From Collimonas humicola (GTDB lineage Bacteria > Pseudomonadota > Gammaproteobacteria > Burkholderiales > Burkholderiaceae_D), in assembly GCF_018304945.1 (NCBI RefSeq), contig NZ_JAGQEE010000003.1:372001-436000 (forward strand): 64,000 nucleotides of DNA, read 5' to 3'. Positions 1-64,000 of this stretch are shown here, piece after piece. Position numbers and translations under genes: made by a program. The notes beneath the pieces were generated by a model. That model worked only from the letters and a program-made list of their open reading frames with translations. It did not search any database and was not told the DNA's origin. Every line of letters starts with the position of its first letter. Position 1 is the first letter of the stretch.

Positions 1-1
1 C

Positions 2-955
2 GCCGGCCGCGTCGATCATTACAGCGATTTCGGCACGGCATTCTCGCCCAAGCTCAGCCTGCGCTTCCAGCCGACCGACTGGCTGCTGTTGCGCAGCACT
101 GCCTCGCGCGGCTTCCGCGCGCCGTCGCTGCCTGAGATCACCAGCAGCAACGCGATCAGCTACGGCTCGGCGATCGATCCGCGCGATCCGGTCACGCCCG
201 GCAAGAGCGTCGGCTACACCGGCGTCTACCAGGCCAATCCCAGGCTGCAGCCGGAACGTTCCAAGAACCTCGATTTCGGCGTAGTGCTGTCCCCCGCCAG
301 GAACACCAGCCTGTCGCTCGACTACTATCATATCGAGCAGACCGGCATCATCGGCCCGGACGACGCCAGCTATATCCTGCTCAATGAAGCGCAATTTCCG
401 GGGCGGGTCACGCGCGACGCCCAAGGCAAGCTGCTGACCATCAGCAACCAGTACCAGAACCAGAGCAGCCGCGTCACCTCCGGCCTGGATGTCGATGTGC
501 GGCAGGTGATCCCGACGGCAAGCGCCGGCAAGTTCACCGTACACGGCGGCTGGACCTACCTGATCAATTTCCGCCAGCCGCGCGTGGCCGGCCAGCCAGC
601 CATCGACGGCAGCGGCGTCAACACCTTCGGCGCGCTGCCAAAATGGCGCGGCGTCACTGAGCTCAGCTGGGATTACCGCAATGTTTCCAGCACCCTGAGC
701 TGGTACTACACCGGCGGCTACAAGATCGACCAGAACAGCCTGCAGGACGATTTTCCGGCCGCCGTCGCCCATAACAGCACCTTCGACTGGACCTTGAGCT
801 ACAAGGGCATCCGCGACCTGACGCTCAGGCTGGGCGTGCAGAACCTGTTCAACCAGAAACCCTCATGGGATCCAAGCAGTCCGTATTTCGACATCACGCA
901 GGGCGATCCGCGCGGACGCTTCTTTACCGTCGGCGCTAATTATAAGTTCTTGTGA
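2..955 (+). CDS. TonB-dependent receptor, C-terminal part (5' truncated by window edge)
   Basis: The reading frame is open from base 2 and ends at the TGA at 953-955, so only about 317 residues of the outer-membrane beta-barrel are present. Visible hallmarks of the family are the RGFRAPSLPE segment, alternating amphipathic strands such as SLSLDYYHIEQTG, the conserved LRLGVQNLFNQKP near the end, and a C-terminal aromatic strand (FFTVGANYKFL). Receptors of this kind import siderophores, cobalamin or other bulky nutrients across the outer membrane with energy from TonB-ExbBD. The plug domain and TonB box lie outside the window, so the ligand cannot be judged. The gene converges on the next one. 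Confidence 0.9.
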   Translation, partial: AGRVDHYSDFGTAFSPKLSLRFQPTDWLLLRSTASRGFRAPSLPEITSSNAISYGSAIDPRDPVTPGKSVGYTGVYQANPRLQPERSKNLDFGVVLSPARNTSLSLDYYHIEQTGIIGPDDASYILLNEAQFPGRVTRDAQGKLLTISNQYQNQSSRVTSGLDVDVRQVIPTASAGKFTVHGGWTYLINFRQPRVAGQPAIDGSGVNTFGALPKWRGVTELSWDYRNVSSTLSWYYTGGYKIDQNSLQDDFPAAVAHNSTFDWTLSYKGIRDLTLRLGVQNLFNQKPSWDPSSPYFDITQGDPRGRFFTVGANYKFL

Positions 956-1006
956 TTGACATGCCAGACCTGCCGCAGTCCTTGCGGTCTGCCTGAAAAC
1001 CCTGGC

Positions 1007-1034
1007 GCTCCCGCGGCATCGCTGCCGCGGGAGC
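1007..1034. terminator. Hairpin between convergent genes
   Basis: A 12-bp perfect inverted repeat (GCTCCCGCGGCA at 1007-1018 and its complement at 1023-1034) with a 4-base loop lies between the receptor stop and the stop of the convergent JmjC gene. There is no clear T tract, so it may act as a bidirectional hairpin terminator or only as a transcript-end stabiliser. Confidence 0.5.
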
Positions 1035-1042
1035 CCCTCGCC

Positions 1043-2215
1043 TCAGGCACTACCCTCCCTCAAGATCAAGCCGGCATCCGCAAACTCTTCCAGTATCTCC
1101 GCCACCCGCGTGGTCGCCACGGCCGTGGCCGCCTCCGCAGCCTGGTGGCCGTGGAAAGGCTTCTTGCGCGCACTGACCCACTTCAGCACCCGCCGCGCAT
1201 CAGGCCTCAGCACGCTGCGCTCCTGCGTGCGGCCGGACTGGATCACAAGCACATCGTCCTTGCCGCCGCGGCCCGCGTCGACACGGCACGCGACCTGGGG
1301 ATTGCGCTCAAATGAAGCGGTCAGCGTCCCGCCCCAGTCGGCCAGCAAATCGTCGGCGGACAGCTGCGCCACCGCCTCGCCGGCGGCATCGATCAGGTGC
1401 TGCAGGCGCTGCCGCTTTTGTTCATGGTCCGCGGTGGAACCGAGGCCGAAGGCCAGCTCGCGGCCGGCGTCATGCTTCAGCATCAGGTCCCTGATTTCAT
1501 CCATCAGCAAATCGGTCCAGGAAGGCGGATTGATGGTGAACAGCAGCGAGAGAGAAGGCTCGTGGTTGAGGGTGCAGTGCCAGTAGCCCGGATGCAGGTA
1601 CACCAGGGTGCCGGGCCGGGCCTCGAAACGCCGGCAGCCGGGCGGCATGCGGGTCGGGAAAGGCTGGCGCGCATAGCGTTTCATGTGTTCGTCAACCGCG
1701 GCGCCGGCCGACCAGCCGACATGCGGATTGACCAGGTGCTTGTTTTCAGCGACGCACCATTGCTTGCTGCCGATCAGCTGGATATTGATGGTGACGTTCG
1801 GATCGAAATGAAAGCCCGAACCGGTGCCTTTTGAAATGAAGGCTTCGAAATACACATCGTCCTGGCGCAGGCCGAGGTCGCGCTCCAGCTTGCGCGCGAT
1901 CGGTTCCAGCGCCGGTACATGGTCTTCGACCTTGCTCAGGTACAGCGTGTAGCCGCTTTCATAGAATGCCGGAAGCTGCCGTGCGCTGGCGTTGATCAGC
2001 GGGTTTTTGGTGTCGCGCGGGGCCCAGGCATCGGCCTCGCCGCGCCAGGCTTCCAGCAGCGCATCGATGCTGGCCAGCTCGGGGATGGCGGCGATTTCGG
2101 CAAAGCGCTGCGGCGAACCGTGGCCGACATAGGGTTTCTTTTGCCAGTAGCGCGCCATGAAAGCATCCAGCGTCAGCGGATGGACCAGATCAGCCATTCC
2201 CAGCTTTTTCATCAT
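1043..2215 (-). CDS. JmjC-domain (cupin) oxygenase, RoxA/YcfD-like
   Basis: A 390-residue Fe(II)/2-oxoglutarate oxygenase. The metal-binding HxD is seen in GFHFDPNVTINIQL and the distal histidine in HPGYWHCTL; a helical C-terminal region after about residue 270 matches the winged-helix tail of bacterial JmjC ribosomal oxygenases. YcfD/RoxA hydroxylates an arginine of ribosomal protein L16, and the length fits that family. The substrate of this protein is inferred, not proven, and a peptide-modifying cupin is an alternative. I chose the ATG at 2215 because GGGAG lies just upstream; the longer open frame to 2440 would add 75 residues without family resemblance and would run through the 30-bp palindrome. 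It is transcribed divergently from the peroxidase-glycyl radical fusion. Confidence 0.75.
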   Translation of the reverse strand: MMKKLGMADLVHPLTLDAFMARYWQKKPYVGHGSPQRFAEIAAIPELASIDALLEAWRGEADAWAPRDTKNPLINASARQLPAFYESGYTLYLSKVEDHVPALEPIARKLERDLGLRQDDVYFEAFISKGTGSGFHFDPNVTINIQLIGSKQWCVAENKHLVNPHVGWSAGAAVDEHMKRYARQPFPTRMPPGCRRFEARPGTLVYLHPGYWHCTLNHEPSLSLLFTINPPSWTDLLMDEIRDLMLKHDAGRELAFGLGSTADHEQKRQRLQHLIDAAGEAVAQLSADDLLADWGGTLTASFERNPQVACRVDAGRGGKDDVLVIQSGRTQERSVLRPDARRVLKWVSARKKPFHGHQAAEAATAVATTRVAEILEEFADAGLILREGSA

Positions 2216-2303
2216 CACTCCCGTCGATTCAGAGACCGGCCCCGAGCCTGACTGCTTTGCATAAACACTAGGCTTAATATTTCCAAATTGCAATATAACG
2301 GGA

Positions 2304-2333
2304 GCAGCTACTGTCAAATTTGACAGTAGCTGC
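2304..2333. promoter_or_regulatory. Perfect 30-bp palindrome in divergent promoter region
   Basis: The sequence reads identically on both strands over 30 bases with no loop; its centre is TGTCAAATTTGACA and its outer arms are GCAGCTAC/GTAGCTGC. It lies 88 bp upstream of the JmjC start and 140 bp upstream of the fusion-protein start. It is suited to binding a symmetric dimer (or two dimers). The regulator is unknown; I could not match it confidently to FNR, CRP or another family. Confidence 0.65.
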
Positions 2334-2473
2334 AGATTGGCGCTATCCGCGGCATGGCTTTCCGATAGAATAAATTTCCGCAAAGAAATTAAAACACGCT
2401 GGCCACACCGGCCCGCTGCCAGCGGCAATCGCTCTTCCACGGCCTCGCGCCTCGTTCAGATAAGGATCTCAAG

Positions 2474-5400
2474 ATGTTTATCGACGCTATCAAACATTCC
2501 CAGTACGGCCTGTTGACCCGGGCCATTTTCGGCCAGATCGCCACCATCACGCTGCATGACCACAGCCAGGCCACCGAAGCGGCATTGCTCAGCCTGATCC
2601 GCACGCTGGCGCAGGCGGCCAAGGCATCGCCGGCCAAGGCCGGCCTGGTGGCGGCCTTCGATCCCAACTTGTGGGGCGGCTGGCGCGACCGTGATATTCC
2701 GGTATCGCGCACGGTGCTGAACAACTCGCCCAAGCTGCGCGACAGCGGCGGCGACGTCCTGCTTTACCTGAAAGCAGACAACGCCGCAGCCGCCGCCCAG
2801 CTGATGGAAAGCGTGCGCCCCGGGCTGGAAGCGCTGGCGGCGCAGATCGAAATCCTGGCGGTCGGCAAACGGCCCGACGGCAAGGTGATGGGCGGCCGCT
2901 ACCTGGACGGCATCACCAATCCCAACGATCCGGTCAGCCTGGCCGCCGACATCCTGGCCGACGGCGAATTCCAAGGCGCCTGCTACGGCTTCACGCAGAA
3001 ATTCCTGTTCGAGTGGAGCAGCATCGGCGACATGCTGCCTGACGCCCAGGACGCCATGCTGGGCCGCGACCCGGCCGGCGCCATCCTGCCGCAACACGAC
3101 CACAACGCGCACATCCGCCGCGTGCATGTACTCGACAGCAACGGCGACAACCTCAAGCTGCTGCGCCAGGCTTTGCCGTTCGGCGAACATGCGGGCAGCG
3201 CCGCGCGCGAGAAAGGCTTGATGTTCGTCGCCTTCTGCAATGCCCAGCCGCGCTTCGAAACCATCATCAAGCACATGATGGGCGAGCTGCCGGAGCGGCC
3301 GGCGGACCGCCTGATGAGCGTGGTGCAGGGCGTCGCCGGCAGCTACTGGTATGTGCCGAACGCGCAGGAACTGAACGTGCCGGCGGCCGGCATCGACAAT
3401 GTCCAGGAAGAGCCGCACTGGCAGGTGCGCAGCAAGAACGGCTACCTGTTCTACAACGGCCAGGACTACCTGCACCAGATGAGCGAAGGCAAGTACCTTG
3501 CCGGCGATCCGCCCAGCCCGCGCCTGCTGACCTTGCTGGGACGCGCGTTTTCACACTGGAACGACGGCTGGCTCAAGCGCACCCCCTTCCCGCGCCTGCC
3601 GCATCTGTCGGCATTGGTGAACGAGGCGGAAGCGCCGTCGCTGACTTCTTCAGTAGCGCTGCGCAAGGCGCTGGCCAATCACAAGACGCTGGCCGGCCTG
3701 CTGTCCAGCCCGCAGTCCGATATCGCCCGCAACAACGGCTTGCTGCGCATCTATCCGGAAGAATTGCTGGTGGGCGTGATTCCCGATTTCACCCTCGGCC
3801 GCGGCAAGGAAGTGGTGCCCTACCTGAACCAGGATGAAACCGTGGCGGCCTGGCTCAAGGGCCAGCTGAACGAATGGTCGGCCATGGGCCACGTGGTGCC
3901 GCATTACCAGAAACTGGTGACGCTGGGACTGGGCGGCCTGATCGCCGAGCTGAAGCGGCAGATGGAAGCGACCGCGCTGCTGCAGCAAGACAATCCCGGC
4001 GACAGCGCTTTGAAAGAGCGGCTGGAATTCTATGTTTCAGCCGCGCTGTCGCTGGAAGGCGTGCAGGAATACCTGGGCAACTGGGCCACCCTGGCCGAAA
4101 CCGCCGCCAACGCCGCGCAGCGCTCCGGCACCGAGGAAAACGCCGCCAATATGCGCGCCGTCGCCGCCCGCCTGCGCCGCCTGCGCACTGAGCCGCCGCT
4201 CAGTTTCCTGGATGGCGTGCAGCTGGTGTTTTCCTTCCATTGCTGCCTGCACCTGGTGGGCGAACTGACCTCGCTGGGACGGCTGGACCAGATCCTGTGG
4301 CCCTTGCTGGAACGCGACAACATCGCTCCCGAGCGGGCGCAGGAAATCGTCGACTGCCTGTGGCTGAAGATCGGCGAGAATGCCTTCGTCAACCGCGGCC
4401 TGGTGACCGACTATGTCAACTACGGCACCACTGCCGTCTGCGGCTACGGCGGCAATTTCCCGCAGGGCGGCGGCATCAACCAATGGGTGCAGCAGATCAC
4501 CGTCGGCGGCTATGTCGCCAATGACGACGCCACCCCGACCGGCGGCGTCAATCCAGTCACCATGCTGTGCCTGAAGGCAGCGCGGCGCATCCCGGTCAAC
4601 GCCCCGACGCTGTCGCTGCGCGTGTACGACGGCATTCCCGACGAGATCATGGACGAGGCCGCCAAATGCCTGCTGGCCGGCGGCGCCCATCCGATCCTGT
4701 ACCAGGACGACCGCCTGTGCAAAGCACTGCATGACTCAGGCAGCAAGGTGACGCTGCGCTGGTCGCGCGACTATGCGGCGGACGGCTGCTACGAGCCGAT
4801 GCTGGCCGGCGCCACCGGTTTTTCCTTCAACAATGTGACGCCGATGACAGCGCTGGAGCAAACCCTGAACCAGGGCGCCTGCTACGGCGAGGCCGGTCCG
4901 GTCTACCTGCGCGGGCTGAAGCAGACCTTTCGCTCGCCGCCGGCGGCCGAGATCACCAGCTTCAAGATGCTGCAAGAGATCTTCCTGCAGCAGCTGGAGT
5001 GGATCACGATCCAGAGCTACAACGTGATCCTGGGCGGCTTCGGCAACCTGGCCGGCATCTGCCCCAGCCCGCTGCTGTCGGCGCTGATCGAAGGCTGCGC
5101 CGAATCCGGGCGCGACCTGACTGCCGGCGGCGCCCGCTTCAACATGATCGCGCCGCTCTGCGTCGGCGTCTCCAACACCATCGATTCGCTGTATGCGATC
5201 CAGAAGCTGGTGTTCGATCCCGCCACCGCCCTCACCACCTTGCCGGAACTGGTCGACTGCCTGATCAACGACTGGGGCTTCAACATGATCGAGCCCTATC
5301 AAAGCCAGCTGCTGGGTCCGGCCGATGCCGCAGAACGCGGCCGCCGCTACCAGGAATTGCGCAACGCGGCGCTGGCGCTGCCCAAGTGGGGCAGCGGCGA

Positions 5401-6022
5401 CGCCGAGGTCGACGCCCTGGGCGCCTGGGTGATGGAGCACACCGTGCGTATCTGCGTCGATGTCATACGCAAGCCGCATCCGGCATTGCAGCCGGTGCTG
5501 GACGGCATCGCCAGCACTTACGGCAGCGCCGAGTTCGTGATCACCCCCGGCATCGGCACCTTCGAAGGCTATGTCGGCGACGGCCTGCCCTGCGGCGCCT
5601 CGGCCGACGGCCGCCGCAACGGCATGCCGATCGCCTCCGACCTGTCGCCGGCGCCGGCGCCGCAAGACTTGCCGCCGGCGCCAGCCTTCCGCAACATCTA
5701 CCAGGCGCTGAAAAGCTGGCGCGTCGATGCCATCGAATATGGCCTGTCGAACGCCTCGCCGGTGGACATGAACATCGAGGAGGATTTTCCGCTGCAGCAG
5801 CTGCAGCGTTTTGTGAAAGCTTACGCGCGCGGCGAAACCGGCTCCAACCTGATCACCCTCACCTGCGCCGACCTGGCCACCTACCAGGCGGCAGTGAACG
5901 ATCCTGAGCGCTACAACCTGGTGCGGGTGCGCATGGGCGGCTGGACCGAGTTCTATGCCACCATGTTTCCGATGCACCAGGAACAGCATCAGCGCAGGCA
6001 GTATTTCACGCCCGGAGAGTAG
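2474..6022 (+). CDS. Fusion: YfeX-like DyP heme peroxidase + PFL-like glycyl radical enzyme
   Basis: An 1182-residue protein with two complete enzymes in one frame. Residues 1-310 are a P-type dye-decolourising peroxidase: YLDGITNP with D145, proximal heme ligand H213 in AHIRR, distal R231 in LRQALPFG. These sit almost at the positions of D143, H215 and R232 of E. coli YfeX. Residues about 400-1182 resemble the pyruvate formate-lyase/glycerol dehydratase family: the active-site loop DGCYEP gives thiyl C772 and E774, and the C-terminal loop RMGGWTEFY gives a candidate glycyl radical at G1156 in the place of RVSGY of PFL. The C-E pair is typical of dehydratase/decarboxylase-type members. The segment 310-400 is a linker of unknown fold. 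There is no signal peptide. The start is supported by AAGGATCT upstream. No radical-SAM activase gene is present in the window. The reaction is unknown. Confidence 0.85.
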   Translation: MFIDAIKHSQYGLLTRAIFGQIATITLHDHSQATEAALLSLIRTLAQAAKASPAKAGLVAAFDPNLWGGWRDRDIPVSRTVLNNSPKLRDSGGDVLLYLKADNAAAAAQLMESVRPGLEALAAQIEILAVGKRPDGKVMGGRYLDGITNPNDPVSLAADILADGEFQGACYGFTQKFLFEWSSIGDMLPDAQDAMLGRDPAGAILPQHDHNAHIRRVHVLDSNGDNLKLLRQALPFGEHAGSAAREKGLMFVAFCNAQPRFETIIKHMMGELPERPADRLMSVVQGVAGSYWYVPNAQELNVPAAGIDNVQEEPHWQVRSKNGYLFYNGQDYLHQMSEGKYLAGDPPSPRLLTLLGRAFSHWNDGWLKRTPFPRLPHLSALVNEAEAPSLTSSVALRKALANHKTLAGLLSSPQSDIARNNGLLRIYPEELLVGVIPDFTLGRGKEVVPYLNQDETVAAWLKGQLNEWSAMGHVVPHYQKLVTLGLGGLIAELKRQMEATALLQQDNPGDSALKERLEFYVSAALSLEGVQEYLGNWATLAETAANAAQRSGTEENAANMRAVAARLRRLRTEPPLSFLDGVQLVFSFHCCLHLVGELTSLGRLDQILWPLLERDNIAPERAQEIVDCLWLKIGENAFVNRGLVTDYVNYGTTAVCGYGGNFPQGGGINQWVQQITVGGYVANDDATPTGGVNPVTMLCLKAARRIPVNAPTLSLRVYDGIPDEIMDEAAKCLLAGGAHPILYQDDRLCKALHDSGSKVTLRWSRDYAADGCYEPMLAGATGFSFNNVTPMTALEQTLNQGACYGEAGPVYLRGLKQTFRSPPAAEITSFKMLQEIFLQQLEWITIQSYNVILGGFGNLAGICPSPLLSALIEGCAESGRDLTAGGARFNMIAPLCVGVSNTIDSLYAIQKLVFDPATALTTLPELVDCLINDWGFNMIEPYQSQLLGPADAAERGRRYQELRNAALALPKWGSGDAEVDALGAWVMEHTVRICVDVIRKPHPALQPVLDGIASTYGSAEFVITPGIGTFEGYVGDGLPCGASADGRRNGMPIASDLSPAPAPQDLPPAPAFRNIYQALKSWRVDAIEYGLSNASPVDMNIEEDFPLQQLQRFVKAYARGETGSNLITLTCADLATYQAAVNDPERYNLVRVRMGGWTEFYATMFPMHQEQHQRRQYFTPGE

Positions 6023-6150
6023 CCGGCGGCGCCAGGCGGCCGCGCCGTACAGCCGGCCGCCCCTGCCGTGCGCTTGCTTCGATACGCGCCGAAGCATCGG
6101 ACAAATCCAGGCAGGTATATTGTCCTCCAGCCCCTTCCTGGAGAACAGCA

Positions 6151-7578
6151 ATGACAAAGAACCCTGGCGCAGTCAATTTTCGCGCCGGCGACGGCCAGCC
6201 GGCGCGCAAGATACTGGCGGCGACCAGCATCAGCTACGCCATCGTGCTGCTCGACGCGTCGATCGTCAATATCGGCCTGGAACAGATCGGCGCCACGCTC
6301 GACAGCGGCGTCAGCGGGCTGCAATGGATCGTCAACGCCTACACCCTGAGCTTCGCCAGCTTTCTCATGACCGGCGGCACGCTGGGCGACCGCCTCGGCG
6401 CAAGAAACATCTACCTGGCTGGCCTCATGTTGTTCACGCTGGCGTCGGCGCTGTGCGGCTTCGCTCCCAACCTGGGTACGCTGGCCTTGGCGCGGGCGCT
6501 GCAGGGCTTAGGCAGCGCCATGCTGGTGCCCTGCTCGCTGGCGCTGATCAACCAGGCTTATCCCGATCCGGCCCGGCGCGCCGCGGCGATCGGCATGTGG
6601 ATGGGCTGCGGCGGCATCGCCATGGCTTCCGGTCCGCTGCTGGGCGGCCTGCTGATCCACGGCTTCGGCTGGCGCAGCATCTTTTTCGTCAACCTGCCGC
6701 TCGGCCTGGCCGGCATCTGGCTCACCTGGCCGCTGCCGCGCGACCGGGCGCCGGGTACGCGCCACTTCGATATTGCCGGCCAGCTGACGGCTATCATTGC
6801 GCTCGGCAGCCTGATCGCGCTGCTGATCGAAGCGCCGGCGCTGGGCTGGGGCTCGCTTCCCATCGTCGCCGGCGCCGTCGTCTGCGGCATGGCAAGCCTG
6901 CTGTTCATCAGGATTGAAACACGGCAGCCGCAGCCCATGCTGCCGCTATCGCTCTTTCGCAACGGGCTGTTCGCCGCCTCCGCGCTGGTCTCCATGGCCT
7001 CCGCCCTGGTCTTTTACGGCATGCTGTTCGCTTTCAGCATCTATTATCAGAGAGTGTTAGGCTACGCGCCGCTGCAGGCTGGCCTGGCGTTCCTGCCGAT
7101 GACTGTCATGGTGGCGACCGGCGGCCTGGTTTCCGGCCGCCTAGCGCGGTTATTCGGCGCGCGCGCATCGATGTGCGCGGCGTTCTGCCTGTATGCCATC
7201 GGCGCCGCCGGCATGCTCCTGCCCGAGCCGGGCTCGCCCTATTGGTTCGCTGTGCTGCCGATGCTCGCGATCGGCCTGGCTTCCGGTTTCATCTCGCCTG
7301 CCGCTACGGCGCCGGCCATGGGCACCGTCGAGAAAAGCCGCGCAGGCATAGCGGCAGCCGTGCTGAATTCAGCGCGGCAAACCGGCGCGGCATTGGGGGT
7401 GGCGATTTTCGGCGCGCTGCTGGCGACGCTGCAGCCGTTCGCGCAGGCGCTGCACATCGTGCTTGGAATGGTCGTTGCCATCTCGCTGGCAGCCGCGTTG
7501 CTATGGTGGTTTTCCACCAGGCCTTCAGCATGCTTGCAGCGCGTTCAAGCGCGATCGAAAAACGCGGCGCTGCGATGA
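6151..7578 (+). CDS. MFS efflux transporter, DHA2 (EmrB/QacA) family
   Basis: A 475-residue integral inner-membrane protein with about 14 hydrophobic segments. The N-terminal half carries LDASIVNIGLEQI, which matches the family signature (LDxTIVNVALP) of EmrB/QacA drug:proton antiporters, and the loop TGGTLGDRLGARNIY is the MFS motif A (GxLxDRxGrk). It would export hydrophobic toxic compounds using the proton motive force. The start is the ATG at 6151, preceded by GGAG. It follows the fusion gene in the same direction after a 128-bp gap and may be separately transcribed. No membrane-fusion partner gene lies beside it. Confidence 0.88.
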   Translation: MTKNPGAVNFRAGDGQPARKILAATSISYAIVLLDASIVNIGLEQIGATLDSGVSGLQWIVNAYTLSFASFLMTGGTLGDRLGARNIYLAGLMLFTLASALCGFAPNLGTLALARALQGLGSAMLVPCSLALINQAYPDPARRAAAIGMWMGCGGIAMASGPLLGGLLIHGFGWRSIFFVNLPLGLAGIWLTWPLPRDRAPGTRHFDIAGQLTAIIALGSLIALLIEAPALGWGSLPIVAGAVVCGMASLLFIRIETRQPQPMLPLSLFRNGLFAASALVSMASALVFYGMLFAFSIYYQRVLGYAPLQAGLAFLPMTVMVATGGLVSGRLARLFGARASMCAAFCLYAIGAAGMLLPEPGSPYWFAVLPMLAIGLASGFISPAATAPAMGTVEKSRAGIAAAVLNSARQTGAALGVAIFGALLATLQPFAQALHIVLGMVVAISLAAALLWWFSTRPSACLQRVQARSKNAALR

Positions 7579-7693
7579 GTGTGATTGCCCGATGATCGAT
7601 GCAGCTGCCGGAAGCCGGACCAGCCTGCGCTTCCGGCATGCATCTGTAGCGTCGTTCATCCAGCGTCAGGCGGACGACGATTTGCTGCTGGCA

Positions 7694-7993
7694 TCAAGCG
7701 GTATTGCCAACCGCGATGAAACTGAAATTGCGGTCGGTATACTTGCCGTTGGCGTCGCCCGTCTGCACGGTGGCGCCGCCGCCCGACAGCGACGGGAAGA
7801 TCACGTTGTCCAAGGTGCTCTGGCCGGTGCCGTAGCCCCATTGCGCGCCGGTGATGGCGGGATTGCTGGTGAACTGGTTCTTGAACAGAATCGAATAATT
7901 GCCGGTGCTTTCACGCTTCACGCTGAAACCGCCCGAGCTGCTGACGATCGTGCCATCTTTTTCAATACTGCCCCACAATAGAAGTTGTGCCAT
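7694..7993 (-). CDS. Small protein with jellyroll-like repeat motif, function unknown
   Basis: A 99-residue protein preceded by GGAG at proper spacing. It begins MAQLLLWGSIEKDGTI and holds a segment (STGNYSILFKNQFTSNPAI) with the G-Y-x-I-x-F...F-x-S-x-P pattern seen in single beta-jellyroll modules of phage tail fibres, C1q-like and collagen-like proteins. The rest, rich in Gly, Ser and Thr, fits a beta-sandwich. It has no signal peptide or membrane segment. It stands alone between an efflux gene and a CoA-metabolism operon. A ligand-binding or structural role is guessed from the fold only. Confidence 0.6.
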   Translation of the reverse strand: MAQLLLWGSIEKDGTIVSSSGGFSVKRESTGNYSILFKNQFTSNPAITGAQWGYGTGQSTLDNVIFPSLSGGGATVQTGDANGKYTDRNFSFIAVGNTA

Positions 7994-8347
7994 CGCTGTT
8001 ACTCCTTCGATATAAGTAGTTTTACCATTGATTGAAAAACAGATTTACAGCACCGGCGCCGGTATGAACATTCATCCTGGCGCTGCTTGCAGCGTTGATA
8101 TTTTGCGTCCCTGGGCCGGTCTGTTCAGACTAGTCTTCTCTCTTCATATCCGCAGCTGTGAATAGTGACAGGTGAAAAAGCAGCAAGGCCCGCAATACGG
8201 TTGCGGCCAAGATCGAGAAGAACATGCGCCTCGAATGAAACGCGGATTTTTATTGGCTGCGACACATTTCCTTATGCGCTTTCAGCAGTTAGATAGTTGA
8301 AATGAATCTATCCCGGAAAGCCCGATTCCGCTGCCGCCGGCGGCAAA
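7994..8347. other. Intergenic region, 354 bp
   Basis: This gap carries the promoter side of the small jellyroll gene (its AAGGAG lies just above 7993) and the 3' flank of the decarboxylase gene. I see no convincing open frame, repeat or T-tailed hairpin in it. Confidence 0.5.
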
Positions 8348-9145
8348 TCAGACGCCGCGGAACAGCGGCTGACGGCGCTGGCTGAACGCTTCCAGTCCCT
8401 CGCTGAAATCGGCGCTGGCGCAAGCTCGGCGCCGCAGTTCCGCGATCTGTTCCATTGCCTGCACCGGCAGCGGCTGCATGTCTTCCATGATGCGCAACTG
8501 CTCCTTCACTGCACGCACCGCCAGCGGCGCCTTGGCGGCGATGCCGTGCGCCATTTCCAGCGCCGTCGCTTGCAGCATGGTGCTGTCGGCCATGCGGTTG
8601 ATGACGCCGAACTGGAGCGCGCGCTCGGCCGTCAGCGGCAGCGCGCAAAAGAACATCTCCTTGAGCACATGGATAGGCAGGTTGTGGAAAAAGCGCAGCA
8701 GCCCGCTGGTGGTGTAAGGCAGGCCGATATTGGCCGGCGTCATGGAAAAGCGCGCGCTGCGGTCCGCCACTACCAGGTCGCAGCTCATCGCCAGGTCGAC
8801 CGCGCCGCCCCACACCGATCCCGACACCATGGCGATCACGACTCCCGGATAAGCGCGTATCGCGCGCAAGACGCGCTCCAGCGGCTTGCCGTAGGCGACA
8901 GGATCGCGGTCCAGCGCCAGTTCGCTGAGATCGTGGCCGGCGCTCCAGACGTCGTCCCCGATGCCGCTGCCGAGCAGCAGCACTGGCACGCGCCGTTCTG
9001 CGAGTTCTGCCAGGCGTTGTTCCAGCGCCTCCAGCAGCTCGGCGCTGAGCGCATGGCGGCGCGCCGGATTGCTGAAGAGGACATGGCCGATCCGCTCTTC
9101 GATGATGCGGCTGGTGACCGTGGCTGCGTTGTCTGTCGGATTCAT
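8348..9145 (-). CDS. Methylmalonyl-CoA decarboxylase (ScpB/YgfG-like crotonase)
   Basis: A 265-residue crotonase-fold enzyme that tracks E. coli YgfG/ScpB closely: WSAGHDLSEL (H71), MVSGSVWGGAVDL, RFSMTPANIGLPYTTSG (Y144), LKEMFFCALPLTAERAL and the ending AFSQRRQPLFRGV. In YgfG the equivalent His and Tyr catalyse biotin-independent decarboxylation of methylmalonyl-CoA to propionyl-CoA. The start ATG at 9145 overlaps the TGA of the upstream CoA-transferase gene (ATGA), which shows translational coupling; the longer open frame is spurious. It is the last gene of a three-gene operon with a CoA transferase and a transporter. A related enoyl-CoA hydratase activity is the main alternative. Confidence 0.85.
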   Translation of the reverse strand: MNPTDNAATVTSRIIEERIGHVLFSNPARRHALSAELLEALEQRLAELAERRVPVLLLGSGIGDDVWSAGHDLSELALDRDPVAYGKPLERVLRAIRAYPGVVIAMVSGSVWGGAVDLAMSCDLVVADRSARFSMTPANIGLPYTTSGLLRFFHNLPIHVLKEMFFCALPLTAERALQFGVINRMADSTMLQATALEMAHGIAAKAPLAVRAVKEQLRIMEDMQPLPVQAMEQIAELRRRACASADFSEGLEAFSQRRQPLFRGV

Positions 9146-10386
9146 TGCGCCGCCTCTTCCGCCGGCTCCGATGCTGGCGCCGGCACCGCCTCCTGATGCG
9201 CCGCCTTGGAGGCCAGCAACGCATCGATCGCAGCCTGCGGGAAGCCGGCTTCCCGCAGCACCTCCACGGTGTGCTGGCCGAGGCCGGGAGGCGGCCGCCG
9301 GCCGGCCGCAGGGCCAGCATCGGCGGCGTAACTTTTCACCGGCGTCACCACCTGCCGCAGCTCGCCCAGGGTTGGATGCTGTGCGCTTTCTACCAGCCGG
9401 CAATGCAATACCTGCGGATCGGCGAACACCTCGGCCAGGGTATTGATCGGCCCGGCCGGCAAGCCGGCGGCGACGAACTGCTCGCTCCATTCGCGCTTGC
9501 TGCGCGTCTTCAGGCGCGCTTCCAGCAAGACCTTCAACTCTTCGCGATGGGCGACCCGCAATTCGTTGCTGGCGAAGCGCGGATCGTCCGGCAGCGCCGG
9601 CAGTTCCAGCAGCTGGCACAGGCGCAGCCACATGTCGGCGGTGATCGGCGCCAGGTTGAGCGGGCCGTCAGCGGTCTCGAAGACGCCGTAGGGCGCGATC
9701 ACGGAATGGGCATTGCCGGTGCGCTGCGGGATTTCACCCAGGCTGAGATAGCGCTGGCCGTGCACGCTCAGCAAGCCGACCAGGCTGGCCAGCAGCGAGC
9801 TGCCGACATGCTGGCCGCGTCCTGTGCGCTGCCGTTCCAGCAGCGCCGCCAGGATCGCCATGGCCAGCCACATGCCGGAGCTCATGTCGCCGATGGCGGT
9901 GCCGGTGCGGGTGGGGTCGCCGTCGGCAAAACCGGTCAGGCTCATCATGCCGGAATAGCCCTGGGCGATCTGGTCGAAACCGGGCCAGCCGCTGAGCGGA
10001 CCGTCGGCGCCAAAGGCGTTGATGCTGCCCATCACCAGCCGCGGGTTGCGCGCGCTCAGCGCCTCGTAGCCAAGCCCCATGGCAGCCATGGTGCCCGGCT
10101 TGAAATTCTCGATGACGACATCGGCGCCGTCGATCAGTTGCTGCAGCGCCGCCATCCCCTGCGCATTGCGCAGGTCGAGGCAGATGCCGCGCTTGTTGGC
10201 GTTGCAGGACAAATAGTAAGTGCTGACGCCGCGGTCGAACGGCCCCCAGCCGCGGCTCATGTCGCCGCACGGCCCCGACTCCACCTTGATCACGTCGGCC
10301 CCCATGTCGGCCAGCGCCATGGAACAGAATGGCCCTGACAGCGCGCGGCTGAGGTCGACGATCTTGATACCTTGTAGTGCTTGCAT
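9142..10386 (-). CDS. Class III (CaiB/BaiF) CoA-transferase
   Basis: A 414-residue formyl-CoA-transferase-type enzyme: DLSRALSGPFCSMALADMGADVIKVE at the N-terminus (given here as the known family opening), NKRGICLDL, VIENFKPGT and GDMSSGMW with the likely catalytic D167. Such enzymes move CoA between carboxylic acids through an enzyme-aspartyl anhydride. The ATG at 10386 is preceded by GGAG; the open frame to 10959 overlaps the transporter gene and is rejected. Its stop overlaps the start of the methylmalonyl-CoA decarboxylase, so it probably charges the acid that the decarboxylase then shortens, perhaps with propionyl-CoA as CoA donor. Confidence 0.88.
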   Translation of the reverse strand: MQALQGIKIVDLSRALSGPFCSMALADMGADVIKVESGPCGDMSRGWGPFDRGVSTYYLSCNANKRGICLDLRNAQGMAALQQLIDGADVVIENFKPGTMAAMGLGYEALSARNPRLVMGSINAFGADGPLSGWPGFDQIAQGYSGMMSLTGFADGDPTRTGTAIGDMSSGMWLAMAILAALLERQRTGRGQHVGSSLLASLVGLLSVHGQRYLSLGEIPQRTGNAHSVIAPYGVFETADGPLNLAPITADMWLRLCQLLELPALPDDPRFASNELRVAHREELKVLLEARLKTRSKREWSEQFVAAGLPAGPINTLAEVFADPQVLHCRLVESAQHPTLGELRQVVTPVKSYAADAGPAAGRRPPPGLGQHTVEVLREAGFPQAAIDALLASKAAHQEAVPAPASEPAEEAAQ

Positions 10387-10412
10387 CTGTTTCTCCAGTC
10401 GATGAGTGACAG

Positions 10413-11735
10413 CTATTGCGGCAGCTGCTGGTCGCGGGTTTCCACCGCAAACGGCAGGATCAGCAGGCCAAGCACGAAAGCCGCCGCGGTCCAGGCCACC
10501 GGCAGGCCGAGCGAGCCCTGCCACTGGATCGCCGCCGCCAGCAGGAAGTTGACGCCGGCGCCGAGGAAGCGGCCGATGGAAGCGTTGAAAGCGAACGCGG
10601 TAGCCCGTATCCGGGTTGGATACTGTTCCGGCAGCCACAGCGAAAAGATCGCAAAATTGCCGCCGAAGAAGCCCAGGAACAGCAAGGACACCATGAACAG
10701 CTTGAGGCCGTCCGCCAGGTAGAACACCCAGCCGAAGGCGAACACGATGGAGAGCGCCATGCCGGCGAAATAGATGCCCAGCGCCGTCCTGCGGCCCAGC
10801 CGCTCGGCCAGCCAGGGCGCCGCCAGGCAGCCGAGTATGGTGGCGAACGACAGGATCGCCGCGCCTATCGAGGCCAGGTGCACGGAGCCGATATGATCGA
10901 TGCCGGCGCGCGTCGCCAGTGTGACGACCGCGCTGGCTTCGTACACCGAGCCGGCCCACAAGCCGATCACCGCCACGCCGACCAGCGAAGCGCTGGTGAT
11001 GGTGCGGCGGCGGAAGGCCGGCGCAAACAGCTCGCGGAAAGAACTGCGCACCACGGTGGCGCTGGCGGCCAGCTTGTTATGCGCATCCTTGCGCCACTGG
11101 CCCGGCTCTTTCACCCGCAGCACCGTGAAGATCGCCAGCAAGGCCGGCGCCAGGCCGCACAGGAACATGGCGCGCCAGCCGTAGGCAGCGCCTATGGTGT
11201 AGTTGAGCCAGGCGGCGATGAAGAAGCCGACGTAGTAGCCGGTCTGCAGATAACCGGCGCCCATCTTGCGCCTGTCCTCCGGCCAGCTTTCGGCGACATA
11301 GGTGCCGGCCAGCGCCCACTCGCCGCCGACGCCGATGCCGGCGATCAGGCGGAACGCCGCGAGCTCCCAGACGTTGTGGGCAAACGCGGCGGCGCCGGTG
11401 AATACCGAATAGATCAGGATGCTGGCGGCGAGCGTCTTGACGCGGCCGAAGCGGTCGGCCAGCGGCCCCCAGATAAAAGACAAACCCCAGCCGATCAGGA
11501 ACAGCGCGAACAGGATAGAGCCGTACATGCCGAGATTGCCAGGGGTGGCGGCGATGCCCGAGGCCGGCAGCAGCTCGGTCAGCGCCGGGATCAGCACCAG
11601 CGCATAGATCACCGAATCGACGCCGTCCAGCACCCACCCTGAATATACCGCCCAGAAGCCGCCGATCTGCTCGCGGCTGAGGGGCGTGCGCCGCGGCTTG
11701 ACGCCGGGCGCGGTTAATCCGATTGCCTTGTCCAT
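10413..11735 (-). CDS. MFS transporter, metabolite:H+ symporter type
   Basis: A 440-residue, 12-helix MFS protein. It shows WVLDGVDSVIYALV, the cytoplasmic motif GPLADRFGRVKT and GIGVGGEWALAGTYVAE, a pattern found in the sialate/shikimate/aromatic acid:proton symporters (NanT, ShiA, AAHS). It is the first gene of the operon, 26 bp ahead of the CoA transferase, and is divergent from a LysR regulator. The natural inference is uptake of the organic acid metabolised by the next two genes, possibly methylmalonate or a related dicarboxylate. The substrate is not readable from sequence. Confidence 0.85.
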   Translation of the reverse strand: MDKAIGLTAPGVKPRRTPLSREQIGGFWAVYSGWVLDGVDSVIYALVLIPALTELLPASGIAATPGNLGMYGSILFALFLIGWGLSFIWGPLADRFGRVKTLAASILIYSVFTGAAAFAHNVWELAAFRLIAGIGVGGEWALAGTYVAESWPEDRRKMGAGYLQTGYYVGFFIAAWLNYTIGAAYGWRAMFLCGLAPALLAIFTVLRVKEPGQWRKDAHNKLAASATVVRSSFRELFAPAFRRRTITSASLVGVAVIGLWAGSVYEASAVVTLATRAGIDHIGSVHLASIGAAILSFATILGCLAAPWLAERLGRRTALGIYFAGMALSIVFAFGWVFYLADGLKLFMVSLLFLGFFGGNFAIFSLWLPEQYPTRIRATAFAFNASIGRFLGAGVNFLLAAAIQWQGSLGLPVAWTAAAFVLGLLILPFAVETRDQQLPQ

Positions 11736-11876
11736 GCTTGTCTCCTTGTCGGCCTGTGGCGGCCGTGGTGGTGCAGCTACGGCTGGTCGCCGTGCCCGCT
11801 TGTTTTGTGGGACAAGTATAGAAACACAGTCAATAATTTAAAAATATGTTATTCCGCTTGCTCCATAGGATTAACG

Positions 11877-11893
11877 TATAGGATGACGCTATA
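11877..11893. promoter_or_regulatory. Candidate LysR operator (T-N11-A palindrome)
   Basis: TATAG at 11877-11881 and CTATA at 11889-11893 form an inverted repeat with a 7-base spacer, and the core fits the LysR-box rule T-N11-A (T at 11879, A at 11891). It lies 26 bp upstream of the LysR start, between this gene and the divergent transporter operon, where an autorepressor/activator site is expected. Confidence 0.5.
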
Positions 11894-11919
11894 AGATCAA
11901 CAGGCTGGAGGAGCTGGAC

Positions 11920-12846
11920 ATGGATTTGCGCCAATTGCGGTATTTCGTCAAAGTGGTTGAATGCGGCAACGTCACGCACGCCAGCGAGGCGCTGCATATC
12001 GCCCAGCCGGCGGTCAGCCAGCAGATGCGCAACCTGGAGCGCGACCTCGGCATGCAGTTATTGGAACGCAGCGTGCATGGCGTAGCGCCGACCGCCGCCG
12101 GCCTCACCCTTTACCGCCACGCGACCGGGCTGCTGCGGCAGGCCGACGGCACGCGCGAACTGCTGCGCCAGGATGCCGAATTCCCGCAAGGGAAAGTCTC
12201 GGTGGGCATGCCGTCCAGCACCTCGCGGGTGCTGGCGATCCCGCTGGCGCGCATGGTGCGAGAACGCTTTCCCGGCATCGTGCTGGAATTGATCGAGGCG
12301 CCCAGCGCCGACCTCGGAGGCCTGATCGGCGGCGGCCGGGTCGAGCTGGCGGTGGTGGCCGATGCGGCCGAAACGCGCGGCGTGGCGGCGCAGCGGCTGA
12401 TCAGCGAAGCCTTGCACCTGATCGCCTGGCCGGATTTTCCGCTGCCGGAGGCGCCGGTGCAGCTGGCCGATTTGGCGCGCATGCCGCTGATCCTGCCGAG
12501 CGCGCCGAACTCGATCCGCAGCCGCGTCGACTGGGCCTTGAGCGAGGCGGGCCTGGCGTCCGAAGTGCGCTTCGAGGCCAGTTCCACCGCGCTGCTGTTC
12601 GCCGCAGTCATCGCCCGCCTGGGCGTCACCATCCTGCCCTGGTCGGCCGCCCACGTCGAACTGGATGAGCACAAGCTGAAGCTGGCCGCGGTCGATCACC
12701 GGCTGTTTTCGCGCGAGCTGTCGCTGTGCTGGCATGATTCCGAACTGCTCAGCAACGCCGTGCAAAAGGTCAAGGCTATCATCGTGGAATTGTTTGCCGT
12801 ACTGGGGCAGCGGCGCGAGTGGCTGGCATCCAAGAACCGCGCTTGA
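11920..12846 (+). CDS. LysR-family transcriptional regulator (Nac-like)
   Basis: A 308-residue regulator with the winged helix at residues 1-60 (MDLRQLRYFVKVVECGNVTHAS, then QPAVSQQMRNLERDLG) and an effector-binding domain after about residue 90. The opening resembles Nac/CynR-type members. GGAGGAG lies 8-10 bases ahead of the ATG. It is divergent from the transporter / CoA-transferase / decarboxylase operon, which is its probable target, with the acid or its CoA ester as likely coinducer. Confidence 0.9.
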   Translation: MDLRQLRYFVKVVECGNVTHASEALHIAQPAVSQQMRNLERDLGMQLLERSVHGVAPTAAGLTLYRHATGLLRQADGTRELLRQDAEFPQGKVSVGMPSSTSRVLAIPLARMVRERFPGIVLELIEAPSADLGGLIGGGRVELAVVADAAETRGVAAQRLISEALHLIAWPDFPLPEAPVQLADLARMPLILPSAPNSIRSRVDWALSEAGLASEVRFEASSTALLFAAVIARLGVTILPWSAAHVELDEHKLKLAAVDHRLFSRELSLCWHDSELLSNAVQKVKAIIVELFAVLGQRREWLASKNRA

Positions 12847-12938
12847 ACTCGCCGGCGATCGATTTTGTGCACGGGAGTACTCCGCGTTGCGGAAAAAACT
12901 GGAGCATGGCTGCAGCCCTGCCTGGCTCCAGGTAAGCC

Positions 12939-14195
12939 TCACCTCACTTTGGCGGCCGTCGCCTCGATTTCCACCAGCGCGCCGGGCGGAGCAAGGCCAG
13001 CAATCTGGACCACTGCTCGCACTGGCTTGTTCGGTTGTTCCTTAGTCGCAAAGAATTTGCTATAACCGGCCTGGAAGCCGGCGAAATCGGCTTGCTGCTT
13101 GTTGCGCGGATCAGCCACCAGATACACTCTCAGCTGAATCACGTCCGCCATGGCAAGGCCTTGCCTGGCCAAGGCAGCTTCAACGCGGCGCAGCACCGAT
13201 ACTGTTTGCGTCTCAGTATCGCCGTAAGCCTCCAACGAACCTTGCGCAGCATCTTTGTTGCTCACCTCGGGCAACATGCCGCTCAGATAGACGGTACTGG
13301 CATTCGGCGGCACAAGCACTGCCTGCAACACCGGAAAATCAGAATTGGGCAATTGGACGCGTTCAATTGCCGGTGCAGCGGTGCTCAACAAACCTAGCGC
13401 CCGCAAACTGGCCTTGGCAATTTCCACGCGCTTTGCCAGTGCGCTAGGTAAGGCCGGCGGCGGGGTATCCTGAACGACATCGATGTTCAATGCAAAACTA
13501 TAGATTTTTCCGGCTTGCTCAAGCCACCCCACAAACCAGCCGACACCAGGGTCATCTTTGCTGGCCCAGCCGGTTTTTCCATGGAGTACCCAATCACTGC
13601 CCTCTTCCAGCTTGGTGATATCGCGCACCGCAGCTTGCACGGCTGCCGGGTAAGGGAGTTGTCCTTGCGCCAGGCGCGCCAGGAAGGCTGTTTGTTCGAC
13701 TGCGCTGATTTTCAGCGGCCCTTCCAGCCAAAAACTATCTACCGACTTGCCGATATCGGCGTTGCCGTAATTGAGCATGGCAATATTTTTTTGCATGCGC
13801 TCCAAGCCTATGCGCCGCGCAAGCAACTGGTAAGCGTTAACGTTGGAAGTCGCCATGGCTTCCCGCAAGCCCATGTCATGCTCCCAGGATTTCAAGAATT
13901 TCGGTTTGCCGTCGTGGTGATAAAACACTTCATCAACGCTACTGACCGCGCCGCTGGACAAACCTATGAGGCTATTGGGTATTTTGAAGGTCGACGCCGG
14001 GATGAAGCGGGTTTCTGCACGCTGTTGATCGTAACCGGTGAGCCGCTGTGTGCTTGGATCGTAAAGAACGAAAGTGCCATTTACTTTGGCTTTGTTGAAT
14101 ATTTCAGCAACGGCAGGACTTGCTTGAAAATCAAGCGCCCAGGTCGGGATGACAACCAGCATGGCGAGCAGAAAAATAACGCGGTGTAGTGACAT
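12939..14195 (-). CDS. Fusion: class D beta-lactamase + RidA (YjgF/YER057c/UK114) domain
   Basis: A 418-residue exported protein. Residues 1-20 are a signal peptide (MSLHRVIFLLAMLVVIPTWA). Residues 21-270 carry every class D motif: S68-T-F-K71, S117-N-V, Y143-G-N and K207-T-G, so the serine beta-lactamase/penicillin-binding fold looks active. Residues about 275-418 are a full RidA-type domain ending in RAVVQIAGLAPPGALVEIEA, with the conserved arginine R393. RidA proteins hydrolyse reactive enamines/imines, usually in the cytoplasm; here the domain would reach the periplasm. Typical OXA enzymes stop at about 265 residues. Start: ATG at 14195 with AAGGA upstream. The two parts are in one uninterrupted frame, so this is not an obvious assembly error. 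Confidence 0.85.
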   Translation of the reverse strand: MSLHRVIFLLAMLVVIPTWALDFQASPAVAEIFNKAKVNGTFVLYDPSTQRLTGYDQQRAETRFIPASTFKIPNSLIGLSSGAVSSVDEVFYHHDGKPKFLKSWEHDMGLREAMATSNVNAYQLLARRIGLERMQKNIAMLNYGNADIGKSVDSFWLEGPLKISAVEQTAFLARLAQGQLPYPAAVQAAVRDITKLEEGSDWVLHGKTGWASKDDPGVGWFVGWLEQAGKIYSFALNIDVVQDTPPPALPSALAKRVEIAKASLRALGLLSTAAPAIERVQLPNSDFPVLQAVLVPPNASTVYLSGMLPEVSNKDAAQGSLEAYGDTETQTVSVLRRVEAALARQGLAMADVIQLRVYLVADPRNKQQADFAGFQAGYSKFFATKEQPNKPVRAVVQIAGLAPPGALVEIEATAAKVR

Positions 14196-14791
14196 GATTT
14201 CCTTTATGAGGCGTTCATTTATGGAGATTCCAATGCTCGCTTGCGAGCAAGGCGGCGTTAGCAATCCCAACACTGCCGCTTTGCGGTCTCATCATTTCGC
14301 CGGCAACGCACGGAATTGCAAAAAGAATAATAAGCGCCGCGCCAAGTTACTCGCAACCGAGAACAATTTTGGCCTGACTATAGAAAATCTTATGGCAGAT
14401 CGATTTACTTTGGAAAACACCGGCGACAAACCGGTCACCACTCTTGCGTCGGCTTATGTGGAATACAAATCCTATCTCTCTCCTGATTGCCATTGCCAGG
14501 GCAATATCAAAAATGCAAGCATTGCGCTTTAGCGAGCAGGGATTGCCGATTGCAATGTCATTAATCGTCTGGCCAAGGTGTGCTAGCCCAGCCGGGCATT
14601 GCCATTTTTTGGCATTGACAAGGGCAGCGGTGTGGCGCGGGTTGAAATGGTCGCGCCGAGGGGATCGTCCCGCATCGAGGCAACGGGCGATTCTTGCGCA
14701 GCCATTGCATTGATAGAGTTGGCGGAGGCAGGCGCATCGCTTTCCGTCTCTTTAAAAAAATACAGCGCGGCCTGCATACCGCGCCCGGCGC
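14196..14791. other. Intergenic region, 596 bp, A+T richer than neighbours
   Basis: This gap lies between the start of the beta-lactamase gene and the stop of the msr gene. It is visibly richer in A and T than the genes around it and repeats the word ATTGC several times (about 14488-14705). An open frame of 127 codons (14149-14532, plus strand) has no recognisable protein character, so I do not call it. The promoter of the beta-lactamase gene must lie here. Confidence 0.5.
14755..14785 (-). terminator. Rho-independent terminator of the msr gene
   Basis: On the minus strand GCGCGG (14785-14780) and CCGCGC (14771-14766) form a stem with an 8-base loop, followed by TGTA and a run of seven T (14761-14755). 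It sits directly after the stop at 14792. Confidence 0.65.
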
Positions 14792-15304
14792 CTACTCGAA
14801 ATCCGTCGCCGCCACGAACACCGCCAGCAAGGCTTCCAGGCCTTGCAAGTCCTGCGGCCGGAAACGGTTCAGGCTGGGGCTGTCGATGTCGAACACGCCG
14901 TACAGCTTGCCATCCTTGATCACCGGGATCACGATCTCGGCATTCGATGCCGCATCGCAGGCGATGTGTCCGGGAAAGGCGTGCACATCCGGCACCAGCA
15001 CCGATGCGCGGCTGACGGCGGCAGCGCCGCAGACCCCGCGGCCGAACTGGATGCGCGCGCAAGCGACCTTGCCCTGGAACGGCCCGACCAGCAATTCCTG
15101 CGCGTCGCCATGGCTGCTCGCCGCGCCGCGCGGCCGCACCCAGTAAAACCCGACCCAGTTCAGATCGGCGACAGTCTGGTAGACCAAGGCGGAGAACTGC
15201 GCCGCATTGGAGTTCTGGTCGCGTTCCCCGTCGAGGATGCTGGCGGCCTGGCGCGCCAGCAGTGCGTAATCGACGTCGATCTCTGCAGTAGTGGAAGTGA
15301 ACAT
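14792..15304 (-). CDS. Free methionine-(R)-sulfoxide reductase (GAF domain)
   Basis: A 170-residue single-GAF-domain enzyme of the fRMsr family (E. coli MsrC/YebR). All three redox cysteines are present: C82 in VACARI, C92 in GVCGAA, C116 in IACDAASNAEI, almost at the E. coli positions 84, 94 and 118. It reduces free Met-R-sulfoxide in the cytoplasm with thioredoxin as electron donor. The ATG at 15304 follows AGGA; the longer frame to 15385 is rejected. It is a single-gene unit closed by a terminator. Confidence 0.92.
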   Translation of the reverse strand: MFTSTTAEIDVDYALLARQAASILDGERDQNSNAAQFSALVYQTVADLNWVGFYWVRPRGAASSHGDAQELLVGPFQGKVACARIQFGRGVCGAAAVSRASVLVPDVHAFPGHIACDAASNAEIVIPVIKDGKLYGVFDIDSPSLNRFRPQDLQGLEALLAVFVAATDFE

Positions 15305-15602
15305 GGATATCCTGGAAAAGTGTGCTGCAAGTTTACATGCAAACGGACATTTTCTTTTGCGGCGGCACAAACGCAAAGCTTGCATCGGACAACTCCCCTG
15401 CTGATGCGCCCGGCGCCATCACGGTCCGCCTTTCTCATTCCGGGCCAGGGAATCGGCAGCTCCTTGCCGCGCGAAACTGCACAGTACTGTCCGTTCATGC
15501 CGCCGCCGCACTTTTCTGCGAAAATGCCGCTCGGCTTAGGCCCAGCTGCAAAAATACGGAATTTGCTGCAGCTCTCAAAGACACTCATGCGTAAGGTTGT
15601 AA

Positions 15603-16646
15603 ATGTTGAAATATTTGTTTGTGCTTTCCTGCGCGCTCGGCCTGAGCGTATCCCATGCCACCGATATCAGCGGCGCCGGCTCGACGGCAGCAGCTCCGCT
15701 CTACCTCAAATGGGACGCCGCCTATAACAAGAAAACCGGCAACAAGCTGGCCTACGAACTGATCGGCTCCTCCGCCGGCATCAAGAAAATCAAAGAAGGA
15801 ACAACCGATTTCGGCGCCAGCGACGCACCGATGTCGATGGCCGATTTGAAGAAATTCAACTTGCTGGATTTTCCTACCGTGATCTCGGGCGTAGTGCCGA
15901 TCATTAACCTGCCAGGCATCAAGGACGGCGAGCTGCGCCTGAGCGCGGAGGCAATCACGGGCATCTATCTCGGCAAGATAGACAAATGGAACGACGCCGT
16001 CATCGCCAGGGACAATCCGAAACTGACGCTGCCCAGCTTGCACATCGTGCCGCTGGCGCGCGCCGACGGCTCCGGCACCACCTACACCCTGACCGACTAT
16101 TTCAGCGCCGTCAGCCCGGAATGGAAGCAGCAGTACGGTCGCAATTTCAGCATCGCGTGGCAGGCCGACATCAAGGCCCTGAAGGGCAGCAACGACCTGG
16201 TCGCCGCCTTGAAAAAGACGCCGGGCGCGATCGGCTACGCCGAGTTTGCCTATGTCATCGAAAACAATCTCAACTATGCCCAGATGAAAAACCGCGACGG
16301 CCAGTATGTGCGTCCGGACGCCAATTCCTTCAACAGCGCGCTGGCCAACAGCAACTGGAAAAACACCGGCAATTTTGAAGAAATGCTGACCGACAAGCCG
16401 GGCTCCGGCAGCTGGCCGATCACCGGCGCCACCTATGTCTATGTCCCCCGCGTGACCAGCAAGCCGGAACAGACCAAGGCTGTGATCCAGTTCTTTACCT
16501 GGGCCTTCATGGAAGGCGACACGCTGGCCAGCAGCCTGGATTATGTACGGCTGCCGGACAATGTGCAGGCGCGGGTGGTGCATGAAATGGCCAACGTGGT
16601 CGACACCAAGGGCAAGCAGCTGTCCATGCCGGTGTTCCTGAAATAG
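15603..16646 (+). CDS. pstS: Phosphate ABC transporter substrate-binding protein PstS
   Basis: A 347-residue periplasmic binding protein with signal peptide (MLKYLFVLSCALGLSVSHA). Phosphate-ligand motifs are easy to see: ISGAGSTAAAPLY, GSSAGIKKIKEGTTDFGASDAPM and RADGSGTTYTLTDY. PstS normally delivers phosphate to PstCAB, but no pstC, pstA, pstB or phoU follows; the next genes are on the other strand. This is therefore an orphan copy, perhaps an extra receptor for a complex encoded elsewhere. I looked for a Pho box upstream and found no convincing one. Confidence 0.93.
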   Translation: MLKYLFVLSCALGLSVSHATDISGAGSTAAAPLYLKWDAAYNKKTGNKLAYELIGSSAGIKKIKEGTTDFGASDAPMSMADLKKFNLLDFPTVISGVVPIINLPGIKDGELRLSAEAITGIYLGKIDKWNDAVIARDNPKLTLPSLHIVPLARADGSGTTYTLTDYFSAVSPEWKQQYGRNFSIAWQADIKALKGSNDLVAALKKTPGAIGYAEFAYVIENNLNYAQMKNRDGQYVRPDANSFNSALANSNWKNTGNFEEMLTDKPGSGSWPITGATYVYVPRVTSKPEQTKAVIQFFTWAFMEGDTLASSLDYVRLPDNVQARVVHEMANVVDTKGKQLSMPVFLK

Positions 16647-16671
16647 CCCGGCCCATTGTCCGCCTGAACAG

Positions 16672-16800
16672 CTAACGGCTGCGGCCGGCAGCCGCCAGGA
16701 TCGGGCCGGCGATTTCCTCGCGATGCGACGCCAGCGACAGGTGGCTGGAATCCCAGCAGCCAAGCTGAAGGCGATCAGGGAAAAGCCGATGACGCCAAAT
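16672..16800 (-). pseudogene. Possible 3' remnant of an alpha/beta hydrolase gene
   Basis: On the minus strand an open frame ending at TAG (16674-16672) reads FPDRLQLGCWDSSHLSLASH followed by REEIAGPILAAAGRSR. The catalytic-histidine-like SSHLSLASHREEIA ending is typical of alpha/beta hydrolases. The frame has no start and abuts the stop codon of the copD gene at 16801, so upstream sequence of the same gene is missing. It may be a decayed fragment; the signal is short and the call is tentative. Confidence 0.3.
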
Positions 16801-17673
16801 TCAAACCGGCTCCAGCATGCCGAATACCGACACCAGCGCCAGCACTGCCATGCCGAGGCAGATTTCCATCAGCGTGGAACGCCGGAGCGCGTCGATGGCG
16901 GCTGGCGCAGCGCTCTTCATGCGCGGCACGAATACATAGCGGTTCAGGATTGCCAGCGCCACCATCGCCGCCGTCAGCAGGATTTTCAGCGACAGCAGCA
17001 GCTGGTAAGGCGAGGACCAGTCGGTCGGCCAGCGGCCCAGCACCAGCATGGTGTTGATGGCGCCGCTAAGCAGGACGCCGGCGACGGCGGCATGGCCGGC
17101 GCTGGAGAAGCGCCGCAGGGTAAGGCTGGCATCGCCGCCGGCGACAGGATCGGCCAGCAGCCGCAGGCACAGCAGGACCGGCAGCAGCGAGCCGAGCCAG
17201 GCGCCGCCGCACAGCAGATGCGCAGCATGATTGACGCCGTGCAGGAAGCCGCGCAAGCCCTGGTCCATGGCGGCATGTCCGCTCAGCGCCAGGCTGGCGA
17301 GCAGGACGCCGGCGCTGATGGCGACGCCGCGCAGCCGGCCTGGCTGCCGCAGCATGCCGACCGCCAGCAGCAGCAAAGCCAGCAGCACGCGGAACAGCCA
17401 GGTCTGGCCGATAGCGGTGGACAGCAGTTTCCACAGCACAGCCGGATCGACGGCGGCTTGCCAGCTGCCGACGATCTCGCCGGCTTGCAGGGGCAGGCCG
17501 GCCAGTGCCGTCAGCAGCGCCGCCATGCGCGCTGCCAACATCAGGCGGCGATCGATCTGCACGCGCAGCCCGGGCGCCGCGATTTTCCACAGGAAGACGC
17601 TGCTGCCGAAGACCAGCATCAGCGCCAGGTAATGCAGCAGCCTGTTGCCTGCGACTACAGCGTCCAGCGTCAT
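16801..17673 (-). CDS. copD: Copper resistance membrane protein CopD
   Basis: A 290-residue membrane protein with about eight hydrophobic segments and conserved histidines in LLHYLALMLVFGSSVF and HGVNHAAHLLCGGAWLGSL, as in the CopD/PcoD family. It is believed to import copper across the inner membrane together with CopC. The ATG at 17673 overlaps the TGA of copC (ATGA), which fixes the start; the longer frame to 17739 is within copC. The two form a translationally coupled pair without copA or copB nearby, the arrangement typical of copper-uptake CopCD. Confidence 0.9.
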   Translation of the reverse strand: MTLDAVVAGNRLLHYLALMLVFGSSVFLWKIAAPGLRVQIDRRLMLAARMAALLTALAGLPLQAGEIVGSWQAAVDPAVLWKLLSTAIGQTWLFRVLLALLLLAVGMLRQPGRLRGVAISAGVLLASLALSGHAAMDQGLRGFLHGVNHAAHLLCGGAWLGSLLPVLLCLRLLADPVAGGDASLTLRRFSSAGHAAVAGVLLSGAINTMLVLGRWPTDWSSPYQLLLSLKILLTAAMVALAILNRYVFVPRMKSAAPAAIDALRRSTLMEICLGMAVLALVSVFGMLEPV

Positions 17674-18053
17674 CCAGGACGGACCGTAAAACTGTAGCTG
17701 CCCTTGCTCTTGTGGCCGTCGCGCGAGAGCGCATGCCACGTCACCGTATAGACGCCGGCCGCCAGGCGGCTGCCGAGCGGGACCAGCAAGACCATGTTGC
17801 TGTCCGGCGCCAGCGTGGCGGCGCCGGTGGCGACGCTTTTGCCGCCGGCGTCGCTCACAGCCGCGCCGCTGAATGCAAGCTCAAGCGCTTCGGAAAATTC
17901 CAGCCTCAGCGAGGTCGGCGCAGCGGCAACGACGGTATCGTGCGCCGGCACTTCGGCTTTCAGGTGGGCGTGCGCAAAGACGCTCTCCGCCATGGAAAAA
18001 CTGAGGAGCGCTGCGATGGCAACGGTCTTGCACGCGGAAGAAATAACTGACAT
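17670..18053 (-). CDS. copC: Periplasmic copper-binding protein CopC
   Basis: A 127-residue protein with signal peptide ending in SVFA, followed by HAHLKAEVP, so that the mature chain begins with the copper-ligand histidine. The second site motif VTWHALSRDGHKSKGSYSF carries the Asp and His ligands of Cu(II)-type CopC. It hands copper to CopD in the same operon. Start: ATG at 18053 with AAGGA upstream; in-frame ATGs further 5' give no signal peptide. Confidence 0.92.
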   Translation of the reverse strand: MSVISSACKTVAIAALLSFSMAESVFAHAHLKAEVPAHDTVVAAAPTSLRLEFSEALELAFSGAAVSDAGGKSVATGAATLAPDSNMVLLVPLGSRLAAGVYTVTWHALSRDGHKSKGSYSFTVRPG

Positions 18054-18421
18054 ACACCACATCCTTGAAATAAAACATGAAAGGCGTCCGGCTAACCGCA
18101 CACATCGACGATCGCCGAACCAGCCGGGATATCCACGCATGATGCCAGTAACAGGATCTTTCCGCTGCCGCGCCCGGCAACGGCGCCAATCGAATGTTAA
18201 CAAGCCCTAGAGCAAACCCGGCAGAGAAGCCCTGAGCGTTGCCGCCGCCCGGCACTTGCATTCCAGTTTGCGGAAGGTGTTTTCCATCGGCCCCGCCTTG
18301 CAGGTGCGACGTCTGCGCGCCAGCCGCTGACTTGCTGAAGCGGCGGGATCGGCGGCAGGCAGTGCTACTCAAATGGAAGGCGGTGAGATAAAATTCTGCA
18401 TCCCTTTCTATCTGGACCGCC
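18054..18421. other. Intergenic region, 368 bp, divergent promoters
   Basis: The gap separates copC (minus) from the murein hydrolase gene (plus), so it should hold both promoters. I see no convincing coding frame, repeat, or hairpin with T tract in it. Confidence 0.5.
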
Positions 18422-19084
18422 ATGCCGACGCGCCGAAAATTCCTGCAAAAAAGTTTATTCCTGGGCGCCGCCGGGCTGTTTTCCGGCGAACTGGCCATCG
18501 CCAAGTCGGCTGTCAACGGCGGCGCTGCCGAAGCCGCGGCCGGCATGCAGGCCACCATGGATCCGCCGCCGGACATCTTCGACGCCCAGCTGGTAGACAT
18601 GGATTTCTGGCTCAAGCCGCGCGTGCTGGAAGTTTCGCGCCCGGCCAGCGGCGAGTACGCCAAGCTGCTGTACTGGAAAGACGGCGAAGTGCAGGATTCC
18701 GCCTATCAGCAGCTGTGCCATCTGCTGCGCGACGTGCAAGCCAAGAAAACCGAAGCGATCGACCCCAAGCTGCTGGAAACGCTGTGGGGCACGCAGGCCT
18801 TCATCGCCCGCTACGGCATGGTGCAGCCGCTGGAAATCCTGTCGGGATACCGCACCCCGGCGACCAACCAGGGCCTGATCGAAAGCGGCGTGCCGGCGGC
18901 GCGCAAGTCCTTGCATCTGGAGGGGCGTGCAGCCGACATCCGCCTGGCGCAGCTGGAGCCTGACGTCCTGGGCGGCCTGATCCGCAGCTTCCGCCAGGGC
19001 GGCGTCGGCTTTTACTACCGGCCGGGCAAGCGCGACGGCTGGATCCATGCCGATACCGGCCTGCAGCGGACCTGGAAGGGCTGA
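18422..19084 (+). CDS. Tat-exported MepK/YcbK-like murein endopeptidase (DUF882, M15-type)
   Basis: A 220-residue protein. The N-terminus MPTRRKFLQKSLFLGAAGLF is a twin-arginine signal. The peptidase core at residues 140-215 has the zinc motifs SLHLEGRAADIR (H, D) and WIHADTG (H), the LAS-type set of MepK (YcbK), which cleaves meso-DAP cross-links in peptidoglycan. LEILSGYRTPATNQGL is the matching family block. It would act in the periplasm. A gene of this type often lies near cell-wall genes, but here it stands alone. Confidence 0.85.
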   Translation: MPTRRKFLQKSLFLGAAGLFSGELAIAKSAVNGGAAEAAAGMQATMDPPPDIFDAQLVDMDFWLKPRVLEVSRPASGEYAKLLYWKDGEVQDSAYQQLCHLLRDVQAKKTEAIDPKLLETLWGTQAFIARYGMVQPLEILSGYRTPATNQGLIESGVPAARKSLHLEGRAADIRLAQLEPDVLGGLIRSFRQGGVGFYYRPGKRDGWIHADTGLQRTWKG

Positions 19085-19181
19085 TCGCTGCAAGCCGGAG
19101 AATATGCGCGGCGCGCGGCAGCAGGAATTCCCGAATCGGCGTAGGCTGGCAATCGTGCCGCTGTCCGAAAGGAGAATCGTC

Positions 19182-19394
19182 ATGGCCGACGCCCATCATT
19201 CACTGACCTTGCAACTGCTGGAATGGATCGCGCAGGGTAAGCATCCCTACTCTGAAACCATCGATGTGTGGAAAACTTCCTGCCCGCGCTTCATGATCTG
19301 GGAAGACGCCTGCGCCGACGGCCTGGTCGATTCGCGGCCCGGCAGGGACGGCGTGGTGTCGCTTACCGCCAAGGGCGCGCAGCTGCTGTCGTGA
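19182..19394 (+). CDS. Conserved-looking small protein, 70 residues
   Basis: The ATG at 19182 is preceded by AAAGGAG with good spacing, so this start is firm. The product begins MADAHHSLTLQLLEWIAQG and ends VVSLTAKGAQLLS. Hydrophobic periodicity and the closing VSLTAKG suggest a small winged-helix-like fold. It has no signal peptide. The family and function are unknown to me. Confidence 0.6.
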   Translation: MADAHHSLTLQLLEWIAQGKHPYSETIDVWKTSCPRFMIWEDACADGLVDSRPGRDGVVSLTAKGAQLLS

Positions 19395-19645
19395 CGCACT
19401 CCGGCTTAACCCGCCGGCATGCGCTGGTGGAAGAAGGCTTGCTGGAACGTCATCTTTATTGCAAAAAGCCGCCGCGCCATGCATCCCGCCTGGCCCAATG
19501 CGGCCACGATTTCCGTCCGGCGCCGCCGACGCTGCCAGCCGGGCAACTAAAAAAACCGCGGATTTGCCGCTTCCAGGATTGCCGCAGCGGCCGCTCGTAG
19601 TATATAAAGATGGCACCCTGATTCCATCTTGCGGCGAGGCTGAAT

Positions 19646-20335
19646 GTGAATGCATCCTGTTTTAGTCCGGTTCCCTGTCAATTGCAATACCAGCGCGGCG
19701 ACCAGCTCATGCCGCGCCATCGCCACGATGCCAGCTACCTGGCGCTGGTCCTCTCGGGCCGCTACGAAGAGGCCGGCGATCGCGGCCGCTTCCTGGTCGG
19801 CGCCGGCGACATCGTGGTGCACGGCGCCTTTGAGGCGCACCTGAACCGCTATATTTCCGCCAGCTCCCTGATATTGAATATTCCCTTGCACACCTGGCAG
19901 GAACCGGCGGCGCCGCGGATGCAGATCGCCGATCCGGACAGCGCTGCGCGGCTGGCCGAGCGCGACCCGCGCGAAGCGGTCGCATTCGTGCTCTCCAATA
20001 TGCGCGCCGCGCCCCTGCCCATGGCCGACTGGCCGGACCAGCTGGCCGCCGACCTGGCGCAGGATCCGCACCTGCGCCTGCAAAGCTGGGCGCAACAACG
20101 CGGCCTGGCCGACGCCACCGTTTCGCGCGGCTTCCGCAAGGTATTCGGCATCAGCCCTTCCGCCTATCGCGCCCAGTTGCGCGGACGACTGGCCTGGCGC
20201 CGCATCGTCGCCGGCGAACAGTCCCTGCCCGAGATCGCCATCGACTGCGGTTTTGCCGACCAGTCGCACATGACCCGCACGGTATGCGCCGTCACCGGAC
20301 GCTCGCCAGGCGCCTGGCGCAACGAGGTCAAATAG
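19646..20335 (+). CDS. AraC-family transcriptional regulator
   Basis: A 229-residue regulator with a cupin-like N-terminal half (QLMPRHRHDASYLALVLSGRY) and two helix-turn-helix motifs in the C-terminal 100 residues (LQSWAQQRGLADATVSRGFR; IAIDCGFADQSHMTRTVCAV). The start is a GTG with GAGG about eight bases upstream; no in-frame ATG lies earlier. It ends 40 bp before the aspartic protease gene and may control it, which is inference from position only. Confidence 0.85.
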   Translation: MNASCFSPVPCQLQYQRGDQLMPRHRHDASYLALVLSGRYEEAGDRGRFLVGAGDIVVHGAFEAHLNRYISASSLILNIPLHTWQEPAAPRMQIADPDSAARLAERDPREAVAFVLSNMRAAPLPMADWPDQLAADLAQDPHLRLQSWAQQRGLADATVSRGFRKVFGISPSAYRAQLRGRLAWRRIVAGEQSLPEIAIDCGFADQSHMTRTVCAVTGRSPGAWRNEVK

Positions 20336-20375
20336 ATACAAGACAATTTCCGCGCCGCTGCGGCATCATCCGGCC

Positions 20376-22304
20376 ATGAAACCAAAAACTTCTCCGATGG
20401 GACAGGCCCGCCGCCGCCACGCCAGCATCAATGCCTTGATGCTGGCCTGCGCCGTGGCTTCAGCGACCTGCACAAGCGCTCTGCAAGCCGCAGAGAATCT
20501 GGCCACCCAGCCTGCCGCCTCCGGCGCGCAGCAGGCAGCAGACGCCGCCAGGACGCTAACGGCCTACCGCAGCGCTGCCGGCGGCGCCGCCTGGCGCGGC
20601 AAGGCGACCTTGCAGGCGGTCTATGCCTATAGCGGCAACGATCTCAGCGGCACGGTGACATCCATCAGCGACGCCCGCCGCGGCTTCTTCATCGATGCCT
20701 TCGATACCGACCCGACCAGCGGCGCCAGCGGTTACGACGGCCAGTTGCCCTGGATGCGCGACCAATCCGGCGCGGTGACGCCGGAGCAAGGCGGCGACCG
20801 TATCCAGCTGGCGGTCAACGAAGCTTATCGAAACGCCAACAAGTGGTGGCTGCCGGATCATGGCGGCGCCGCCATCAGCAGCCTTGGCAGCAGGCAGGAT
20901 GGCGAACGTAATTACACCGTGCTGAAGATCGTCCCCAAGGGCGGCAAGCCGTTCGAGGCGTGGTTCGACCAGCAATCGCATTTGCTGGCCAAGGTCGTCG
21001 AAGCGCAGCTGTTCCTCACCACCACCATCCGCTATGCCGACTATCGCGCGGTCGACGGCGTCATGCTTGCCGGCAGCATCAAGAGCGACAGCGGCGGCCC
21101 GCCGGAACTGCAGACGCTGACGCAAGCCCGTTTCCTGCCGGCGCGGCCGGCCAGCGCCTATGCGCCGCCGTCCTGGTCGCGCAGCAACCTGAGCCTGCCG
21201 GGCGGCAGCACCACGATTCCGTTCGAACTGCTCAACAACCATGTCTACGCCAAGGTCTTCATCAACGGCAAGGGCCCGTTCCGCTTCATCTTCGACACCG
21301 GCGGCCACAACATCCTGACGCCGGCGACTGCCGCGGCGCTGGGCCTCAAGCCCAAGGGCGATGCGCAATCAGGCGGCGCCGGCGAAAAGACGGTCAGCAC
21401 CGGCTATGTCAAGGTCGACAAGATACAGGTCGGCGCCATGACCATGAGCGACACGCCAGCCTTCGTGCTCAATTTCAGTTCGGCCAAAACCGAGGGCTTC
21501 GACGAAGACGGCATGATCGGCTTTGAGGTGTTCCGCCGCTTCGTCACCACCTTCGACTACGGCGCGCAAACCCTGACCCTGACCGATCCCGCCAGCTTCT
21601 CGCCGGCCGAGGCCGGCAGGCCGGTGCCGTTCAAGTTTTACGACCACAGCGTGCAGGTCACGGGCACGGTCGACGGCGTCCCCGGCCGCTTCAATATCGA
21701 CACCGGCTCGCGTTCCGAAATCACCCTGACCAAACCCTTCGTCGATAAAAACAAATGGCGCGAAAGCCATCCGCACGGCGCGCTGGCGATAGACGGCTGG
21801 GGCGTGGGCGGGCCGTCGCACTCGTATGTGGTGCGCGGCAGCGAACTGACGCTGGGCGATGTACGGCAGGAGAACGTCATCAACAGCCTGGCGCTGCAGG
21901 ACAAGGGCGCATTTTCCGACACTAACTACGATGGCAATGTCGGCAGCGGCTTCATGAAGCGTTTCGCCGTCACCTTCGACTACGGCAACCGGATCATGTA
22001 CCTCAAGCCGCGCGCCGCCCCGGTTGCAGACAGCGGCGTGTTCGACCGTGCCGGCATGTGGATCAATGCCGGCGACCAGGCCTTCGACGTGGTCGACGTC
22101 ACCCCGGGCGGACCGGCGGCAGCGGCCGGCCTGCTGGTCGGCGACCGCATCGTCGCGGTCGACGGCGCGGCAGTGGCCTCTGCCCAGCTGCCCACCTTCC
22201 GCAAGCGCCTGCGCACCGAACCGGCCGGCAGCACGGTCAAGATCTCAGTCTTGTCCGGCACGGAAAAGCGCGAACTGCAGATCACCCTGCGCGACCAGCT
22301 GTAA
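20376..22304 (+). CDS. Secreted retropepsin-like aspartic protease with C-terminal PDZ domain
   Basis: A 642-residue protein with an N-terminal signal (hydrophobic 18-35, Ala-rich cleavage region). After a 260-residue beta-rich domain come two lobes, each with an aspartic protease triad: FRFIFDTGGHN and GRFNIDTGSRS. A PDZ domain follows (VVDVTPGGPAAAAGLLVGDR) from about residue 555. Having two DTG lobes in one chain resembles pepsin-type organisation rather than the single-lobe retropepsins usual in bacteria. The location is periplasmic or surface. Its substrate is unknown. Confidence 0.8.
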   Translation: MKPKTSPMGQARRRHASINALMLACAVASATCTSALQAAENLATQPAASGAQQAADAARTLTAYRSAAGGAAWRGKATLQAVYAYSGNDLSGTVTSISDARRGFFIDAFDTDPTSGASGYDGQLPWMRDQSGAVTPEQGGDRIQLAVNEAYRNANKWWLPDHGGAAISSLGSRQDGERNYTVLKIVPKGGKPFEAWFDQQSHLLAKVVEAQLFLTTTIRYADYRAVDGVMLAGSIKSDSGGPPELQTLTQARFLPARPASAYAPPSWSRSNLSLPGGSTTIPFELLNNHVYAKVFINGKGPFRFIFDTGGHNILTPATAAALGLKPKGDAQSGGAGEKTVSTGYVKVDKIQVGAMTMSDTPAFVLNFSSAKTEGFDEDGMIGFEVFRRFVTTFDYGAQTLTLTDPASFSPAEAGRPVPFKFYDHSVQVTGTVDGVPGRFNIDTGSRSEITLTKPFVDKNKWRESHPHGALAIDGWGVGGPSHSYVVRGSELTLGDVRQENVINSLALQDKGAFSDTNYDGNVGSGFMKRFAVTFDYGNRIMYLKPRAAPVADSGVFDRAGMWINAGDQAFDVVDVTPGGPAAAAGLLVGDRIVAVDGAAVASAQLPTFRKRLRTEPAGSTVKISVLSGTEKRELQITLRDQL

Positions 22305-22386
22305 GCCAGCCTGCAGCGCCACTGCTTCTCGCCGGCGGCAATTGGCGCTACAGTGTCGCTTTGGCATGCCGGCAAAGGAGCAGGAG

Positions 22387-22812
22387 ATGGAATGGATTGA
22401 CGAGCAGGCGGCGATCGACTGGAGCGCCTTGTCACAGCTTTACCGGATCGCGCCGCTGGGTGAAAAGGACCCGGCCGAGTTGCAGCTGGCTTTTTCCAAC
22501 AGCCGCTACAAATGTTTTGTCTTTGAGCATGGCCAGCTCGTCGGCGTCGGCCGGGCGCTGGCCGACGGTGTCGACTGTTCCTATATCTGCGACGTCGCGG
22601 TGCATCCCGATTTCCAGGGAACGGGCCTGGGCAAGGCCATCATCACCCGGCTGCGCGATTTCTCCGCCGGCCACAAGAAGATCATCCTGTACGCGGTTCC
22701 CGGCAAAGAAGGCTTCTACAAAAAACTGGGATTCAAGCGCATGAACACCGCCATGGCGATATTCAGGAACCAGGAAAGCGCGCTCAAGACCGGGCTGTTG
22801 AATGAGTCCTGA
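22387..22812 (+). CDS. GNAT-family N-acetyltransferase
   Basis: A 141-residue single GNAT domain. The acetyl-CoA loop is seen in VAVHPDFQGTGLGKAII (Q/RxxGxG/A) and the fold closes with GKEGFYKKLGFKRMNTAM. AAAGGAG and a second GGAG lie upstream of the ATG at 22387; an in-frame ATG at 22366 is less well placed. The acceptor substrate is unknown. It is followed at 37 bp by an oxidoreductase gene in the same direction. Confidence 0.85.
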   Translation: MEWIDEQAAIDWSALSQLYRIAPLGEKDPAELQLAFSNSRYKCFVFEHGQLVGVGRALADGVDCSYICDVAVHPDFQGTGLGKAIITRLRDFSAGHKKIILYAVPGKEGFYKKLGFKRMNTAMAIFRNQESALKTGLLNES

Positions 22813-22848
22813 GATGAACCCTGCTGAGAAATTTTTCCCGGGACGCAC

Positions 22849-23814
22849 ATGATTCGATGGGCAATAATAGGCAGCGGCGGCATCGCCGAACGCTTCGCCG
22901 CTGATTTTCAATACGTACAGGGCGCCCGGCTGGCCGGCGTGTTCTCGCGCCGGCTGGCATCGGCGCAGGAATTTGCCGCGCGTTTCCAGCTGCCGCACAG
23001 CTACGCCAGCCTGGATGCATTGCTGGCGGCGGATATCGACGCCGTGTACATCGCCACTCCGCACATGGAGCATGCCTCTTACGCGATCGCCTGCCTGCAA
23101 GCCGGGCTGGCGGTGCTGTCGGAAAAGCCGGCGGCGCCCAACCTGCAGCAGCTGGAATCGGTGCTGGCGGTGGCCGAACGGCAGCAAGTGCTGTTCATGG
23201 AAGCGATGAAGCCGGCCTTCTATCCGCTCTACCGGCAGATCAAGACCCTGCTGGGCGACGGTGCGATCGGCGAGGTCAATTTTGTCGATGCCGGTTTCTC
23301 TTACCTGTTCCACGACCGCGCGCATAAGGTGTTCGATCCGGCGCAGGCCGGCGGCAGCCTGCTGGACGTGGGAATCTATCCAGCCTTCCTGGCCTGCGAC
23401 CTGCTCGGCCCGCCATCCCGGGTCAAGGCGCTGCTGGATATCGGCGCCAGCGGCGTCGACGAAACGGCGGTGCTCAGTACCCGCCATGCGCGCGGCATGG
23501 CCAGCCTGTTTTCCGGCATGCGCAGCGCCAGCGACGGCCGCGCGCTGATCGGCGGCAGCCAGGGACATCTGCTGATCGAAGGCAAATGGTGGAATCCCTC
23601 CAGGGCGCTGCTGGTGCGAGAATCCGGCGCCAGCGAGAAACTGTCGGCCGCGTACCTGGGCGACGGCCTGTGCCATGAAGCCCAGCATTTCACCAATCTG
23701 CTGCGCGATAAAAAAATACGCAGCGAGATCATGAGCTTTGAGCTGTCGCGCGCCATGATCGCGACACTGGACATGGCGCGCGCGGATGCCGGCTTGCGCT
23801 TTCCATTCGAGTAG
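22849..23814 (+). CDS. Gfo/Idh/MocA-family NAD(P)-dependent oxidoreductase
   Basis: A 321-residue dehydrogenase. The Rossmann start is IRWAIIGSGGIAERFAADFQ and the family signature EKPxxxN is present as SEKPAAPNLQ; the MEAMKPAFYPLYRQIK segment is typical. Members oxidise sugars, inositols or trans-dihydrodiols. The substrate cannot be told from sequence. It follows the GNAT gene closely and the pair may be cotranscribed. Confidence 0.88.
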   Translation: MIRWAIIGSGGIAERFAADFQYVQGARLAGVFSRRLASAQEFAARFQLPHSYASLDALLAADIDAVYIATPHMEHASYAIACLQAGLAVLSEKPAAPNLQQLESVLAVAERQQVLFMEAMKPAFYPLYRQIKTLLGDGAIGEVNFVDAGFSYLFHDRAHKVFDPAQAGGSLLDVGIYPAFLACDLLGPPSRVKALLDIGASGVDETAVLSTRHARGMASLFSGMRSASDGRALIGGSQGHLLIEGKWWNPSRALLVRESGASEKLSAAYLGDGLCHEAQHFTNLLRDKKIRSEIMSFELSRAMIATLDMARADAGLRFPFE

Positions 23815-24001
23815 TACCCGATCGCAACATCAACTCAATCGTCAGTTGCGTATCACGCCCATTATCGCGCCGATTATCACGCCAATGACATAGGGATTAA
23901 CAGCAGCGCATGAACGCCGTCGCGGCGCATTGGCGTATGATGAAACTCCCCCTTTTCCAGGCGCCTGGCCTGGAGCCCGATAGACAAACAAGGAGTTTGA
24001 C

Positions 24002-24430
24002 ATGCTGACAAGCGCACGCAACGAATTCGCCGGCAAGGTCACAGCCATTCACGCCGGCGCGGTGAACGATGAAGTCGAGATCACGCTCGCCGGCGGCGAC
24101 CGCATCGTGGCCGTGATCACCCGCGAAAGCACCAAGTACCTGGACCTGAAGACCGGCTCGGAAGCGCTGGCGCTGGTCAAGGCGCCGTGGATCATCTTGT
24201 CGACGCCGGACGCCGGCATCAAGTTTTCCACCCGCAACCGCCTGGAAGGCACCGTCAAGACGGTCAAGCCGGGGGCGGTGAATACCGAAGTGGAAGTCAG
24301 CCTCAAGGGCGGCCAGACGCTGGCTGCCATCATCACCCAGGAAAGTGCGCAAAACCTGGGCCTGGCGGCCGGCAAGGCGGTGGTCGCGATTTTCAAGGCA
24401 TCCCATGTGATCGTCGGCGTCAAGGCCTGA
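24002..24430 (+). CDS. Molbindin with two TOBE/Mop domains (ModG-like)
   Basis: A 142-residue protein that is a tandem duplication of the about 68-residue Mop fold. Repeat 1 has NEFAGKVTAIHAGAVNDEVEI and repeat 2 has NRLEGTVKTVKPGAVNTEVEV, and each continues with an ITxES block. Di-domain molbindins such as ModG bind molybdate or tungstate for storage in the cytoplasm. AAGGAG precedes the ATG. No mod transport genes are adjacent. Confidence 0.93.
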   Translation: MLTSARNEFAGKVTAIHAGAVNDEVEITLAGGDRIVAVITRESTKYLDLKTGSEALALVKAPWIILSTPDAGIKFSTRNRLEGTVKTVKPGAVNTEVEVSLKGGQTLAAIITQESAQNLGLAAGKAVVAIFKASHVIVGVKA

Positions 24431-24455
24431 CCAGGCAGGAATCCGACAAAAGCGC

Positions 24456-24489
24456 GGCAGCCGGGCAAGACCCGGCTGCCTTCATGTTT
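24456..24489. terminator. Hairpin between molbindin and DUF1311-like genes
   Basis: GGCAGCCGGG (24456-24465), a 5-base loop and CCCGGCTGCC (24471-24480), then TTCATGTTT. The position between convergent genes and the partial T tract support a terminator for the molbindin gene. Confidence 0.6.
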
Positions 24490-24902
24490 CAGCGGTTCAG
24501 GGTTTTGTCTTGGCGGATGACTTCATCGGCATTCCTGTGCGCCAGGCTGCGCTCGATCAGGCAGTACTTCCTGGCGTTTTCTCTTGCGACCGCCACTTTC
24601 TGGCTGTCGGCCTGCAGCGAACAATCCAGCAATATCGATTTTTTCCATTCCACGAAATCGTCGGTCAGCTTTTGCCTGTCGGCACCGCTCAATGCCTGCG
24701 CGGCGGCCTGATGCGCATCGGCTACGGCCTTGTTCTGCACCTCCAGTTCTGCAGCCAGGCAGGCCGACTTCGACTCGTCGCTGCCGGCAGCGGCATAACA
24801 GGCTTTGAAACGGCTGGAGAAATCATGGCCGGCCGGCGCCGCGCCCGATAGCGCCGGCATCAGGATCAGTGCTGCAATTATGGCAAGGAGATGGCATTTC
24901 AT
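24489..24902 (-). CDS. Periplasmic protein related to LprI/DUF1311
   Basis: A 137-residue protein with signal peptide (MKCHLLAIIAALILMPALSGA). The mature part has four cysteines in the spacing of the DUF1311/LprI family (CYAA...SACLAAELEVQNKAV...WKKSILLDC...KYCLIE), with the helical ALSGADRQKLTDDFVEWKKS block. LprI of mycobacteria inhibits lysozyme; the family is otherwise poorly known. I infer an envelope role without a firm function. Confidence 0.7.
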   Translation of the reverse strand: MKCHLLAIIAALILMPALSGAAPAGHDFSSRFKACYAAAGSDESKSACLAAELEVQNKAVADAHQAAAQALSGADRQKLTDDFVEWKKSILLDCSLQADSQKVAVARENARKYCLIERSLAHRNADEVIRQDKTLNR

Positions 24903-24978
24903 GGCGGCGTCCGCGCGGCTTGAAAATCCAAGGATAGCAGCAATGACGGCCTCTCATGCGAGAGACAATGCACGGCGG

Positions 24979-25470
24979 CTAATTGCCTGCCGGCGCGGGC
25001 AGCGCGGTTCGCATTTCCGGGTTGGCCGGCAATTCCACCGAAGTCCGGCTTTCGCCCAGCACTTTGGTCTGCACCAGCTGGCCGCAACGCAAGGCGACCG
25101 AATTGCTGCTCACTTTTTCCAGCAGCAGGTCGCCGTCGAAACGTTGCGCTTCGCTGACCGTGAGCGAACCGCGCCGCTCATTGTTGAAGACGGCGATGCC
25201 GGCTTGGCGGTAGCCGCCCATCTCGACGCTGATCAGGCGCCATGAATCCAGGCGCTGCATGGAACAATCGCTATCAGTGCGGGCAGCGGCGGCGCTGACA
25301 GGCGCAGCCGCCCCGGAAACGACGGCTTCTGAAGCCGCGGCTGCGCCGCTGGCCGGCAGCAGCGCTATCGGCGCTTGCGAGGACGTAGCGGGCACGGTCA
25401 GCCACACCAGCAGTGCGATGAACGCACAGCCGGCCACGCCCAGCCCTATCGCCACTTTCTTTTCATTCAT
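24979..25470 (-). CDS. Bitopic membrane protein, GspC/PilP-like periplasmic domain possible
   Basis: A 163-residue protein with a single N-terminal transmembrane segment (residues 6-26), an Ala/Pro/Ser-rich linker to about residue 65, and a small beta-rich domain. The pattern GGYRQAGIAVFNNERRGS to KVSSNSVALRCG recalls the homology region of GspC (a loop with an own-value test, then strand xxVxLxxxG). No type II secretion genes are near, and the resemblance is weak. It lies in line with the phospholipase C gene, whose stop is upstream at 25553. Confidence 0.55.
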   Translation of the reverse strand: MNEKKVAIGLGVAGCAFIALLVWLTVPATSSQAPIALLPASGAAAASEAVVSGAAAPVSAAAARTDSDCSMQRLDSWRLISVEMGGYRQAGIAVFNNERRGSLTVSEAQRFDGDLLLEKVSSNSVALRCGQLVQTKVLGESRTSVELPANPEMRTALPAPAGN

Positions 25471-25552
25471 GCTCTGGTCCGCAACTTGTCGCCGATGTTG
25501 CCGATCCGGCGGCGCCGCTCAAGGCACGACGCCGGATCGGCCAGCTCCTACT

Positions 25553-27526
25553 TTACCAGCGCAGCACCGGCGGCCGCGTCAGGCCTTGCTGGCCTTCCGT
25601 GTAGCCCACCAGCGACTGCATGAAGTTGCTGTCGCCGCCCAGCGTGATCTTCAGGTCGTACCAGCCGTTGGTGGTGCTGAACTGGATGGTCGTGCTCCGC
25701 TTCGGCGCCACCGTGACGGTCTGGCTGCTGACGCTGCCTGCGGTGATCCGGTCCAGCAGCGTAAATACCGCGGTGTTGCTGGTGCCGCTATTGTCGAACA
25801 GGATGGCGACGCTCTGGCCGGCGCCGTTGTTGGTCAGCTGCACCTGCGGTTGCGGCTGGCCCTGCCATGCGGTGGCGCTGAGATAGCCCTTGAAGCGGCG
25901 GTAGAACTGGTTCGGCGCCAGCATTTCCAGGTCGTAGTAGCCGTTGCCGTAGCTGATCACATGCCAGTAGTCGCGCGACGTGGCGTTGGCCGCCATGGTG
26001 TACATCCACGGGTTGTCGGTGCGGTAGTTGTCCAGGTTGATCTGCAGCGGCGCCGGCTTGCTGCCGCCGTTGCTCCAGTTGGTCCAGATCTGCTTGTTGG
26101 CCAGGTCTTGCGTCAGCCAGCCGTTCAACTGGTAAGGCTGCACGCGCAGGGCCTTCTGCCCGGCTTCATACGGCGGCATGACCGTGCTGGCTGCCGGCGG
26201 CACCGGTTTCGGCAGGCTTTGCTGGCCGGCGGCCTGGGTTGCCAGCGCGGCGGTATTCGGCAGCACCGGGAAGGCGGCATTGCTGGTGGTGAAATCGAAA
26301 CAGGAAGTCAGGTCGCCGCAGATGTCGCGCCGCCACTGGCTGATGTTGGGACAGGTGACGCCGGTCCATTTTTCCAGGAACTGGATAGTCGAGGTGTGAT
26401 CGAATACCTCGCTGGCGACCCAGCCGCCGCGGCTCCACGGCGAACAGACGATGGTCGGTACGCGCGAGCCGAGGCCGATCGGCACGCCGCTGACGAATTC
26501 GTTGGCGGTGCCGGCCGGCGGCGTCGGCGTGGTGACATGATCGTAGAAGCCGCCATTTTCATCGTAGGTATAGATGAAAGCGGTCTTGGCCCACACCGCC
26601 GGATTCGAGGCGAGCGCCTGCAGGAACTGGTTGACGTAATCGACGCCGACGTTCGGCGAGCCGCTCGGATGTTCCGACTTGGCCGCCGGAGCGACGATCC
26701 AGGACACCGCCGGCAAGGTGTTGTTGGTGACATCGTTCTGGAAGTCCGCCAGCACCCGGGTCTGCACGCCGTTGATATACAGCGGCGAATTGGTCGGCAG
26801 GTTCTGGAACTGCTTGAACCAGGCCAGCGCGTTGTCGTCGTAGTTGTCGACTTCCTGGTAGGTGCGCCAGCTGATGCCGGCCGCCTGCAGCGCTTCCGGA
26901 TAGGTCTGCCAGGTCAGCGAGCCGTAGGTAAAGCCGTTGGTGGTGGCGGGGCCGCCGTTCAGTCCCTGCGGATCGATGGTGCCGCTCATCAGGTACAGGC
27001 GGTTCGGATTGGTCGAGGTGCGCGCCGAGCAGAAATAGTTGTCGCACAGGGTGAAGGCATCGGCCAGCGCATAGTGGTACGGCAGGTCGCTGCGCGTCAT
27101 GTAGGTATGCGCATTCATGCCCTTGTTGGGAATCCACTTGTCGCTGCGGCCCTTGTTCCAGGCAGCGGTGCCGGTATTCAAATCGTGCGGCACATCCGAC
27201 AGCCACTGCGCCGAGGAAGTGCTGGAATTGAGGCGCCAAGGCGTGTACAGGGCGCCGGTGCTGTCGGCCTGGCTGAAGACGTTGCGGGACGTGCCCTGGA
27301 TGGTGGCGGCGTGATCGTCGTTGAAACCGCGCGCGCCCTTGATGGTGCCGAAGTAATGGTCGAAGGAGCGGTTCTCCTGGCAAAAGATGACGACGTGCCC
27401 GATCGAACCCAGCGTGCCGCTGACGGCAGGCGCCGCCAGCGCCTGCTGGACAGCCGGCGGCAACATGGTCGCCCCCATCGCTGCCATAGAACCTTTGAGA
27501 AATTTTCTACGACTTGAGTGCGCCAT
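25553..27526 (-). CDS. Tat-exported phospholipase C, phosphatidylcholine/acid phosphatase family
   Basis: A 657-residue enzyme of the PlcH/PlcN group. The signal MAHSSRRKFLKGSMAAMGA is a Tat leader. The catalytic phosphoesterase domain shows IFCQENRSFDHYFGTIKGAR, TNPNRLYLMSG and IYTYDENGGFYDHV, including the acidic metal ligands; two C-terminal beta domains (DUF756-type) follow from about residue 450. It hydrolyses phospholipid head groups outside the cytoplasm and may release choline phosphate, provide phosphate or damage host membranes. I placed the start at 27526 so the Tat motif is N-terminal; the open frame reaches 27712. Confidence 0.92.
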   Translation of the reverse strand: MAHSSRRKFLKGSMAAMGATMLPPAVQQALAAPAVSGTLGSIGHVVIFCQENRSFDHYFGTIKGARGFNDDHAATIQGTSRNVFSQADSTGALYTPWRLNSSTSSAQWLSDVPHDLNTGTAAWNKGRSDKWIPNKGMNAHTYMTRSDLPYHYALADAFTLCDNYFCSARTSTNPNRLYLMSGTIDPQGLNGGPATTNGFTYGSLTWQTYPEALQAAGISWRTYQEVDNYDDNALAWFKQFQNLPTNSPLYINGVQTRVLADFQNDVTNNTLPAVSWIVAPAAKSEHPSGSPNVGVDYVNQFLQALASNPAVWAKTAFIYTYDENGGFYDHVTTPTPPAGTANEFVSGVPIGLGSRVPTIVCSPWSRGGWVASEVFDHTSTIQFLEKWTGVTCPNISQWRRDICGDLTSCFDFTTSNAAFPVLPNTAALATQAAGQQSLPKPVPPAASTVMPPYEAGQKALRVQPYQLNGWLTQDLANKQIWTNWSNGGSKPAPLQINLDNYRTDNPWMYTMAANATSRDYWHVISYGNGYYDLEMLAPNQFYRRFKGYLSATAWQGQPQPQVQLTNNGAGQSVAILFDNSGTSNTAVFTLLDRITAGSVSSQTVTVAPKRSTTIQFSTTNGWYDLKITLGGDSNFMQSLVGYTEGQQGLTRPPVLRW

Positions 27527-28217
27527 GTCATTTCCATATAGAAAGAAAAGCCCGACTCTATAGCCGCTGTATGACCGGCGCATGACCGCCAAGTTACCTG
27601 TCGATGACGCTTGGCGAAGCAGGAAAAATCCTGGATGCGCACTGGAAATCGCAGCATCGCGCGCTTGACGCGGCCGGCATTCGCGACGCAAAAGCCGGCC
27701 GCGTTTTTCCACCGGCGTGTTAGCGCAACCATGATGGATGCGCCAGCCGGTGCGCGGCCAGATCTTGCCGACGTTCCGCGCCCATCAAGTGAATTTGATT
27801 GTTTCTTGACTCATGATTCTGCCCCGATTAATGTGGAAGAAAGCCCGGATCATCATTGTCGGTATGACACCAGCAGGATCACGGATACGCGAGCAAAAAC
27901 GGATTTGAAGATGCAAAAGCGGAAACCCGGGCAAGTGCAGCGGCCGGCGCAGCGCACTCCTGAGCGCCGATTGCCGAATCACTCAAATCAACCGCATGAG
28001 AGTCGCAGCCGCGCGGGGAAATCTCCGATTTAAGCAAGCCTTAAGCAAAGCCAAGTAGAATTACCCGAAATGAACGCTTGCCTCCTATGCCAGTCGAATT
28101 GCATAGCAAGCCGGCCCTGGCCCGCAGGCGGCCATTATTGATAGCAAGGGCAGCAATATTATTGTTATTACTGTTTCCCGCCGCTCACGTGAGTACGAAC
28201 ATCGAACTGAAGGTTAT
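27527..28217. other. Intergenic region, 691 bp
   Basis: The gap between the phospholipase (minus) and prc (plus) carries both promoters. It contains a T-tailed hairpin on the plus strand (27669-27708) and a possible 46-codon leader frame (28087-28227), both listed separately. The 140-codon frame at 27611-28033 has no protein character and is not called. Confidence 0.5.
27669..27708 (+). terminator. Orphan rho-independent terminator, plus strand
   Basis: CGCGGCCGGC (27669-27678) pairs with GCCGGCCGCG (27694-27703), followed by TTTTT. No plus-strand gene lies upstream, so the structure could end an unannotated small RNA made from within the region 27527-27669, or guard the prc promoter. Confidence 0.45.
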
Positions 28218-28227
28218 ATGCGCCTAA
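28087..28227 (+). CDS. Possible 46-residue leader/membrane peptide overlapping prc start
   Basis: The frame starts MPVELHSKPALARRRPLL and runs through a basic stretch and a hydrophobic run (IARAAILLLLLFPAAHV) like a signal or membrane anchor. Its stop codon overlaps the prc start by 10 bases. No good Shine-Dalgarno site precedes the ATG, so translation is unproven; it could be a coupled leader peptide or chance. Confidence 0.25.
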   Translation: MPVELHSKPALARRRPLLIARAAILLLLLFPAAHVSTNIELKVICA

Positions 28228-30371
28228 AAAATAGTCTGCTTTGTATCTTGTTGGCAATCTCGACCGCAGCCCACGCGCTGGAGTCGGGCCCGCCGCCGGT
28301 CCTGACGCCGTTGCAGCAGCAAGCGCAGGCCGCCCACCTGAGCGCGCAGTTCCTGACCCGCTTCCACTATAAGCCGGTGAAACTGGACGACGCGCTGGCG
28401 GAAAAAATCATCAACCGCTATGTCAAATCGCTGGATCCGGAAAAATTCTTTTTCATCCAGTCGGACATCGACCAGTTCACAGCCCAGACCAGCAAGCTCG
28501 ACGATGCCATCTATAAAGAGGATCTGAGCATCCCTTTCAGCATTTTCAACCTGTATCAGCAACGCATCGTCGATCGCCTGACCTATGCGCGTGAACTGCT
28601 GAAGCAGGGTTTCGATTTCAGCCAGAAGGAAGAGTACGCCTTCGTGCGCGACAAGGAACCATGGCCGAAAACCGAGGCCGAGAGCCGCGACCTGTGGCGC
28701 AAGCGGGTCAAGAACGACTGGCTGCGCCTGAAACTGGCCGGCAAGAAGGATCCGGCGATACGCGACACGCTCAGTAAGCGCTACGAAAATTCGCTGGCGC
28801 GCGCCTACAAGTACAAGAGCGATGACGTGTTCCAGATCTTCATGAACGCTTACGCGACATCGATCGAACCGCATACCGATTATCTCGGCACCACCGCGGC
28901 GGCGGATTTCGACATCGCCATGAAGCTGTCGCTGGTCGGCATCGGAGCCGTGCTGCAGGAGCGCGATGAGTACACCACCATCCGCGAGCTGGTGCCGGGC
29001 GGTCCGGCGCAGCTGTCCGGCAAGATCGCTGTCGGCGACCGCATCGTCGGCGTGGCGCAAGGCGCCCAGGGCGCCATGACCGAAGTGGTCGGCATGCGCA
29101 TCGACGACGTCGTCAAGCTGATCCGCGGCGCTAAGGATACCGTGGTGAAGCTCGACATCCTGCCGGCCGATGCCGGTCCGGACGCCAAGCACAAGCTGCT
29201 GAGCCTGGTGCGCAACAAGATCAGCCTGGAACAGCAGGCCGCCAAGAAAACCATCCTCTCGGTAAAGAATGGCGACAGCACCCGCAAGGTCGGCGTGATC
29301 ACCCTGCCGGCGTTCTATGAAGATTTCGATGCGCGCGGCAAGGGCGACAAGAACTACCGCAGCGCCAGCCGCGACGTGGCGGCGCTGCTGAACGAGCTGA
29401 AGAAGGAAAAGGTCGACAGCGTGCTGGTCGACCTGCGCAACAACGGCGGCGGCTCGCTGACTGAAGCGGTGGACCTGACCGGGCTGTTTGTCGGCAAGGG
29501 ACCGATCGTGCAGCAGCGCAATGCACGCGGCGAAGTCAATGTCGAAGCCGACGACCGCACCACGCCGGTGTGGAGCGGCCCGCTGGCAGTGCTGATCAAC
29601 CGCGGTTCGGCCTCCGCCTCGGAAATTTTTGCGGCGGCGATCCAGGACTACGGACGCGGCGTCATCATCGGTGAAGGCAGCTTCGGCAAAGGCACCGTGC
29701 AAACCATGGTCAACCTCGACCAGCTGGCGCACAACGACAAGCCGAAGTTCGGCGAACTGAAGATGACCATCGCCCAGTTCTTCCGCATCAACGGCGGCAC
29801 CACGCAGCTGCGCGGCGTCACGCCGGACGTCAGCCTGCCGGGTTTCTCGGATACCGAGAATTTCGGCGAATCGAGCTACGACAACGCGCTGCCATGGTCG
29901 GAAGTCAAGGCGGCAGACTATGCCAAGCTGGGCGACATCAAGGACCTGGCCCCGCAGCTCAAGATCCGGCATGACGCCCGGGTCGAGAAAGACAAGGACT
30001 ACCAGCGCTTCGTGGAAGACGTGACTGAGGTCAACACTCAGCGCAAGAAGCGCTCCATCTCTCTCAATGAAGCCGACCGCCGCGCCGAAATGGCGCAGCA
30101 GGAAGCCCGCCTGCAAGCCCGCGCCAAGGATAGCGCCAGCGATGCCGCCAAAGGCAAGGACGCCGATGTCGTCGATGCCGATGCCAAGGACGACGGCCTG
30201 CAAGCGAATGAGCGCAGCCTGAGCGCCGAACTGGCGGCCGAGAAAAAGGCCAAGAGCGCGAAGGACGTGTTGCTGAACGAAGCGGCGCATATCCTTAGCG
30301 ACGCCTCGGATCTGCAGAAGAACAATCCGAAATTCGCGGTGCAGCCGGTGGCAGCCGTGCCGGCAAAATGA
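28218..30371 (+). CDS. prc: Tail-specific (C-terminal processing) protease Prc
   Basis: A 717-residue periplasmic serine protease. The signal peptide is residues 1-20. A PDZ domain (VGIGAVLQERDEYTTIRELV) lies at about 238-330, followed by the S41 catalytic region VDLRNNGGGSL, RGSASASEIF with nucleophile S466, and FGKGTVQ with general base K491; the S-K spacing equals that of E. coli Prc. The long C-terminal DUF3340 region, rich in charged residues, completes the proteobacterial type. It degrades misfolded periplasmic proteins and trims or controls murein hydrolases and PBP3 with NlpI. Confidence 0.95.
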   Translation: MRLKNSLLCILLAISTAAHALESGPPPVLTPLQQQAQAAHLSAQFLTRFHYKPVKLDDALAEKIINRYVKSLDPEKFFFIQSDIDQFTAQTSKLDDAIYKEDLSIPFSIFNLYQQRIVDRLTYARELLKQGFDFSQKEEYAFVRDKEPWPKTEAESRDLWRKRVKNDWLRLKLAGKKDPAIRDTLSKRYENSLARAYKYKSDDVFQIFMNAYATSIEPHTDYLGTTAAADFDIAMKLSLVGIGAVLQERDEYTTIRELVPGGPAQLSGKIAVGDRIVGVAQGAQGAMTEVVGMRIDDVVKLIRGAKDTVVKLDILPADAGPDAKHKLLSLVRNKISLEQQAAKKTILSVKNGDSTRKVGVITLPAFYEDFDARGKGDKNYRSASRDVAALLNELKKEKVDSVLVDLRNNGGGSLTEAVDLTGLFVGKGPIVQQRNARGEVNVEADDRTTPVWSGPLAVLINRGSASASEIFAAAIQDYGRGVIIGEGSFGKGTVQTMVNLDQLAHNDKPKFGELKMTIAQFFRINGGTTQLRGVTPDVSLPGFSDTENFGESSYDNALPWSEVKAADYAKLGDIKDLAPQLKIRHDARVEKDKDYQRFVEDVTEVNTQRKKRSISLNEADRRAEMAQQEARLQARAKDSASDAAKGKDADVVDADAKDDGLQANERSLSAELAAEKKAKSAKDVLLNEAAHILSDASDLQKNNPKFAVQPVAAVPAK

Positions 30372-30420
30372 TGTATCCAGAAACGCCGCGGCGCTGAAGC
30401 AGGCGTCCCCGGCGCCGCTG

Positions 30421-30450
30421 AAAAGACAGGCAGATGCCTGTCTTTTTTTT
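30421..30450 (+). terminator. Rho-independent terminator of prc
   Basis: AAAAGACAGGCA (30421-30432) pairs with TGCCTGTCTTTT (30435-30446) and runs into a T8 tract. This is the strongest terminator in the window. Confidence 0.85.
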
Positions 30451-30480
30451 CGCCTGGCAAGAAGCCGGAAGATGCGGATC

Positions 30481-31272
30481 TCAGTTTCTGTCGTGGCCCG
30501 CTGAAGCGCCGCCGAGCTGGTCCGCCTCGGCGGTTTCATATGACAAGGTTCGCCGTTGTATCGCATTCAGTATCGCCAGGCTGTAGGCGCCGGCTTCCAG
30601 CCGCAAATCCCTGGCGTGGGCAATCTCCTGGTACAGCGCCTCGATCTCCCCAACGGCGCGCCGGTTGCGCGGCTCGCTGTCGAACACAGATTGCCCTTGC
30701 TGCAGCAGGCGGTTGTCTTCCAGCCACTCGTGGATCACGGTCTGCGCCAGCGCCGCCGTCAGGACCTTGTCGGCGAAGACGCGGGCATCGCTGCTTCCTT
30801 CGGCCCCAGCGGCATCGCCAAAAGCGCTGATGGCTTGCAATCCGACCACCAGCACCCGCAACGCCGGATTGAACAGGCGCAGGGCTTCGATGCGCTGGAT
30901 CAGGTTCTCGCGGCGCTTGAGGTCGCCGCCGCGCGAACCGACCGGCACCAGCAGCACATCGGTCGCCACCAGCGCCGAATCGGCATTCCAGGAATCGCTG
31001 CCGTCGGTGTCGATGACGATGTCCTGGAAGTGGCTGCGATAATAGGAAAGCGGATTTTCCAGTTCCGACGGCAAGCCCTCCATGCCGCGCACGGCCAGCT
31101 TGATCCTGGCGTCGGCGGCGGCGCGGCGCTCGCCCCAGTGCAAGGAATACTTGAGCGAAGTGGCATCGATCAGCAGGACCTTGCGATGCTGCCGTGCGCA
31201 GAAGGTCGCCAGGTTGGCAGCCAGGATGGCGCGTTTGGTGCTGTCGTCTTCGCTGAAAATAGTGATGATCAT
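30481..31272 (-). CDS. ParA/MinD-like protein with degenerate Walker A motif
   Basis: A 263-residue protein with a clear ParA-type layout: MIITIFSEDD at the first strand, ANLATFCARQHRKVLLIDA (Walker A' strand), DIVIDTDGSDSW (Walker B) and ATDVLLVPVGSRGGDL. The P-loop KGGVGKTT expected at residues 8-16 is replaced by EDDSTKRA, so the invariant lysines and glycines are absent and ATP binding is doubtful. No ParB partner or parS is near. It may be a regulatory pseudo-ATPase. Confidence 0.75.
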   Translation of the reverse strand: MIITIFSEDDSTKRAILAANLATFCARQHRKVLLIDATSLKYSLHWGERRAAADARIKLAVRGMEGLPSELENPLSYYRSHFQDIVIDTDGSDSWNADSALVATDVLLVPVGSRGGDLKRRENLIQRIEALRLFNPALRVLVVGLQAISAFGDAAGAEGSSDARVFADKVLTAALAQTVIHEWLEDNRLLQQGQSVFDSEPRNRRAVGEIEALYQEIAHARDLRLEAGAYSLAILNAIQRRTLSYETAEADQLGGASAGHDRN

Positions 31273-31542
31273 ATTTCCTCCTATGCGTTAGGGCCTGCTG
31301 ACCTATGATTTGGGAGATGCGATGCGCATTCTGAAGTGCGATGCGCTACGCATAGCGGCACGTGCATGGATCGCTGTGACAGAATCAGTGTAGTTGGAGG
31401 CGTATAAAGATGTCGTAAAAAAACGGCGTCCTGGCATAAACGTCCGCTAAAAATATCGCCCTGGAAGGCCCCTGCAAAAGCTGCCGCAAGCGTGCTAGGA
31501 TCGACCTTCACCGACAAATATGGATTCAGGCCAGATATAAAA

Positions 31543-32025
31543 ATGATCACCATCAGCAGCTACTCGGATGCCTATCGCGACGGCGTCGCCAACCTGATCC
31601 TGCCGATCCAGCAACAGGAATTCGGCCTCGCCATCAGCTTGCAGGACCAGCCGGACCTGCTCGACATCCCGAATTTTTATCAAAGCGGCCATGGCAATTT
31701 CTGGCTGGCGCTGGCGGCAGACGAGGTGGTGGGCAGCATCTCGCTGCGCGACATCGGCAACCGCCAGGGCGCGCTGCGCAAGATGTTCGTGCAGGCGCCG
31801 TTCCGCGGCCGCGAGCACCAGGTCGCGCAGCGCTTGCTGCAGACATTGGTCGACTGGTCGCGGGAACAGGGATTGCAGGAAGTATTTCTCGGCACGACAG
31901 CAGCCTTCCTGGCGGCGCATCGCTTCTATGAAAAGAACGGCTTCATCGAGATTGCGCCGGCGGATCTGCCGCCGGCGTTCCCGCGCATGGCGCTGGACAC
32001 CAGATTCTACCGGCTCAGCCTGTAA
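31543..32025 (+). CDS. GNAT-family N-acetyltransferase
   Basis: A 160-residue acetyltransferase. The CoA-binding stretch is LRKMFVQAPFRGREHQVAQR and the family ending RFYEKNGFIEI is present. The ATG at 31543 begins the conserved domain (MITISSYSDAYRDGV); the frame upstream to 31492 has no family match. Its neighbours give no hint of substrate. It converges on a LysR gene with a 10-bp gap. Confidence 0.85.
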   Translation: MITISSYSDAYRDGVANLILPIQQQEFGLAISLQDQPDLLDIPNFYQSGHGNFWLALAADEVVGSISLRDIGNRQGALRKMFVQAPFRGREHQVAQRLLQTLVDWSREQGLQEVFLGTTAAFLAAHRFYEKNGFIEIAPADLPPAFPRMALDTRFYRLSL

Positions 32026-32035
32026 CGACGAGGGC

Positions 32036-32917
32036 CTAGCCTAGCCGCTCCACCAGGAAATCGACAAAGGTGCGCAGCTTGGCGGTCGGCCGCGAATCGC
32101 GGGTGCGCACCAGATGGATAGGCCGGGCCGGCAGGCTCCACTTCGGCAATAGCTGCACCAGCTGGCCCGAAGCGATGGCGGCGTCCAGCAGCACGTCGGC
32201 TTGCACCACCACGCCGATGCCGTTCAGCGCCGCGGTCAACAGCGCCTGGCCGTTATTGCTGACAAAGGAACCGCGCACCGGCACCTCCTCAAGCTGCTCG
32301 CCCTGGGTAAAACGCCAGGAGTGATCCTTCCCCCATGACATGAAGCCCAGGCAATTGTGCCCGGCCAGCTCGGCTGGATGCCGCGGCTTGCCGTGGCGTT
32401 TCAGGTAGGCCGGGCTGGCCGCCGCAAACATGCGCGACGAGCGCAGCGGACGGGCGATCAGGTTGGCGCCATCCACCGCGCCGGAGCGCAGCGCCACTTC
32501 AAACCCCTCTTCCACCATATCCACCACGCGGTCGTTCAAGACCAGCTCCACCTGCACTTCCGGATACAGCGTCATGTATTCGCCGATCAAGGGCACCAGC
32601 CGGTGCGCGCCATAAGTCACCGGCGCAGTCATGCGCAGCTTGCCGCGCGGGACGGCGCGCAAGGCTTCGGCGACGTGATCCGCGGCCTGCACGCTGCTCA
32701 GCACGTCGCGGCAGCGCTCCACATACACGCTGCCGATTTCGGTCAGGCTGTGGCGGCGCGTAGTGCGGTCCAGCAGGCGGGCGCCGAGATGCGTCTCCAG
32801 CGCCCGCACGTGATTGGCGACCATGGTGGTCGACAGCGAAAACTCTTCCGCCGCCGCGGCGAAGCTGCCTTTTTCCACCACGCGGACGAATACGGCCATG
32901 CTGGTCAATCTATCCAT
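32036..32917 (-). CDS. LysR-family transcriptional regulator
   Basis: A 293-residue regulator: HTH in MDRLTSMAVFVRVVEKGSFA and STTMVANHVRALETHLGARL, followed by a substrate-binding domain of the common type (RPLRSSRMFAAASPAYL). The start at 32917 is set by the family N-terminus; the open frame continues to 33505 without similarity. It is divergent from the lactonase-like gene at 33017, 100 bp away, its probable target. Confidence 0.9.
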   Translation of the reverse strand: MDRLTSMAVFVRVVEKGSFAAAAEEFSLSTTMVANHVRALETHLGARLLDRTTRRHSLTEIGSVYVERCRDVLSSVQAADHVAEALRAVPRGKLRMTAPVTYGAHRLVPLIGEYMTLYPEVQVELVLNDRVVDMVEEGFEVALRSGAVDGANLIARPLRSSRMFAAASPAYLKRHGKPRHPAELAGHNCLGFMSWGKDHSWRFTQGEQLEEVPVRGSFVSNNGQALLTAALNGIGVVVQADVLLDAAIASGQLVQLLPKWSLPARPIHLVRTRDSRPTAKLRTFVDFLVERLG

Positions 32918-33016
32918 TCGGAAGCCTGAGTGTTGAGTGTTGAAAGTATTGGCCAGTTTATCAAACATGGCGCCGGAGTGAGAATGGCCACATCTAGCCA
33001 CGATATGGAGAAGAAA

Positions 33017-34033
33017 ATGAAGCCACACAGCCTTTTGCGCAGTCTCGCCTTGTCGACAGCCTTGCTGGGCGCCTTGTCTTGCGCAGCGCAGCCTGCGCGT
33101 GCCGCCGGCGCCGCAAAGACCTTGCCGGCCCTGAGCCTGCCGGCGGACTGGTATCCGGAGAGCCTGGCGACCGGAGCGGACGGCGCCTTCTACGTAGGCA
33201 GCTGGCGCCAAGGCGCGGTGGCGCGGGTGCGGCCGGATGGCAGCGCGCCGGAAATCCTGGTGACGCCCGGCTCCAACGGCCTCGCCAATGGCCAGGGCGT
33301 GCTGGTCGATACAGCGCATCAGCTGCTGTGGGTCTGCTCGGGCAACTGGGGCTACACCAGCGTGCCGTCCACGCCAAGCGCACTGAAAAGCTATGACCTC
33401 GCCAGCGGTGCGCCGCGCGCCAGCTATGCCATGCCGGACAAAGGCTATTGCAACGACCTGGCGCAGGACAGCCATGGCACGCTGTACGTCACCGATTCCT
33501 TCCATCCGCGCGTATTGCGCCTGCAGCCGGGAGCGGCCGAATTGACAGTCTGGAAGGAAGATCCGGGCATGGGCGCCGGCAGCGACGGCCTCTACCTGAA
33601 CGGCATCGCGCTGGACGGCGACCGCCGCCTGTACGTCAGCCTGGTGGCTGCAGTACCGTATGTACTGCGCGTAGATGTCGAAGATAACGGCGCAGCCGGC
33701 GCGGTGAGCCGCATCGAGATGCCGCGCGTGCTGAAGAACGCCGACGCCATCCGCATCTACGCTCCCGGCCGCATGGCGATCTTCGAGAGCAATGCCTTCG
33801 GCAAGACCGGCCCTTACGGCGGCCAGATCAGCATCGCTAAAATAGACGGCGGCAGCGCGGCGCTGGACACCATCGTCAGCGGACTGAACGATCCCTCATC
33901 CGGGGTCATCGTCGGCAACCGCGTGTACTTCATCGAATCCAAGTATGGCCTGCTGTTCCAGCACAAGGAGCATCCGGAAGAAATCCCGACGGACGTGCCG
34001 TTCGACCTGCAATCGCGCGAGTTGCCGAGATAA
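33017..34033 (+). CDS. Exported SMP-30/gluconolactonase-like beta-propeller protein
   Basis: A 338-residue protein with signal peptide (MKPHSLLRSLALSTALLGALS, cleaved near AQPARA). The mature part is a six-bladed propeller, with blade signatures such as YPESLATGADGAFYVGSW, KGYCNDLAQDSHGTLYVTDS and YLNGIALDGDRRLYVS that supply the N and D ligands of a calcium site. GGAG five bases ahead of the ATG at 33017 favours this start over 33005. A periplasmic lactonase or a sugar-binding role is plausible. The gene is divergent from a LysR regulator. Confidence 0.8.
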   Translation: MKPHSLLRSLALSTALLGALSCAAQPARAAGAAKTLPALSLPADWYPESLATGADGAFYVGSWRQGAVARVRPDGSAPEILVTPGSNGLANGQGVLVDTAHQLLWVCSGNWGYTSVPSTPSALKSYDLASGAPRASYAMPDKGYCNDLAQDSHGTLYVTDSFHPRVLRLQPGAAELTVWKEDPGMGAGSDGLYLNGIALDGDRRLYVSLVAAVPYVLRVDVEDNGAAGAVSRIEMPRVLKNADAIRIYAPGRMAIFESNAFGKTGPYGGQISIAKIDGGSAALDTIVSGLNDPSSGVIVGNRVYFIESKYGLLFQHKEHPEEIPTDVPFDLQSRELPR

Positions 34034-34034
34034 T

Positions 34035-34952
34035 TTATTTTTTCCGCGAGCGCTGCCTGCGGACTGCCGTCAAGCTGCCTTGGTAGTCCGCCACTTGCTG
34101 CCTCAGCCAGGCCAGCAGCAGCAACAGCTTGGGCGACTGATGGCTGCGCACCGGCCAGACCAGGAAATAGCGCGATGGGTGCGGCGCTTCGATATCGGTG
34201 AGCCGGACCAGCTGCCGCCGCTCGATCATGGCGTGGGCGATCGAGCGCCGCGTCAGCGCAATGCCGTAACCCAGCCTGGCGGCTTCCAGCATCATGCTCG
34301 AATCGGTGAACTCCAGCGCCGCCCGCGGACGCAAGTGCTCGCAACCGGCCGCCGCCAGCCACACCGGCCAGCTTTCGCTGGCGTGCAGCAGCGGCAGCTG
34401 CATGAGCTGATCCGGCGCGATGGCCAGGTCGCCGCCGTTGAAGCCCGGCGCGGCGACCACCAGCAAGCTGTCGTCCATCAAGGGTTCGCAATGCAGGTCC
34501 GGCCACTGGCCATGGCCGAAGCGGATCGCACAATCGGGCAGCTCGTTTTCAAAGTCCGCGAACGCCATGCTCGCCGCCAGGCTGATCTGCAGCTCCGGAT
34601 GGGCTGCGATGAAATCGTGCAGGCGCGGCAGCAGCCAGAAGGTGCCGAAGGACGGCACCACCGAAATCGTCAGCCGGCTGTCGCGCGGCCGGCGCTGGAT
34701 TTTCTCGGTGGCGCCGGCGATCTCGGCCAGCGCCTGGCGCACCTGGTAGGCATAGATGCGCCCTTCTTCCGTCAGCGTCAGGGCGCGGCCTGCGCGCGTC
34801 ACCAGCGCCAGGCCGATGTAATCCTCCAGCGCCTTGACCTGATGGCTGACGGCGCTGTGCGTGACGTGCAGCTCTTCGGCGGCATCGACCACTTTCCCCA
34901 GGCGGGCGAGGGCTTCAAATGCGCGCAATGCGGGCAGGGGCGGCAGTTTCAC
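34035..34952 (-). CDS. LysR-family transcriptional regulator (GcvA-like)
   Basis: A 305-residue regulator: KLPPLPALRAFEALARLGKV and THSAVSHQVKALEDYIG match the GcvA/AmpR-type HTH. The family-consistent start is a GTG at 34952; the ATG frame to 35066 adds unrelated residues. The gene is tail-to-tail with the propeller gene (1-bp gap) and divergent from the NTF2-like gene at 35084, which it may control. Confidence 0.88.
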   Translation of the reverse strand: MKLPPLPALRAFEALARLGKVVDAAEELHVTHSAVSHQVKALEDYIGLALVTRAGRALTLTEEGRIYAYQVRQALAEIAGATEKIQRRPRDSRLTISVVPSFGTFWLLPRLHDFIAAHPELQISLAASMAFADFENELPDCAIRFGHGQWPDLHCEPLMDDSLLVVAAPGFNGGDLAIAPDQLMQLPLLHASESWPVWLAAAGCEHLRPRAALEFTDSSMMLEAARLGYGIALTRRSIAHAMIERRQLVRLTDIEAPHPSRYFLVWPVRSHQSPKLLLLLAWLRQQVADYQGSLTAVRRQRSRKK

Positions 34953-35083
34953 CGTGAATTTCTTTCGCAAAAAGTGTGAAAAAGAAGCGCTATACAACCG
35001 CCTGGGCGGATTTGATAATGCATTGCCTGCCCGACAAGGTCCGGTCGCGGCACTTCCATCAACCACCAGGAATGAGAAACCCC

Positions 35084-35458
35084 ATGATACTCAATGAAAT
35101 CCAAACCATGCTGAAAGATTATTTCGACGTGCTGCAAACCCAGGACCTGGGCAAGTTCGACCAGGTGTTCCATCCCGGCTGCGTCTTGTACTCGGCGCAG
35201 GACGGCGCCGTCACCGTGCGTCCCTTCCAGGAATACCGCAAGATGGTGCAGGGCCGCGAATCGCCGCAGGCACGCGGCTTTGCACGCCTGGACGAAATCA
35301 TGATGGTCGATGTGATGTCGCCGGAAATGGCGATGGTCAAGGTGCGCCTGCGGCTGTTCGACAACATCATGGTCGACTACCTCAACCTGCTCAAGGTGGA
35401 AGGCAGGTGGACCATCGTCGCCAAGCTGTTCCATCGGGCGGAAACGCTCGCAGCCTGA
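35084..35458 (+). CDS. NTF2-like protein (lumazine-binding/SnoaL type)
   Basis: A 124-residue cytoplasmic protein of the NTF2-like fold: MILNEIQTMLKDYFDVLQTQ, VFHPGCVLYSAQDG and LNLLKVEGRWTIVAKLFHR match the putative lumazine-binding family. Members are small enzymes or ligand binders of varied function. The start at 35084 is preferred over 35072 because AGGA would be too close to the latter. It is divergent from a GcvA-like regulator and next to the aldarate cluster, so it may act on a related small molecule. Confidence 0.75.
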   Translation: MILNEIQTMLKDYFDVLQTQDLGKFDQVFHPGCVLYSAQDGAVTVRPFQEYRKMVQGRESPQARGFARLDEIMMVDVMSPEMAMVKVRLRLFDNIMVDYLNLLKVEGRWTIVAKLFHRAETLAA

Positions 35459-35479
35459 GGCGCAGCTTCAGGTTGAACC

Positions 35480-37063
35480 TCAGGTGATCGGCGCCGGATT
35501 GAACAGGGTCAGGGCATTGTGCAGCTTGTGATGTTCGGCCCAGGTCTGCTTGCGGCCGCTGGCGACGTCCAGCATCAGGCGGAACAATTCCCAGCCGACC
35601 TCTTCGATGCTCGCTTCGCCGCTGGCGATGCGGCCGGCGTTGACATCCATCAGGTCGTGCCAGCGCCGCGCCAGGTCGTTGCGCGTGGCTACCTTGATCA
35701 CCGGCACCGCGGCCAGGCCGTAGGGCGTGCCGCGCCCGGTGGTAAACACATGCAGGTTCATGCCGGCGGCCAGCTGCAAGGTGCCGCAGACGAAATCGCT
35801 GGCTGGGGTAGCGGCGTAGATCAACCCTTTTTGCCTGACCTTGTCGCCGGGAGAGAGCACGCCGGAAATGGCGCTGCTGCCGGATTTGACGATGGAGCCC
35901 ATGGCTTTTTCGACGATATTCGCGAGGCCGCCTTTTTTATTGCCAGGCGTGGTGTTGGCGCTGCGGTCGACGCCGCCGCGGGTCAGGTAATCGTCGTACC
36001 AGGCCATCTCGTGGATCATCGCCGCCGCAATCTCTGGATTTGCTGCGCGCGCGGTGAGCTGGTCGATGCCGTCGCGCACCTCGGTGGTTTCAGAAAACAT
36101 CACGGTGGCGCCGGCCCGCACCAGCAGATCGGTGGCATAGCCTACCGCCGGATTGGCGGTGACGCCGGAAAAGGCATCGCTGCCGCCGCACTGCACGCCC
36201 ACCGTCAGTTCCGACGCCGGACAGGTTTCGCGGCGGCGCCCGTTCAATTCGTTCAATTGTTCTTCCGCGGTCGCCATGATGGAAACAATCATCGACTCGA
36301 AACCGACATGCTCCGCATCCTGCAGGCACACCACGCGCAGGCCGTCCTCCTTGCCGCCGGTGTTCTGGATCGGGATCGCCCCTTGCGGAAACAAGCGGCC
36401 GGGCTGCAGCTTTTCGCAGCCCAGGCTGACCACCATGGCCTGGCCGCCGAAGTTCGGATTCATGCTGATGTTGCGCAAGGTGCGGATCGGGATCTCGGCG
36501 CCCGGCGCATCGATCGCCACGCCGCAGCCGTAGGTGTGCTCAAGGCCGATGACGTCGTCCACATTGGGATACCTGGGCAGCAGCTCGGCCTTGATGCGCT
36601 TGACCGCGTGTTCCACCACGCCCGACACGCATTGCACCGTGGTGCTGATCGCCAGGATGTTGCGAGTGCCGACCGTGCCGTCGGCGTTGCGGTAGCCTTC
36701 GAAGGTGTAGCCATCCAGCGGCGCGGCCGCGGCCGGCACCCGGGTGGCGATCGGCAGGTTGGTCAGCTCACGCGCCGGCGGCATCCGCACCAGCGATTCT
36801 TCTATCCAGCTGCCTTGGGGAATGGCGCGCTGCGCATAGCCGATGGCGACGCCGTAACGGATGATGGCCTCGCCTTCGGCCAGGTCGCGCAACGCCAGCT
36901 TGTGCCCTTGCGGCACCTTGTCGCGCAGCGCCAGGCCGCAGGGAAATACAGTCCCCGCCGGCAGGCCGCCGTCGTTCGCCACGATGGCGACGTTGTCCTC
37001 GTCCTGCATGCGGATATATAAAGGCGCGCCGGCGGCGGCTGCGCTTGCGGTTGTGGCGTTCAT
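35480..37063 (-). CDS. garD: Galactarate dehydratase GarD (UxaA family)
   Basis: A 527-residue Fe(II)-dependent dehydratase: an N-terminal SAF-like domain (residues 15-100) and the large UxaA domain with [42 protein letters not shown] and [18 protein letters not shown]. coli GarD is of similar length. It converts galactarate to 5-dehydro-4-deoxyglucarate. The ATG at 37063 overlaps the TGA of the upstream transporter gene, so the two are translationally coupled. The altronate dehydratase UxaA is the closest alternative, but the neighbouring kdgD and aldarate transporter favour GarD. Confidence 0.88.
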
Positions 37064-38466
37064 CGTGTTTCCACTCCAGATAATTTCTTGTAGGGCGGCT
37101 CCGCATCGTCGAGCGGCTTGAGCACCACCCGCTTGATATCCTTGACGATCACCAGGTAGCTGATCACCGCCAGCAAGGCATTGGCGCCGACGTACACCAG
37201 CGCCCATTCGAAGTTGCCGGTTTCCTTGATGATATAGCCGATCACGATGGGCGCCGTGATGCCGGCGATATTGCCGAATGTATTGAACAGGCTACCGGTG
37301 AGGCCGATGATCTCTTTCGGCGAGGTATCCGCCACCACCGCCCAGCCCAGCGCGCCGACACCCTTGCCGAAGAATGCCAGGGCCATGATGCCGACCACCA
37401 TCCACTGGGTATCGACGTAGTTGCACAAGACCATAGTGGTCGACAGCAGCAGGCCGGCGACGATGGGAATCTTGCGCGCCCATGTCAGCGAAAAGCCGCG
37501 CTTGATCAGGCGGTCCGAGATGACGCCGCCCAGCACGCCGCCGAGAAAGCCGCAGATCGCCGGCAGCGAAGCCACCATGCCTGCTTTCAGGATCGACATG
37601 CCGCGCTCCTGCACCAGATAGATCGGGAACCAGGTCAGGAAAAAATAGGTGATGGTATTGATGCAGTACTGGCCCAGGTAGACGCCGGCCAGCATGCGGT
37701 TGCCCAGCAGCTGCTTGAGATGGCCGAGCTTGACGCCGCGATTGACCTGGCCGCCCTTGCCTGCCTCCAGGCCCTGGTCCATATCGACCAGGCCGCCGCC
37801 GTCGCGGATGTGCGCCAATTCGGGCTGGGTCATGCGCGGATGGCCTTTCGGGCTATGCATGGCGCGCATCCAGATCATGCTCAGCAGCATGCCGCCGACG
37901 CCCATGACGACGAAGGTTTCCGACCAGCCGTAAGCGTGGGTGATCCATGCCATCAAGGGTGCGAACAGCACCGTGGCGAAATATTGGGCAGAGTTGAAAA
38001 TCGCCGATGCAGTGCCGCGCTCGGTAGTAGGAAACCAGGCGGCGACAATGCGGCCGTTGGCGGGGAAAGATGGCGCTTCAGCCAGTCCCACCATGAAGCG
38101 CAGCATGAACAATGCCGGCACCGCCCAGGCGGCGCCGAGAAAATGCACGCCGCCCTGCAGCAAGGTGAACAGCGACCAGATAAAGATGCTGGCGGCATAC
38201 ACCCGCTTGGAACCGTAGCGATCCAGCAGCCAGCCGCCAGGCAACTGCCCCAGCACGTAGGCCCAGCTGAAGGCCGAGAAAATGAAACCCATGGTGACGG
38301 CGTCGAAACCCAGCTCGCTCTTCATGGCCGTGCCGGCAATCGACAGGATTGCGCGGTCGGCGTAGTTGAAAGTGGTTACTGCAAACAACATGAACAAGAT
38401 CATGTAGCGCACATTGCCGCGCCGGCCCTGCACCGGTGCCGGTGCACCCGCTTTATCGATATTCAA
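37060..38466 (-). CDS. Galactarate/glucarate MFS transporter (GarP/GudP type)
   Basis: A 12-helix MFS symporter of the anion:cation (hexuronate/aldarate) group. It matches GarP from start to end: [58 protein letters not shown] and [19 protein letters not shown]. It imports galactarate and/or glucarate with protons. I favour a TTG start at 38466, which has AGGAG five bases before it and gives the 18-residue tail seen in GarP (468 residues); an in-frame ATG at 38517 would give 485. It is the first gene of the garD operon. Confidence 0.88.
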
Positions 38467-38558
38467 AACGTCTCCTGTTGCTGCCAGCGTCTGCGCTGGC
38501 GGTGGAATAGCTGCCAAGCACTATTTTTATTGTTATTTATCCTAAACCGATGTTATGT

Positions 38559-38577
38559 TATCAGTCATCCTACAACT
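38559..38577 (-). promoter_or_regulatory. Aldarate regulon operator, copy A (garP/fadR-type intergenic)
   Basis: On the minus strand it reads GTTGTAGGATGACTGATAA, one mismatch over 19 bases from copy B (39585-39603) and three from copy C (43857-43875). It lies between the transporter gene and the divergent FadR-type regulator gene, so one bound dimer could control both. Confidence 0.65.
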
Positions 38578-38644
38578 AGTTTCGTAGTATAATCAGCGCA
38601 AATCGATTTAGCAACCGGAATTACCAACCCGCGGCCACTTACCC

Positions 38645-39403
38645 ATGAATACACCGCTCAATCCCCAGCCCGCCCCCGGCGCACCGCGCAAGAAGCATCG
38701 CAACCTGGCGCAGAGCGTGGTCGCCAGCATTGCCGACAGCATTCGCGACGGCAGCAGCAAACCCGGGGACAAATTGCCGACTGAATCGGAACTGATGCGC
38801 ACCCAGGGCGTCAGCCGCACGGTCATCCGCGAAGCGATTTCGCACCTGCAAGCGTCCGGACTGGTAGAGACGCGGCACGGTATCGGCACATTCGTATTAG
38901 CTGCCAGCAACACCAGCAATTTCGACATCGACCCGGAAACCGTGATCACCATGCGCGACATCCTGGCGATCCTGGAACTGCGCATCAGCCTCGAAGCGGA
39001 AGCGGCGGGACTGGCGGCGGCGCGCCGCAATGAAGAGCAGCTGGCGCAGATGCGGCTGGCGCTGGACGCCTTCCAGAAGAGCGCCCACGAGCGCGGCGAT
39101 TCGGTCGCAGCCGATGTCCAGTTCCACCTGCATATTGCGCAAGCCACCGGCAACCGTTACTTCGTCGATATCCTGAGCCACCTCGGCACCACCATCATTC
39201 CGCGCACCCGCATCAACTCGGCGCGGCTGGCGCATGACGACCCGGCCGCCTATCTTGACCGCGTGCACCGCGAGCACGAAGACATCTACAACGCCATCGT
39301 ACGCCAGGACGCCGAGAGCGCGCGCGCCGCCATGCGCACCCACCTGAGCAACAGCCGCGAGCGCTTGCGCAAGGTGCAGGACAGCATGGGATCCGCGCCG
39401 TAA
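38645..39403 (+). CDS. FadR-subfamily GntR regulator of the uronate/aldarate genes
   Basis: A 252-residue repressor: winged HTH at residues 20-90 (GDKLPTESELMRTQGVSRTV, then VETRHGIGTFVL) and a C-terminal all-helical FCD domain with the metal/ligand residues in RISLEAEAAGLAAARRN, QFHLHIAQATGNRYF and EHEDIYNAIV. It is flanked by operator copies A and B. Regulators of this type respond to sugar acids or their breakdown products, so it is probably released from DNA by an aldarate or keto-deoxy intermediate. Confidence 0.88.
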   Translation: MNTPLNPQPAPGAPRKKHRNLAQSVVASIADSIRDGSSKPGDKLPTESELMRTQGVSRTVIREAISHLQASGLVETRHGIGTFVLAASNTSNFDIDPETVITMRDILAILELRISLEAEAAGLAAARRNEEQLAQMRLALDAFQKSAHERGDSVAADVQFHLHIAQATGNRYFVDILSHLGTTIIPRTRINSARLAHDDPAAYLDRVHREHEDIYNAIVRQDAESARAAMRTHLSNSRERLRKVQDSMGSAP

Positions 39404-39410
39404 TACAAGC

Positions 39411-39441
39411 AGCCTGCCGCCGGGCATTCCGGCGGCAGGCT
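39411..39441 (+). terminator. Terminator-like hairpin after the FadR-type gene
   Basis: AGCCTGCCGCCGG (39411-39423) pairs perfectly with CCGGCGGCAGGCT (39429-39441) around a 5-base loop, a few bases after the stop codon. There is no T tract. Confidence 0.55.
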
Positions 39442-39584
39442 CACATCGCCCGCGCTGATCCTGCCGGCGCGGCGCACGCACTGCCCATCCCCGCGATCCC
39501 GCACCTTCGACCCCGCCGGCGCCCTTCAAACCCTCCTTCCCGATGAAACCGGCAACAATTCGGACTTGCGCGCCGCAATTCTTT

Positions 39585-39603
39585 GTTGTACGATGACTGA
39601 TAA
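39585..39603 (+). promoter_or_regulatory. Aldarate regulon operator, copy B (kdgD promoter)
   Basis: GTTGTACGATGACTGATAA lies 78 bp upstream of the kdgD start codon. The left part fits the TNGTNNNACNA-type half-sites bound by FadR-subfamily regulators. Confidence 0.65.
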
Positions 39604-39680
39604 CTTAAGTCGAAATGCCGAAACCGTTGCTGTCGCCAGGCATTCCGTTATCAACCGCAGCACTACACATTGCCAAGACC

Positions 39681-40592
39681 ATGACTCCTCAAGAACTCAA
39701 GCAAATACTTTCCTCCGGCCTGCTGTCCTTCCCGATCACCGACTTCGATGCGCAAGGCGACTTCCGTCCGGGCACCTATGCCGAACGGCTGGAATGGCTG
39801 GCGCCCTACGGTGCGAGCGCCTTGTTCGTGGCGGGCGGCACCGGCGAATTCTTTTCGCTGACGACTTCCGAGTATTCCGATGTAGTGCGGCTGGCAGTGG
39901 AAACCTGCCGCGGCAAAGTGCCTATCCTGGCCGGCGCCGGCGGCCCGACCCGCACCGCCATCGCCTTCGCGCAAGAAGCCGAACGCCTCGGCGCGCAAGG
40001 CATCCTGCTGATGCCGCACTACCTGACCGAAGCCTCGCAGGACGGCTTGCTGGCGCATGTGGAAGCGGTCTGCAAATCGGTCAAGTTCGGCGTAGTGGTC
40101 TACAACCGCGGCATCTGCCGCCTGAATGCCGATTCGATGGAACTGCTGGCGGCGCGCTGCCCGAACCTGATCGGCTTCAAGGACGGCATCGGCGACATCG
40201 AACTGATGGTCTCGATCCGCCGCCGCCTGGGCGACCGCCTGACCTACCTGGGCGGCCTGCCAACCGCGGAACTGTTTGCCGCGCCCTACAAGGCGCTGGG
40301 CGTGCCGGTCTATTCGTCAGCGGTATTCAACTTCATGCCCAAGCTGGCGATCGACTTCTACACCGCCGTCAAGAACGACGACCACGCCACCACCGGCCGC
40401 CTGCTCGACAACTTCTTCCTGCCCTACCTGGCGATCCGCAACAAGAAAGCCGGCTACGCCGTCAGCATCGTCAAGGCCGGCGCCACCATAGTCGGCCACG
40501 ACGGCGGCCCGGTACGCACACCGCTGATCGACCTTAATGCGGAAGAACGCGAACAGCTGAAAGCGCTGATCCTGGCGCAAGGACCGCAGTAA
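39681..40592 (+). CDS. kdgD: 5-dehydro-4-deoxyglucarate dehydratase KdgD
   Basis: A 303-residue class I aldolase-fold enzyme of the DHDPS family. The Schiff-base lysine is K167 in [10 protein letters not shown], the assisting tyrosine Y141 in VVVYNRG, and the carboxylate loop GGTGEFFSL is present. It dehydrates and decarboxylates 5-dehydro-4-deoxyglucarate to 2,5-dioxopentanoate. I set the start at 39681 because [10 protein letters not shown] is the family N-terminus and gives the usual 303 residues; the frame to 39615 would place the start just after operator B. Confidence 0.93.
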
Positions 40593-40652
40593 TTATCAGG
40601 ATTAGCAACGGCAACGCAGTTCGCTAGAAATTTGTACGGCGAAATGCGGGGC

Positions 40653-40740
40653 TGTTGTTTTTGACGTTGTAGTTGCTTTTGAACTTGCCGTTGTTTTTGA
40701 CGTTGCCGTTGCTTTTGAAGTTGGTTTTGAATTCCGCATT
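40653..40740. repeat. Low-complexity GTTG-rich tandem repeat
   Basis: A stretch built from degenerate units of the form TTGNNGTTGNTTTTGA, about six times in a row. It is non-coding and starts the composite repeat region between kdgD and the dehydrogenase gene. Confidence 0.6.
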
Positions 40741-40749
40741 GAGACGTTG

Positions 40750-40845
40750 CCAAATCCGGCGCGTGTCAGCCGGGAATTGTGGGAGGACATGTTTGAGCCG
40801 AAGGCGAGTTGGTCCTCCCACCCGGCTGATACGCGCCGGATTTGG
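40750..40845. repeat. Long imperfect inverted repeat
   Basis: A 25-base arm at 40750-40774 pairs with 40821-40845 with one mismatch, and an inner 9-base arm (TGGGAGGAC at 40780-40788, complement at 40812-40820) continues the stem, leaving a loop of about 23 bases. The size and shape suggest a non-autonomous or BIME-like intergenic element. Confidence 0.7.
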
Positions 40846-41026
40846 GGACCCGACCGAAGGGAGGGCAACGGCTTTGCGGTCGCCTTCTTTTTGGTTACTT
40901 TTTCTTGGCGAAGCAAGAAAAAGTGACTAGCTGCCGGGCTACCCCCGGCAAGCGTCCACGGAGCAGTAACTGTGTTATCAAGCACAGACCGTTCTTAGCT
41001 TGCCGCCGCACTCGCTCCGTAGTCCG
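40846..41026. repeat. Intergenic repeat element, Oxalobacteraceae/Xanthomonas-like
   Basis: The segment CTTTTTGGTTACTTTTTCTT with the self-complementary TTTTTCTTGGCGAAGCAAGA (40906-40925) is the sort of sequence I recall as a dispersed intergenic repeat in several proteobacterial genomes. It holds no gene. The origin is from memory of the motif and needs a genome self-comparison. Confidence 0.45.
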
Positions 41027-41090
41027 TTAAATGGGGTCAGAGTAATTTTCGGCGATAAGGCCGCCGAAAAAAAACTCTGACCCCATTTAA
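41027..41090. repeat. REP/MITE-like palindrome with GGGGTCAGAGT ends
   Basis: TTAAATGGGGTCAGAGT (41027-41043) is repeated inverted and perfect at 41074-41090, with an inner stem TTTTCGGC/GCCGAAAA. Ends carrying GGGGTCAGAGT are commonly seen beside REP-associated tyrosine transposases (established pattern, from memory). No transposase gene is in the window. Confidence 0.65.
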
Positions 41091-41132
41091 CTACGCTGTC
41101 GGTGGCGCACATAATCGAATTGAGGAAAATAC

Positions 41133-42710
41133 ATGAATATCACTGGTGAAATGCTCATCGGCCAAACTGCGGTACGCGGCACAGAAGGCAGCCTGCGCGC
41201 CATCAATCCCGCCACCAACGAAACCATCGCCCCCGACTTCGGCGCCGGCAGCACAGCAGAAGTAGACCGCGCCTGCAAACTTGCCCGGCAAGCCTTCGAC
41301 GCCTACCGCGAAACCACCCCCGAACAACGCGCCCAGTTCCTCGAAGAAATCGCCACCGGCATCCTCGCCCTCGGCCCGCAACTGATCGAACGCGCCAGCC
41401 AGGAATCCGGCCTCCCCACCGCCCGCCTCGAAGGCGAACGCGGCCGCACCGTCGGCCAGCTGCGCCTGTTCGCCAAAGTCATCCGCGACGGCCACTACCT
41501 CAGCGCCACCCTCGATTCGGCACTGCCGGAACGCACACCCCCACGCTCCGACCTGCGCCTGCGCAAGATCGCCATCGGCCCCGTCGCCGTGTTCGGCGCC
41601 AGCAACTTCCCGCTGGCGTTCTCGGTCGCCGGCGGCGACACCGCCGCAGCGCTCGCCGCCGGCTGCCCGGTCGTGGTCAAGACCCACAACGCCCATCCCG
41701 GCACTTCCGAACTGGTCGGCCGCGTCATCCAGCAAGCCGTCGCCGCCTGCAAGCTGCCGGAAGGCGTGTTCTCCCTGATCATCGGCAGCGGCAACGAAGT
41801 CGGCCAGGCCCTGGTCAGCCATGCCGCCATCAAAGCCGTGGGCTTTACCGGCTCACGCCAGGGCGGCCTGGCGCTGATGCGCGCCGCCGCTCAGCGGCGC
41901 GAACCGATCCCGGTGTATGCCGAAATGAGCAGCATCAATCCCATGTTCCTGCTGCCGCATGCGCTAGCCGCGCGCGCAACCCAAATCGGCGGCGCCTTCG
42001 TCGACTCCCTGACCATGGGCGTCGGCCAGTTCTGCACCAACCCAGGCCTGGTGATCGGCCTGGCGGGCGAGCATCTGGCGCAGTTCCAGGAAGCCGCAAG
42101 CAACGCGCTGAAAGCCAAGGCCGCCGGCACCATGCTGACCCCCGGCATCCACAGCGCCTACGTCGCCGGCATCGAACGCATGCAGGCAGCCGACGGCGTC
42201 GACGCCGTCGGACGCGGCATGGCCGCTAGCGCGCCCTGTGCGGCACAAGCTGCCCTGTTCGCCACCGACGCCGCCACCTTCCTCGCCAGCGAACAGCTGG
42301 AAGATGAAATCTTCGGCCCCAGTTCGCTGATCGTCGCCTGCAAGGATGAAGAAGAGATGCGCGCAGTAGCGGAGCATCTGGCCGGCCAGCTGACAGCCAC
42401 CCTGCAACTGGACGCCGCCGACCACGCGCTGGCCAGGACGCTGCTGTCGACGCTGGAACGCAAGGCCGGCCGCATCCTGGTCAACGGCTATCCGACCGGC
42501 GTCGAAGTTTCGTATGCGATGGTGCACGGCGGCCCGTTTCCGGCCACTTCCGACAGCCGCAGCACCTCGGTCGGCGCCAGCGCCATCGAGCGCTTCCTGC
42601 GGCCGGTGTGCTACCAGGACTTGCCGGGTGCGTTGCTGCCGGCGGCGCTGCAGGACGGCAATCCGCTTGGCTTGACGCGGCTGGTGGATGGCGCCTTGCT
42701 TAAGGCCTAA
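41133..42710 (+). CDS. 2,5-dioxovalerate (alpha-ketoglutaric semialdehyde) dehydrogenase
   Basis: A 525-residue aldehyde dehydrogenase with general base E264 in VYAEMSS and nucleophile C301 in [10 protein letters not shown]; the nucleotide loop FTGSRQGG is present. The length, and features such as [20 protein letters not shown], are those of the KGSADH group that oxidises 2,5-dioxopentanoate to 2-oxoglutarate. This is the step after KdgD. GAGGAAAA precedes the ATG. A 540-bp repeat region separates it from kdgD and no operator copy lies directly upstream, so it may depend on read-through or on its own promoter. Confidence 0.92.
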
Positions 42711-42715
42711 AGAAA

Positions 42716-42749
42716 ATGGCAATCAAGGGTTGGCGCCCTTGATTGCCAT
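42716..42749. terminator. Bidirectional hairpin terminator
   Basis: ATGGCAATCAAGGG (42716-42729) pairs perfectly with CCCTTGATTGCCAT (42736-42749) around a 6-base loop, between the convergent dehydrogenase and udh genes. A-rich bases at the left give a T tract for the minus-strand transcript. Confidence 0.7.
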
Positions 42750-42810
42750 CTGATTCCAACCCAGTAATACACATCGTCCGCAGCAACCCGCTGCCGCGTG
42801 CCCGCTCTTC

Positions 42811-43650
42811 TCACTGCGGATCAAACGGCCCGGTCACGGTAAACAGGCCGCCCTGGAATTTCCGTATCGGATCGTCCGCCGCCGGCATCGGCTGCGCTTC
42901 GATGGCGGCGCGGAACTGTTCTGAACTGTCGCGCGCGACAAAGCCCAGATGCGCGGCGCAGCGGTTATTCCACCAGCTGCCGGCATTGTCGGAGACGCCG
43001 TACACCACTGTGTGGCCGACGTCCGGCGTGAACAAGGCGCAGCGCAGCAGCTCGGTCAGGTCGTCATAGCTCAGCCAGCTGGCCAGCGAACGCCGTTCCT
43101 TGGCTTGCGGAAAAGAATAGCCGATGCGGATGCTGACGGTTTCAATGCCGTAGCGGTCGAAGTGCAGCTGCGCCATGTCTTCGCCGTAGGATTTGGACAA
43201 GCCGTAATAACCGTCGGGACGCCGCAGGTCGTGGGCATCGATGACCTGGTCCTGGCGGTAGAAGCCGGTGACGTGGTTGGAGCTGGCGAAGACGACGCGT
43301 TTGACGCCATGGCGGCGCGCCGCTTCGTAGACATGGAATACGCCCTTGATGTTGGCTTCCAGGATTTCTTCGAAGGGCCGCTCCACCGACACTCCGCCGA
43401 AATGGACGATGGCGTCGCAGCCCGCCACCAGCGCATCGACGGCAGCGCGGTCGGCCAGGTTGCAAGGCCGGACTTCTTCATGCGCGGTGGCGCTGCCCTC
43501 CAGCGCCGCGGCCAGGTCGGAAACCCGGACAACGTCGGCAAACGCCGCCATGCGCGGCCGCAGCATCCGGCCCAGGCCGCCGCCCGCGCCCGTGAGTAAC
43601 AAGCGGCCGTATTTCACGCCGTCCCCTGTCTTGTGTTCTGTATCGCTCAT
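42811..43650 (-). CDS. udh: Uronate dehydrogenase (NAD+)
   Basis: A 279-residue short-chain/extended dehydrogenase: LLLTGAGGGLGRMLRPRM (NAD loop), IVHFGGVSVERPFEEIL, FASSNHVTGFY and catalytic Y149-x3-K153 in GYYGLSKSYGE. It follows the known Agrobacterium/Pseudomonas Udh along its length. It oxidises galacturonate and glucuronate to aldaro-lactones, which open to galactarate and glucarate, the substrates of the other genes here. Start: ATG at 43650; the open frame to 43800 crosses the operator region and is rejected. Confidence 0.9.
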   Translation of the reverse strand: MSDTEHKTGDGVKYGRLLLTGAGGGLGRMLRPRMAAFADVVRVSDLAAALEGSATAHEEVRPCNLADRAAVDALVAGCDAIVHFGGVSVERPFEEILEANIKGVFHVYEAARRHGVKRVVFASSNHVTGFYRQDQVIDAHDLRRPDGYYGLSKSYGEDMAQLHFDRYGIETVSIRIGYSFPQAKERRSLASWLSYDDLTELLRCALFTPDVGHTVVYGVSDNAGSWWNNRCAAHLGFVARDSSEQFRAAIEAQPMPAADDPIRKFQGGLFTVTGPFDPQ

Positions 43651-43750
43651 ATTGCCGGATGCCCCGTGTCGATGTGATTGCGAAGGATGCGTTGATGACA
43701 GCCTTATTCTCTCGCAAGAATTGTTATTGTGCCCCGCGCCATTGTCATAC

Positions 43751-43763
43751 GTTGTCCTACAAC
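43751..43763. promoter_or_regulatory. Operator-like palindrome, copy D (udh promoter)
   Basis: GTTGTCCTACAAC is a palindrome of 5-base arms with a 3-base centre; it contains TTGTNNNACAA, an exact fit to the FadR-subfamily consensus TNGTNNNACNA, and its minus strand shares GTTGTAGGA with copy A. It lies 100 bp upstream of udh. Confidence 0.55.
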
Positions 43764-43856
43764 TATGGCGATTATGTACGCGGCCACACCGCCTTGTCAA
43801 ACTCTTGGTCTATAAGAATAAAATCCAGATCCGCCATATCAGGCGCTGAAACATAT

Positions 43857-43875
43857 GTTGTATGATAACAGATAA
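43857..43875 (+). promoter_or_regulatory. Aldarate regulon operator, copy C
   Basis: GTTGTATGATAACAGATAA, three mismatches from copies A and B, lies 34 bp upstream of the start of the exported NTF2-like gene and on the far side of udh. It suggests both divergent genes belong to the regulon. Confidence 0.6.
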
Positions 43876-43909
43876 TTAAACCCAAAATACCAACCAACAG
43901 GAGACTTAG

Positions 43910-44362
43910 ATGTTCAAGAAACTGATGTTCTTATGCAGTGCGATGATTTGCTCTATCGTGATCGCGCAGGGAGCAGCCGCTGCTCCGGCGAACGATGAGC
44001 AAATGGTGGCGGACGTTGTCGAACGGCTGCGGGCGGCGATGAACCATCCGGGCGATGGCGGCGCGCTAAAGCCGCTTGTGATGGATGAGCTCAGCTACGG
44101 CCACTCGAACGGCAAGGTGCAGGACAAGGCCGAATTCATCGAGGCGCTGGTCAGCGGCGCATCCAACTTCGTCAGCATCGCCCTGTCCGACCAGAGCATC
44201 AGGATCGTCCAGGATACCGCGGTGGTGCGGCATACCTTCGTTGCCGTCACCAACGACTCGGGCAAGCCCGGCAACGTGGCGTTGAAAATCCTGATGGTCT
44301 GGAAAAAGCACGACGGTCATTGGCGCTTGCTGGCGCGGCAGGCGGTGCGCTTCAACGCATAA
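43910..44362 (+). CDS. Exported NTF2-like (DUF4440/SnoaL) protein
   Basis: A 150-residue protein with signal peptide (MFKKLMFLCSAMICSIVIAQ, cleavage near AAAA). The mature part is an NTF2-like domain: DELSYGHSNGKVQDKAEFIE and VWKKHDGHWRLLARQAVRF. CAGGAGA precedes the ATG. It is divergent from udh and has an operator copy in its promoter, so it is probably co-induced with uronate catabolism. A periplasmic lactone- or sugar-acid-binding role is possible but unproven. Confidence 0.8.
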   Translation: MFKKLMFLCSAMICSIVIAQGAAAAPANDEQMVADVVERLRAAMNHPGDGGALKPLVMDELSYGHSNGKVQDKAEFIEALVSGASNFVSIALSDQSIRIVQDTAVVRHTFVAVTNDSGKPGNVALKILMVWKKHDGHWRLLARQAVRFNA

Positions 44363-44373
44363 GCGGCGCACGC

Positions 44374-44395
44374 GAACGGCCGTGACTGGCCGTTC
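44374..44395. terminator. Hairpin between convergent genes
   Basis: GAACGGCC (44374-44381) and GGCCGTTC (44388-44395) with a 6-base loop lie just after the NTF2-like gene and before the stop of the deiminase operon. Confidence 0.5.
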
Positions 44396-44416
44396 TGGCT
44401 GCTTGGACAGCCCCAA

Positions 44417-45526
44417 TTAACGTGGCTGTTGCTGGGTGGCGCAGTGAATGCCGCCACCGCCCGCCGCAATGGCGTCTATATTCAGCTGCAACACTTCACG
44501 CGAGGGAAACAGATCGCGCAAAATATCGTAGGTGTTGCGGTCGGATCTGGCGTCGCCAAACTCAGGCACCATGACGGCGCGGTTGCACACATAAAAATTG
44601 ATGTAGCCTGCGGCAAACTCCTTGTTTTCATATTTGCTGCGCACGGTGGCAGGCCCCGGCAGCGTGACGACACGCAGTTTCCGCCCCTTGCTGTCAGTGG
44701 CTTTCGCCAATATCTCCCGATGCCGCCTGGTGACTGCATGCTCCGGTGAAGAGGGATCGGGCTCATAGCCCGCAACCACCACGCCCGGACCGGCAAAGCG
44801 CGCATAAAAATCGGTATGGCCGTCGGTGATATCCCGGCCTGCGATCCCGGGCAGCCATATGATTTTATCCAGGCCGAGCAAGCGCATCAGCTCCGCCTCG
44901 CACTGCGCCTTGCTGACGCCAGGATTGCGGTTGCGGTTGAGGACGCAGCTCTCCGTGATAATTGCTGTGCCCTCGCCGTCGACCTCAATGCCGCCGCCCT
45001 CCAGCACCAGCTTGGTATTCACTTGCCGGGCGCCGGCATGCTCGCCGACGAAGCCGGCGACCAGCGCATCGCGTTCGTAATCCTGTTTTTCTCCCCAGCC
45101 GTTGAAATTGAAATCGACAGCCGCGACCTTTCCTTGGCTATTCTTGACGAATACGGGGCCGGTATCACGCATCCACAGGTCATCGATAGGATGGACGATC
45201 AGCTTGATCGCCGTACCGCATTTGCGGGCGGCGACCTCATAGTCTTCCTCCCGCACCAGCATGTTGACCGGCTCAAAAGCCGAAATGGCGCGGGCGATTG
45301 TCGCCAGGTTGTCCTGCGCACCGGCTTGCAGGCGCTTGCCCCAGATTTCTTCATCAGGCCCAAAAGCCATCCATGTTGCGGCATGCGGCTCGCCCTCGTC
45401 CGGCATGCGCCAGCCGTCTCTGGGCGCGGCCAGGACTGGACCGTTCATGCCGCCGAACAGGCTTGCCAGCAGTATCGCGCCGGATCTGCGCAGCCCTTGC
45501 TCCAATACCTCGCGCCGTGTCGTCAT
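44417..45526 (-). CDS. Agmatine deiminase / peptidyl-arginine deiminase family protein, exported (copy 1)
   Basis: A 369-residue guanidino-modifying enzyme: WRMPDEGEPHAATWMAFG, DDLWMRDTGPVFV, LEGGGIEVDGEGTAIITESC, DGHTDFYARF and the terminal GGGGIHCATQQ with nucleophile C362. The Cys-His-Asp/Glu set is complete. Family members hydrolyse agmatine to N-carbamoylputrescine or deiminate C-terminal arginines (PPAD). The N-terminus RREVLEQGLRRSGAILLASL looks like an export signal, possibly Tat. AGAGGAAA precedes the ATG. It lies 43 bp after copy 2. Confidence 0.85.
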   Translation of the reverse strand: MTTRREVLEQGLRRSGAILLASLFGGMNGPVLAAPRDGWRMPDEGEPHAATWMAFGPDEEIWGKRLQAGAQDNLATIARAISAFEPVNMLVREEDYEVAARKCGTAIKLIVHPIDDLWMRDTGPVFVKNSQGKVAAVDFNFNGWGEKQDYERDALVAGFVGEHAGARQVNTKLVLEGGGIEVDGEGTAIITESCVLNRNRNPGVSKAQCEAELMRLLGLDKIIWLPGIAGRDITDGHTDFYARFAGPGVVVAGYEPDPSSPEHAVTRRHREILAKATDSKGRKLRVVTLPGPATVRSKYENKEFAAGYINFYVCNRAVMVPEFGDARSDRNTYDILRDLFPSREVLQLNIDAIAAGGGGIHCATQQQPR

Positions 45527-45569
45527 TCTGAATTTCCTCTCTGTGCGGGTGCTGCCTGTTTTCACGCAT

Positions 45570-46766
45570 TCATGCGAGCGGTTCTTGCTGCGTAGTGCAA
45601 TGAATCCCGCCCCCGCCTGCAGCAATCGGATCGATATTCAACTGTACTATGGCACGCCCGGGAAACAATTCCATATAACGGGCCTTGGCATTGGCGTCGG
45701 CTGCTGCGTCACCAAACTCCGGCATGATCAATGCCCCGTTTGCGAGGTAAAAATTGATATAGCCGGGCGCAAAATTCTTGCCCGCGAACTCTGGCCGGAT
45801 GCGGCCGGGCGCCTCTATCGCGACCACTTGCAACGGCTTGCCGCTTGCATCCGTAGCGGCGCGCAAAATTTGCAGATGACGCGTGGTCACGGCGTTGTCG
45901 TAGGAACCGGGATCCGGTTCAAAACCTGCCACCACGACACCGGGCCGCGCAAATCGCGCATAGAAATCGGTATGGCCGTCGGTAATATCCTTGCCGGCGA
46001 TTCCCGGCAGCCAGATGACTTTACGGATGCCTAGCAGCGCGTTCAGCTCTGCTTCGCAATCCGCCTTGCTCAGGCCGGGATTGCGATTCGGATTCAGCAC
46101 GCAGCTTTCAGTGATGATGGCGGTGCCTTTACCGTCCACTTCGATGCCGCCGCCTTCCAGCACCAGCCTGGTCGACAGCATCCTTACGCCTGCCTGCTGC
46201 GTCACAAACCCCGCCACTTTGCCATCGTTGGCATAGACCTGCCGCCTGCCCCAGCCATTGAAATTGAAGTTGACGCCCGCTTTTTCGCCATTCTGATGCA
46301 TGACAAATACCGGCCCGGTGTCGCGTATCCACAGATCGTCCAATTCCGCAACGAACAGTTGCACCCGCGGGTCAAGCTTCTGCCGGGTGGTCGCCAGATC
46401 GCGTTGATTGACCAGCATGTTGAGCGGCTCGAATTGCACGATAGCGTTGGCGATGCGCGCCAGGGCGTCTTGCACCGGCCCGATCTGCCTGGGCTCCCAG
46501 ATGGCGTCGGATGCCACGAATGCCATCCAGGTCGCCTTGTGCGGCTCGCCCTCGTCGCGCATGGTCCAGCCGGAGGCCGGCAAAGCTTGCCCGCCGTTGC
46601 CCGGACTGCGATTGCCTTCCGGCCGGCTGGCATCGCTGCTGCCGCCCGGCCGGCCCGCCGGGGCCGTGCCGCCGTCGCCGCCGCCGCAGGCGGTCAGCAA
46701 ACCTCCAAGCAACAGGGCGCCGCCGCCGACACTACATTTTTGCAAAAAAACGCGACGAGAACACAT
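45570..46766 (-). CDS. Agmatine deiminase / peptidyl-arginine deiminase family lipoprotein (copy 2)
   Basis: A 398-residue paralogue of the neighbouring gene. The N-terminus MCSRRVFLQKCSVGGGALLL has a twin-arginine motif and ends in the lipobox LTAC, then a Gly/Ser-rich tether, so it should be a Tat lipoprotein held in the envelope. The catalytic domain has DDLWIRDTGPVFVMH, DGHTDFYARF and GGGGIHCTTQQ (C390). Start: ATG at 46766 with AAAGGA upstream; the frame beyond to 46886 has no signal character. It is the first gene of the pair, divergent from a LysR gene. Confidence 0.85.
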   Translation of the reverse strand: MCSRRVFLQKCSVGGGALLLGGLLTACGGGDGGTAPAGRPGGSSDASRPEGNRSPGNGGQALPASGWTMRDEGEPHKATWMAFVASDAIWEPRQIGPVQDALARIANAIVQFEPLNMLVNQRDLATTRQKLDPRVQLFVAELDDLWIRDTGPVFVMHQNGEKAGVNFNFNGWGRRQVYANDGKVAGFVTQQAGVRMLSTRLVLEGGGIEVDGKGTAIITESCVLNPNRNPGLSKADCEAELNALLGIRKVIWLPGIAGKDITDGHTDFYARFARPGVVVAGFEPDPGSYDNAVTTRHLQILRAATDASGKPLQVVAIEAPGRIRPEFAGKNFAPGYINFYLANGALIMPEFGDAAADANAKARYMELFPGRAIVQLNIDPIAAGGGGIHCTTQQEPLA

Positions 46767-46966
46767 GACTATTTTTTCCTTTATAGATATTTCCAAGGCG
46801 ATGTGCAGTGCCGGACCAGCGACCATAAGGCGGTGATTCATTCGGGACCGGCATGCACTGCGGGAATGGGTTTTGGCCATCCGCAATGAAATCCGGGGCC
46901 ATTATGGCGCTTACGGCACTTGAGGAATATTGATGTATATTGGTGCAATTAATCAGGTTTTCTCAT

Positions 46967-47857
46967 ATGTCAGTCAATCGCATTCCATCATTGAAACTTC
47001 TGGCGGGCTTTGAAGCAGCTGCCCGCCTCGGCAACTTTTCGCGTGCGGCCGATGAGCTGTGCGTGTCGCAATCCGCCGTCAGCCATCAGATCCAGCTGCT
47101 GGAAGAACAAATCGGCCAGCCGCTGTTCCATCGGGTCGGACGCGGCGTGGAATTGAATGTGGCCGGAGAGGTTTTATTACAGAGCGTACAACGCTCATTT
47201 GGCACTTTGCACAGCGGCCTGACCCGCATCGCCACCTATCTCGACCCGGGGCTGGTAGTGCTGGTTTGTCCCGCGCCCTTGCTGCATGGCTGGCTGCAGC
47301 CGCGGATAGAGCTCCTGCAAGACCGGATTCCCGGGCTGTTTCCCTTGTTCTCGACAGACGAAACTGCCCGCTTCATTGACGAAATCGATGTCGACATCAC
47401 CATCGGCAACCGCCCTATCCAGCAGCCAGGCCTATTGGAAGTACCTTTTTTACGGGATGAATGGGTAGTTGTGGGCAACGCCGAACTGGCCGCCAAGCTA
47501 AGCGGCGTCCCCTTGGAGCAGCATCATCTGCATACCGGCCTGGTCTGCCTGGAGGAAAGCCTGACCGACGATGCGACTGCAGGGATTTTCCGTCATCAGC
47601 TGGCGGCGTTCCGGAAACAGGCGATCTACGACGACGTCCGCCTATTGCTGGATGCGGTGCTGCGCAATCGCGGCATCGCCTGCCTGCCTTACCTGCTGGC
47701 GTACGACAGCCTGGCTCACGGACAGATCGCCATCCTGCCCGGCTATCCGCGCCTGCCCGGCACTACCTGGTGGTTATCGCGGGTCGCAGGCCAGCCGCGT
47801 TCGGACATGGTGGCGGATATATGCGATTACCTGCTGGTCGATGCCGGCGGCAAGTGA
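46967..47857 (+). CDS. LysR-family transcriptional regulator (GcvA-like)
   Basis: A 296-residue regulator: RIPSLKLLAGFEAAARLGNF and QSAVSHQIQLLEEQIGQPLF form the winged helix; the effector domain follows. The ATG at 46967 gives the family N-terminus. It is divergent, 200 bp away, from the tandem deiminase genes and is their likely regulator, perhaps sensing arginine or agmatine. Confidence 0.88.
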   Translation: MSVNRIPSLKLLAGFEAAARLGNFSRAADELCVSQSAVSHQIQLLEEQIGQPLFHRVGRGVELNVAGEVLLQSVQRSFGTLHSGLTRIATYLDPGLVVLVCPAPLLHGWLQPRIELLQDRIPGLFPLFSTDETARFIDEIDVDITIGNRPIQQPGLLEVPFLRDEWVVVGNAELAAKLSGVPLEQHHLHTGLVCLEESLTDDATAGIFRHQLAAFRKQAIYDDVRLLLDAVLRNRGIACLPYLLAYDSLAHGQIAILPGYPRLPGTTWWLSRVAGQPRSDMVADICDYLLVDAGGK

Positions 47858-47875
47858 GGCGCCGTCAGAATTAGG

Positions 47876-47945
47876 GGCCATCCGCCGCGAACAATTCCAT
47901 CTCGCGCGCAAACCGGAAGCAAGTGCAGGAAATCAGGGCCGCCGC
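47876..47945 (-). pseudogene. Duplicated 3' fragment of a small membrane protein gene
   Basis: On the minus strand this piece reads CFRFAREMELFAADGP after AALISCT; it matches the last 20-odd residues of the gene at 52072-52443 (ACFWFARELELFATDEP) and about four in five bases. It overlaps the end of the MocR gene, so the fragment seems to have been joined there and may have replaced the natural 3' end. Confidence 0.5.
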
Positions 47946-49309
47946 GCAAGCAGATGAGACAGCCGTTGAAGACCCGCCTGTAAGCGTCCACGGTCCTTGA
48001 TGCTGCCCAAAGAGATCCGAATTGCATTCACCGATCCGCTGCCAGTTGCGAATGCCTCCGCCGGCGTGACTGCAATGCCCTCGCTGTCGGCTGCACGCGC
48101 AAGCTGTGAGGAGTTCCAATACGCCGGCAACTCGAGCCATACATGCAGGCCGTCACCGGCGCCGCGGTATCGCCCCGCCAGAATATCCTGAGCCATCCAG
48201 TGGCGCAGGCGCGCCTCGCTGCGTACGCCTTCCATCAATCCGTCAGCCGAACCGTCGAGGATCCACTGAGTGGCCAGTGCGGCCGTCAGGGGAGCGACCA
48301 TCAACGCAAATGATCTTAGCGCGGCCAGGAAACGTTCGCGTTCGTGCGGGGCGCGTATTAGCACGAAGGCGACACGCAAGCCGGGCGTCAGGCATTTCGA
48401 CAAGGTTGAGATGTAGTACACCTGTTCCGGGGCAAACGTTGCAATAGGCGGCGGCGGGGCATCGGCAAGGAGCCAGTAGGGATCGTCCTCGACGATGCGT
48501 ACATTGCAGCGCTTCGCGATGCTGGCAAGCTCCTTGCGCCGGCGTTCCGGAATGGTGATGGCGGTCGGGTTCTGTAATGTCGGATTGAGGTAGACCAGCC
48601 CAGGCTTGTGCTGGCGGCACGCTTCCTCAAGCATCCCAGGCACCATCCCGTGCCTGTCCGCTTCCACCGCAATGATGCGCCGGCCGAATTGGGTCGCAGC
48701 GGCACGCAAGCCGGGATAACTCATTGGTTCTGCCAGGATGACATCGCCAGGCTCTGTCAGCGCAAGGATCAATGCGGCGATCGCCGCTTGCGCACCCGGA
48801 CAGACAACAACCTGTCGAGAGTCCAGATGTCCAAACATCGGTCCGAGCCATTTGGCTCCAGCCTCACGGTCGGAGTCGCTTCCCCCAGCCAAGTGGTAAG
48901 TCATCAGCAATTCATTATCTGCCCTCATCAGTACTTGAGACAAACCTTGTTTCAACATGTCGTCGAAGTCCACGCCATCCGGCGGTGGCGGGGTATTCAT
49001 GCTCAGGTCGAGGACCGAGGTCAGTTCGATTTTCGGCGCCGCGACATAAGTGCCTCGAGCGCCGCGGCCCTCCAACAAGTTGCGGCGCCTGGCTTCGTCG
49101 TATGCGCGCGTGATCGTCGTCAGGTCGACGTCCAGCTGTGCTGCCAACAGGCGCTGCGGAGGTAGACGGTCCCCCGGTTTCAGCGATCCCTCTGCCACCG
49201 CCGCCTGCAACGCATCCGCAATCTGCAAAAAACGTGGCCCGCCATGCACGGCCAATCGCGGCGACCAGATCGGCAAACTTTCATCTTGTATGTTTTTCAA
49301 CTGGGACAT
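47933..49309 (-). CDS. MocR-family regulator (GntR HTH + PLP aminotransferase fold)
   Basis: A 458-residue fusion regulator. The GntR winged helix covers residues 25-90 (LKPGDRLPPQRLLAAQLDVD, TTITRAYDEARRR), and the aminotransferase-like domain follows, with the PLP lysine in STLSKCLTPGLR and NPTLQNPTAITIPE. MocR proteins bind PLP or an amino-PLP adduct and control genes of PLP, GABA, taurine or ectoine metabolism. Its target is not obvious; a small membrane-protein gene lies divergent at 49588. Confidence 0.92.
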   Translation of the reverse strand: MSQLKNIQDESLPIWSPRLAVHGGPRFLQIADALQAAVAEGSLKPGDRLPPQRLLAAQLDVDLTTITRAYDEARRRNLLEGRGARGTYVAAPKIELTSVLDLSMNTPPPPDGVDFDDMLKQGLSQVLMRADNELLMTYHLAGGSDSDREAGAKWLGPMFGHLDSRQVVVCPGAQAAIAALILALTEPGDVILAEPMSYPGLRAAATQFGRRIIAVEADRHGMVPGMLEEACRQHKPGLVYLNPTLQNPTAITIPERRRKELASIAKRCNVRIVEDDPYWLLADAPPPPIATFAPEQVYYISTLSKCLTPGLRVAFVLIRAPHERERFLAALRSFALMVAPLTAALATQWILDGSADGLMEGVRSEARLRHWMAQDILAGRYRGAGDGLHVWLELPAYWNSSQLARAADSEGIAVTPAEAFATGSGSVNAIRISLGSIKDRGRLQAGLQRLSHLLARRP

Positions 49310-49587
49310 TTTGTCTCAATGTATGGAAATTGCTTTTAAGTAGTATGCATCAGGACGTGCAGCAACATCATCCTTGCATGGCAGTCGTTGACGTTTCCCT
49401 CTATCGTCTGCATTCGGCAAATCACTCCGCCGGATGCCATGCTTATTTCATAGGTAGATGTAATGAAAGATTCAAGCAGGATGCCTGAGGGGACGGCTTG
49501 AACAAAAAATGAAGCTGCTGAAGCAGCGTTTTAAGGCAGTGCCCCTCACAACAGATAGTGTCAAGTAATAGCCTGGAAATACTCAAA

Positions 49588-49821
49588 ATGATCGATTGGA
49601 TTCCTATAGTCTTCGTTACGTTCAAGGTTCTCGTGCTCGGCACGGGCATGTTCTTCGCCATCAAGTGGCATTACGATCAAGGGAAGAAGGGGAAGGAGAA
49701 GCGCGCGGTGCTGCGCGCGAGCGGCAAGGTGGCCGCAGTCTTCATGCTATCGCTCCTGGGCCTGGGGCTCGTCACCTTTGTCCTTGCCAGGATGCTCGGT
49801 TTGGACTTGACCTTCCCATGA
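49588..49821 (+). CDS. Small two-helix membrane protein, 77 residues
   Basis: The product MIDWIPIVFVTFKVLVLGTG has one hydrophobic segment at residues 5-25, a basic cytoplasmic loop (GKKGKEKRAVLRASGK) and a second segment at 50-70. GGAAA lies upstream of the ATG. I do not recognise a family. It is divergent from the MocR gene and might be its target, by position only. Confidence 0.6.
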   Translation: MIDWIPIVFVTFKVLVLGTGMFFAIKWHYDQGKKGKEKRAVLRASGKVAAVFMLSLLGLGLVTFVLARMLGLDLTFP

Positions 49822-49991
49822 CGGCAAAGAATAGTCAGCCGATATCCAGCGATGCGGCAGCAATTCCCCGATGCGGCTATTGGGCGGCGCCGGCAGGCGA
49901 GTCCGGGTGAATCGCCACGAATCTGCCAGACACTCGCTTGCCGTTTAAAATGCTGTCAAATTTAGATGACCGCTTCTGGCCGTTCTCTGAC

Positions 49992-50429
49992 TCATGACAC
50001 CGTCAATTCTCGATGCCATTCAAGTACGACATAGGCGCCGTCCTCAGACTCGCCCACGCCTACTTCGCGCCAGTCATTCCTGAGATAGAAAGACAATGCA
50101 CGTTGATTTTTCTGAACACATTTGAGTCGCCAAGGGACCGGTAACCAATGCTGCAGCGACGACAGCAACACGCGGCCAATGCCCTTGTTCTGGAAATCGG
50201 AACGAACGTAGAGGTGATGGATGAACGAGTCCGCAACGTACACGGATACGAAACCAACCACTTCTCCGTCACTTGAAGATGCAACGAAGACGAGCTCTCC
50301 CTCAGACGCTTTAGCGAAGTCTGAGACACGCGCCAGTTCAGGCAACCATTCAGCATTTTCAATGTTCGTCCGAAAGATTTCTTGCACCGCATGAGAATCG
50401 AATGGTGTCGCAGCACGTACTTTAAACAT
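49992..50429 (-). CDS. GNAT-family N-acetyltransferase
   Basis: A 145-residue GNAT domain: HHLYVRSDFQNKGIGRVLLS is the CoA-binding stretch and CVQKNQRALSFYLRNDW the family ending. Its base composition is visibly lower in G+C than the catabolic genes around 35-44 kb, which fits recent transfer. It is the first of three small minus-strand genes set between imperfect intergenic repeats. Confidence 0.85.
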   Translation of the reverse strand: MFKVRAATPFDSHAVQEIFRTNIENAEWLPELARVSDFAKASEGELVFVASSSDGEVVGFVSVYVADSFIHHLYVRSDFQNKGIGRVLLSSLQHWLPVPWRLKCVQKNQRALSFYLRNDWREVGVGESEDGAYVVLEWHRELTVS

Positions 50430-50469
50430 TGTTGTAATCTCTGATAGATACTGTCATCCGTTGCTCACA

Positions 50470-50560
50470 GTCCGGTATTGGCCGTGTTGAGCCGGTCACG
50501 ACAGGCCGACTTCGCCCCTCAGCGGAAGTCGGAGTTTCTCGAAATCGGACATTCAGTTGT
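50470..50560. repeat. Imperfect intergenic repeat, copy 1
   Basis: It contains GGTCACGACAGGCCGACTTC followed by GCCCC; this pairs with GTCGCGACAAGCCGATTTCG and CCCC of copy 2 (24-base core, four differences). Both go on to a CGG...CATT segment. No coding frame is shared with confidence. Confidence 0.55.
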
Positions 50561-50611
50561 AATGATAATCACGTACGCTCGAAAACGCGCTCATGTCTGT
50601 TGCGCCTATTT

Positions 50612-51025
50612 TCACGCAGCGGTGAAACGGGCTTTGCACCACGCGTCGATTTCTTCGTCGGTGTATCCAAGTAATGCGCTTTCCATTCGTTCAAGTGTTT
50701 CGTTCCATTTGTATGATGAATTCCGAAATGAGCGCTTTAGCAAAATCATCGCTGGAATCCGCCATGCTTCCTGTGTCATCGCAAAAAACACATACTTTAT
50801 TGGAGCGTTCTTCCCCAACTGCGGGAGATGATCGAGCCCTTCAATAACAATTTCCTCGCGAATAAATCGCCCCTCTTGAACATAAGGAGCAAATGAATCC
50901 TCGGGGATAAAACCTTCGTCTGGCAACTCCGAAATGAAGGCGTAGAACATTGCTAGCGGCTTCGCGCCAGACACCATCAACTCTAACTCACGGTTTGTGT
51001 GGTTCACAGCCTTAAGATCAATCAA
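50612..51025 (-). CDS. Hypothetical protein, 137 residues
   Basis: The start is a TTG at 51025 with GGAGGA at good spacing. The product (MIDLKAVNHTNRELELMVSG ... WCKARFTAA) is a soluble mixed alpha/beta protein with no motif I recognise and no signal peptide. The G+C content is low for this window. It lies between two copies of the intergenic repeat. Confidence 0.6.
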   Translation of the reverse strand: MIDLKAVNHTNRELELMVSGAKPLAMFYAFISELPDEGFIPEDSFAPYVQEGRFIREEIVIEGLDHLPQLGKNAPIKYVFFAMTQEAWRIPAMILLKRSFRNSSYKWNETLERMESALLGYTDEEIDAWCKARFTAA

Positions 51026-51391
51026 AGAATTGTCCTCCGCATACCAATTGATTTTTTACTTCTCAAATAAACCTACAGTAAACATTTAACGAGTAATTGA
51101 GCTGAGGTGATTTGCCAATATCGGCGTTCGAGTTAAGTCTCTGGCGAGGCATTCTGTCCCTAGTTTTTCATCCTGACAATGCTTTCTCCCGCGAACTGGC
51201 TGACCGCTTTCGGATAAATTCGTGATCGGCCGCTCCCGGCCGGATTGAATCAGTCGCGACAAGCCGATTTCGCCCCCTATCGGCCGGTCAATCAATTCCG
51301 AAGCGGTCATTTGACGCGCAAGCTCCCCCGCGGCTCCGCCGGAGCGAAGCTGCGGAAGGGGCGTCGGCTGGAGCGCCTTATTGAACTGCAG
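51026..51391. other. Intergenic region, 366 bp, mostly repeat
   Basis: The gap holds repeat copy 2 (51195-51320) and A+T-rich flank. The 108-codon open frame here (from 51245) starts inside the repeat and is not called. Confidence 0.5.
51195..51320. repeat. Imperfect intergenic repeat, copy 2, with inverted ends
   Basis: Bounded by TGACCGCTTTCGG and, inverted near the other end, CCGAAGCGGTCA. Inside are GGCCGCTCCCGG and the GTCGCGACAAGCCGATTTCG core shared with copy 1. The inverted ends make it look like a small mobile or recombination element. Confidence 0.55.
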
Positions 51392-51664
51392 CTACTCTGC
51401 GGTAGTCGGGTCGATTACCGAGACGACTTCGGAGACCCTGTTTGCAGGAAACCCTCCTTGCTCGGCATGTTCCCGAACCAGCTCTTCATTCGCCGCGATG
51501 TAAACACAGTAGATCTTGTCGCCAGTCACATAGCTTTGGAGCCATTGAATCTGTGGCCCCAACTTGCTTAGGACGCCGCACGACTTCTGCGAAATGGCTC
51601 GGAGTTCTTGCTGTGATAACTTCCCGGCTCCGGGAATATCACGCTCGATAACGTACTTTGGCAT
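51392..51664 (-). CDS. DUF4242-type small protein
   Basis: A 90-residue protein (MPKYVIERDIPGAGKLSQQE ... VSEVVSVIDPTTAE). YVIERDIPGAG, the internal CGVL, WLQSYVTGDKIYCVYIA and the HAEQGGFPANRV ending match the DUF4242/SCO4226 nickel-binding-like ferredoxin-fold family. GAGGAGAG precedes the ATG. The function is uncertain. Confidence 0.8.
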   Translation of the reverse strand: MPKYVIERDIPGAGKLSQQELRAISQKSCGVLSKLGPQIQWLQSYVTGDKIYCVYIAANEELVREHAEQGGFPANRVSEVVSVIDPTTAE

Positions 51665-52071
51665 AGCACTCTCCTCATGATGATTTCCGAGCGAGCACCA
51701 CGCTCGTCGGCACCATTAGTCACTCACGTCGTGACACCCGATAGTTATACACCACATTGATCGGTCGGCATTATTGAAATTATCAGAACATGCCGATGCG
51801 CAATAACTGTTTGGTCCATCGTGAAATTTTTGCCTCAAATGCCGCGCGCGTCCAAAGGCGCTTTTTTTGACTCGGTGGCCGCTCCCGGGCGGAAGCAGCC
51901 TTTCCAGTAGGACATCACCGGTCAAAAACCATCACAGCCGCTTCTCGCAATCTGACATCCCAATAATTTCCCACCTCCTCTTTTCCGTTTTCGCTACGGA
52001 CAATTTCGGACGGAAGCTACCATATGAATCGGATGCAAATAGAGAACTTTTGGCAGCAAGCAATTCGTCAG
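51665..52071. other. Intergenic region, 407 bp, with third repeat relative
   Basis: Around 51865-51960 it contains GGCCGCTCCCGGGCGGA and nearby CCGCTTCTCGCAATCTGACA, partial relatives of repeat copy 2. No gene is seen. Confidence 0.45.
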
Positions 52072-52443
52072 TCAAACTTCCGGCTCATCCGTCGCGAACA
52101 ACTCGAGCTCGCGCGCAAACCAGAAACAGGCGTAGGAAGTCAAGGCGGCGCCGATAGCCAATACATATGCCAGCCGCTTGCCATGCCAGAGACTGCCCAG
52201 CCATTGATTGAAAGCGGCGATCAGCCGGCCTGAAGTGCCGCCGTACATTTCCATGTCGCGCACATAGGCCTTCGATTCACCCGCAGCATAGGCGACCCCG
52301 TCCACCACTTGATAGCCGAGTCCGTGGTTGCCGCCGTCGGCCGCATAGTAGTAGACCAGGCCGGCGCTCAGCAAGCCGGCCAGCAAGACCAGCACGCTGG
52401 CGCGATAAAGGTAACGCTGCAGTTTCGCGTTCTTGCTGTCCAT
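52072..52443 (-). CDS. Small membrane protein, two predicted helices
   Basis: A 123-residue protein with hydrophobic segments near residues 15-35 (ASVLVLLAGLLSAGLVYYYA) and 92-110 (AYVLAIGAALTSYACFWFA) and a polar middle. GGAAAAC precedes the ATG at 52443. The family is unknown to me. A copy of its 3' end is found at 47876-47945 near the MocR gene. Confidence 0.6.
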   Translation of the reverse strand: MDSKNAKLQRYLYRASVLVLLAGLLSAGLVYYYAADGGNHGLGYQVVDGVAYAAGESKAYVRDMEMYGGTSGRLIAAFNQWLGSLWHGKRLAYVLAIGAALTSYACFWFARELELFATDEPEV

Positions 52444-52536
52444 GTTTTCCACGCTATCAACGATCTATTGAGAATTTCATAAAGCGCGACAAAACCGCAA
52501 TCTGGTTTTCGTCGCGCTTGACACACGCAGCTAACT

Positions 52537-52589
52537 GGAGTGGGAGTGAAGTTCCGCGATAAAGCGCCGCGAAAGTTCACTCCCACTCC
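52537..52589. repeat. Strong inverted repeat upstream of the small membrane gene
   Basis: GGAGTGGGAGTGAA (52537-52550) and TTCACTCCCACTCC (52576-52589) pair perfectly; a second inner stem (TTCCGCG/CGCGAA) follows. It lies between the desaturase stop and the membrane-protein start and may be a terminator-like hairpin or a remnant element. Confidence 0.55.
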
Positions 52590-52640
52590 GCATGACTCTC
52601 TCCATTTTCCATGACAATGTCATGAATAATGAAACTCTCA

Positions 52641-53846
52641 TTAGTCTATCTTGGTACTGCGAAACGGAAACGCCTGCTGTCGGATAAAGCCATCCGGCAT
52701 GTAATCCCCCACCACGCCGTACTTCTCAGGAAACGCCTTCTTGGCCTTGACTGCGGTGCCGAGGAAATAATCGATGAAGGCGAAGTGCGCGGCATAGTTC
52801 TTATCGATCGCTTCGTCTTCCGAGGAATGGTGCCAGTGATGGAAATCCGGGGTGACGAAGATGTAGCGCAGCGGACCCCATGGCAGGTGCACGTTGGAGT
52901 GGTTGAACACGGCCTGGAAGCCGACGATGATGATGTAGGCGTTGACCACCGACTTGTCGAAGCCGAGCACGAACAGCGGGCCCAGCACCAGCACGCGGGT
53001 GCAGATCAGTTCCAGGATGTGCTGGCGCGAGCCGGCCAGCCAGTCCATGGTCTTGACGCTGTGGTGGACCGAGTGGAAGCGCCACAGCAAAGGCACTTCG
53101 TGATAGGCGCGGTGGGCGCCGTATTCCATCAAGTCCGCCACCAGCATGCACAGCAGCAGCTGCGGGATGAAGCTGATGGCGGCCACGGTGTTCTGGAAAT
53201 CGGCGTGCACCATCCAGCCGAACACGCGGTGGATCATGACGTTGACCACCAGCAGCGCCAGGCCGATGATGAAATGGTTGACGGCGAAATGCACCAGGTC
53301 GGTCTGCCACTCGAAACGGAAGACGGCTTGCTTGCGATAGAGCGGAAACATCTTTTCGATCAGCACGAAGATCAGGGTCGAGCCGAGCAGGTCGATGATG
53401 AACCAGTCAAGGCCGATATACGGCGTGTGATCGGGAAATTCGCCGACCGCGACCTTGGAGCCGCCCCAGGCTACCGCAGCCAGCACCATCAGCAGCGCGG
53501 AAAAATTCAGCGAGCGCTGGCGGCCGAACAGGATGTTGGCCAGCGACAGCACGCCGGCGACCAGCAGCGCGCCGAACAGGATCTGGCGCATCAGGCTGAC
53601 CGAATACACATGGCGCAGCTCGGGCGTGGTCAGGTATTGCGGGTAATGGAAGGCCAGCACGCCGAGCAGGCTGAGGAAGCCCAGGCTGAGCGCAATCACG
53701 CTGGTGATCAGGCCGGTGCCGGGCTGCAGCTCGCCGCTCTGCTGCAGGATGCTGGCGGTGTCTTCCACCATGGCGGTGGTCAGGCTGCCGATTTTTGAAG
53801 ACTTGGCGCGGGCCGCGGAGTTCGACGTCGGATCCTGTTCAGGCAT
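52641..53846 (-). CDS. Sterol desaturase / fatty acid hydroxylase family membrane protein
   Basis: A 401-residue multi-helix protein with the di-iron histidine boxes HRAYH, HSVHH and HHWHH and the linker NHSNVHLPWGPLRYIFVTPD. Such enzymes hydroxylate or desaturate lipids, using O2 and an electron donor at the membrane. About 150 residues with four helices precede the catalytic domain, longer than a minimal family member. The substrate (hopanoid, carotenoid, fatty acid or alkylglycerol) is unknown. Confidence 0.88.
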   Translation of the reverse strand: MPEQDPTSNSAARAKSSKIGSLTTAMVEDTASILQQSGELQPGTGLITSVIALSLGFLSLLGVLAFHYPQYLTTPELRHVYSVSLMRQILFGALLVAGVLSLANILFGRQRSLNFSALLMVLAAVAWGGSKVAVGEFPDHTPYIGLDWFIIDLLGSTLIFVLIEKMFPLYRKQAVFRFEWQTDLVHFAVNHFIIGLALLVVNVMIHRVFGWMVHADFQNTVAAISFIPQLLLCMLVADLMEYGAHRAYHEVPLLWRFHSVHHSVKTMDWLAGSRQHILELICTRVLVLGPLFVLGFDKSVVNAYIIIVGFQAVFNHSNVHLPWGPLRYIFVTPDFHHWHHSSEDEAIDKNYAAHFAFIDYFLGTAVKAKKAFPEKYGVVGDYMPDGFIRQQAFPFRSTKID

Positions 53847-54000
53847 GTGCGTCTCGATATAAAAATGGAAAGAAGAAGGAGTATAGCAACGGCCCTGGGG
53901 TTGTCAGTGGCCAAATCACAACACCCGGGATAAATATCGCGCCTGCCTTGGGGGATAGACAGCGGAGGAAGCCGATGCGCGCATGTCGGCTCATGCGGAA

Positions 54001-54034
54001 AGCCGGATCGGCCCGGCCACAGGCCGATCCGGCT
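54001..54034 (-). terminator. Hairpin after the BMP-type ABC operon
   Basis: AGCCGGATCGGCC (54001-54013) and GGCCGATCCGGCT (54022-54034) pair perfectly around an 8-base loop, ten bases after the last gene of the operon. The T tract is poor. Confidence 0.6.
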
Positions 54035-54042
54035 GCGGGCGA

Positions 54043-55182
54043 TCAGCCCGGTACTTTGCCTTCCACGCCTTGCACGTAGAACTTGATGCCATGCAGGAAG
54101 CCATCGTCGGCGACGGCATCCTTGGCGACCTGCTCCTTGCCGGTATTGTCGACCACAGGGCCTTTCCAGATCGGCGCGCTGCCGTCGACGATGGCTTTCT
54201 TGCGCTCCGCCACCAGCGCCTTGACGTCGGCCGGCAGGTCGGCATTGAAGGCGCCGAGGTCGATGCCGTCGTCTTTCAGGCCGATCCAGCTGGTGCTGGT
54301 TTTCCAGCTGCCGTCCAGCACTTCGCCGACGCGCTTGGTGTAGTACACGCCCCAGTTGATCATCGATGCCGCCTGATGCGCTTTCGGGCCGAAGCTGGTC
54401 ATGTCGCTATCCCAGCCGAAGGCGGCCACGCCTTTTTCCTGGGCGGTCTGGACCACGGCGGCGGAATCGGTGTTCTGCATCAGCACGTCGACGCCCTGGC
54501 CGATCAGCGTGGTGGCGGCCTCACGTTCCTTGCCCGGATCGAACCACTTGTTGACCCACACCACGCGGGTGGTGGCTTTCGGATTGACCGAGCGCGCGCC
54601 GATGGTGAAGGCGTCGATGTTGCGGATCACTTCAGGAATCGGCACCGAAGCCACCACACCCAGCTTGCCCGACTTGCTGATCTTGCCCGCCACCACGCCG
54701 GCCAGGTAAGCGCCTTCATAGGTGCGGACATCGTATTGCGCCAGGTTGTCGGCGGTCTTGAAGCCGGTGGCGTGCTCGAATTTGACGTCAGGGAATTCCT
54801 TGGCCACTTTCAGCATCGCTTCCATATAGCCGAAGCTGGTGCCGAAGATCAGCTTGTTGCCGTCCACTGCCAGCTGGCGGAACACGCGCTCTGCATCGGC
54901 GGCCGATTCCGGTACGTTCTCGACGAAGCTGGTCTTGACCTTGTCGCCGAATTTCTCGTCGACCGCCTTGCGCCCCTTGTCATGGGCAAAAGTCCAGCCG
55001 GCGTCGCCGACCGGGCCGATATACACGAACGCCACTTTCAGCGGCTCGGCCTTGGCTGGCGCCGGCGCGGATGACGGTGCGGCAGCAGGCGCCGCCGCTT
55101 CCTCTTTCTTGCCGCAGCCGATGAGCGTGGCGGCGGTCAGTGCGGCCAGCATGGCCAGCGATGCCCTGCGTGATATCTTCAT
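54043..55182 (-). CDS. BMP-family ABC transporter substrate-binding lipoprotein
   Basis: A 379-residue protein. Residues 1-23 are a lipoprotein signal ending LIGC, followed by an Ala/Pro tether. The Bmp/PnrA domain starts KVAFVYIGPVGDAGWTFAHD and includes VGVVASVPIPEVIRNIDAFT and GVAAFGWDSDM. PnrA and related receptors bind purine nucleosides. It is the last gene of the operon ATPase / permease / permease / receptor, an order usual for nucleoside importers. Confidence 0.92.
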   Translation of the reverse strand: MKISRRASLAMLAALTAATLIGCGKKEEAAAPAAAPSSAPAPAKAEPLKVAFVYIGPVGDAGWTFAHDKGRKAVDEKFGDKVKTSFVENVPESAADAERVFRQLAVDGNKLIFGTSFGYMEAMLKVAKEFPDVKFEHATGFKTADNLAQYDVRTYEGAYLAGVVAGKISKSGKLGVVASVPIPEVIRNIDAFTIGARSVNPKATTRVVWVNKWFDPGKEREAATTLIGQGVDVLMQNTDSAAVVQTAQEKGVAAFGWDSDMTSFGPKAHQAASMINWGVYYTKRVGEVLDGSWKTSTSWIGLKDDGIDLGAFNADLPADVKALVAERKKAIVDGSAPIWKGPVVDNTGKEQVAKDAVADDGFLHGIKFYVQGVEGKVPG

Positions 55183-55237
55183 TACTTATCTCCCTCTGTG
55201 TTGATGGTTGGTCGGCCTGCTATCTAATTTGCTTTGT

Positions 55238-56158
55238 TCAGCTCGCGTCCGGCTTGAACGGCTTGCCCAGCGACGCAGGCATGTTGAGCCGGATCCAGTC
55301 GGGGTTGCGCGAGATCAGCGCCAGCACCACGATGGTCGCCACGTACGGCGCCATCGACAATACCTGCGACGGAATATTCACTCCCATGCCTTGCAGGTAA
55401 AACTGCAGGATCGTGACGCCGCCGAACAGCAGCGCGCCGAGCAGCACCCGCAGCGGCCGCCAGGTGGCGAAGGCGGTCAGCGCCAGCGCGATCCAGCCGC
55501 GGCCGGACACCAGGCCCTCGACCCACATCGGCGTATACACCAACGATAAATAAGCGCCGGCCAGGCCGCAGCAGGCGCCGCCGAACAGCAAAGCGGCGAA
55601 GCGTATCCAGCGCACCGGGTAGCCCAGCGCATGCGCCGATTCCGGCGATTCGCCGATGGCGCGCAGGATCAGGCCGGCGCGGGTGCGATAGATGAACCAG
55701 GCGATGACGCCGCACAGCAGCAGCGCCAGGTAGCTCATCCAGTGCTGCTGGAACAGGGCTGGGCCGAGGAAAGGAATATCCTTCAAAAATGGAATGCCGC
55801 GCGCCTGCGCCGGCAAGCCCAGCCCGACCAGGCTCTGGCCGAGGAAGGCCGACAATCCGGCGCCGAAGATCGACAAGGCCAGCCCGGTCGCCACCTGGTT
55901 GGTGGCCAGTACCAGCGCCAGCCAGGAAAACAGCGTCGCCATGAGAACGCCGCTGAGAGCGCCGGCGAGGAAACCGAGCATCGGATTATGGGTGGTGTAG
56001 CCGACCGCGAAGCCGGCGATGGCGGCCACCAGCATCATGCCCTCCGCGCCGAGGTTGAGGACGCCGGCGCGTTCGTTGATCAGCAGGCCGAGCGCCGCCA
56101 GCAGCAAGGGCGTGCCGGCGTTGATCGAAGCTGCGATCAGTGAGGCGAATTGTTCCAT
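55238..56158 (-). CDS. Nucleoside-type ABC transporter permease 2
   Basis: A 306-residue permease of the BPD_transp_2 class with about nine helices; LLINERAGVLNLGAEGMMLV is the diagnostic N-terminal block of the NupQ/YufQ type. It starts one base after the stop of permease 1, so translation is coupled. Confidence 0.9.
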   Translation of the reverse strand: MEQFASLIAASINAGTPLLLAALGLLINERAGVLNLGAEGMMLVAAIAGFAVGYTTHNPMLGFLAGALSGVLMATLFSWLALVLATNQVATGLALSIFGAGLSAFLGQSLVGLGLPAQARGIPFLKDIPFLGPALFQQHWMSYLALLLCGVIAWFIYRTRAGLILRAIGESPESAHALGYPVRWIRFAALLFGGACCGLAGAYLSLVYTPMWVEGLVSGRGWIALALTAFATWRPLRVLLGALLFGGVTILQFYLQGMGVNIPSQVLSMAPYVATIVVLALISRNPDWIRLNMPASLGKPFKPDAS

Positions 56159-56159
56159 G

Positions 56160-57240
56160 TCAGATCCTCACTTTCCGGCGCAGGCGGTAATTGATCAGGG
56201 TATCGCTGGCCAGCAGCAAAAACAGCAGCATGCCCTGGAACACGCCGGTGATGGCCGACGGCAGGCCCAGCCGCGACTGCGCCAGTTCGCCGCCCAGGTA
56301 GAGCAGCGACATCACCAGCCCGCCCAGCACAGCGCCGACCGGATGCAAACGGCCGATGAAAGCGACGATGATGGCGGCAAAGCCGTAGCCCGGCGACACC
56401 GAAGGCAGCAGCTGGCCGATCGGCCCGGCGATTTCAAAAGCGCCGGCCAGGCCGGCAAAGCCGCCGGAGATCAGCAGCGATGTCCACAGGGCGCTGCGGC
56501 TGGAAAAGCCGGCATAGCGCGCCGCATGCGGCGCAACGCCGCCGACCATCAGCGAAAAGCCGCGGAAGCTGCGCGTCATGAACACTGTCATCAGCACCGC
56601 CAGCACCAGCGTGACGGCGAAACCGATATGCAGGCGCGTGCCGCTTAACAGCATCGGCAGCATGAATTCACCGGAAAACACTTTCGATTGCGGGAAGTTC
56701 ATGCCGTTGGGATCTTTCAGCGGACCGTTCACCGCATACATCAGCAGCAGCTGGGCGACATAGGTCAGCATCAGCGACACTAGGATTTCATTGGCGTTGA
56801 AACGATCGCGCAGCAGCGCCGTGATGCTGGCCCAGAAGGCGCCGCCGGCGATGCCGGCGAGGACCATCAGCAACAGGCCGAGGCTGCCCGGAATCGCATG
56901 GCCAGGCACATCGAGGAACACCAGCATGGCGCCGGAAAACAGCGCGCCGACGGTGAACTGGCCTTCGGCGCCGATGTTCCAGATATTGGCGCGGAAGCAC
57001 ACCGCCAGGCCCAGCGCACAAAGTATCAGCGGCACCGATTTCAGCAGCAGCTCGCTGATGGCGCGCTTGCCGTTGAAGGGATCGATCAGAAATACTTTGA
57101 GGCCAGCGAGCGGATCCTTGCCCAGCGCGATGAACAATAGCGCGCCCAGCAGCATGGTCAGCACGATCGCGATCAGCGGCGAGCAGTAGGTCATGGCGCG
57201 CGAAGGCGTGCCGCGCAGTTCCAGCTTCCAGGGCCACAGA

Positions 57241-57248
<8 letters not shown>
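56160..57248 (-). CDS. Nucleoside-type ABC transporter permease 1
   Basis: A 362-residue permease: LLLKSVPLILCALGLAVCFR and IWNIGAEGQFTVGALFSG match NupP/YufP. The ATG at 57248 overlaps the stop of the ATPase gene by eight bases (ATGCATAA), which decides the start against an upstream ATG at 57266. Confidence 0.9.
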
Positions 57249-58779
<1,531 letters not shown>

Positions 58780-59077
58780 TTCTTCTGCCTGTGTCAATGA
58801 AAGACCGTTGCAAAATGAATCCAGCACGATTGCGCTTGCCGGTCCCGGCGCACCGGACCGCGAAGCAAGCAACATGCTACATCACTCAGCTGCTTATCGG
58901 CAGATTGCATTGCAATCTTTTGCCGACATGAAGCAACTGCAAAAGCAAACTGCATGCCAGTCTGCCGCCGCCTGCTTCAGGCGCGCCTGGCGCGATTCCT
59001 GCGTAAGCCAGCCGGGCCCGCCCCATGCCTGGCGGCGCCGATTTGCGGTAGCATGACAGCAGACTGGTAACCACAAA

Positions 59078-59812
59078 ATGAAAACAGAGCGCATGAAAAA
59101 AAAGTCCGGCGACACTGCAACCAGGCCCGCCTCGACGCGGGGCAGCGGCGTGGTGGATCAGAAAATCTACGATTCGGTGCTGAAGGCGGTCATGAGCCAG
59201 CGCCTGCCGCCGGGCACCAAGCTGACCGAAGCCAGCCTGTGCGAACTGTTCGCGGTCAGCCGCACCATCGTGCGCAAGGCCATCCAGCGCCTGGCGCACG
59301 ACCATATCCTGGAATTGCGGCCGAACCGCGGCGCCATCATTGCGCAGCCGACGCCGCAGGAAACACGCGAGATCTTCGCGGCGCGGCGCGCCATCGAAGC
59401 CATCATCGTGCCGCTGGCGGCGCAGCATGCAACGCGCGCCCAGATCGCCCGGCTGCGCCAAATCGTCAAAGAAGAACATGCGTCCTTTCATAGCGGCGAC
59501 CACGCCAAGTGGATACGCCTCGGCGGCGAATTCCACATCCTGTTATCCGAGACAGCCGGCAATCCGGTACTGACCCGCTTCCTGCGCGAACTGGTCTCGC
59601 GCTGCTCGCTCATCATTGCCCTGTACCAGGCACCCAACAAGACTGCCTGCCCCAACCACGAACATGAACACCTGATCGACGCCATCGCCGCCGGCGAGGT
59701 CGAAGCGGCGATCCGCATGATGGACCAGCATCTGCTCGACATCGAACAGGCCCTGCGCCTGAGCGACGACGAACACGAAGTCAACCTGGCTGACATACTC
59801 GATCTCGCATGA
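59078..59812 (+). CDS. GntR-family (FCD domain) regulator, probably of nucleoside/purine use
   Basis: A 244-residue regulator: HTH at residues 25-95 (PPGTKLTEASLCELFAVSRT, then LELRPNRGAIIAQPT) and an FCD domain (ARRAIEAIIVPLAAQHATRA; ETAGNPVLTRFLREL; NHEHEHLIDAIAAGE). It is divergent from the BMP-type importer and upstream of a TonB receptor and nucleoside hydrolase. Two TGTATACA palindromes in the following intergenic region are candidate targets. Confidence 0.85.
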   Translation: MKTERMKKKSGDTATRPASTRGSGVVDQKIYDSVLKAVMSQRLPPGTKLTEASLCELFAVSRTIVRKAIQRLAHDHILELRPNRGAIIAQPTPQETREIFAARRAIEAIIVPLAAQHATRAQIARLRQIVKEEHASFHSGDHAKWIRLGGEFHILLSETAGNPVLTRFLRELVSRCSLIIALYQAPNKTACPNHEHEHLIDAIAAGEVEAAIRMMDQHLLDIEQALRLSDDEHEVNLADILDLA

Positions 59813-59883
59813 ATGCGAGCGCGCTTGCCGGGATGCCAGGGCTATCTTAGGGCACATTCGCGCCTCGGCCAGCTGTCATAAAG

Positions 59884-59891
59884 TGTATACA
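59884..59891. promoter_or_regulatory. TGTATACA palindrome, site 1
   Basis: TGTATACA with a following A matches the GTATAC core common to operators of FCD-type GntR regulators. It lies about 70 bp after the GntR gene. Confidence 0.45.
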
Positions 59892-60084
59892 AGTTATTTC
59901 AAAATGTCGCCATTTTGGCGCGCCGGCGCGCACTAATCCGGTTCCTGCAACACACCCGCCAGCCCTGTTTTGGCGCGCCCCTCCCCAATAGAAGGCGTTA
60001 TTTTTTGCCGGATGCGGCGGCTTGCGCGACAGCCGGCCTTGTCACTCCTGCAAGCTACCCGCGCTCGAACCGGACCTGTCCATA

Positions 60085-60092
60085 TGTATACA
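60085..60092. promoter_or_regulatory. TGTATACA palindrome, site 2
   Basis: A second TGTATACA followed by A, about 60 bp upstream of the sigma-54-like promoter, in an A+T-rich context. Confidence 0.45.
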
Positions 60093-60152
60093 ATATATTT
60101 TCGATACAAATCGTAATACCGTTTTCTCCATTCTTCCTGCCGGGAAAAATTC

Positions 60153-60168
60153 TGGCACGGTCTTTGCG
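60153..60168 (+). promoter_or_regulatory. Sigma-54 (-24/-12) promoter of the TonB receptor gene
   Basis: TGGCACG (60153-60159), GTCT, TTGC (60164-60167), G: an almost exact copy of the RpoN consensus TGGCACG-N4-TTGCW, with the required GG and GC ten bases apart. It lies about 117 bp upstream of the receptor ATG. It implies nitrogen-type (enhancer-dependent) control. Confidence 0.7.
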
Positions 60169-60284
60169 TTGAGTGAATCCGTTCTGGTCCGGCACGCGCA
60201 CTTTCAAACGCCGGCCTGCACGCGGCAGACATAACTAAAACAAGCAAATCCGGTTTATCAACGTCGATCACTGAGGGATGGAAA

Positions 60285-62537
60285 ATGGGAAAAAAAGCGA
60301 GGGCACGCGCCCGCCTGCGTTGCGCAGGGAAGATGGTGCTGACATTGGGAGTCGCCTTGCCGCTCGGCGCGGCGCTGGCGCAGACGGCAGGCGCCGCGGC
60401 ATCCGCAGCCGCCGGCCCGGCGGCGCAGGACGGCCCTTCACTGCAGCTGGAAACCATGACCGTGACCGCGCAGCGCAAGGTCGAAAAAATCAAGGACGTG
60501 CCGATCTCGGTGACCCTGCTCAAAGGCGAGACCCTCGACGTGCTCAACTCCGGCGGCCAGGATATCCGCGTGCTGGCGGCCAAGGTGCCGAGCCTGAATA
60601 TCGAATCGTCGAACGGCCGCACCTTTCCGCGCTTCTATATCCGCGGCTACGGCAATACCGATTTCTCCACCTTCGCCTCGCAGCCGGTGTCCCTGATATT
60701 CGATGACGTGGTGCAGGAAAACGCTGCCCTCAAAGGCTTCCCGATGTTCGACCTGGCCGGTGTCGAAGTGCTGCGCGGCCCGCAGGGCACGCTGTTCGGC
60801 CGCAACACGCCGGCCGGCGTGGTCAAGTTCGATTCGGCCAAGCCCAGCCTGGACAAGGTCTCCGGCTACTACAGCGTCTCCGACGGCACCCACAATACCG
60901 CCAACGTCGAAGCAGCGGTCAACGTGCCTTTGAGCGACCAATGGGCGATGCGCTTCTCGACGCTGGTCGAGCATCGCGACAACTGGGTCAAGAATGACGG
61001 CGGCGGCACGCCCAACCTCGAAGGCTACGACGAACGCGCCGGCCGCCTGCAATTCCTGTACAAGCCGGACGGCACTTTCAACGCCCTGTTCAACATCCAC
61101 GCGCGCGCCACCACCGGCAGCGCCCGTTTGTTCCGCGCCAATGTCCTGGAGAAAGGCTCGGACGGCTTCGTCGCCGGCTTCAGTCCTTCGCAGGTCACCT
61201 TCAACGGCTTGAACACGCAGTACCTGCATACCGCCGGCGGCAGCGCCCGGCTGAGCTGGAACCTGGACCAGGTCAAGCTGTACTCGATCACCGGTTATGA
61301 AACCATCTCCAGCTATTTCAGCCGCGGCGACATCGACGGCGGCACGCCGACCGGCCCCGGCTTCATTCCGTTCCAGGTGCAGACCGGCGGCGGCGTGGCC
61401 GACCACAAGCAGTTTTCGCAGGAATTCCGGGTCGAGTCGAAAAACGAAGGACCGCTCAACTGGCAGAGCGGCTTGTACTACTTCTACGAAGATGTCGCGG
61501 GCAACAGTTCCAACTTCGACAGCGCCACCCAGCTGCAAACCAGCTACCTGCAAAACCGCCAGAAAAACACCGCGTACGCGGCGTTCGGCTCGCTCACCTA
61601 TGACGTCAACGACAGGCTGAAGCTGCGCGGCGGCTTGCGCTATACCGAGGACAAGAAGGATTTCTCCAATGAAGTCGCCAACAACGTGACGTTTACCGGT
61701 CCAGGCTCGATCAGCGAAAACAAATCGAAGGTGAGCTGGGATCTCAGCGCCAACTATGCCTTGACCAAGGACGTCAGCACTTATGCGCGGGTAGCCACCG
61801 GCTTCCGCGCGCCGAGCATTGCAGCGCCGTCGTCCTCGGTGCCGATCACGGTAGCCAACGCGGAAACCATCACCTCCTATGAAGCGGGGATCAAGGCCGA
61901 CCTCTTCAACCGCCGCGCCCGCGCCAACTTCAGCATCTACAGTTTCGACGTCAAGAACCAGCAGCTGACGGCGGTCGGCGGCAACTCCAACTCGATCATG
62001 CTGGTGAACGCGGCAAAGACAGTGGGGCGCGGCGCAGAGTTGGACCTGGAGGCGAACCTGAGCGAGCGCCTGCGCGTCACCGTAGGCGGCAGCTACAACT
62101 ACACGCAGATCCGCGATCCGAACCTGCTGGTGGCCGGCTGCGCATCCTGCACCGTGCTCAACACCCAGGTGCGGCCGGGCTTGTATTCGATCGACGGCAA
62201 TCCCTTGCCGCAAGCGCCGAAATGGATCGCCAACGTGACGGCGCGCTACGGCATCCCGATGGGCAACAACGATGAACTGTTCTTCTATACCGACTGGGCC
62301 TACCGCAGCAAGATCAATTTTTTCCTGTACAACTCGACCGAGTTCACCGGCAAGCCCTTGCTGGAAGGGGGCTTGCGCGTGGGCTACAAGTGGGATGGCG
62401 ACAAATATGAAATCGCTGCGTTCGCCCGCAATATCACCAACAAGATCGTGGCGGTCGGCGGCATCGATTTCGACAACCGGACCGCGTTCATCAACGAACC
62501 GCGCATGTTCGGCGTGCAGTTCCGTTCCAATTTTTAG
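60285..62537 (+). CDS. TonB-dependent receptor, probably for nucleosides or a related ligand
   Basis: A 750-residue outer-membrane receptor. After a signal peptide (residues 1-30) comes a TonB-box-like LETMTVTAQRKVEKIKDVPI, the plug domain with FYIRGYGN and EVLRGPQGTLFGRNTPAGVV, and a 22-strand barrel ending in F. GAGGGATGGAAA precedes the ATG. It is followed by a nucleoside hydrolase gene and preceded by a sigma-54 promoter, so the ligand may be a nucleoside or another nitrogenous compound. This is inference from context. Confidence 0.9.
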   Translation: MGKKARARARLRCAGKMVLTLGVALPLGAALAQTAGAAASAAAGPAAQDGPSLQLETMTVTAQRKVEKIKDVPISVTLLKGETLDVLNSGGQDIRVLAAKVPSLNIESSNGRTFPRFYIRGYGNTDFSTFASQPVSLIFDDVVQENAALKGFPMFDLAGVEVLRGPQGTLFGRNTPAGVVKFDSAKPSLDKVSGYYSVSDGTHNTANVEAAVNVPLSDQWAMRFSTLVEHRDNWVKNDGGGTPNLEGYDERAGRLQFLYKPDGTFNALFNIHARATTGSARLFRANVLEKGSDGFVAGFSPSQVTFNGLNTQYLHTAGGSARLSWNLDQVKLYSITGYETISSYFSRGDIDGGTPTGPGFIPFQVQTGGGVADHKQFSQEFRVESKNEGPLNWQSGLYYFYEDVAGNSSNFDSATQLQTSYLQNRQKNTAYAAFGSLTYDVNDRLKLRGGLRYTEDKKDFSNEVANNVTFTGPGSISENKSKVSWDLSANYALTKDVSTYARVATGFRAPSIAAPSSSVPITVANAETITSYEAGIKADLFNRRARANFSIYSFDVKNQQLTAVGGNSNSIMLVNAAKTVGRGAELDLEANLSERLRVTVGGSYNYTQIRDPNLLVAGCASCTVLNTQVRPGLYSIDGNPLPQAPKWIANVTARYGIPMGNNDELFFYTDWAYRSKINFFLYNSTEFTGKPLLEGGLRVGYKWDGDKYEIAAFARNITNKIVAVGGIDFDNRTAFINEPRMFGVQFRSNF

Positions 62538-62632
62538 ATACGGCGGCAAGCAAGTCTTGGAAGGCATGTCAGAGCACCTCGTCATCCCCGCAGTTTTTAC
62601 TCTGATACTCTGATTTTTATATAAGGCGGATT

Positions 62633-63769
62633 ATGAAAGCGAAGTTCATGCAGCGCCAGCTGCTGTCGGCCCTGTTCATGCTGGGCGTTGCCGTAACGGC
62701 GCAGGCCGAAGGCAAGCGCAAGGTGATCATCGACGACGACATCGGCGGCCCGCGCGCGGCGCAGCTGATGGCGATCCAGTCGCCGGATGTGGAAGTGCTG
62801 GGCATCACGATTGTCAGCGGCTCGACCTGGCGCGACGAAAATATCGCGCATGCGCTGCGCACCCTGGAAGTCATCGGCCGCAGCGATATCCCGGTGATTC
62901 CCGGTTCGGCTTTTCCATTGCTGAACACGCAGGAAGCCACGCGCCGCTGGGAATCCCTGTACGGCAAGCTGGTGTACAAGGGCGCCTGGACGGATGAGAA
63001 ATGGCCGGACGGCACCATCCAGAGCCAGCCCAATTACCACGCCCACGATTTCGTTCCGCAGCTGCCGGAAGGCATGCCGCATACCAAGCCGTCGGCTGAA
63101 ATCGCCGCCAATTTCATGATCAGGAAAGTCCATGAGTTTCCGGGTGAGGTGACCATCCTGGCGACCGGGCCGATGACCAATGTGGCGCTGGCGATCAGCC
63201 TCGATCCCAGTTTTGCCGCCACCGCCAAGGAAATCGTCTACATGGGCGGCAGCCTGAATCCGCACCAGATGCTGCCATCCAAGTCTGCCGAACAGTTTGC
63301 GCGCGAGTACGTCAACACGCCGCGCCTGGAATTCAATTTTCGCTGGGATCCGGAAGCGGCCAAGATTGCCTTGCGCGCGCCATGGAAACATATCGTGATG
63401 GTGCCGGTCGATCCGTCGACCGCTACCGAGCTGAGCGCCAGGCTGCTGAACGACATGACCAGGTCCGGCACGCCGCTGGCGCAAATGGTGAAGAAGGTGA
63501 CCGAGACCGGCTTCCCGCTTTGGGATGAACTGGCCACCGCGGTCTGGCTGGACCCGACGCTGATCAGCAAATCCGACCAGCTGTATGTCAGCATCGACAC
63601 CGACTTCGGCGCCGGCTACGGCAATACCTTGTCCTGGCCGGCAGCGTACGCGCCGCCCGGCCTGATTGCGCAGGTGAGCACGGTGGTGCGCGAAGTCAAT
63701 GTAGCGGCATTTGAAAAGATGATGATCAGGCTGATGAACCTGCCGACGCCGCCGGCGCCGCAGCCCTAG
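62633..63769 (+). CDS. Periplasmic nucleoside hydrolase family protein with altered metal motif
   Basis: A 378-residue protein with signal peptide (ending VTAQA). The fold is that of inosine-uridine nucleoside hydrolases: KVIIDDDIGGPRAAQLMAIQ, ILATGPMTNVALAI, FNFRWDPEAAKIAL and LWDELATAVWLDP. In the calcium motif DxDxGxDD the last two aspartates are replaced by P40 and R41, so catalysis may be altered, while D34/D36 and the C-terminal D remain. AAGGCGG precedes the ATG. It follows the TonB receptor gene at 95 bp. Confidence 0.82.
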   Translation: MKAKFMQRQLLSALFMLGVAVTAQAEGKRKVIIDDDIGGPRAAQLMAIQSPDVEVLGITIVSGSTWRDENIAHALRTLEVIGRSDIPVIPGSAFPLLNTQEATRRWESLYGKLVYKGAWTDEKWPDGTIQSQPNYHAHDFVPQLPEGMPHTKPSAEIAANFMIRKVHEFPGEVTILATGPMTNVALAISLDPSFAATAKEIVYMGGSLNPHQMLPSKSAEQFAREYVNTPRLEFNFRWDPEAAKIALRAPWKHIVMVPVDPSTATELSARLLNDMTRSGTPLAQMVKKVTETGFPLWDELATAVWLDPTLISKSDQLYVSIDTDFGAGYGNTLSWPAAYAPPGLIAQVSTVVREVNVAAFEKMMIRLMNLPTPPAPQP

Positions 63770-63827
63770 GAGCCTGAACGCATGCAGCTCGCCGGACGCA
63801 GGCCGCGCCCGGCAAGCCGATCCGCTG

Positions 63828-64000
63828 TTATTGCGAGGTCTTGTCGGAAGGATAAAGCAGGGAGTCGCGCAGCAGGTAACCCATGGGCATGCCCATGTTG
63901 ATCTTCTTCGATCCGTGCGGCTGGGTGAACCAGAAACTGTAGATCTTCTGGAAATCGCCCTCGTTGATCATGCGCACCATCTCCTTGTCGACCAGCTGCT
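63828..64000 (-). CDS. Amino acid ABC transporter substrate-binding protein, C-terminus (partial)
   Basis: On the minus strand a frame runs in from the window edge and stops at TAA (63830-63828). Its last residues, QLVDKEMVRMINEGDFQKIY, then a FWFTQP turn and MPMGYLLRDSLLYPSDK, match the C-terminus of GltI-type glutamate/aspartate binding proteins (conserved ...Y-x-x-WF...P...N...M...P-x-D-K). The 5' end lies beyond the window. Confidence is limited by the 57 visible codons. Confidence 0.75.
   Translation of the reverse strand, partial: QLVDKEMVRMINEGDFQKIYSFWFTQPHGSKKINMGMPMGYLLRDSLLYPSDKTSQ

Follow-up and report, generated by a model that had tools for sequence, protein, structure and literature searches.

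How does an enzyme of a class that is oxygen-labile and dependent on a radical-SAM activase, as glycyl radical enzymes (GREs) are, come to share one polypeptide with a heme peroxidase, in carriers many of which are presumably aerobes? The question is raised by a gene of Collimonas humicola (assembly GCF_018304945.1, contig NZ_JAGQEE010000003.1, positions 372,001-436,000 of the forward strand; this whole stretch of 64,000 nt is the window, and coordinates below count from its first letter). The DyP-GRE open reading frame at 2474..6022 on the plus strand, on which all protein features described here also lie, encodes 1182 amino acids with zero internal stops and is matched by two Pfam models: PF20628 (Dyp_perox_C) on residues 143-297 (E 5e-21) and PF02901 (PFL-like) on residues 463-994 (E 6.5e-97), the latter a sequence-profile match that covers most of the barrel. 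These E-values rule out a chance ORF, and the single uninterrupted frame with both domains that the initial annotation described is borne out.

The N-terminal domain (residues 1-310, 2474..3403) is a DyP heme peroxidase domain, which we take to belong to the P-type subfamily, as residues 1-330 alone match solved DyPs including the deferrochelatase 5de0 (E 1.5e-19), DypB and YfeX. With roles assigned from general knowledge, it carries the presumed proximal heme ligand H213 (3110..3112) and both distal residues, namely the acid D145 within a GxxDG motif (2906..2908) and the presumed distal arginine R231 (3164..3166). Conservation was read from an alignment of 33 rows, composed of the C. humicola protein and 32 of 37 further loci (L055, L058, L061, L064 and L066, with broken or truncated frames, were left out). 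The histidine is present in 33/33, but the distal pair is not universal among the fusions: position 145 is D in 23, E in 6 and H in 4 rows, and position 231 is R in 29, G in 3 and S in 1. The four members in which histidine replaces the distal acid and glycine or serine the arginine (L049, L050, L054 and L065) form one clade in the tree. Residues 311-399 (3404..3670) constitute a junction with a conserved FYNxxDYL / FSxWxDxW block, where Y327, N328, F359, W362 and W366 are invariant.

The GRE domain spans residues 400-1182 (3671..6019). Between the profile of the fused GREs and one built from 10 canonical GREs, 665 columns can be aligned (E 2.3e-84), both loops included. Aligned with the B12-independent glycerol dehydratase 1r8w (GDH), the main stretch pairs C772 with C433, E774 with E435 and H473 with H164, and D447 of GDH falls opposite a gap; a second stretch, weak on its own (10.5 bits), pairs G1156 with G763. 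C772-Y773-E774 (4787..4795) would accordingly contain the thiyl cysteine and catalytic glutamate, and G1156 (5939..5941), in RMGGWTE, would be the glycyl radical position, where we take these roles, like those of the GDH residues (e.g., H164 and D447), from general knowledge. C772, E774, G1155, G1156 and W1157 are each found in 33/33 rows, W671 is likewise invariant, and every catalytic residue that the earlier reading of the DNA had named (D145, H213, R231, C772, E774 and G1156) proved correct. The protein scores far below the NCBIfam equivalog cut-offs for glycerol dehydratase and choline lyase. Its glycine loop reads RMGGW versus the canonical RVAGY, and the glycine-radical model PF01228 does not match it and misses most fusion members as well, which would suit a GRE fold that operates without a glycyl radical, with C772 and E774 providing thiol and acid chemistry alongside the peroxidase. 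We consider this very improbable, as G1156 is invariant, two fused members do reach the PF01228 cut-off, and the same GGW loop is found in activase-linked relatives, and is hence compatible with a glycyl radical.

Parts of both domains were recovered at 36 of the 37 further loci, across several phyla and in complete as well as draft records, by a scan of genome contigs with two short peptide patterns that will have missed members. Two genes joined by an assembly error, a possibility that the initial annotation had itself put forward for refutation, are thereby excluded. Within the genus, a full-length, stop-free fusion occurs in 3 of 14 other genomes at 91-98% identity, with dN/dS values of 0.04-0.13 for the DyP half and 0.06-0.12 for the GRE half; comparison with the Janthinobacterium fusion (L033) gives 0.16-0.29. 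Purifying selection acts on both halves, and these ratios together with residue conservation rule out a decayed domain.

Novelty of the architecture itself is rejected: DyP-PFL fusions, of which no described example had been known to the initial annotation, are reported (2016, 2021) from Chaetomium cochliodes, Xylaria grammica and bacteria, where they figure as hypothetical proteins and the passages concerned assign them no function (PMC5041501, PMC8469222). Those of PMC5041501 describe an N-terminal DyP called type B and a C-terminal PFL-like domain, passed from proteobacteria to fungi, term the significance of the fusion elusive and credit Strittmatter 2014 with an earlier sighting of it elsewhere. 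Matched to the fungal proteins by description, the C. humicola protein has this same layout of N-terminal B/P-type DyP and C-terminal PFL-like domain. The published DyP-PFL passages do not compare activases across bacteria and mention neither gene neighbours nor a link to V- or I-type DyPs, and what is new here is such comparative evidence on mechanism, the architecture itself being already published.

The C. humicola genome contains no recognisable activase (best TIGR02494 score of 19.6 bits against a cut-off of 174.35, and no TIGR02493 match at 1e-10), nor were a canonical GRE and NrdD or another anaerobic ribonucleotide reductase recognised in it. No activase exceeds either cut-off in 37 of the 41 fusion-bearing genomes, a set that includes several incomplete MAGs and several loci with short flanks; in the remaining four, each activase has a distinct canonical GRE as its neighbour or no more than roughly 3 kb away. 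Two of these activases occur among the four genomes with the variant distal pair, near other GREs. Such a distribution is consistent with a model, to which we would give an even chance, where in aerobes the fused DyP replaces the missing radical-SAM activase and uses H2O2 or O2 to initiate the GRE radical. Activation of the GRE might instead fall to a member of a different radical-SAM family, with the DyP serving elsewhere in the pathway, in product oxidation or heme iron handling: profile searches could miss a divergent activase encoded away from the locus, and weak matches occur for TIGR02494 in 19 and for TIGR02493 in 21 of the 41 genomes. We nonetheless find this unlikely, as no radical-SAM neighbour is conserved (CxxxCxxC occurs in 4 of 576 neighbour ORFs at 40 loci, none of them conserved) and as the tie of three DyP subfamilies, fused or encoded by the next gene, to one GRE clade argues that the DyP acts on the GRE itself and not on a small-molecule step.

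Further insight comes from five GGW-loop GREs without DyP (L083, L084 and L094-L096), a sample confined to Bacteroidota genomes and to the 11-16 kb fetched per locus, in which a radical-SAM activase is adjacent in 5/5 and an AFOR gene is found near two. Used as tblastn queries, three activases from this GRE clade give strong matches at all five loci and a single weak match on the 42 DyP-linked ones (at L049, E 1e-6, more than 9 kb away), and DyP queries have zero matches in the five activase-linked loci. This amounts to a swap rather than an addition and, like the activase counts over the 41 genomes, argues against a purely protective arrangement where the peroxidase clears H2O2 from around the glycyl radical, which is still installed in trans by an activase that escaped recognition. 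DyPs do consume H2O2, in favour of such protection, but its removal would leave O2, by which glycyl radicals are cleaved. As reported in the relevant passages of PMC5041501, the fungal fusion gene is induced 3-fold by H2O2 and 18.5-fold by peroxyacetic acid, and the fungus bearing it has a putative PFL activase; both observations would fit protection, which we still judge improbable, and the putative activase also counts against initiation by the heme. Among the three roles proposed in the initial annotation, radical generation is best supported by the scarcity of activases over cut-off, their reciprocal distribution with DyP and the involvement of three DyP subfamilies, with protection and heme-based redox control less so.

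The second and third of these subfamilies are represented by one V-type fusion and two I-type gene pairs. In the former (L082), a V-type DyP with Alr1585 as its best solved match is fused to a GRE that groups with the activase clade (support 100/99), in a genome with no activase over cut-off (26.1 bits); no second V-type fusion was found in 296 genomes of its order, and 0/43 plasmid records cover 80% of it. In the latter, the gene immediately after that of the GRE encodes an I-type DyP, at L097 and likewise in Hymenobacter, where the frames are broken. Monophyly of the DyP-linked GREs as a whole is rejected (p-AU 0.003, for a group named after the tree had been seen and with L097 left out), which disfavours the idea that every DyP linkage goes back to one origin. 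DyP-linked and activase-linked members nevertheless fall largely into separate clades, so that the association does not represent many independent events. The tree that places the four variant-pair members in one clade omits the near-copies F_L002, F_L003, F_L036 and C_L016, and further comparisons were run on reduced selections of 32 and 26 rows, the 26-row set giving the grouping of L082 as well as that of fused and activase-linked members in one clade against canonical GREs (100/100). From these comparisons, we tentatively suggest, with somewhat less than even confidence, that in this whole GRE clade a heme peroxidase has taken the place of the radical-SAM activase on no fewer than two occasions, perhaps three (P-, V- and I-type DyPs), giving oxygen-tolerant radical enzymes started by H2O2 or O2.

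Around the C. humicola copy no substrate operon was found, and neighbours vary even among near relatives. A divergent gene for a JmjC_2 cupin protein (1043..2440, minus strand; Pfam) and a downstream one for an MFS transporter (6151..7578, plus strand; Pfam/NCBIfam, EmrB-like under the model cut-off) are treated here as neighbours by position. Elsewhere, related PLD-like genes lie near the activase-type L096, the fused L049, L050 and L065, and the Hymenobacter pair, such that one PLD-like gene family accompanies the activase-type, fused and two-gene versions of the GRE; the JmjC and MFS neighbours fit this phosphodiester theme poorly.

If the fused DyP does start the radical, H2O2, or O2 with a reductant, would lift the heme to a ferryl state, which could pull one electron or hydrogen atom via aromatic residues from the GRE domain and so leave a radical at C772, with or without G1156 as an intermediate. 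From this thiyl radical an eliminase-type reaction might follow, as the C-x-E motif suggests, converting a small polar alcohol or amino-alcohol into an aldehyde. As the oxidant lethal to ordinary GREs would act as the starter here, the radical could be made on demand rather than stored. The fusion, its conserved residues, the distribution of activases and the gene neighbours are observed directly; heme binding, radical transfer and reaction type are all features that we infer, and the loss of the distal pair in one clade, which indicates that this pair is not essential everywhere, is a point against the heme as starter. To our knowledge there is no known case of a heme peroxidase activating a GRE. 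A related precedent that supports initiation by the heme, together with the peroxide induction in the fungus (PMC5041501), is the DyP DtpA, on which GlxA, a radical copper oxidase, is reported to depend for its maturation (PMC4736821).

Should this model hold, a widespread family with its GRE residues kept and a recognisable activase mostly absent would represent a new way of starting radical catalysis, and eliminase chemistry such as dehydration and C-N cleavage would become usable in air. Relative to the P-type DyPs YfeX and DypB, the peroxidase domain likewise has the D145, H213 and R231 set, but is joined to a GRE and has lost the distal Asp/Arg pair in one clade. Compared to B12-independent glycerol dehydratase and choline TMA-lyase, the C-x-E GREs of PF02901, the Cys, Glu and Gly positions are identical and the H164 equivalent is kept, whereas identity in the profile alignment is 22% and the fusion features a GGW loop, a fused heme peroxidase and no adjacent activase. 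The activase-linked relatives share DGCWE and R-x-GGW with the fusions and differ in having an activase adjacent and no DyP within 11-16 kb. Finally, ribonucleotide reductases run one thiyl-radical chemistry that is started by either an O2-using metal site or a glycyl radical, and the fusion would be, for PFL-like enzymes, the heme counterpart of the class I diiron subunit: the parallel with class I versus class III is one of how the enzymes work, with heme in place of diiron, and implies no sequence kinship.

The DyP-GRE fusion gene (positions 2474-6022, forward strand) is open over 1182 codons, and Pfam places a Dyp_perox_C domain at residues 143-297 (E 5e-21) and a PFL-like domain at residues 463-994 (E 6.5e-97) of its product. 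Residues 1-330 match the solved heme peroxidases (DyPs) 5de0 (E 1.5e-19), DypB and YfeX, which we take to be P-type, and the remainder matches solved glycyl radical enzymes (GREs), most strongly the B12-independent glycerol dehydratase 1r8w (E 3.5e-41). When the two are aligned, C433, E435 and H164 of 1r8w, presumably catalytic like its G763, correspond to C772, E774 and H473 of the window protein, with G763 opposite G1156 in a second stretch scoring only 10.5 bits. A profile of the GRE parts of 35 fusions, of which the program used 33, can be aligned over 665 columns, running through both loops, to a profile made from 10 canonical GREs (22% identity, E 2.3e-84), the glycine loop reading RMGGW in the window protein versus RVAGY in canonical GREs. 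The glycine-radical model PF01228 gives no match to the window protein in the Pfam scan, and passes its cut-off of 22.2 in the fused proteins of two other genomes (G559, 26.5 bits; G564, 23.4 bits). The open frame, both Pfam domains and the conserved residues bear out the initial annotation of a peroxidase and a GRE in a single frame.

The full fusion is present in 4 of 148 genomes of relatives, all from one genus (the window's own genome and 3 of the 14 others of that genus), and in 2 of 398 from the phylum, each total counting the window's genome. It is also carried by one plasmid, from Asticcacaulis. A scan of 84,980 species, one genome per species, yielded 37 loci, whose titles assign them to Pseudomonadota, Myxococcota, Bacteroidota, Gemmatimonadota, Planctomycetota, Acidobacteria and one Desulfobacca MAG. 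Several of the carriers (Janthinobacterium, Massilia, Archangium, Asticcacaulis, Kordia) are generally regarded as aerobes. Alignment runs from residue 90 or earlier to residue 1175 or later in 35 of the 37 loci, the match stopping at 948 in L061 and beginning at 465 in L066, both at contig ends, and three loci (L055, L058, L064) are not readable as a single frame. Across an alignment of the window protein and the other 32 loci, H213, C772, E774, G1155, G1156 and W1157 are invariant (33/33), position 145 holds aspartate in 23 rows, glutamate in 6 and histidine in 4, and position 231 arginine in 29, glycine in 3 and serine in 1. The four rows with histidine at 145 (L049, L050, L054, L065) are the same four that lack R231, and they form a single clade in the tree; their heme pocket would be altered, perhaps with a distal histidine. 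Between copies from the same genus, dN/dS spans 0.04-0.13 in the DyP part and 0.06-0.12 in the GRE part, rising to 0.16-0.29 against the Janthinobacterium locus L033.

GREs require a radical-SAM activase. In the window genome, rated 100% complete, the best match to the activase model TIGR02494 scores 19.6 bits (cut-off 174.35), the model TIGR02493 has no match at 1e-10, CxxxCxxC is absent from the frames listed around the weak activase-model matches, and profile search finds neither a PF01228 protein nor the anaerobic ribonucleotide reductase NrdD. Judged from its sequence, this genome appears to encode no recognisable GRE activase. Among 14 control genomes, the activase models pass their cut-offs in three, including E. 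coli. Across 41 distinct fusion genomes (the window's and 40 others, L012 and L045 sharing one genome), TIGR02494 is over cut-off in two and TIGR02493 in two others, and each of these four genomes has an ordinary PF01228 GRE adjoining the activase or within about 3 kb of it. NrdD is found in 5 of the 41 (in a search that included G845 as a 42nd genome). In all, 8 of the 41 hold an activase over cut-off or NrdD, and the other 33 hold no activase over cut-off, no NrdD and no other canonical GRE (E 0.001); a marginal PF01228 match in G553 is a member of the present GRE clade. Within flanks of up to 10 kb, often less, around 40 loci, CxxxCxxC occurs in 4 of 576 neighbouring ORFs (three loci), none of them conserved.

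Relatives without DyP provide a direct comparison. The Hymenobacter GRE piece gave four matches in 395 genomes of Bacteroidota, the phylum of Fluviicola, and of the four matches obtained from 393 genomes of one order, one was known already. Five of these proteins (L083, L084, L094, L095, L096; 827-907 aa) carry DGCWE and R-x-GGW, lack DyP, and have a CxxxCxxC gene adjoining or overlapping the GRE gene, as a CxxxCxxC neighbour also accompanies all three canonical GREs L087-L089. The five activases are 37-55% identical to one another, and the two that were scanned score 184.1 and 184.9 bits with TIGR02494, above its cut-off, so the model is able to detect activases of this very GRE clade. When 47 loci were searched with three activases of the clade and three DyP types, strong activase matches appeared in all five loci without DyP, in which the DyP queries found nothing, and the 42 DyP-linked loci gave a single weak activase match (L049, E 1e-6, more than 9 kb from the gene). 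Since the two kinds lie mostly in separate clades, these loci represent few evolutionary events, not 47.

The same GRE clade is tied to two further DyP subfamilies. A 1304-aa fusion (L082:5415-9329, forward strand), with SUMF1-like and XendoU genes upstream, has a DyP part scarcely alignable to that of the window protein and matching Alr1585 (5c2i, E 1.8e-75) and DyP2, which we assume to be V-type. Its GRE part clusters with the activase-linked proteins (support 100/99), its genome has no activase (26.1 bits), and the 16 kb fetched around it contain no CxxxCxxC frame. When all DyP-linked GREs are forced to be monophyletic, the tree is worse by 27.9 log units (p-AU 0.003), for a group named post hoc with the tree already seen. 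In an Acidobacteria MAG that also carries the P-type fusion L054, the stretch L097:4108-9034 (forward strand) holds a GRE gene followed by a separate DyP gene and a HAD-like frame (DxDET by eye, no Pfam match), the first ATG of the DyP gene lying 39 bases past the GRE stop codon. This DyP matches the deferrochelatase 24rq, EfeB and DtpA, presumably all I-type. The Hymenobacter locus L032 has the same gene order, with both genes frame-broken, and L097 and L032 cluster (92/86) beside the P-type fusions; we infer that the I-type link was a separate recruitment. That three DyP subfamilies met one GRE clade, in two fusions and one gene pair, is in our view the strongest evidence that DyP-GRE coupling is functional.

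Neighbouring genes hint at a pathway. A PLD-like gene family (36-57% identical, E < 1e-120; L049 and L096 were scanned for the domain itself) is found no more than two genes from the GRE in the activase-type locus L096, in Hymenobacter L032 and in the P-type fusions L049, L050 and L065; the pathway thus seems to stay while the radical starter is swapped. PF04185 phosphoesterases, a BLAST cluster with the domain scanned in L042, L055 and L033, adjoin the fusion or sit one gene off in L042, L046, L047, L051 and L055 and are nearby in L033. A DUF2608 family protein (scanned in L046) is encoded next downstream in L043, L045, L046, L047, L051 and L069, and HAD genes adjoin L083 (slightly below cut-off), L094 and L095. 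Beside the HAD and activase-type GRE genes, L094 (2302-4257, reverse strand) and L095 (9238-11193, forward strand) encode an aldehyde ferredoxin oxidoreductase, a hint that the GRE product is an aldehyde. L031 and L082 each have a SUMF1-like gene upstream, at a distance of one or two genes; on the Asticcacaulis plasmid, LamG protein, DUF2278/LTD protein and SUMF1 genes (L031:3477-9391, forward strand) stand directly before the fusion. A phosphodiester might accordingly be cut, its phosphate removed, and the resulting alcohol or amino-alcohol converted to an aldehyde by the GRE, a weak inference given that many loci have no PLD, PF04185, DUF2608, HAD, aldehyde ferredoxin oxidoreductase or SUMF1 neighbours and that the window's own (JmjC_2, MFS; Pfam) do not fit. 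Elsewhere in the window, one frame (12939-14273, reverse strand) is an odd fusion of a penicillin-binding/beta-lactamase-like transpeptidase domain (PF00905, E 4.6e-30), which by eye looks like class D, with a RidA-like domain (PF01042, E 2.6e-16). Five loci (L036, L044, L053, L056, L064) share a downstream protein family of roughly 420-435 aa whose starts resemble signal peptides by eye; scanning two of its members (L036, L053) gave no Pfam match. In L067 a LodA-type quinoprotein oxidase (16244-18328, forward strand), a class that produces H2O2, lies about 2.7 kb from the fusion gene.

The reading in agreement with most of these facts is that the DyP acts in cis as a heme starter in place of the activase, the directly shown basis being sequence, conservation, gene content and neighbours. 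The DyP part would load heme and reach a ferryl state, from which long-range transfer might enable thiyl chemistry by the GRE part. Among the strongest objections to a heme starter are the clade without the distal Asp/Arg pair, incomplete MAGs, the few independent events and a putative PFL activase reported in the fungus Chaetomium cochliodes (PMC5041501).

The initial annotation knew of no described enzyme with this arrangement, a claim overtaken by two papers. The first (PMC5041501, 2016) describes a fused DyP B-PFL in C. cochliodes, seen in other genomes too and of elusive significance, induced 3-fold by H2O2 and 18.5-fold by peroxyacetic acid; the second (PMC8469222, 2021) reports a DyP-PFL gene in Xylaria grammica. 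The literature searched, in full text and with subscription papers largely outside it, yielded no proposal of a DyP as GRE starter, and a further paper implicates a DyP in the maturation of a radical copper oxidase (PMC4736821). The architecture is in print but unexplained, and replacement of the activase by a DyP is, as far as these searches show, a new and testable hypothesis.
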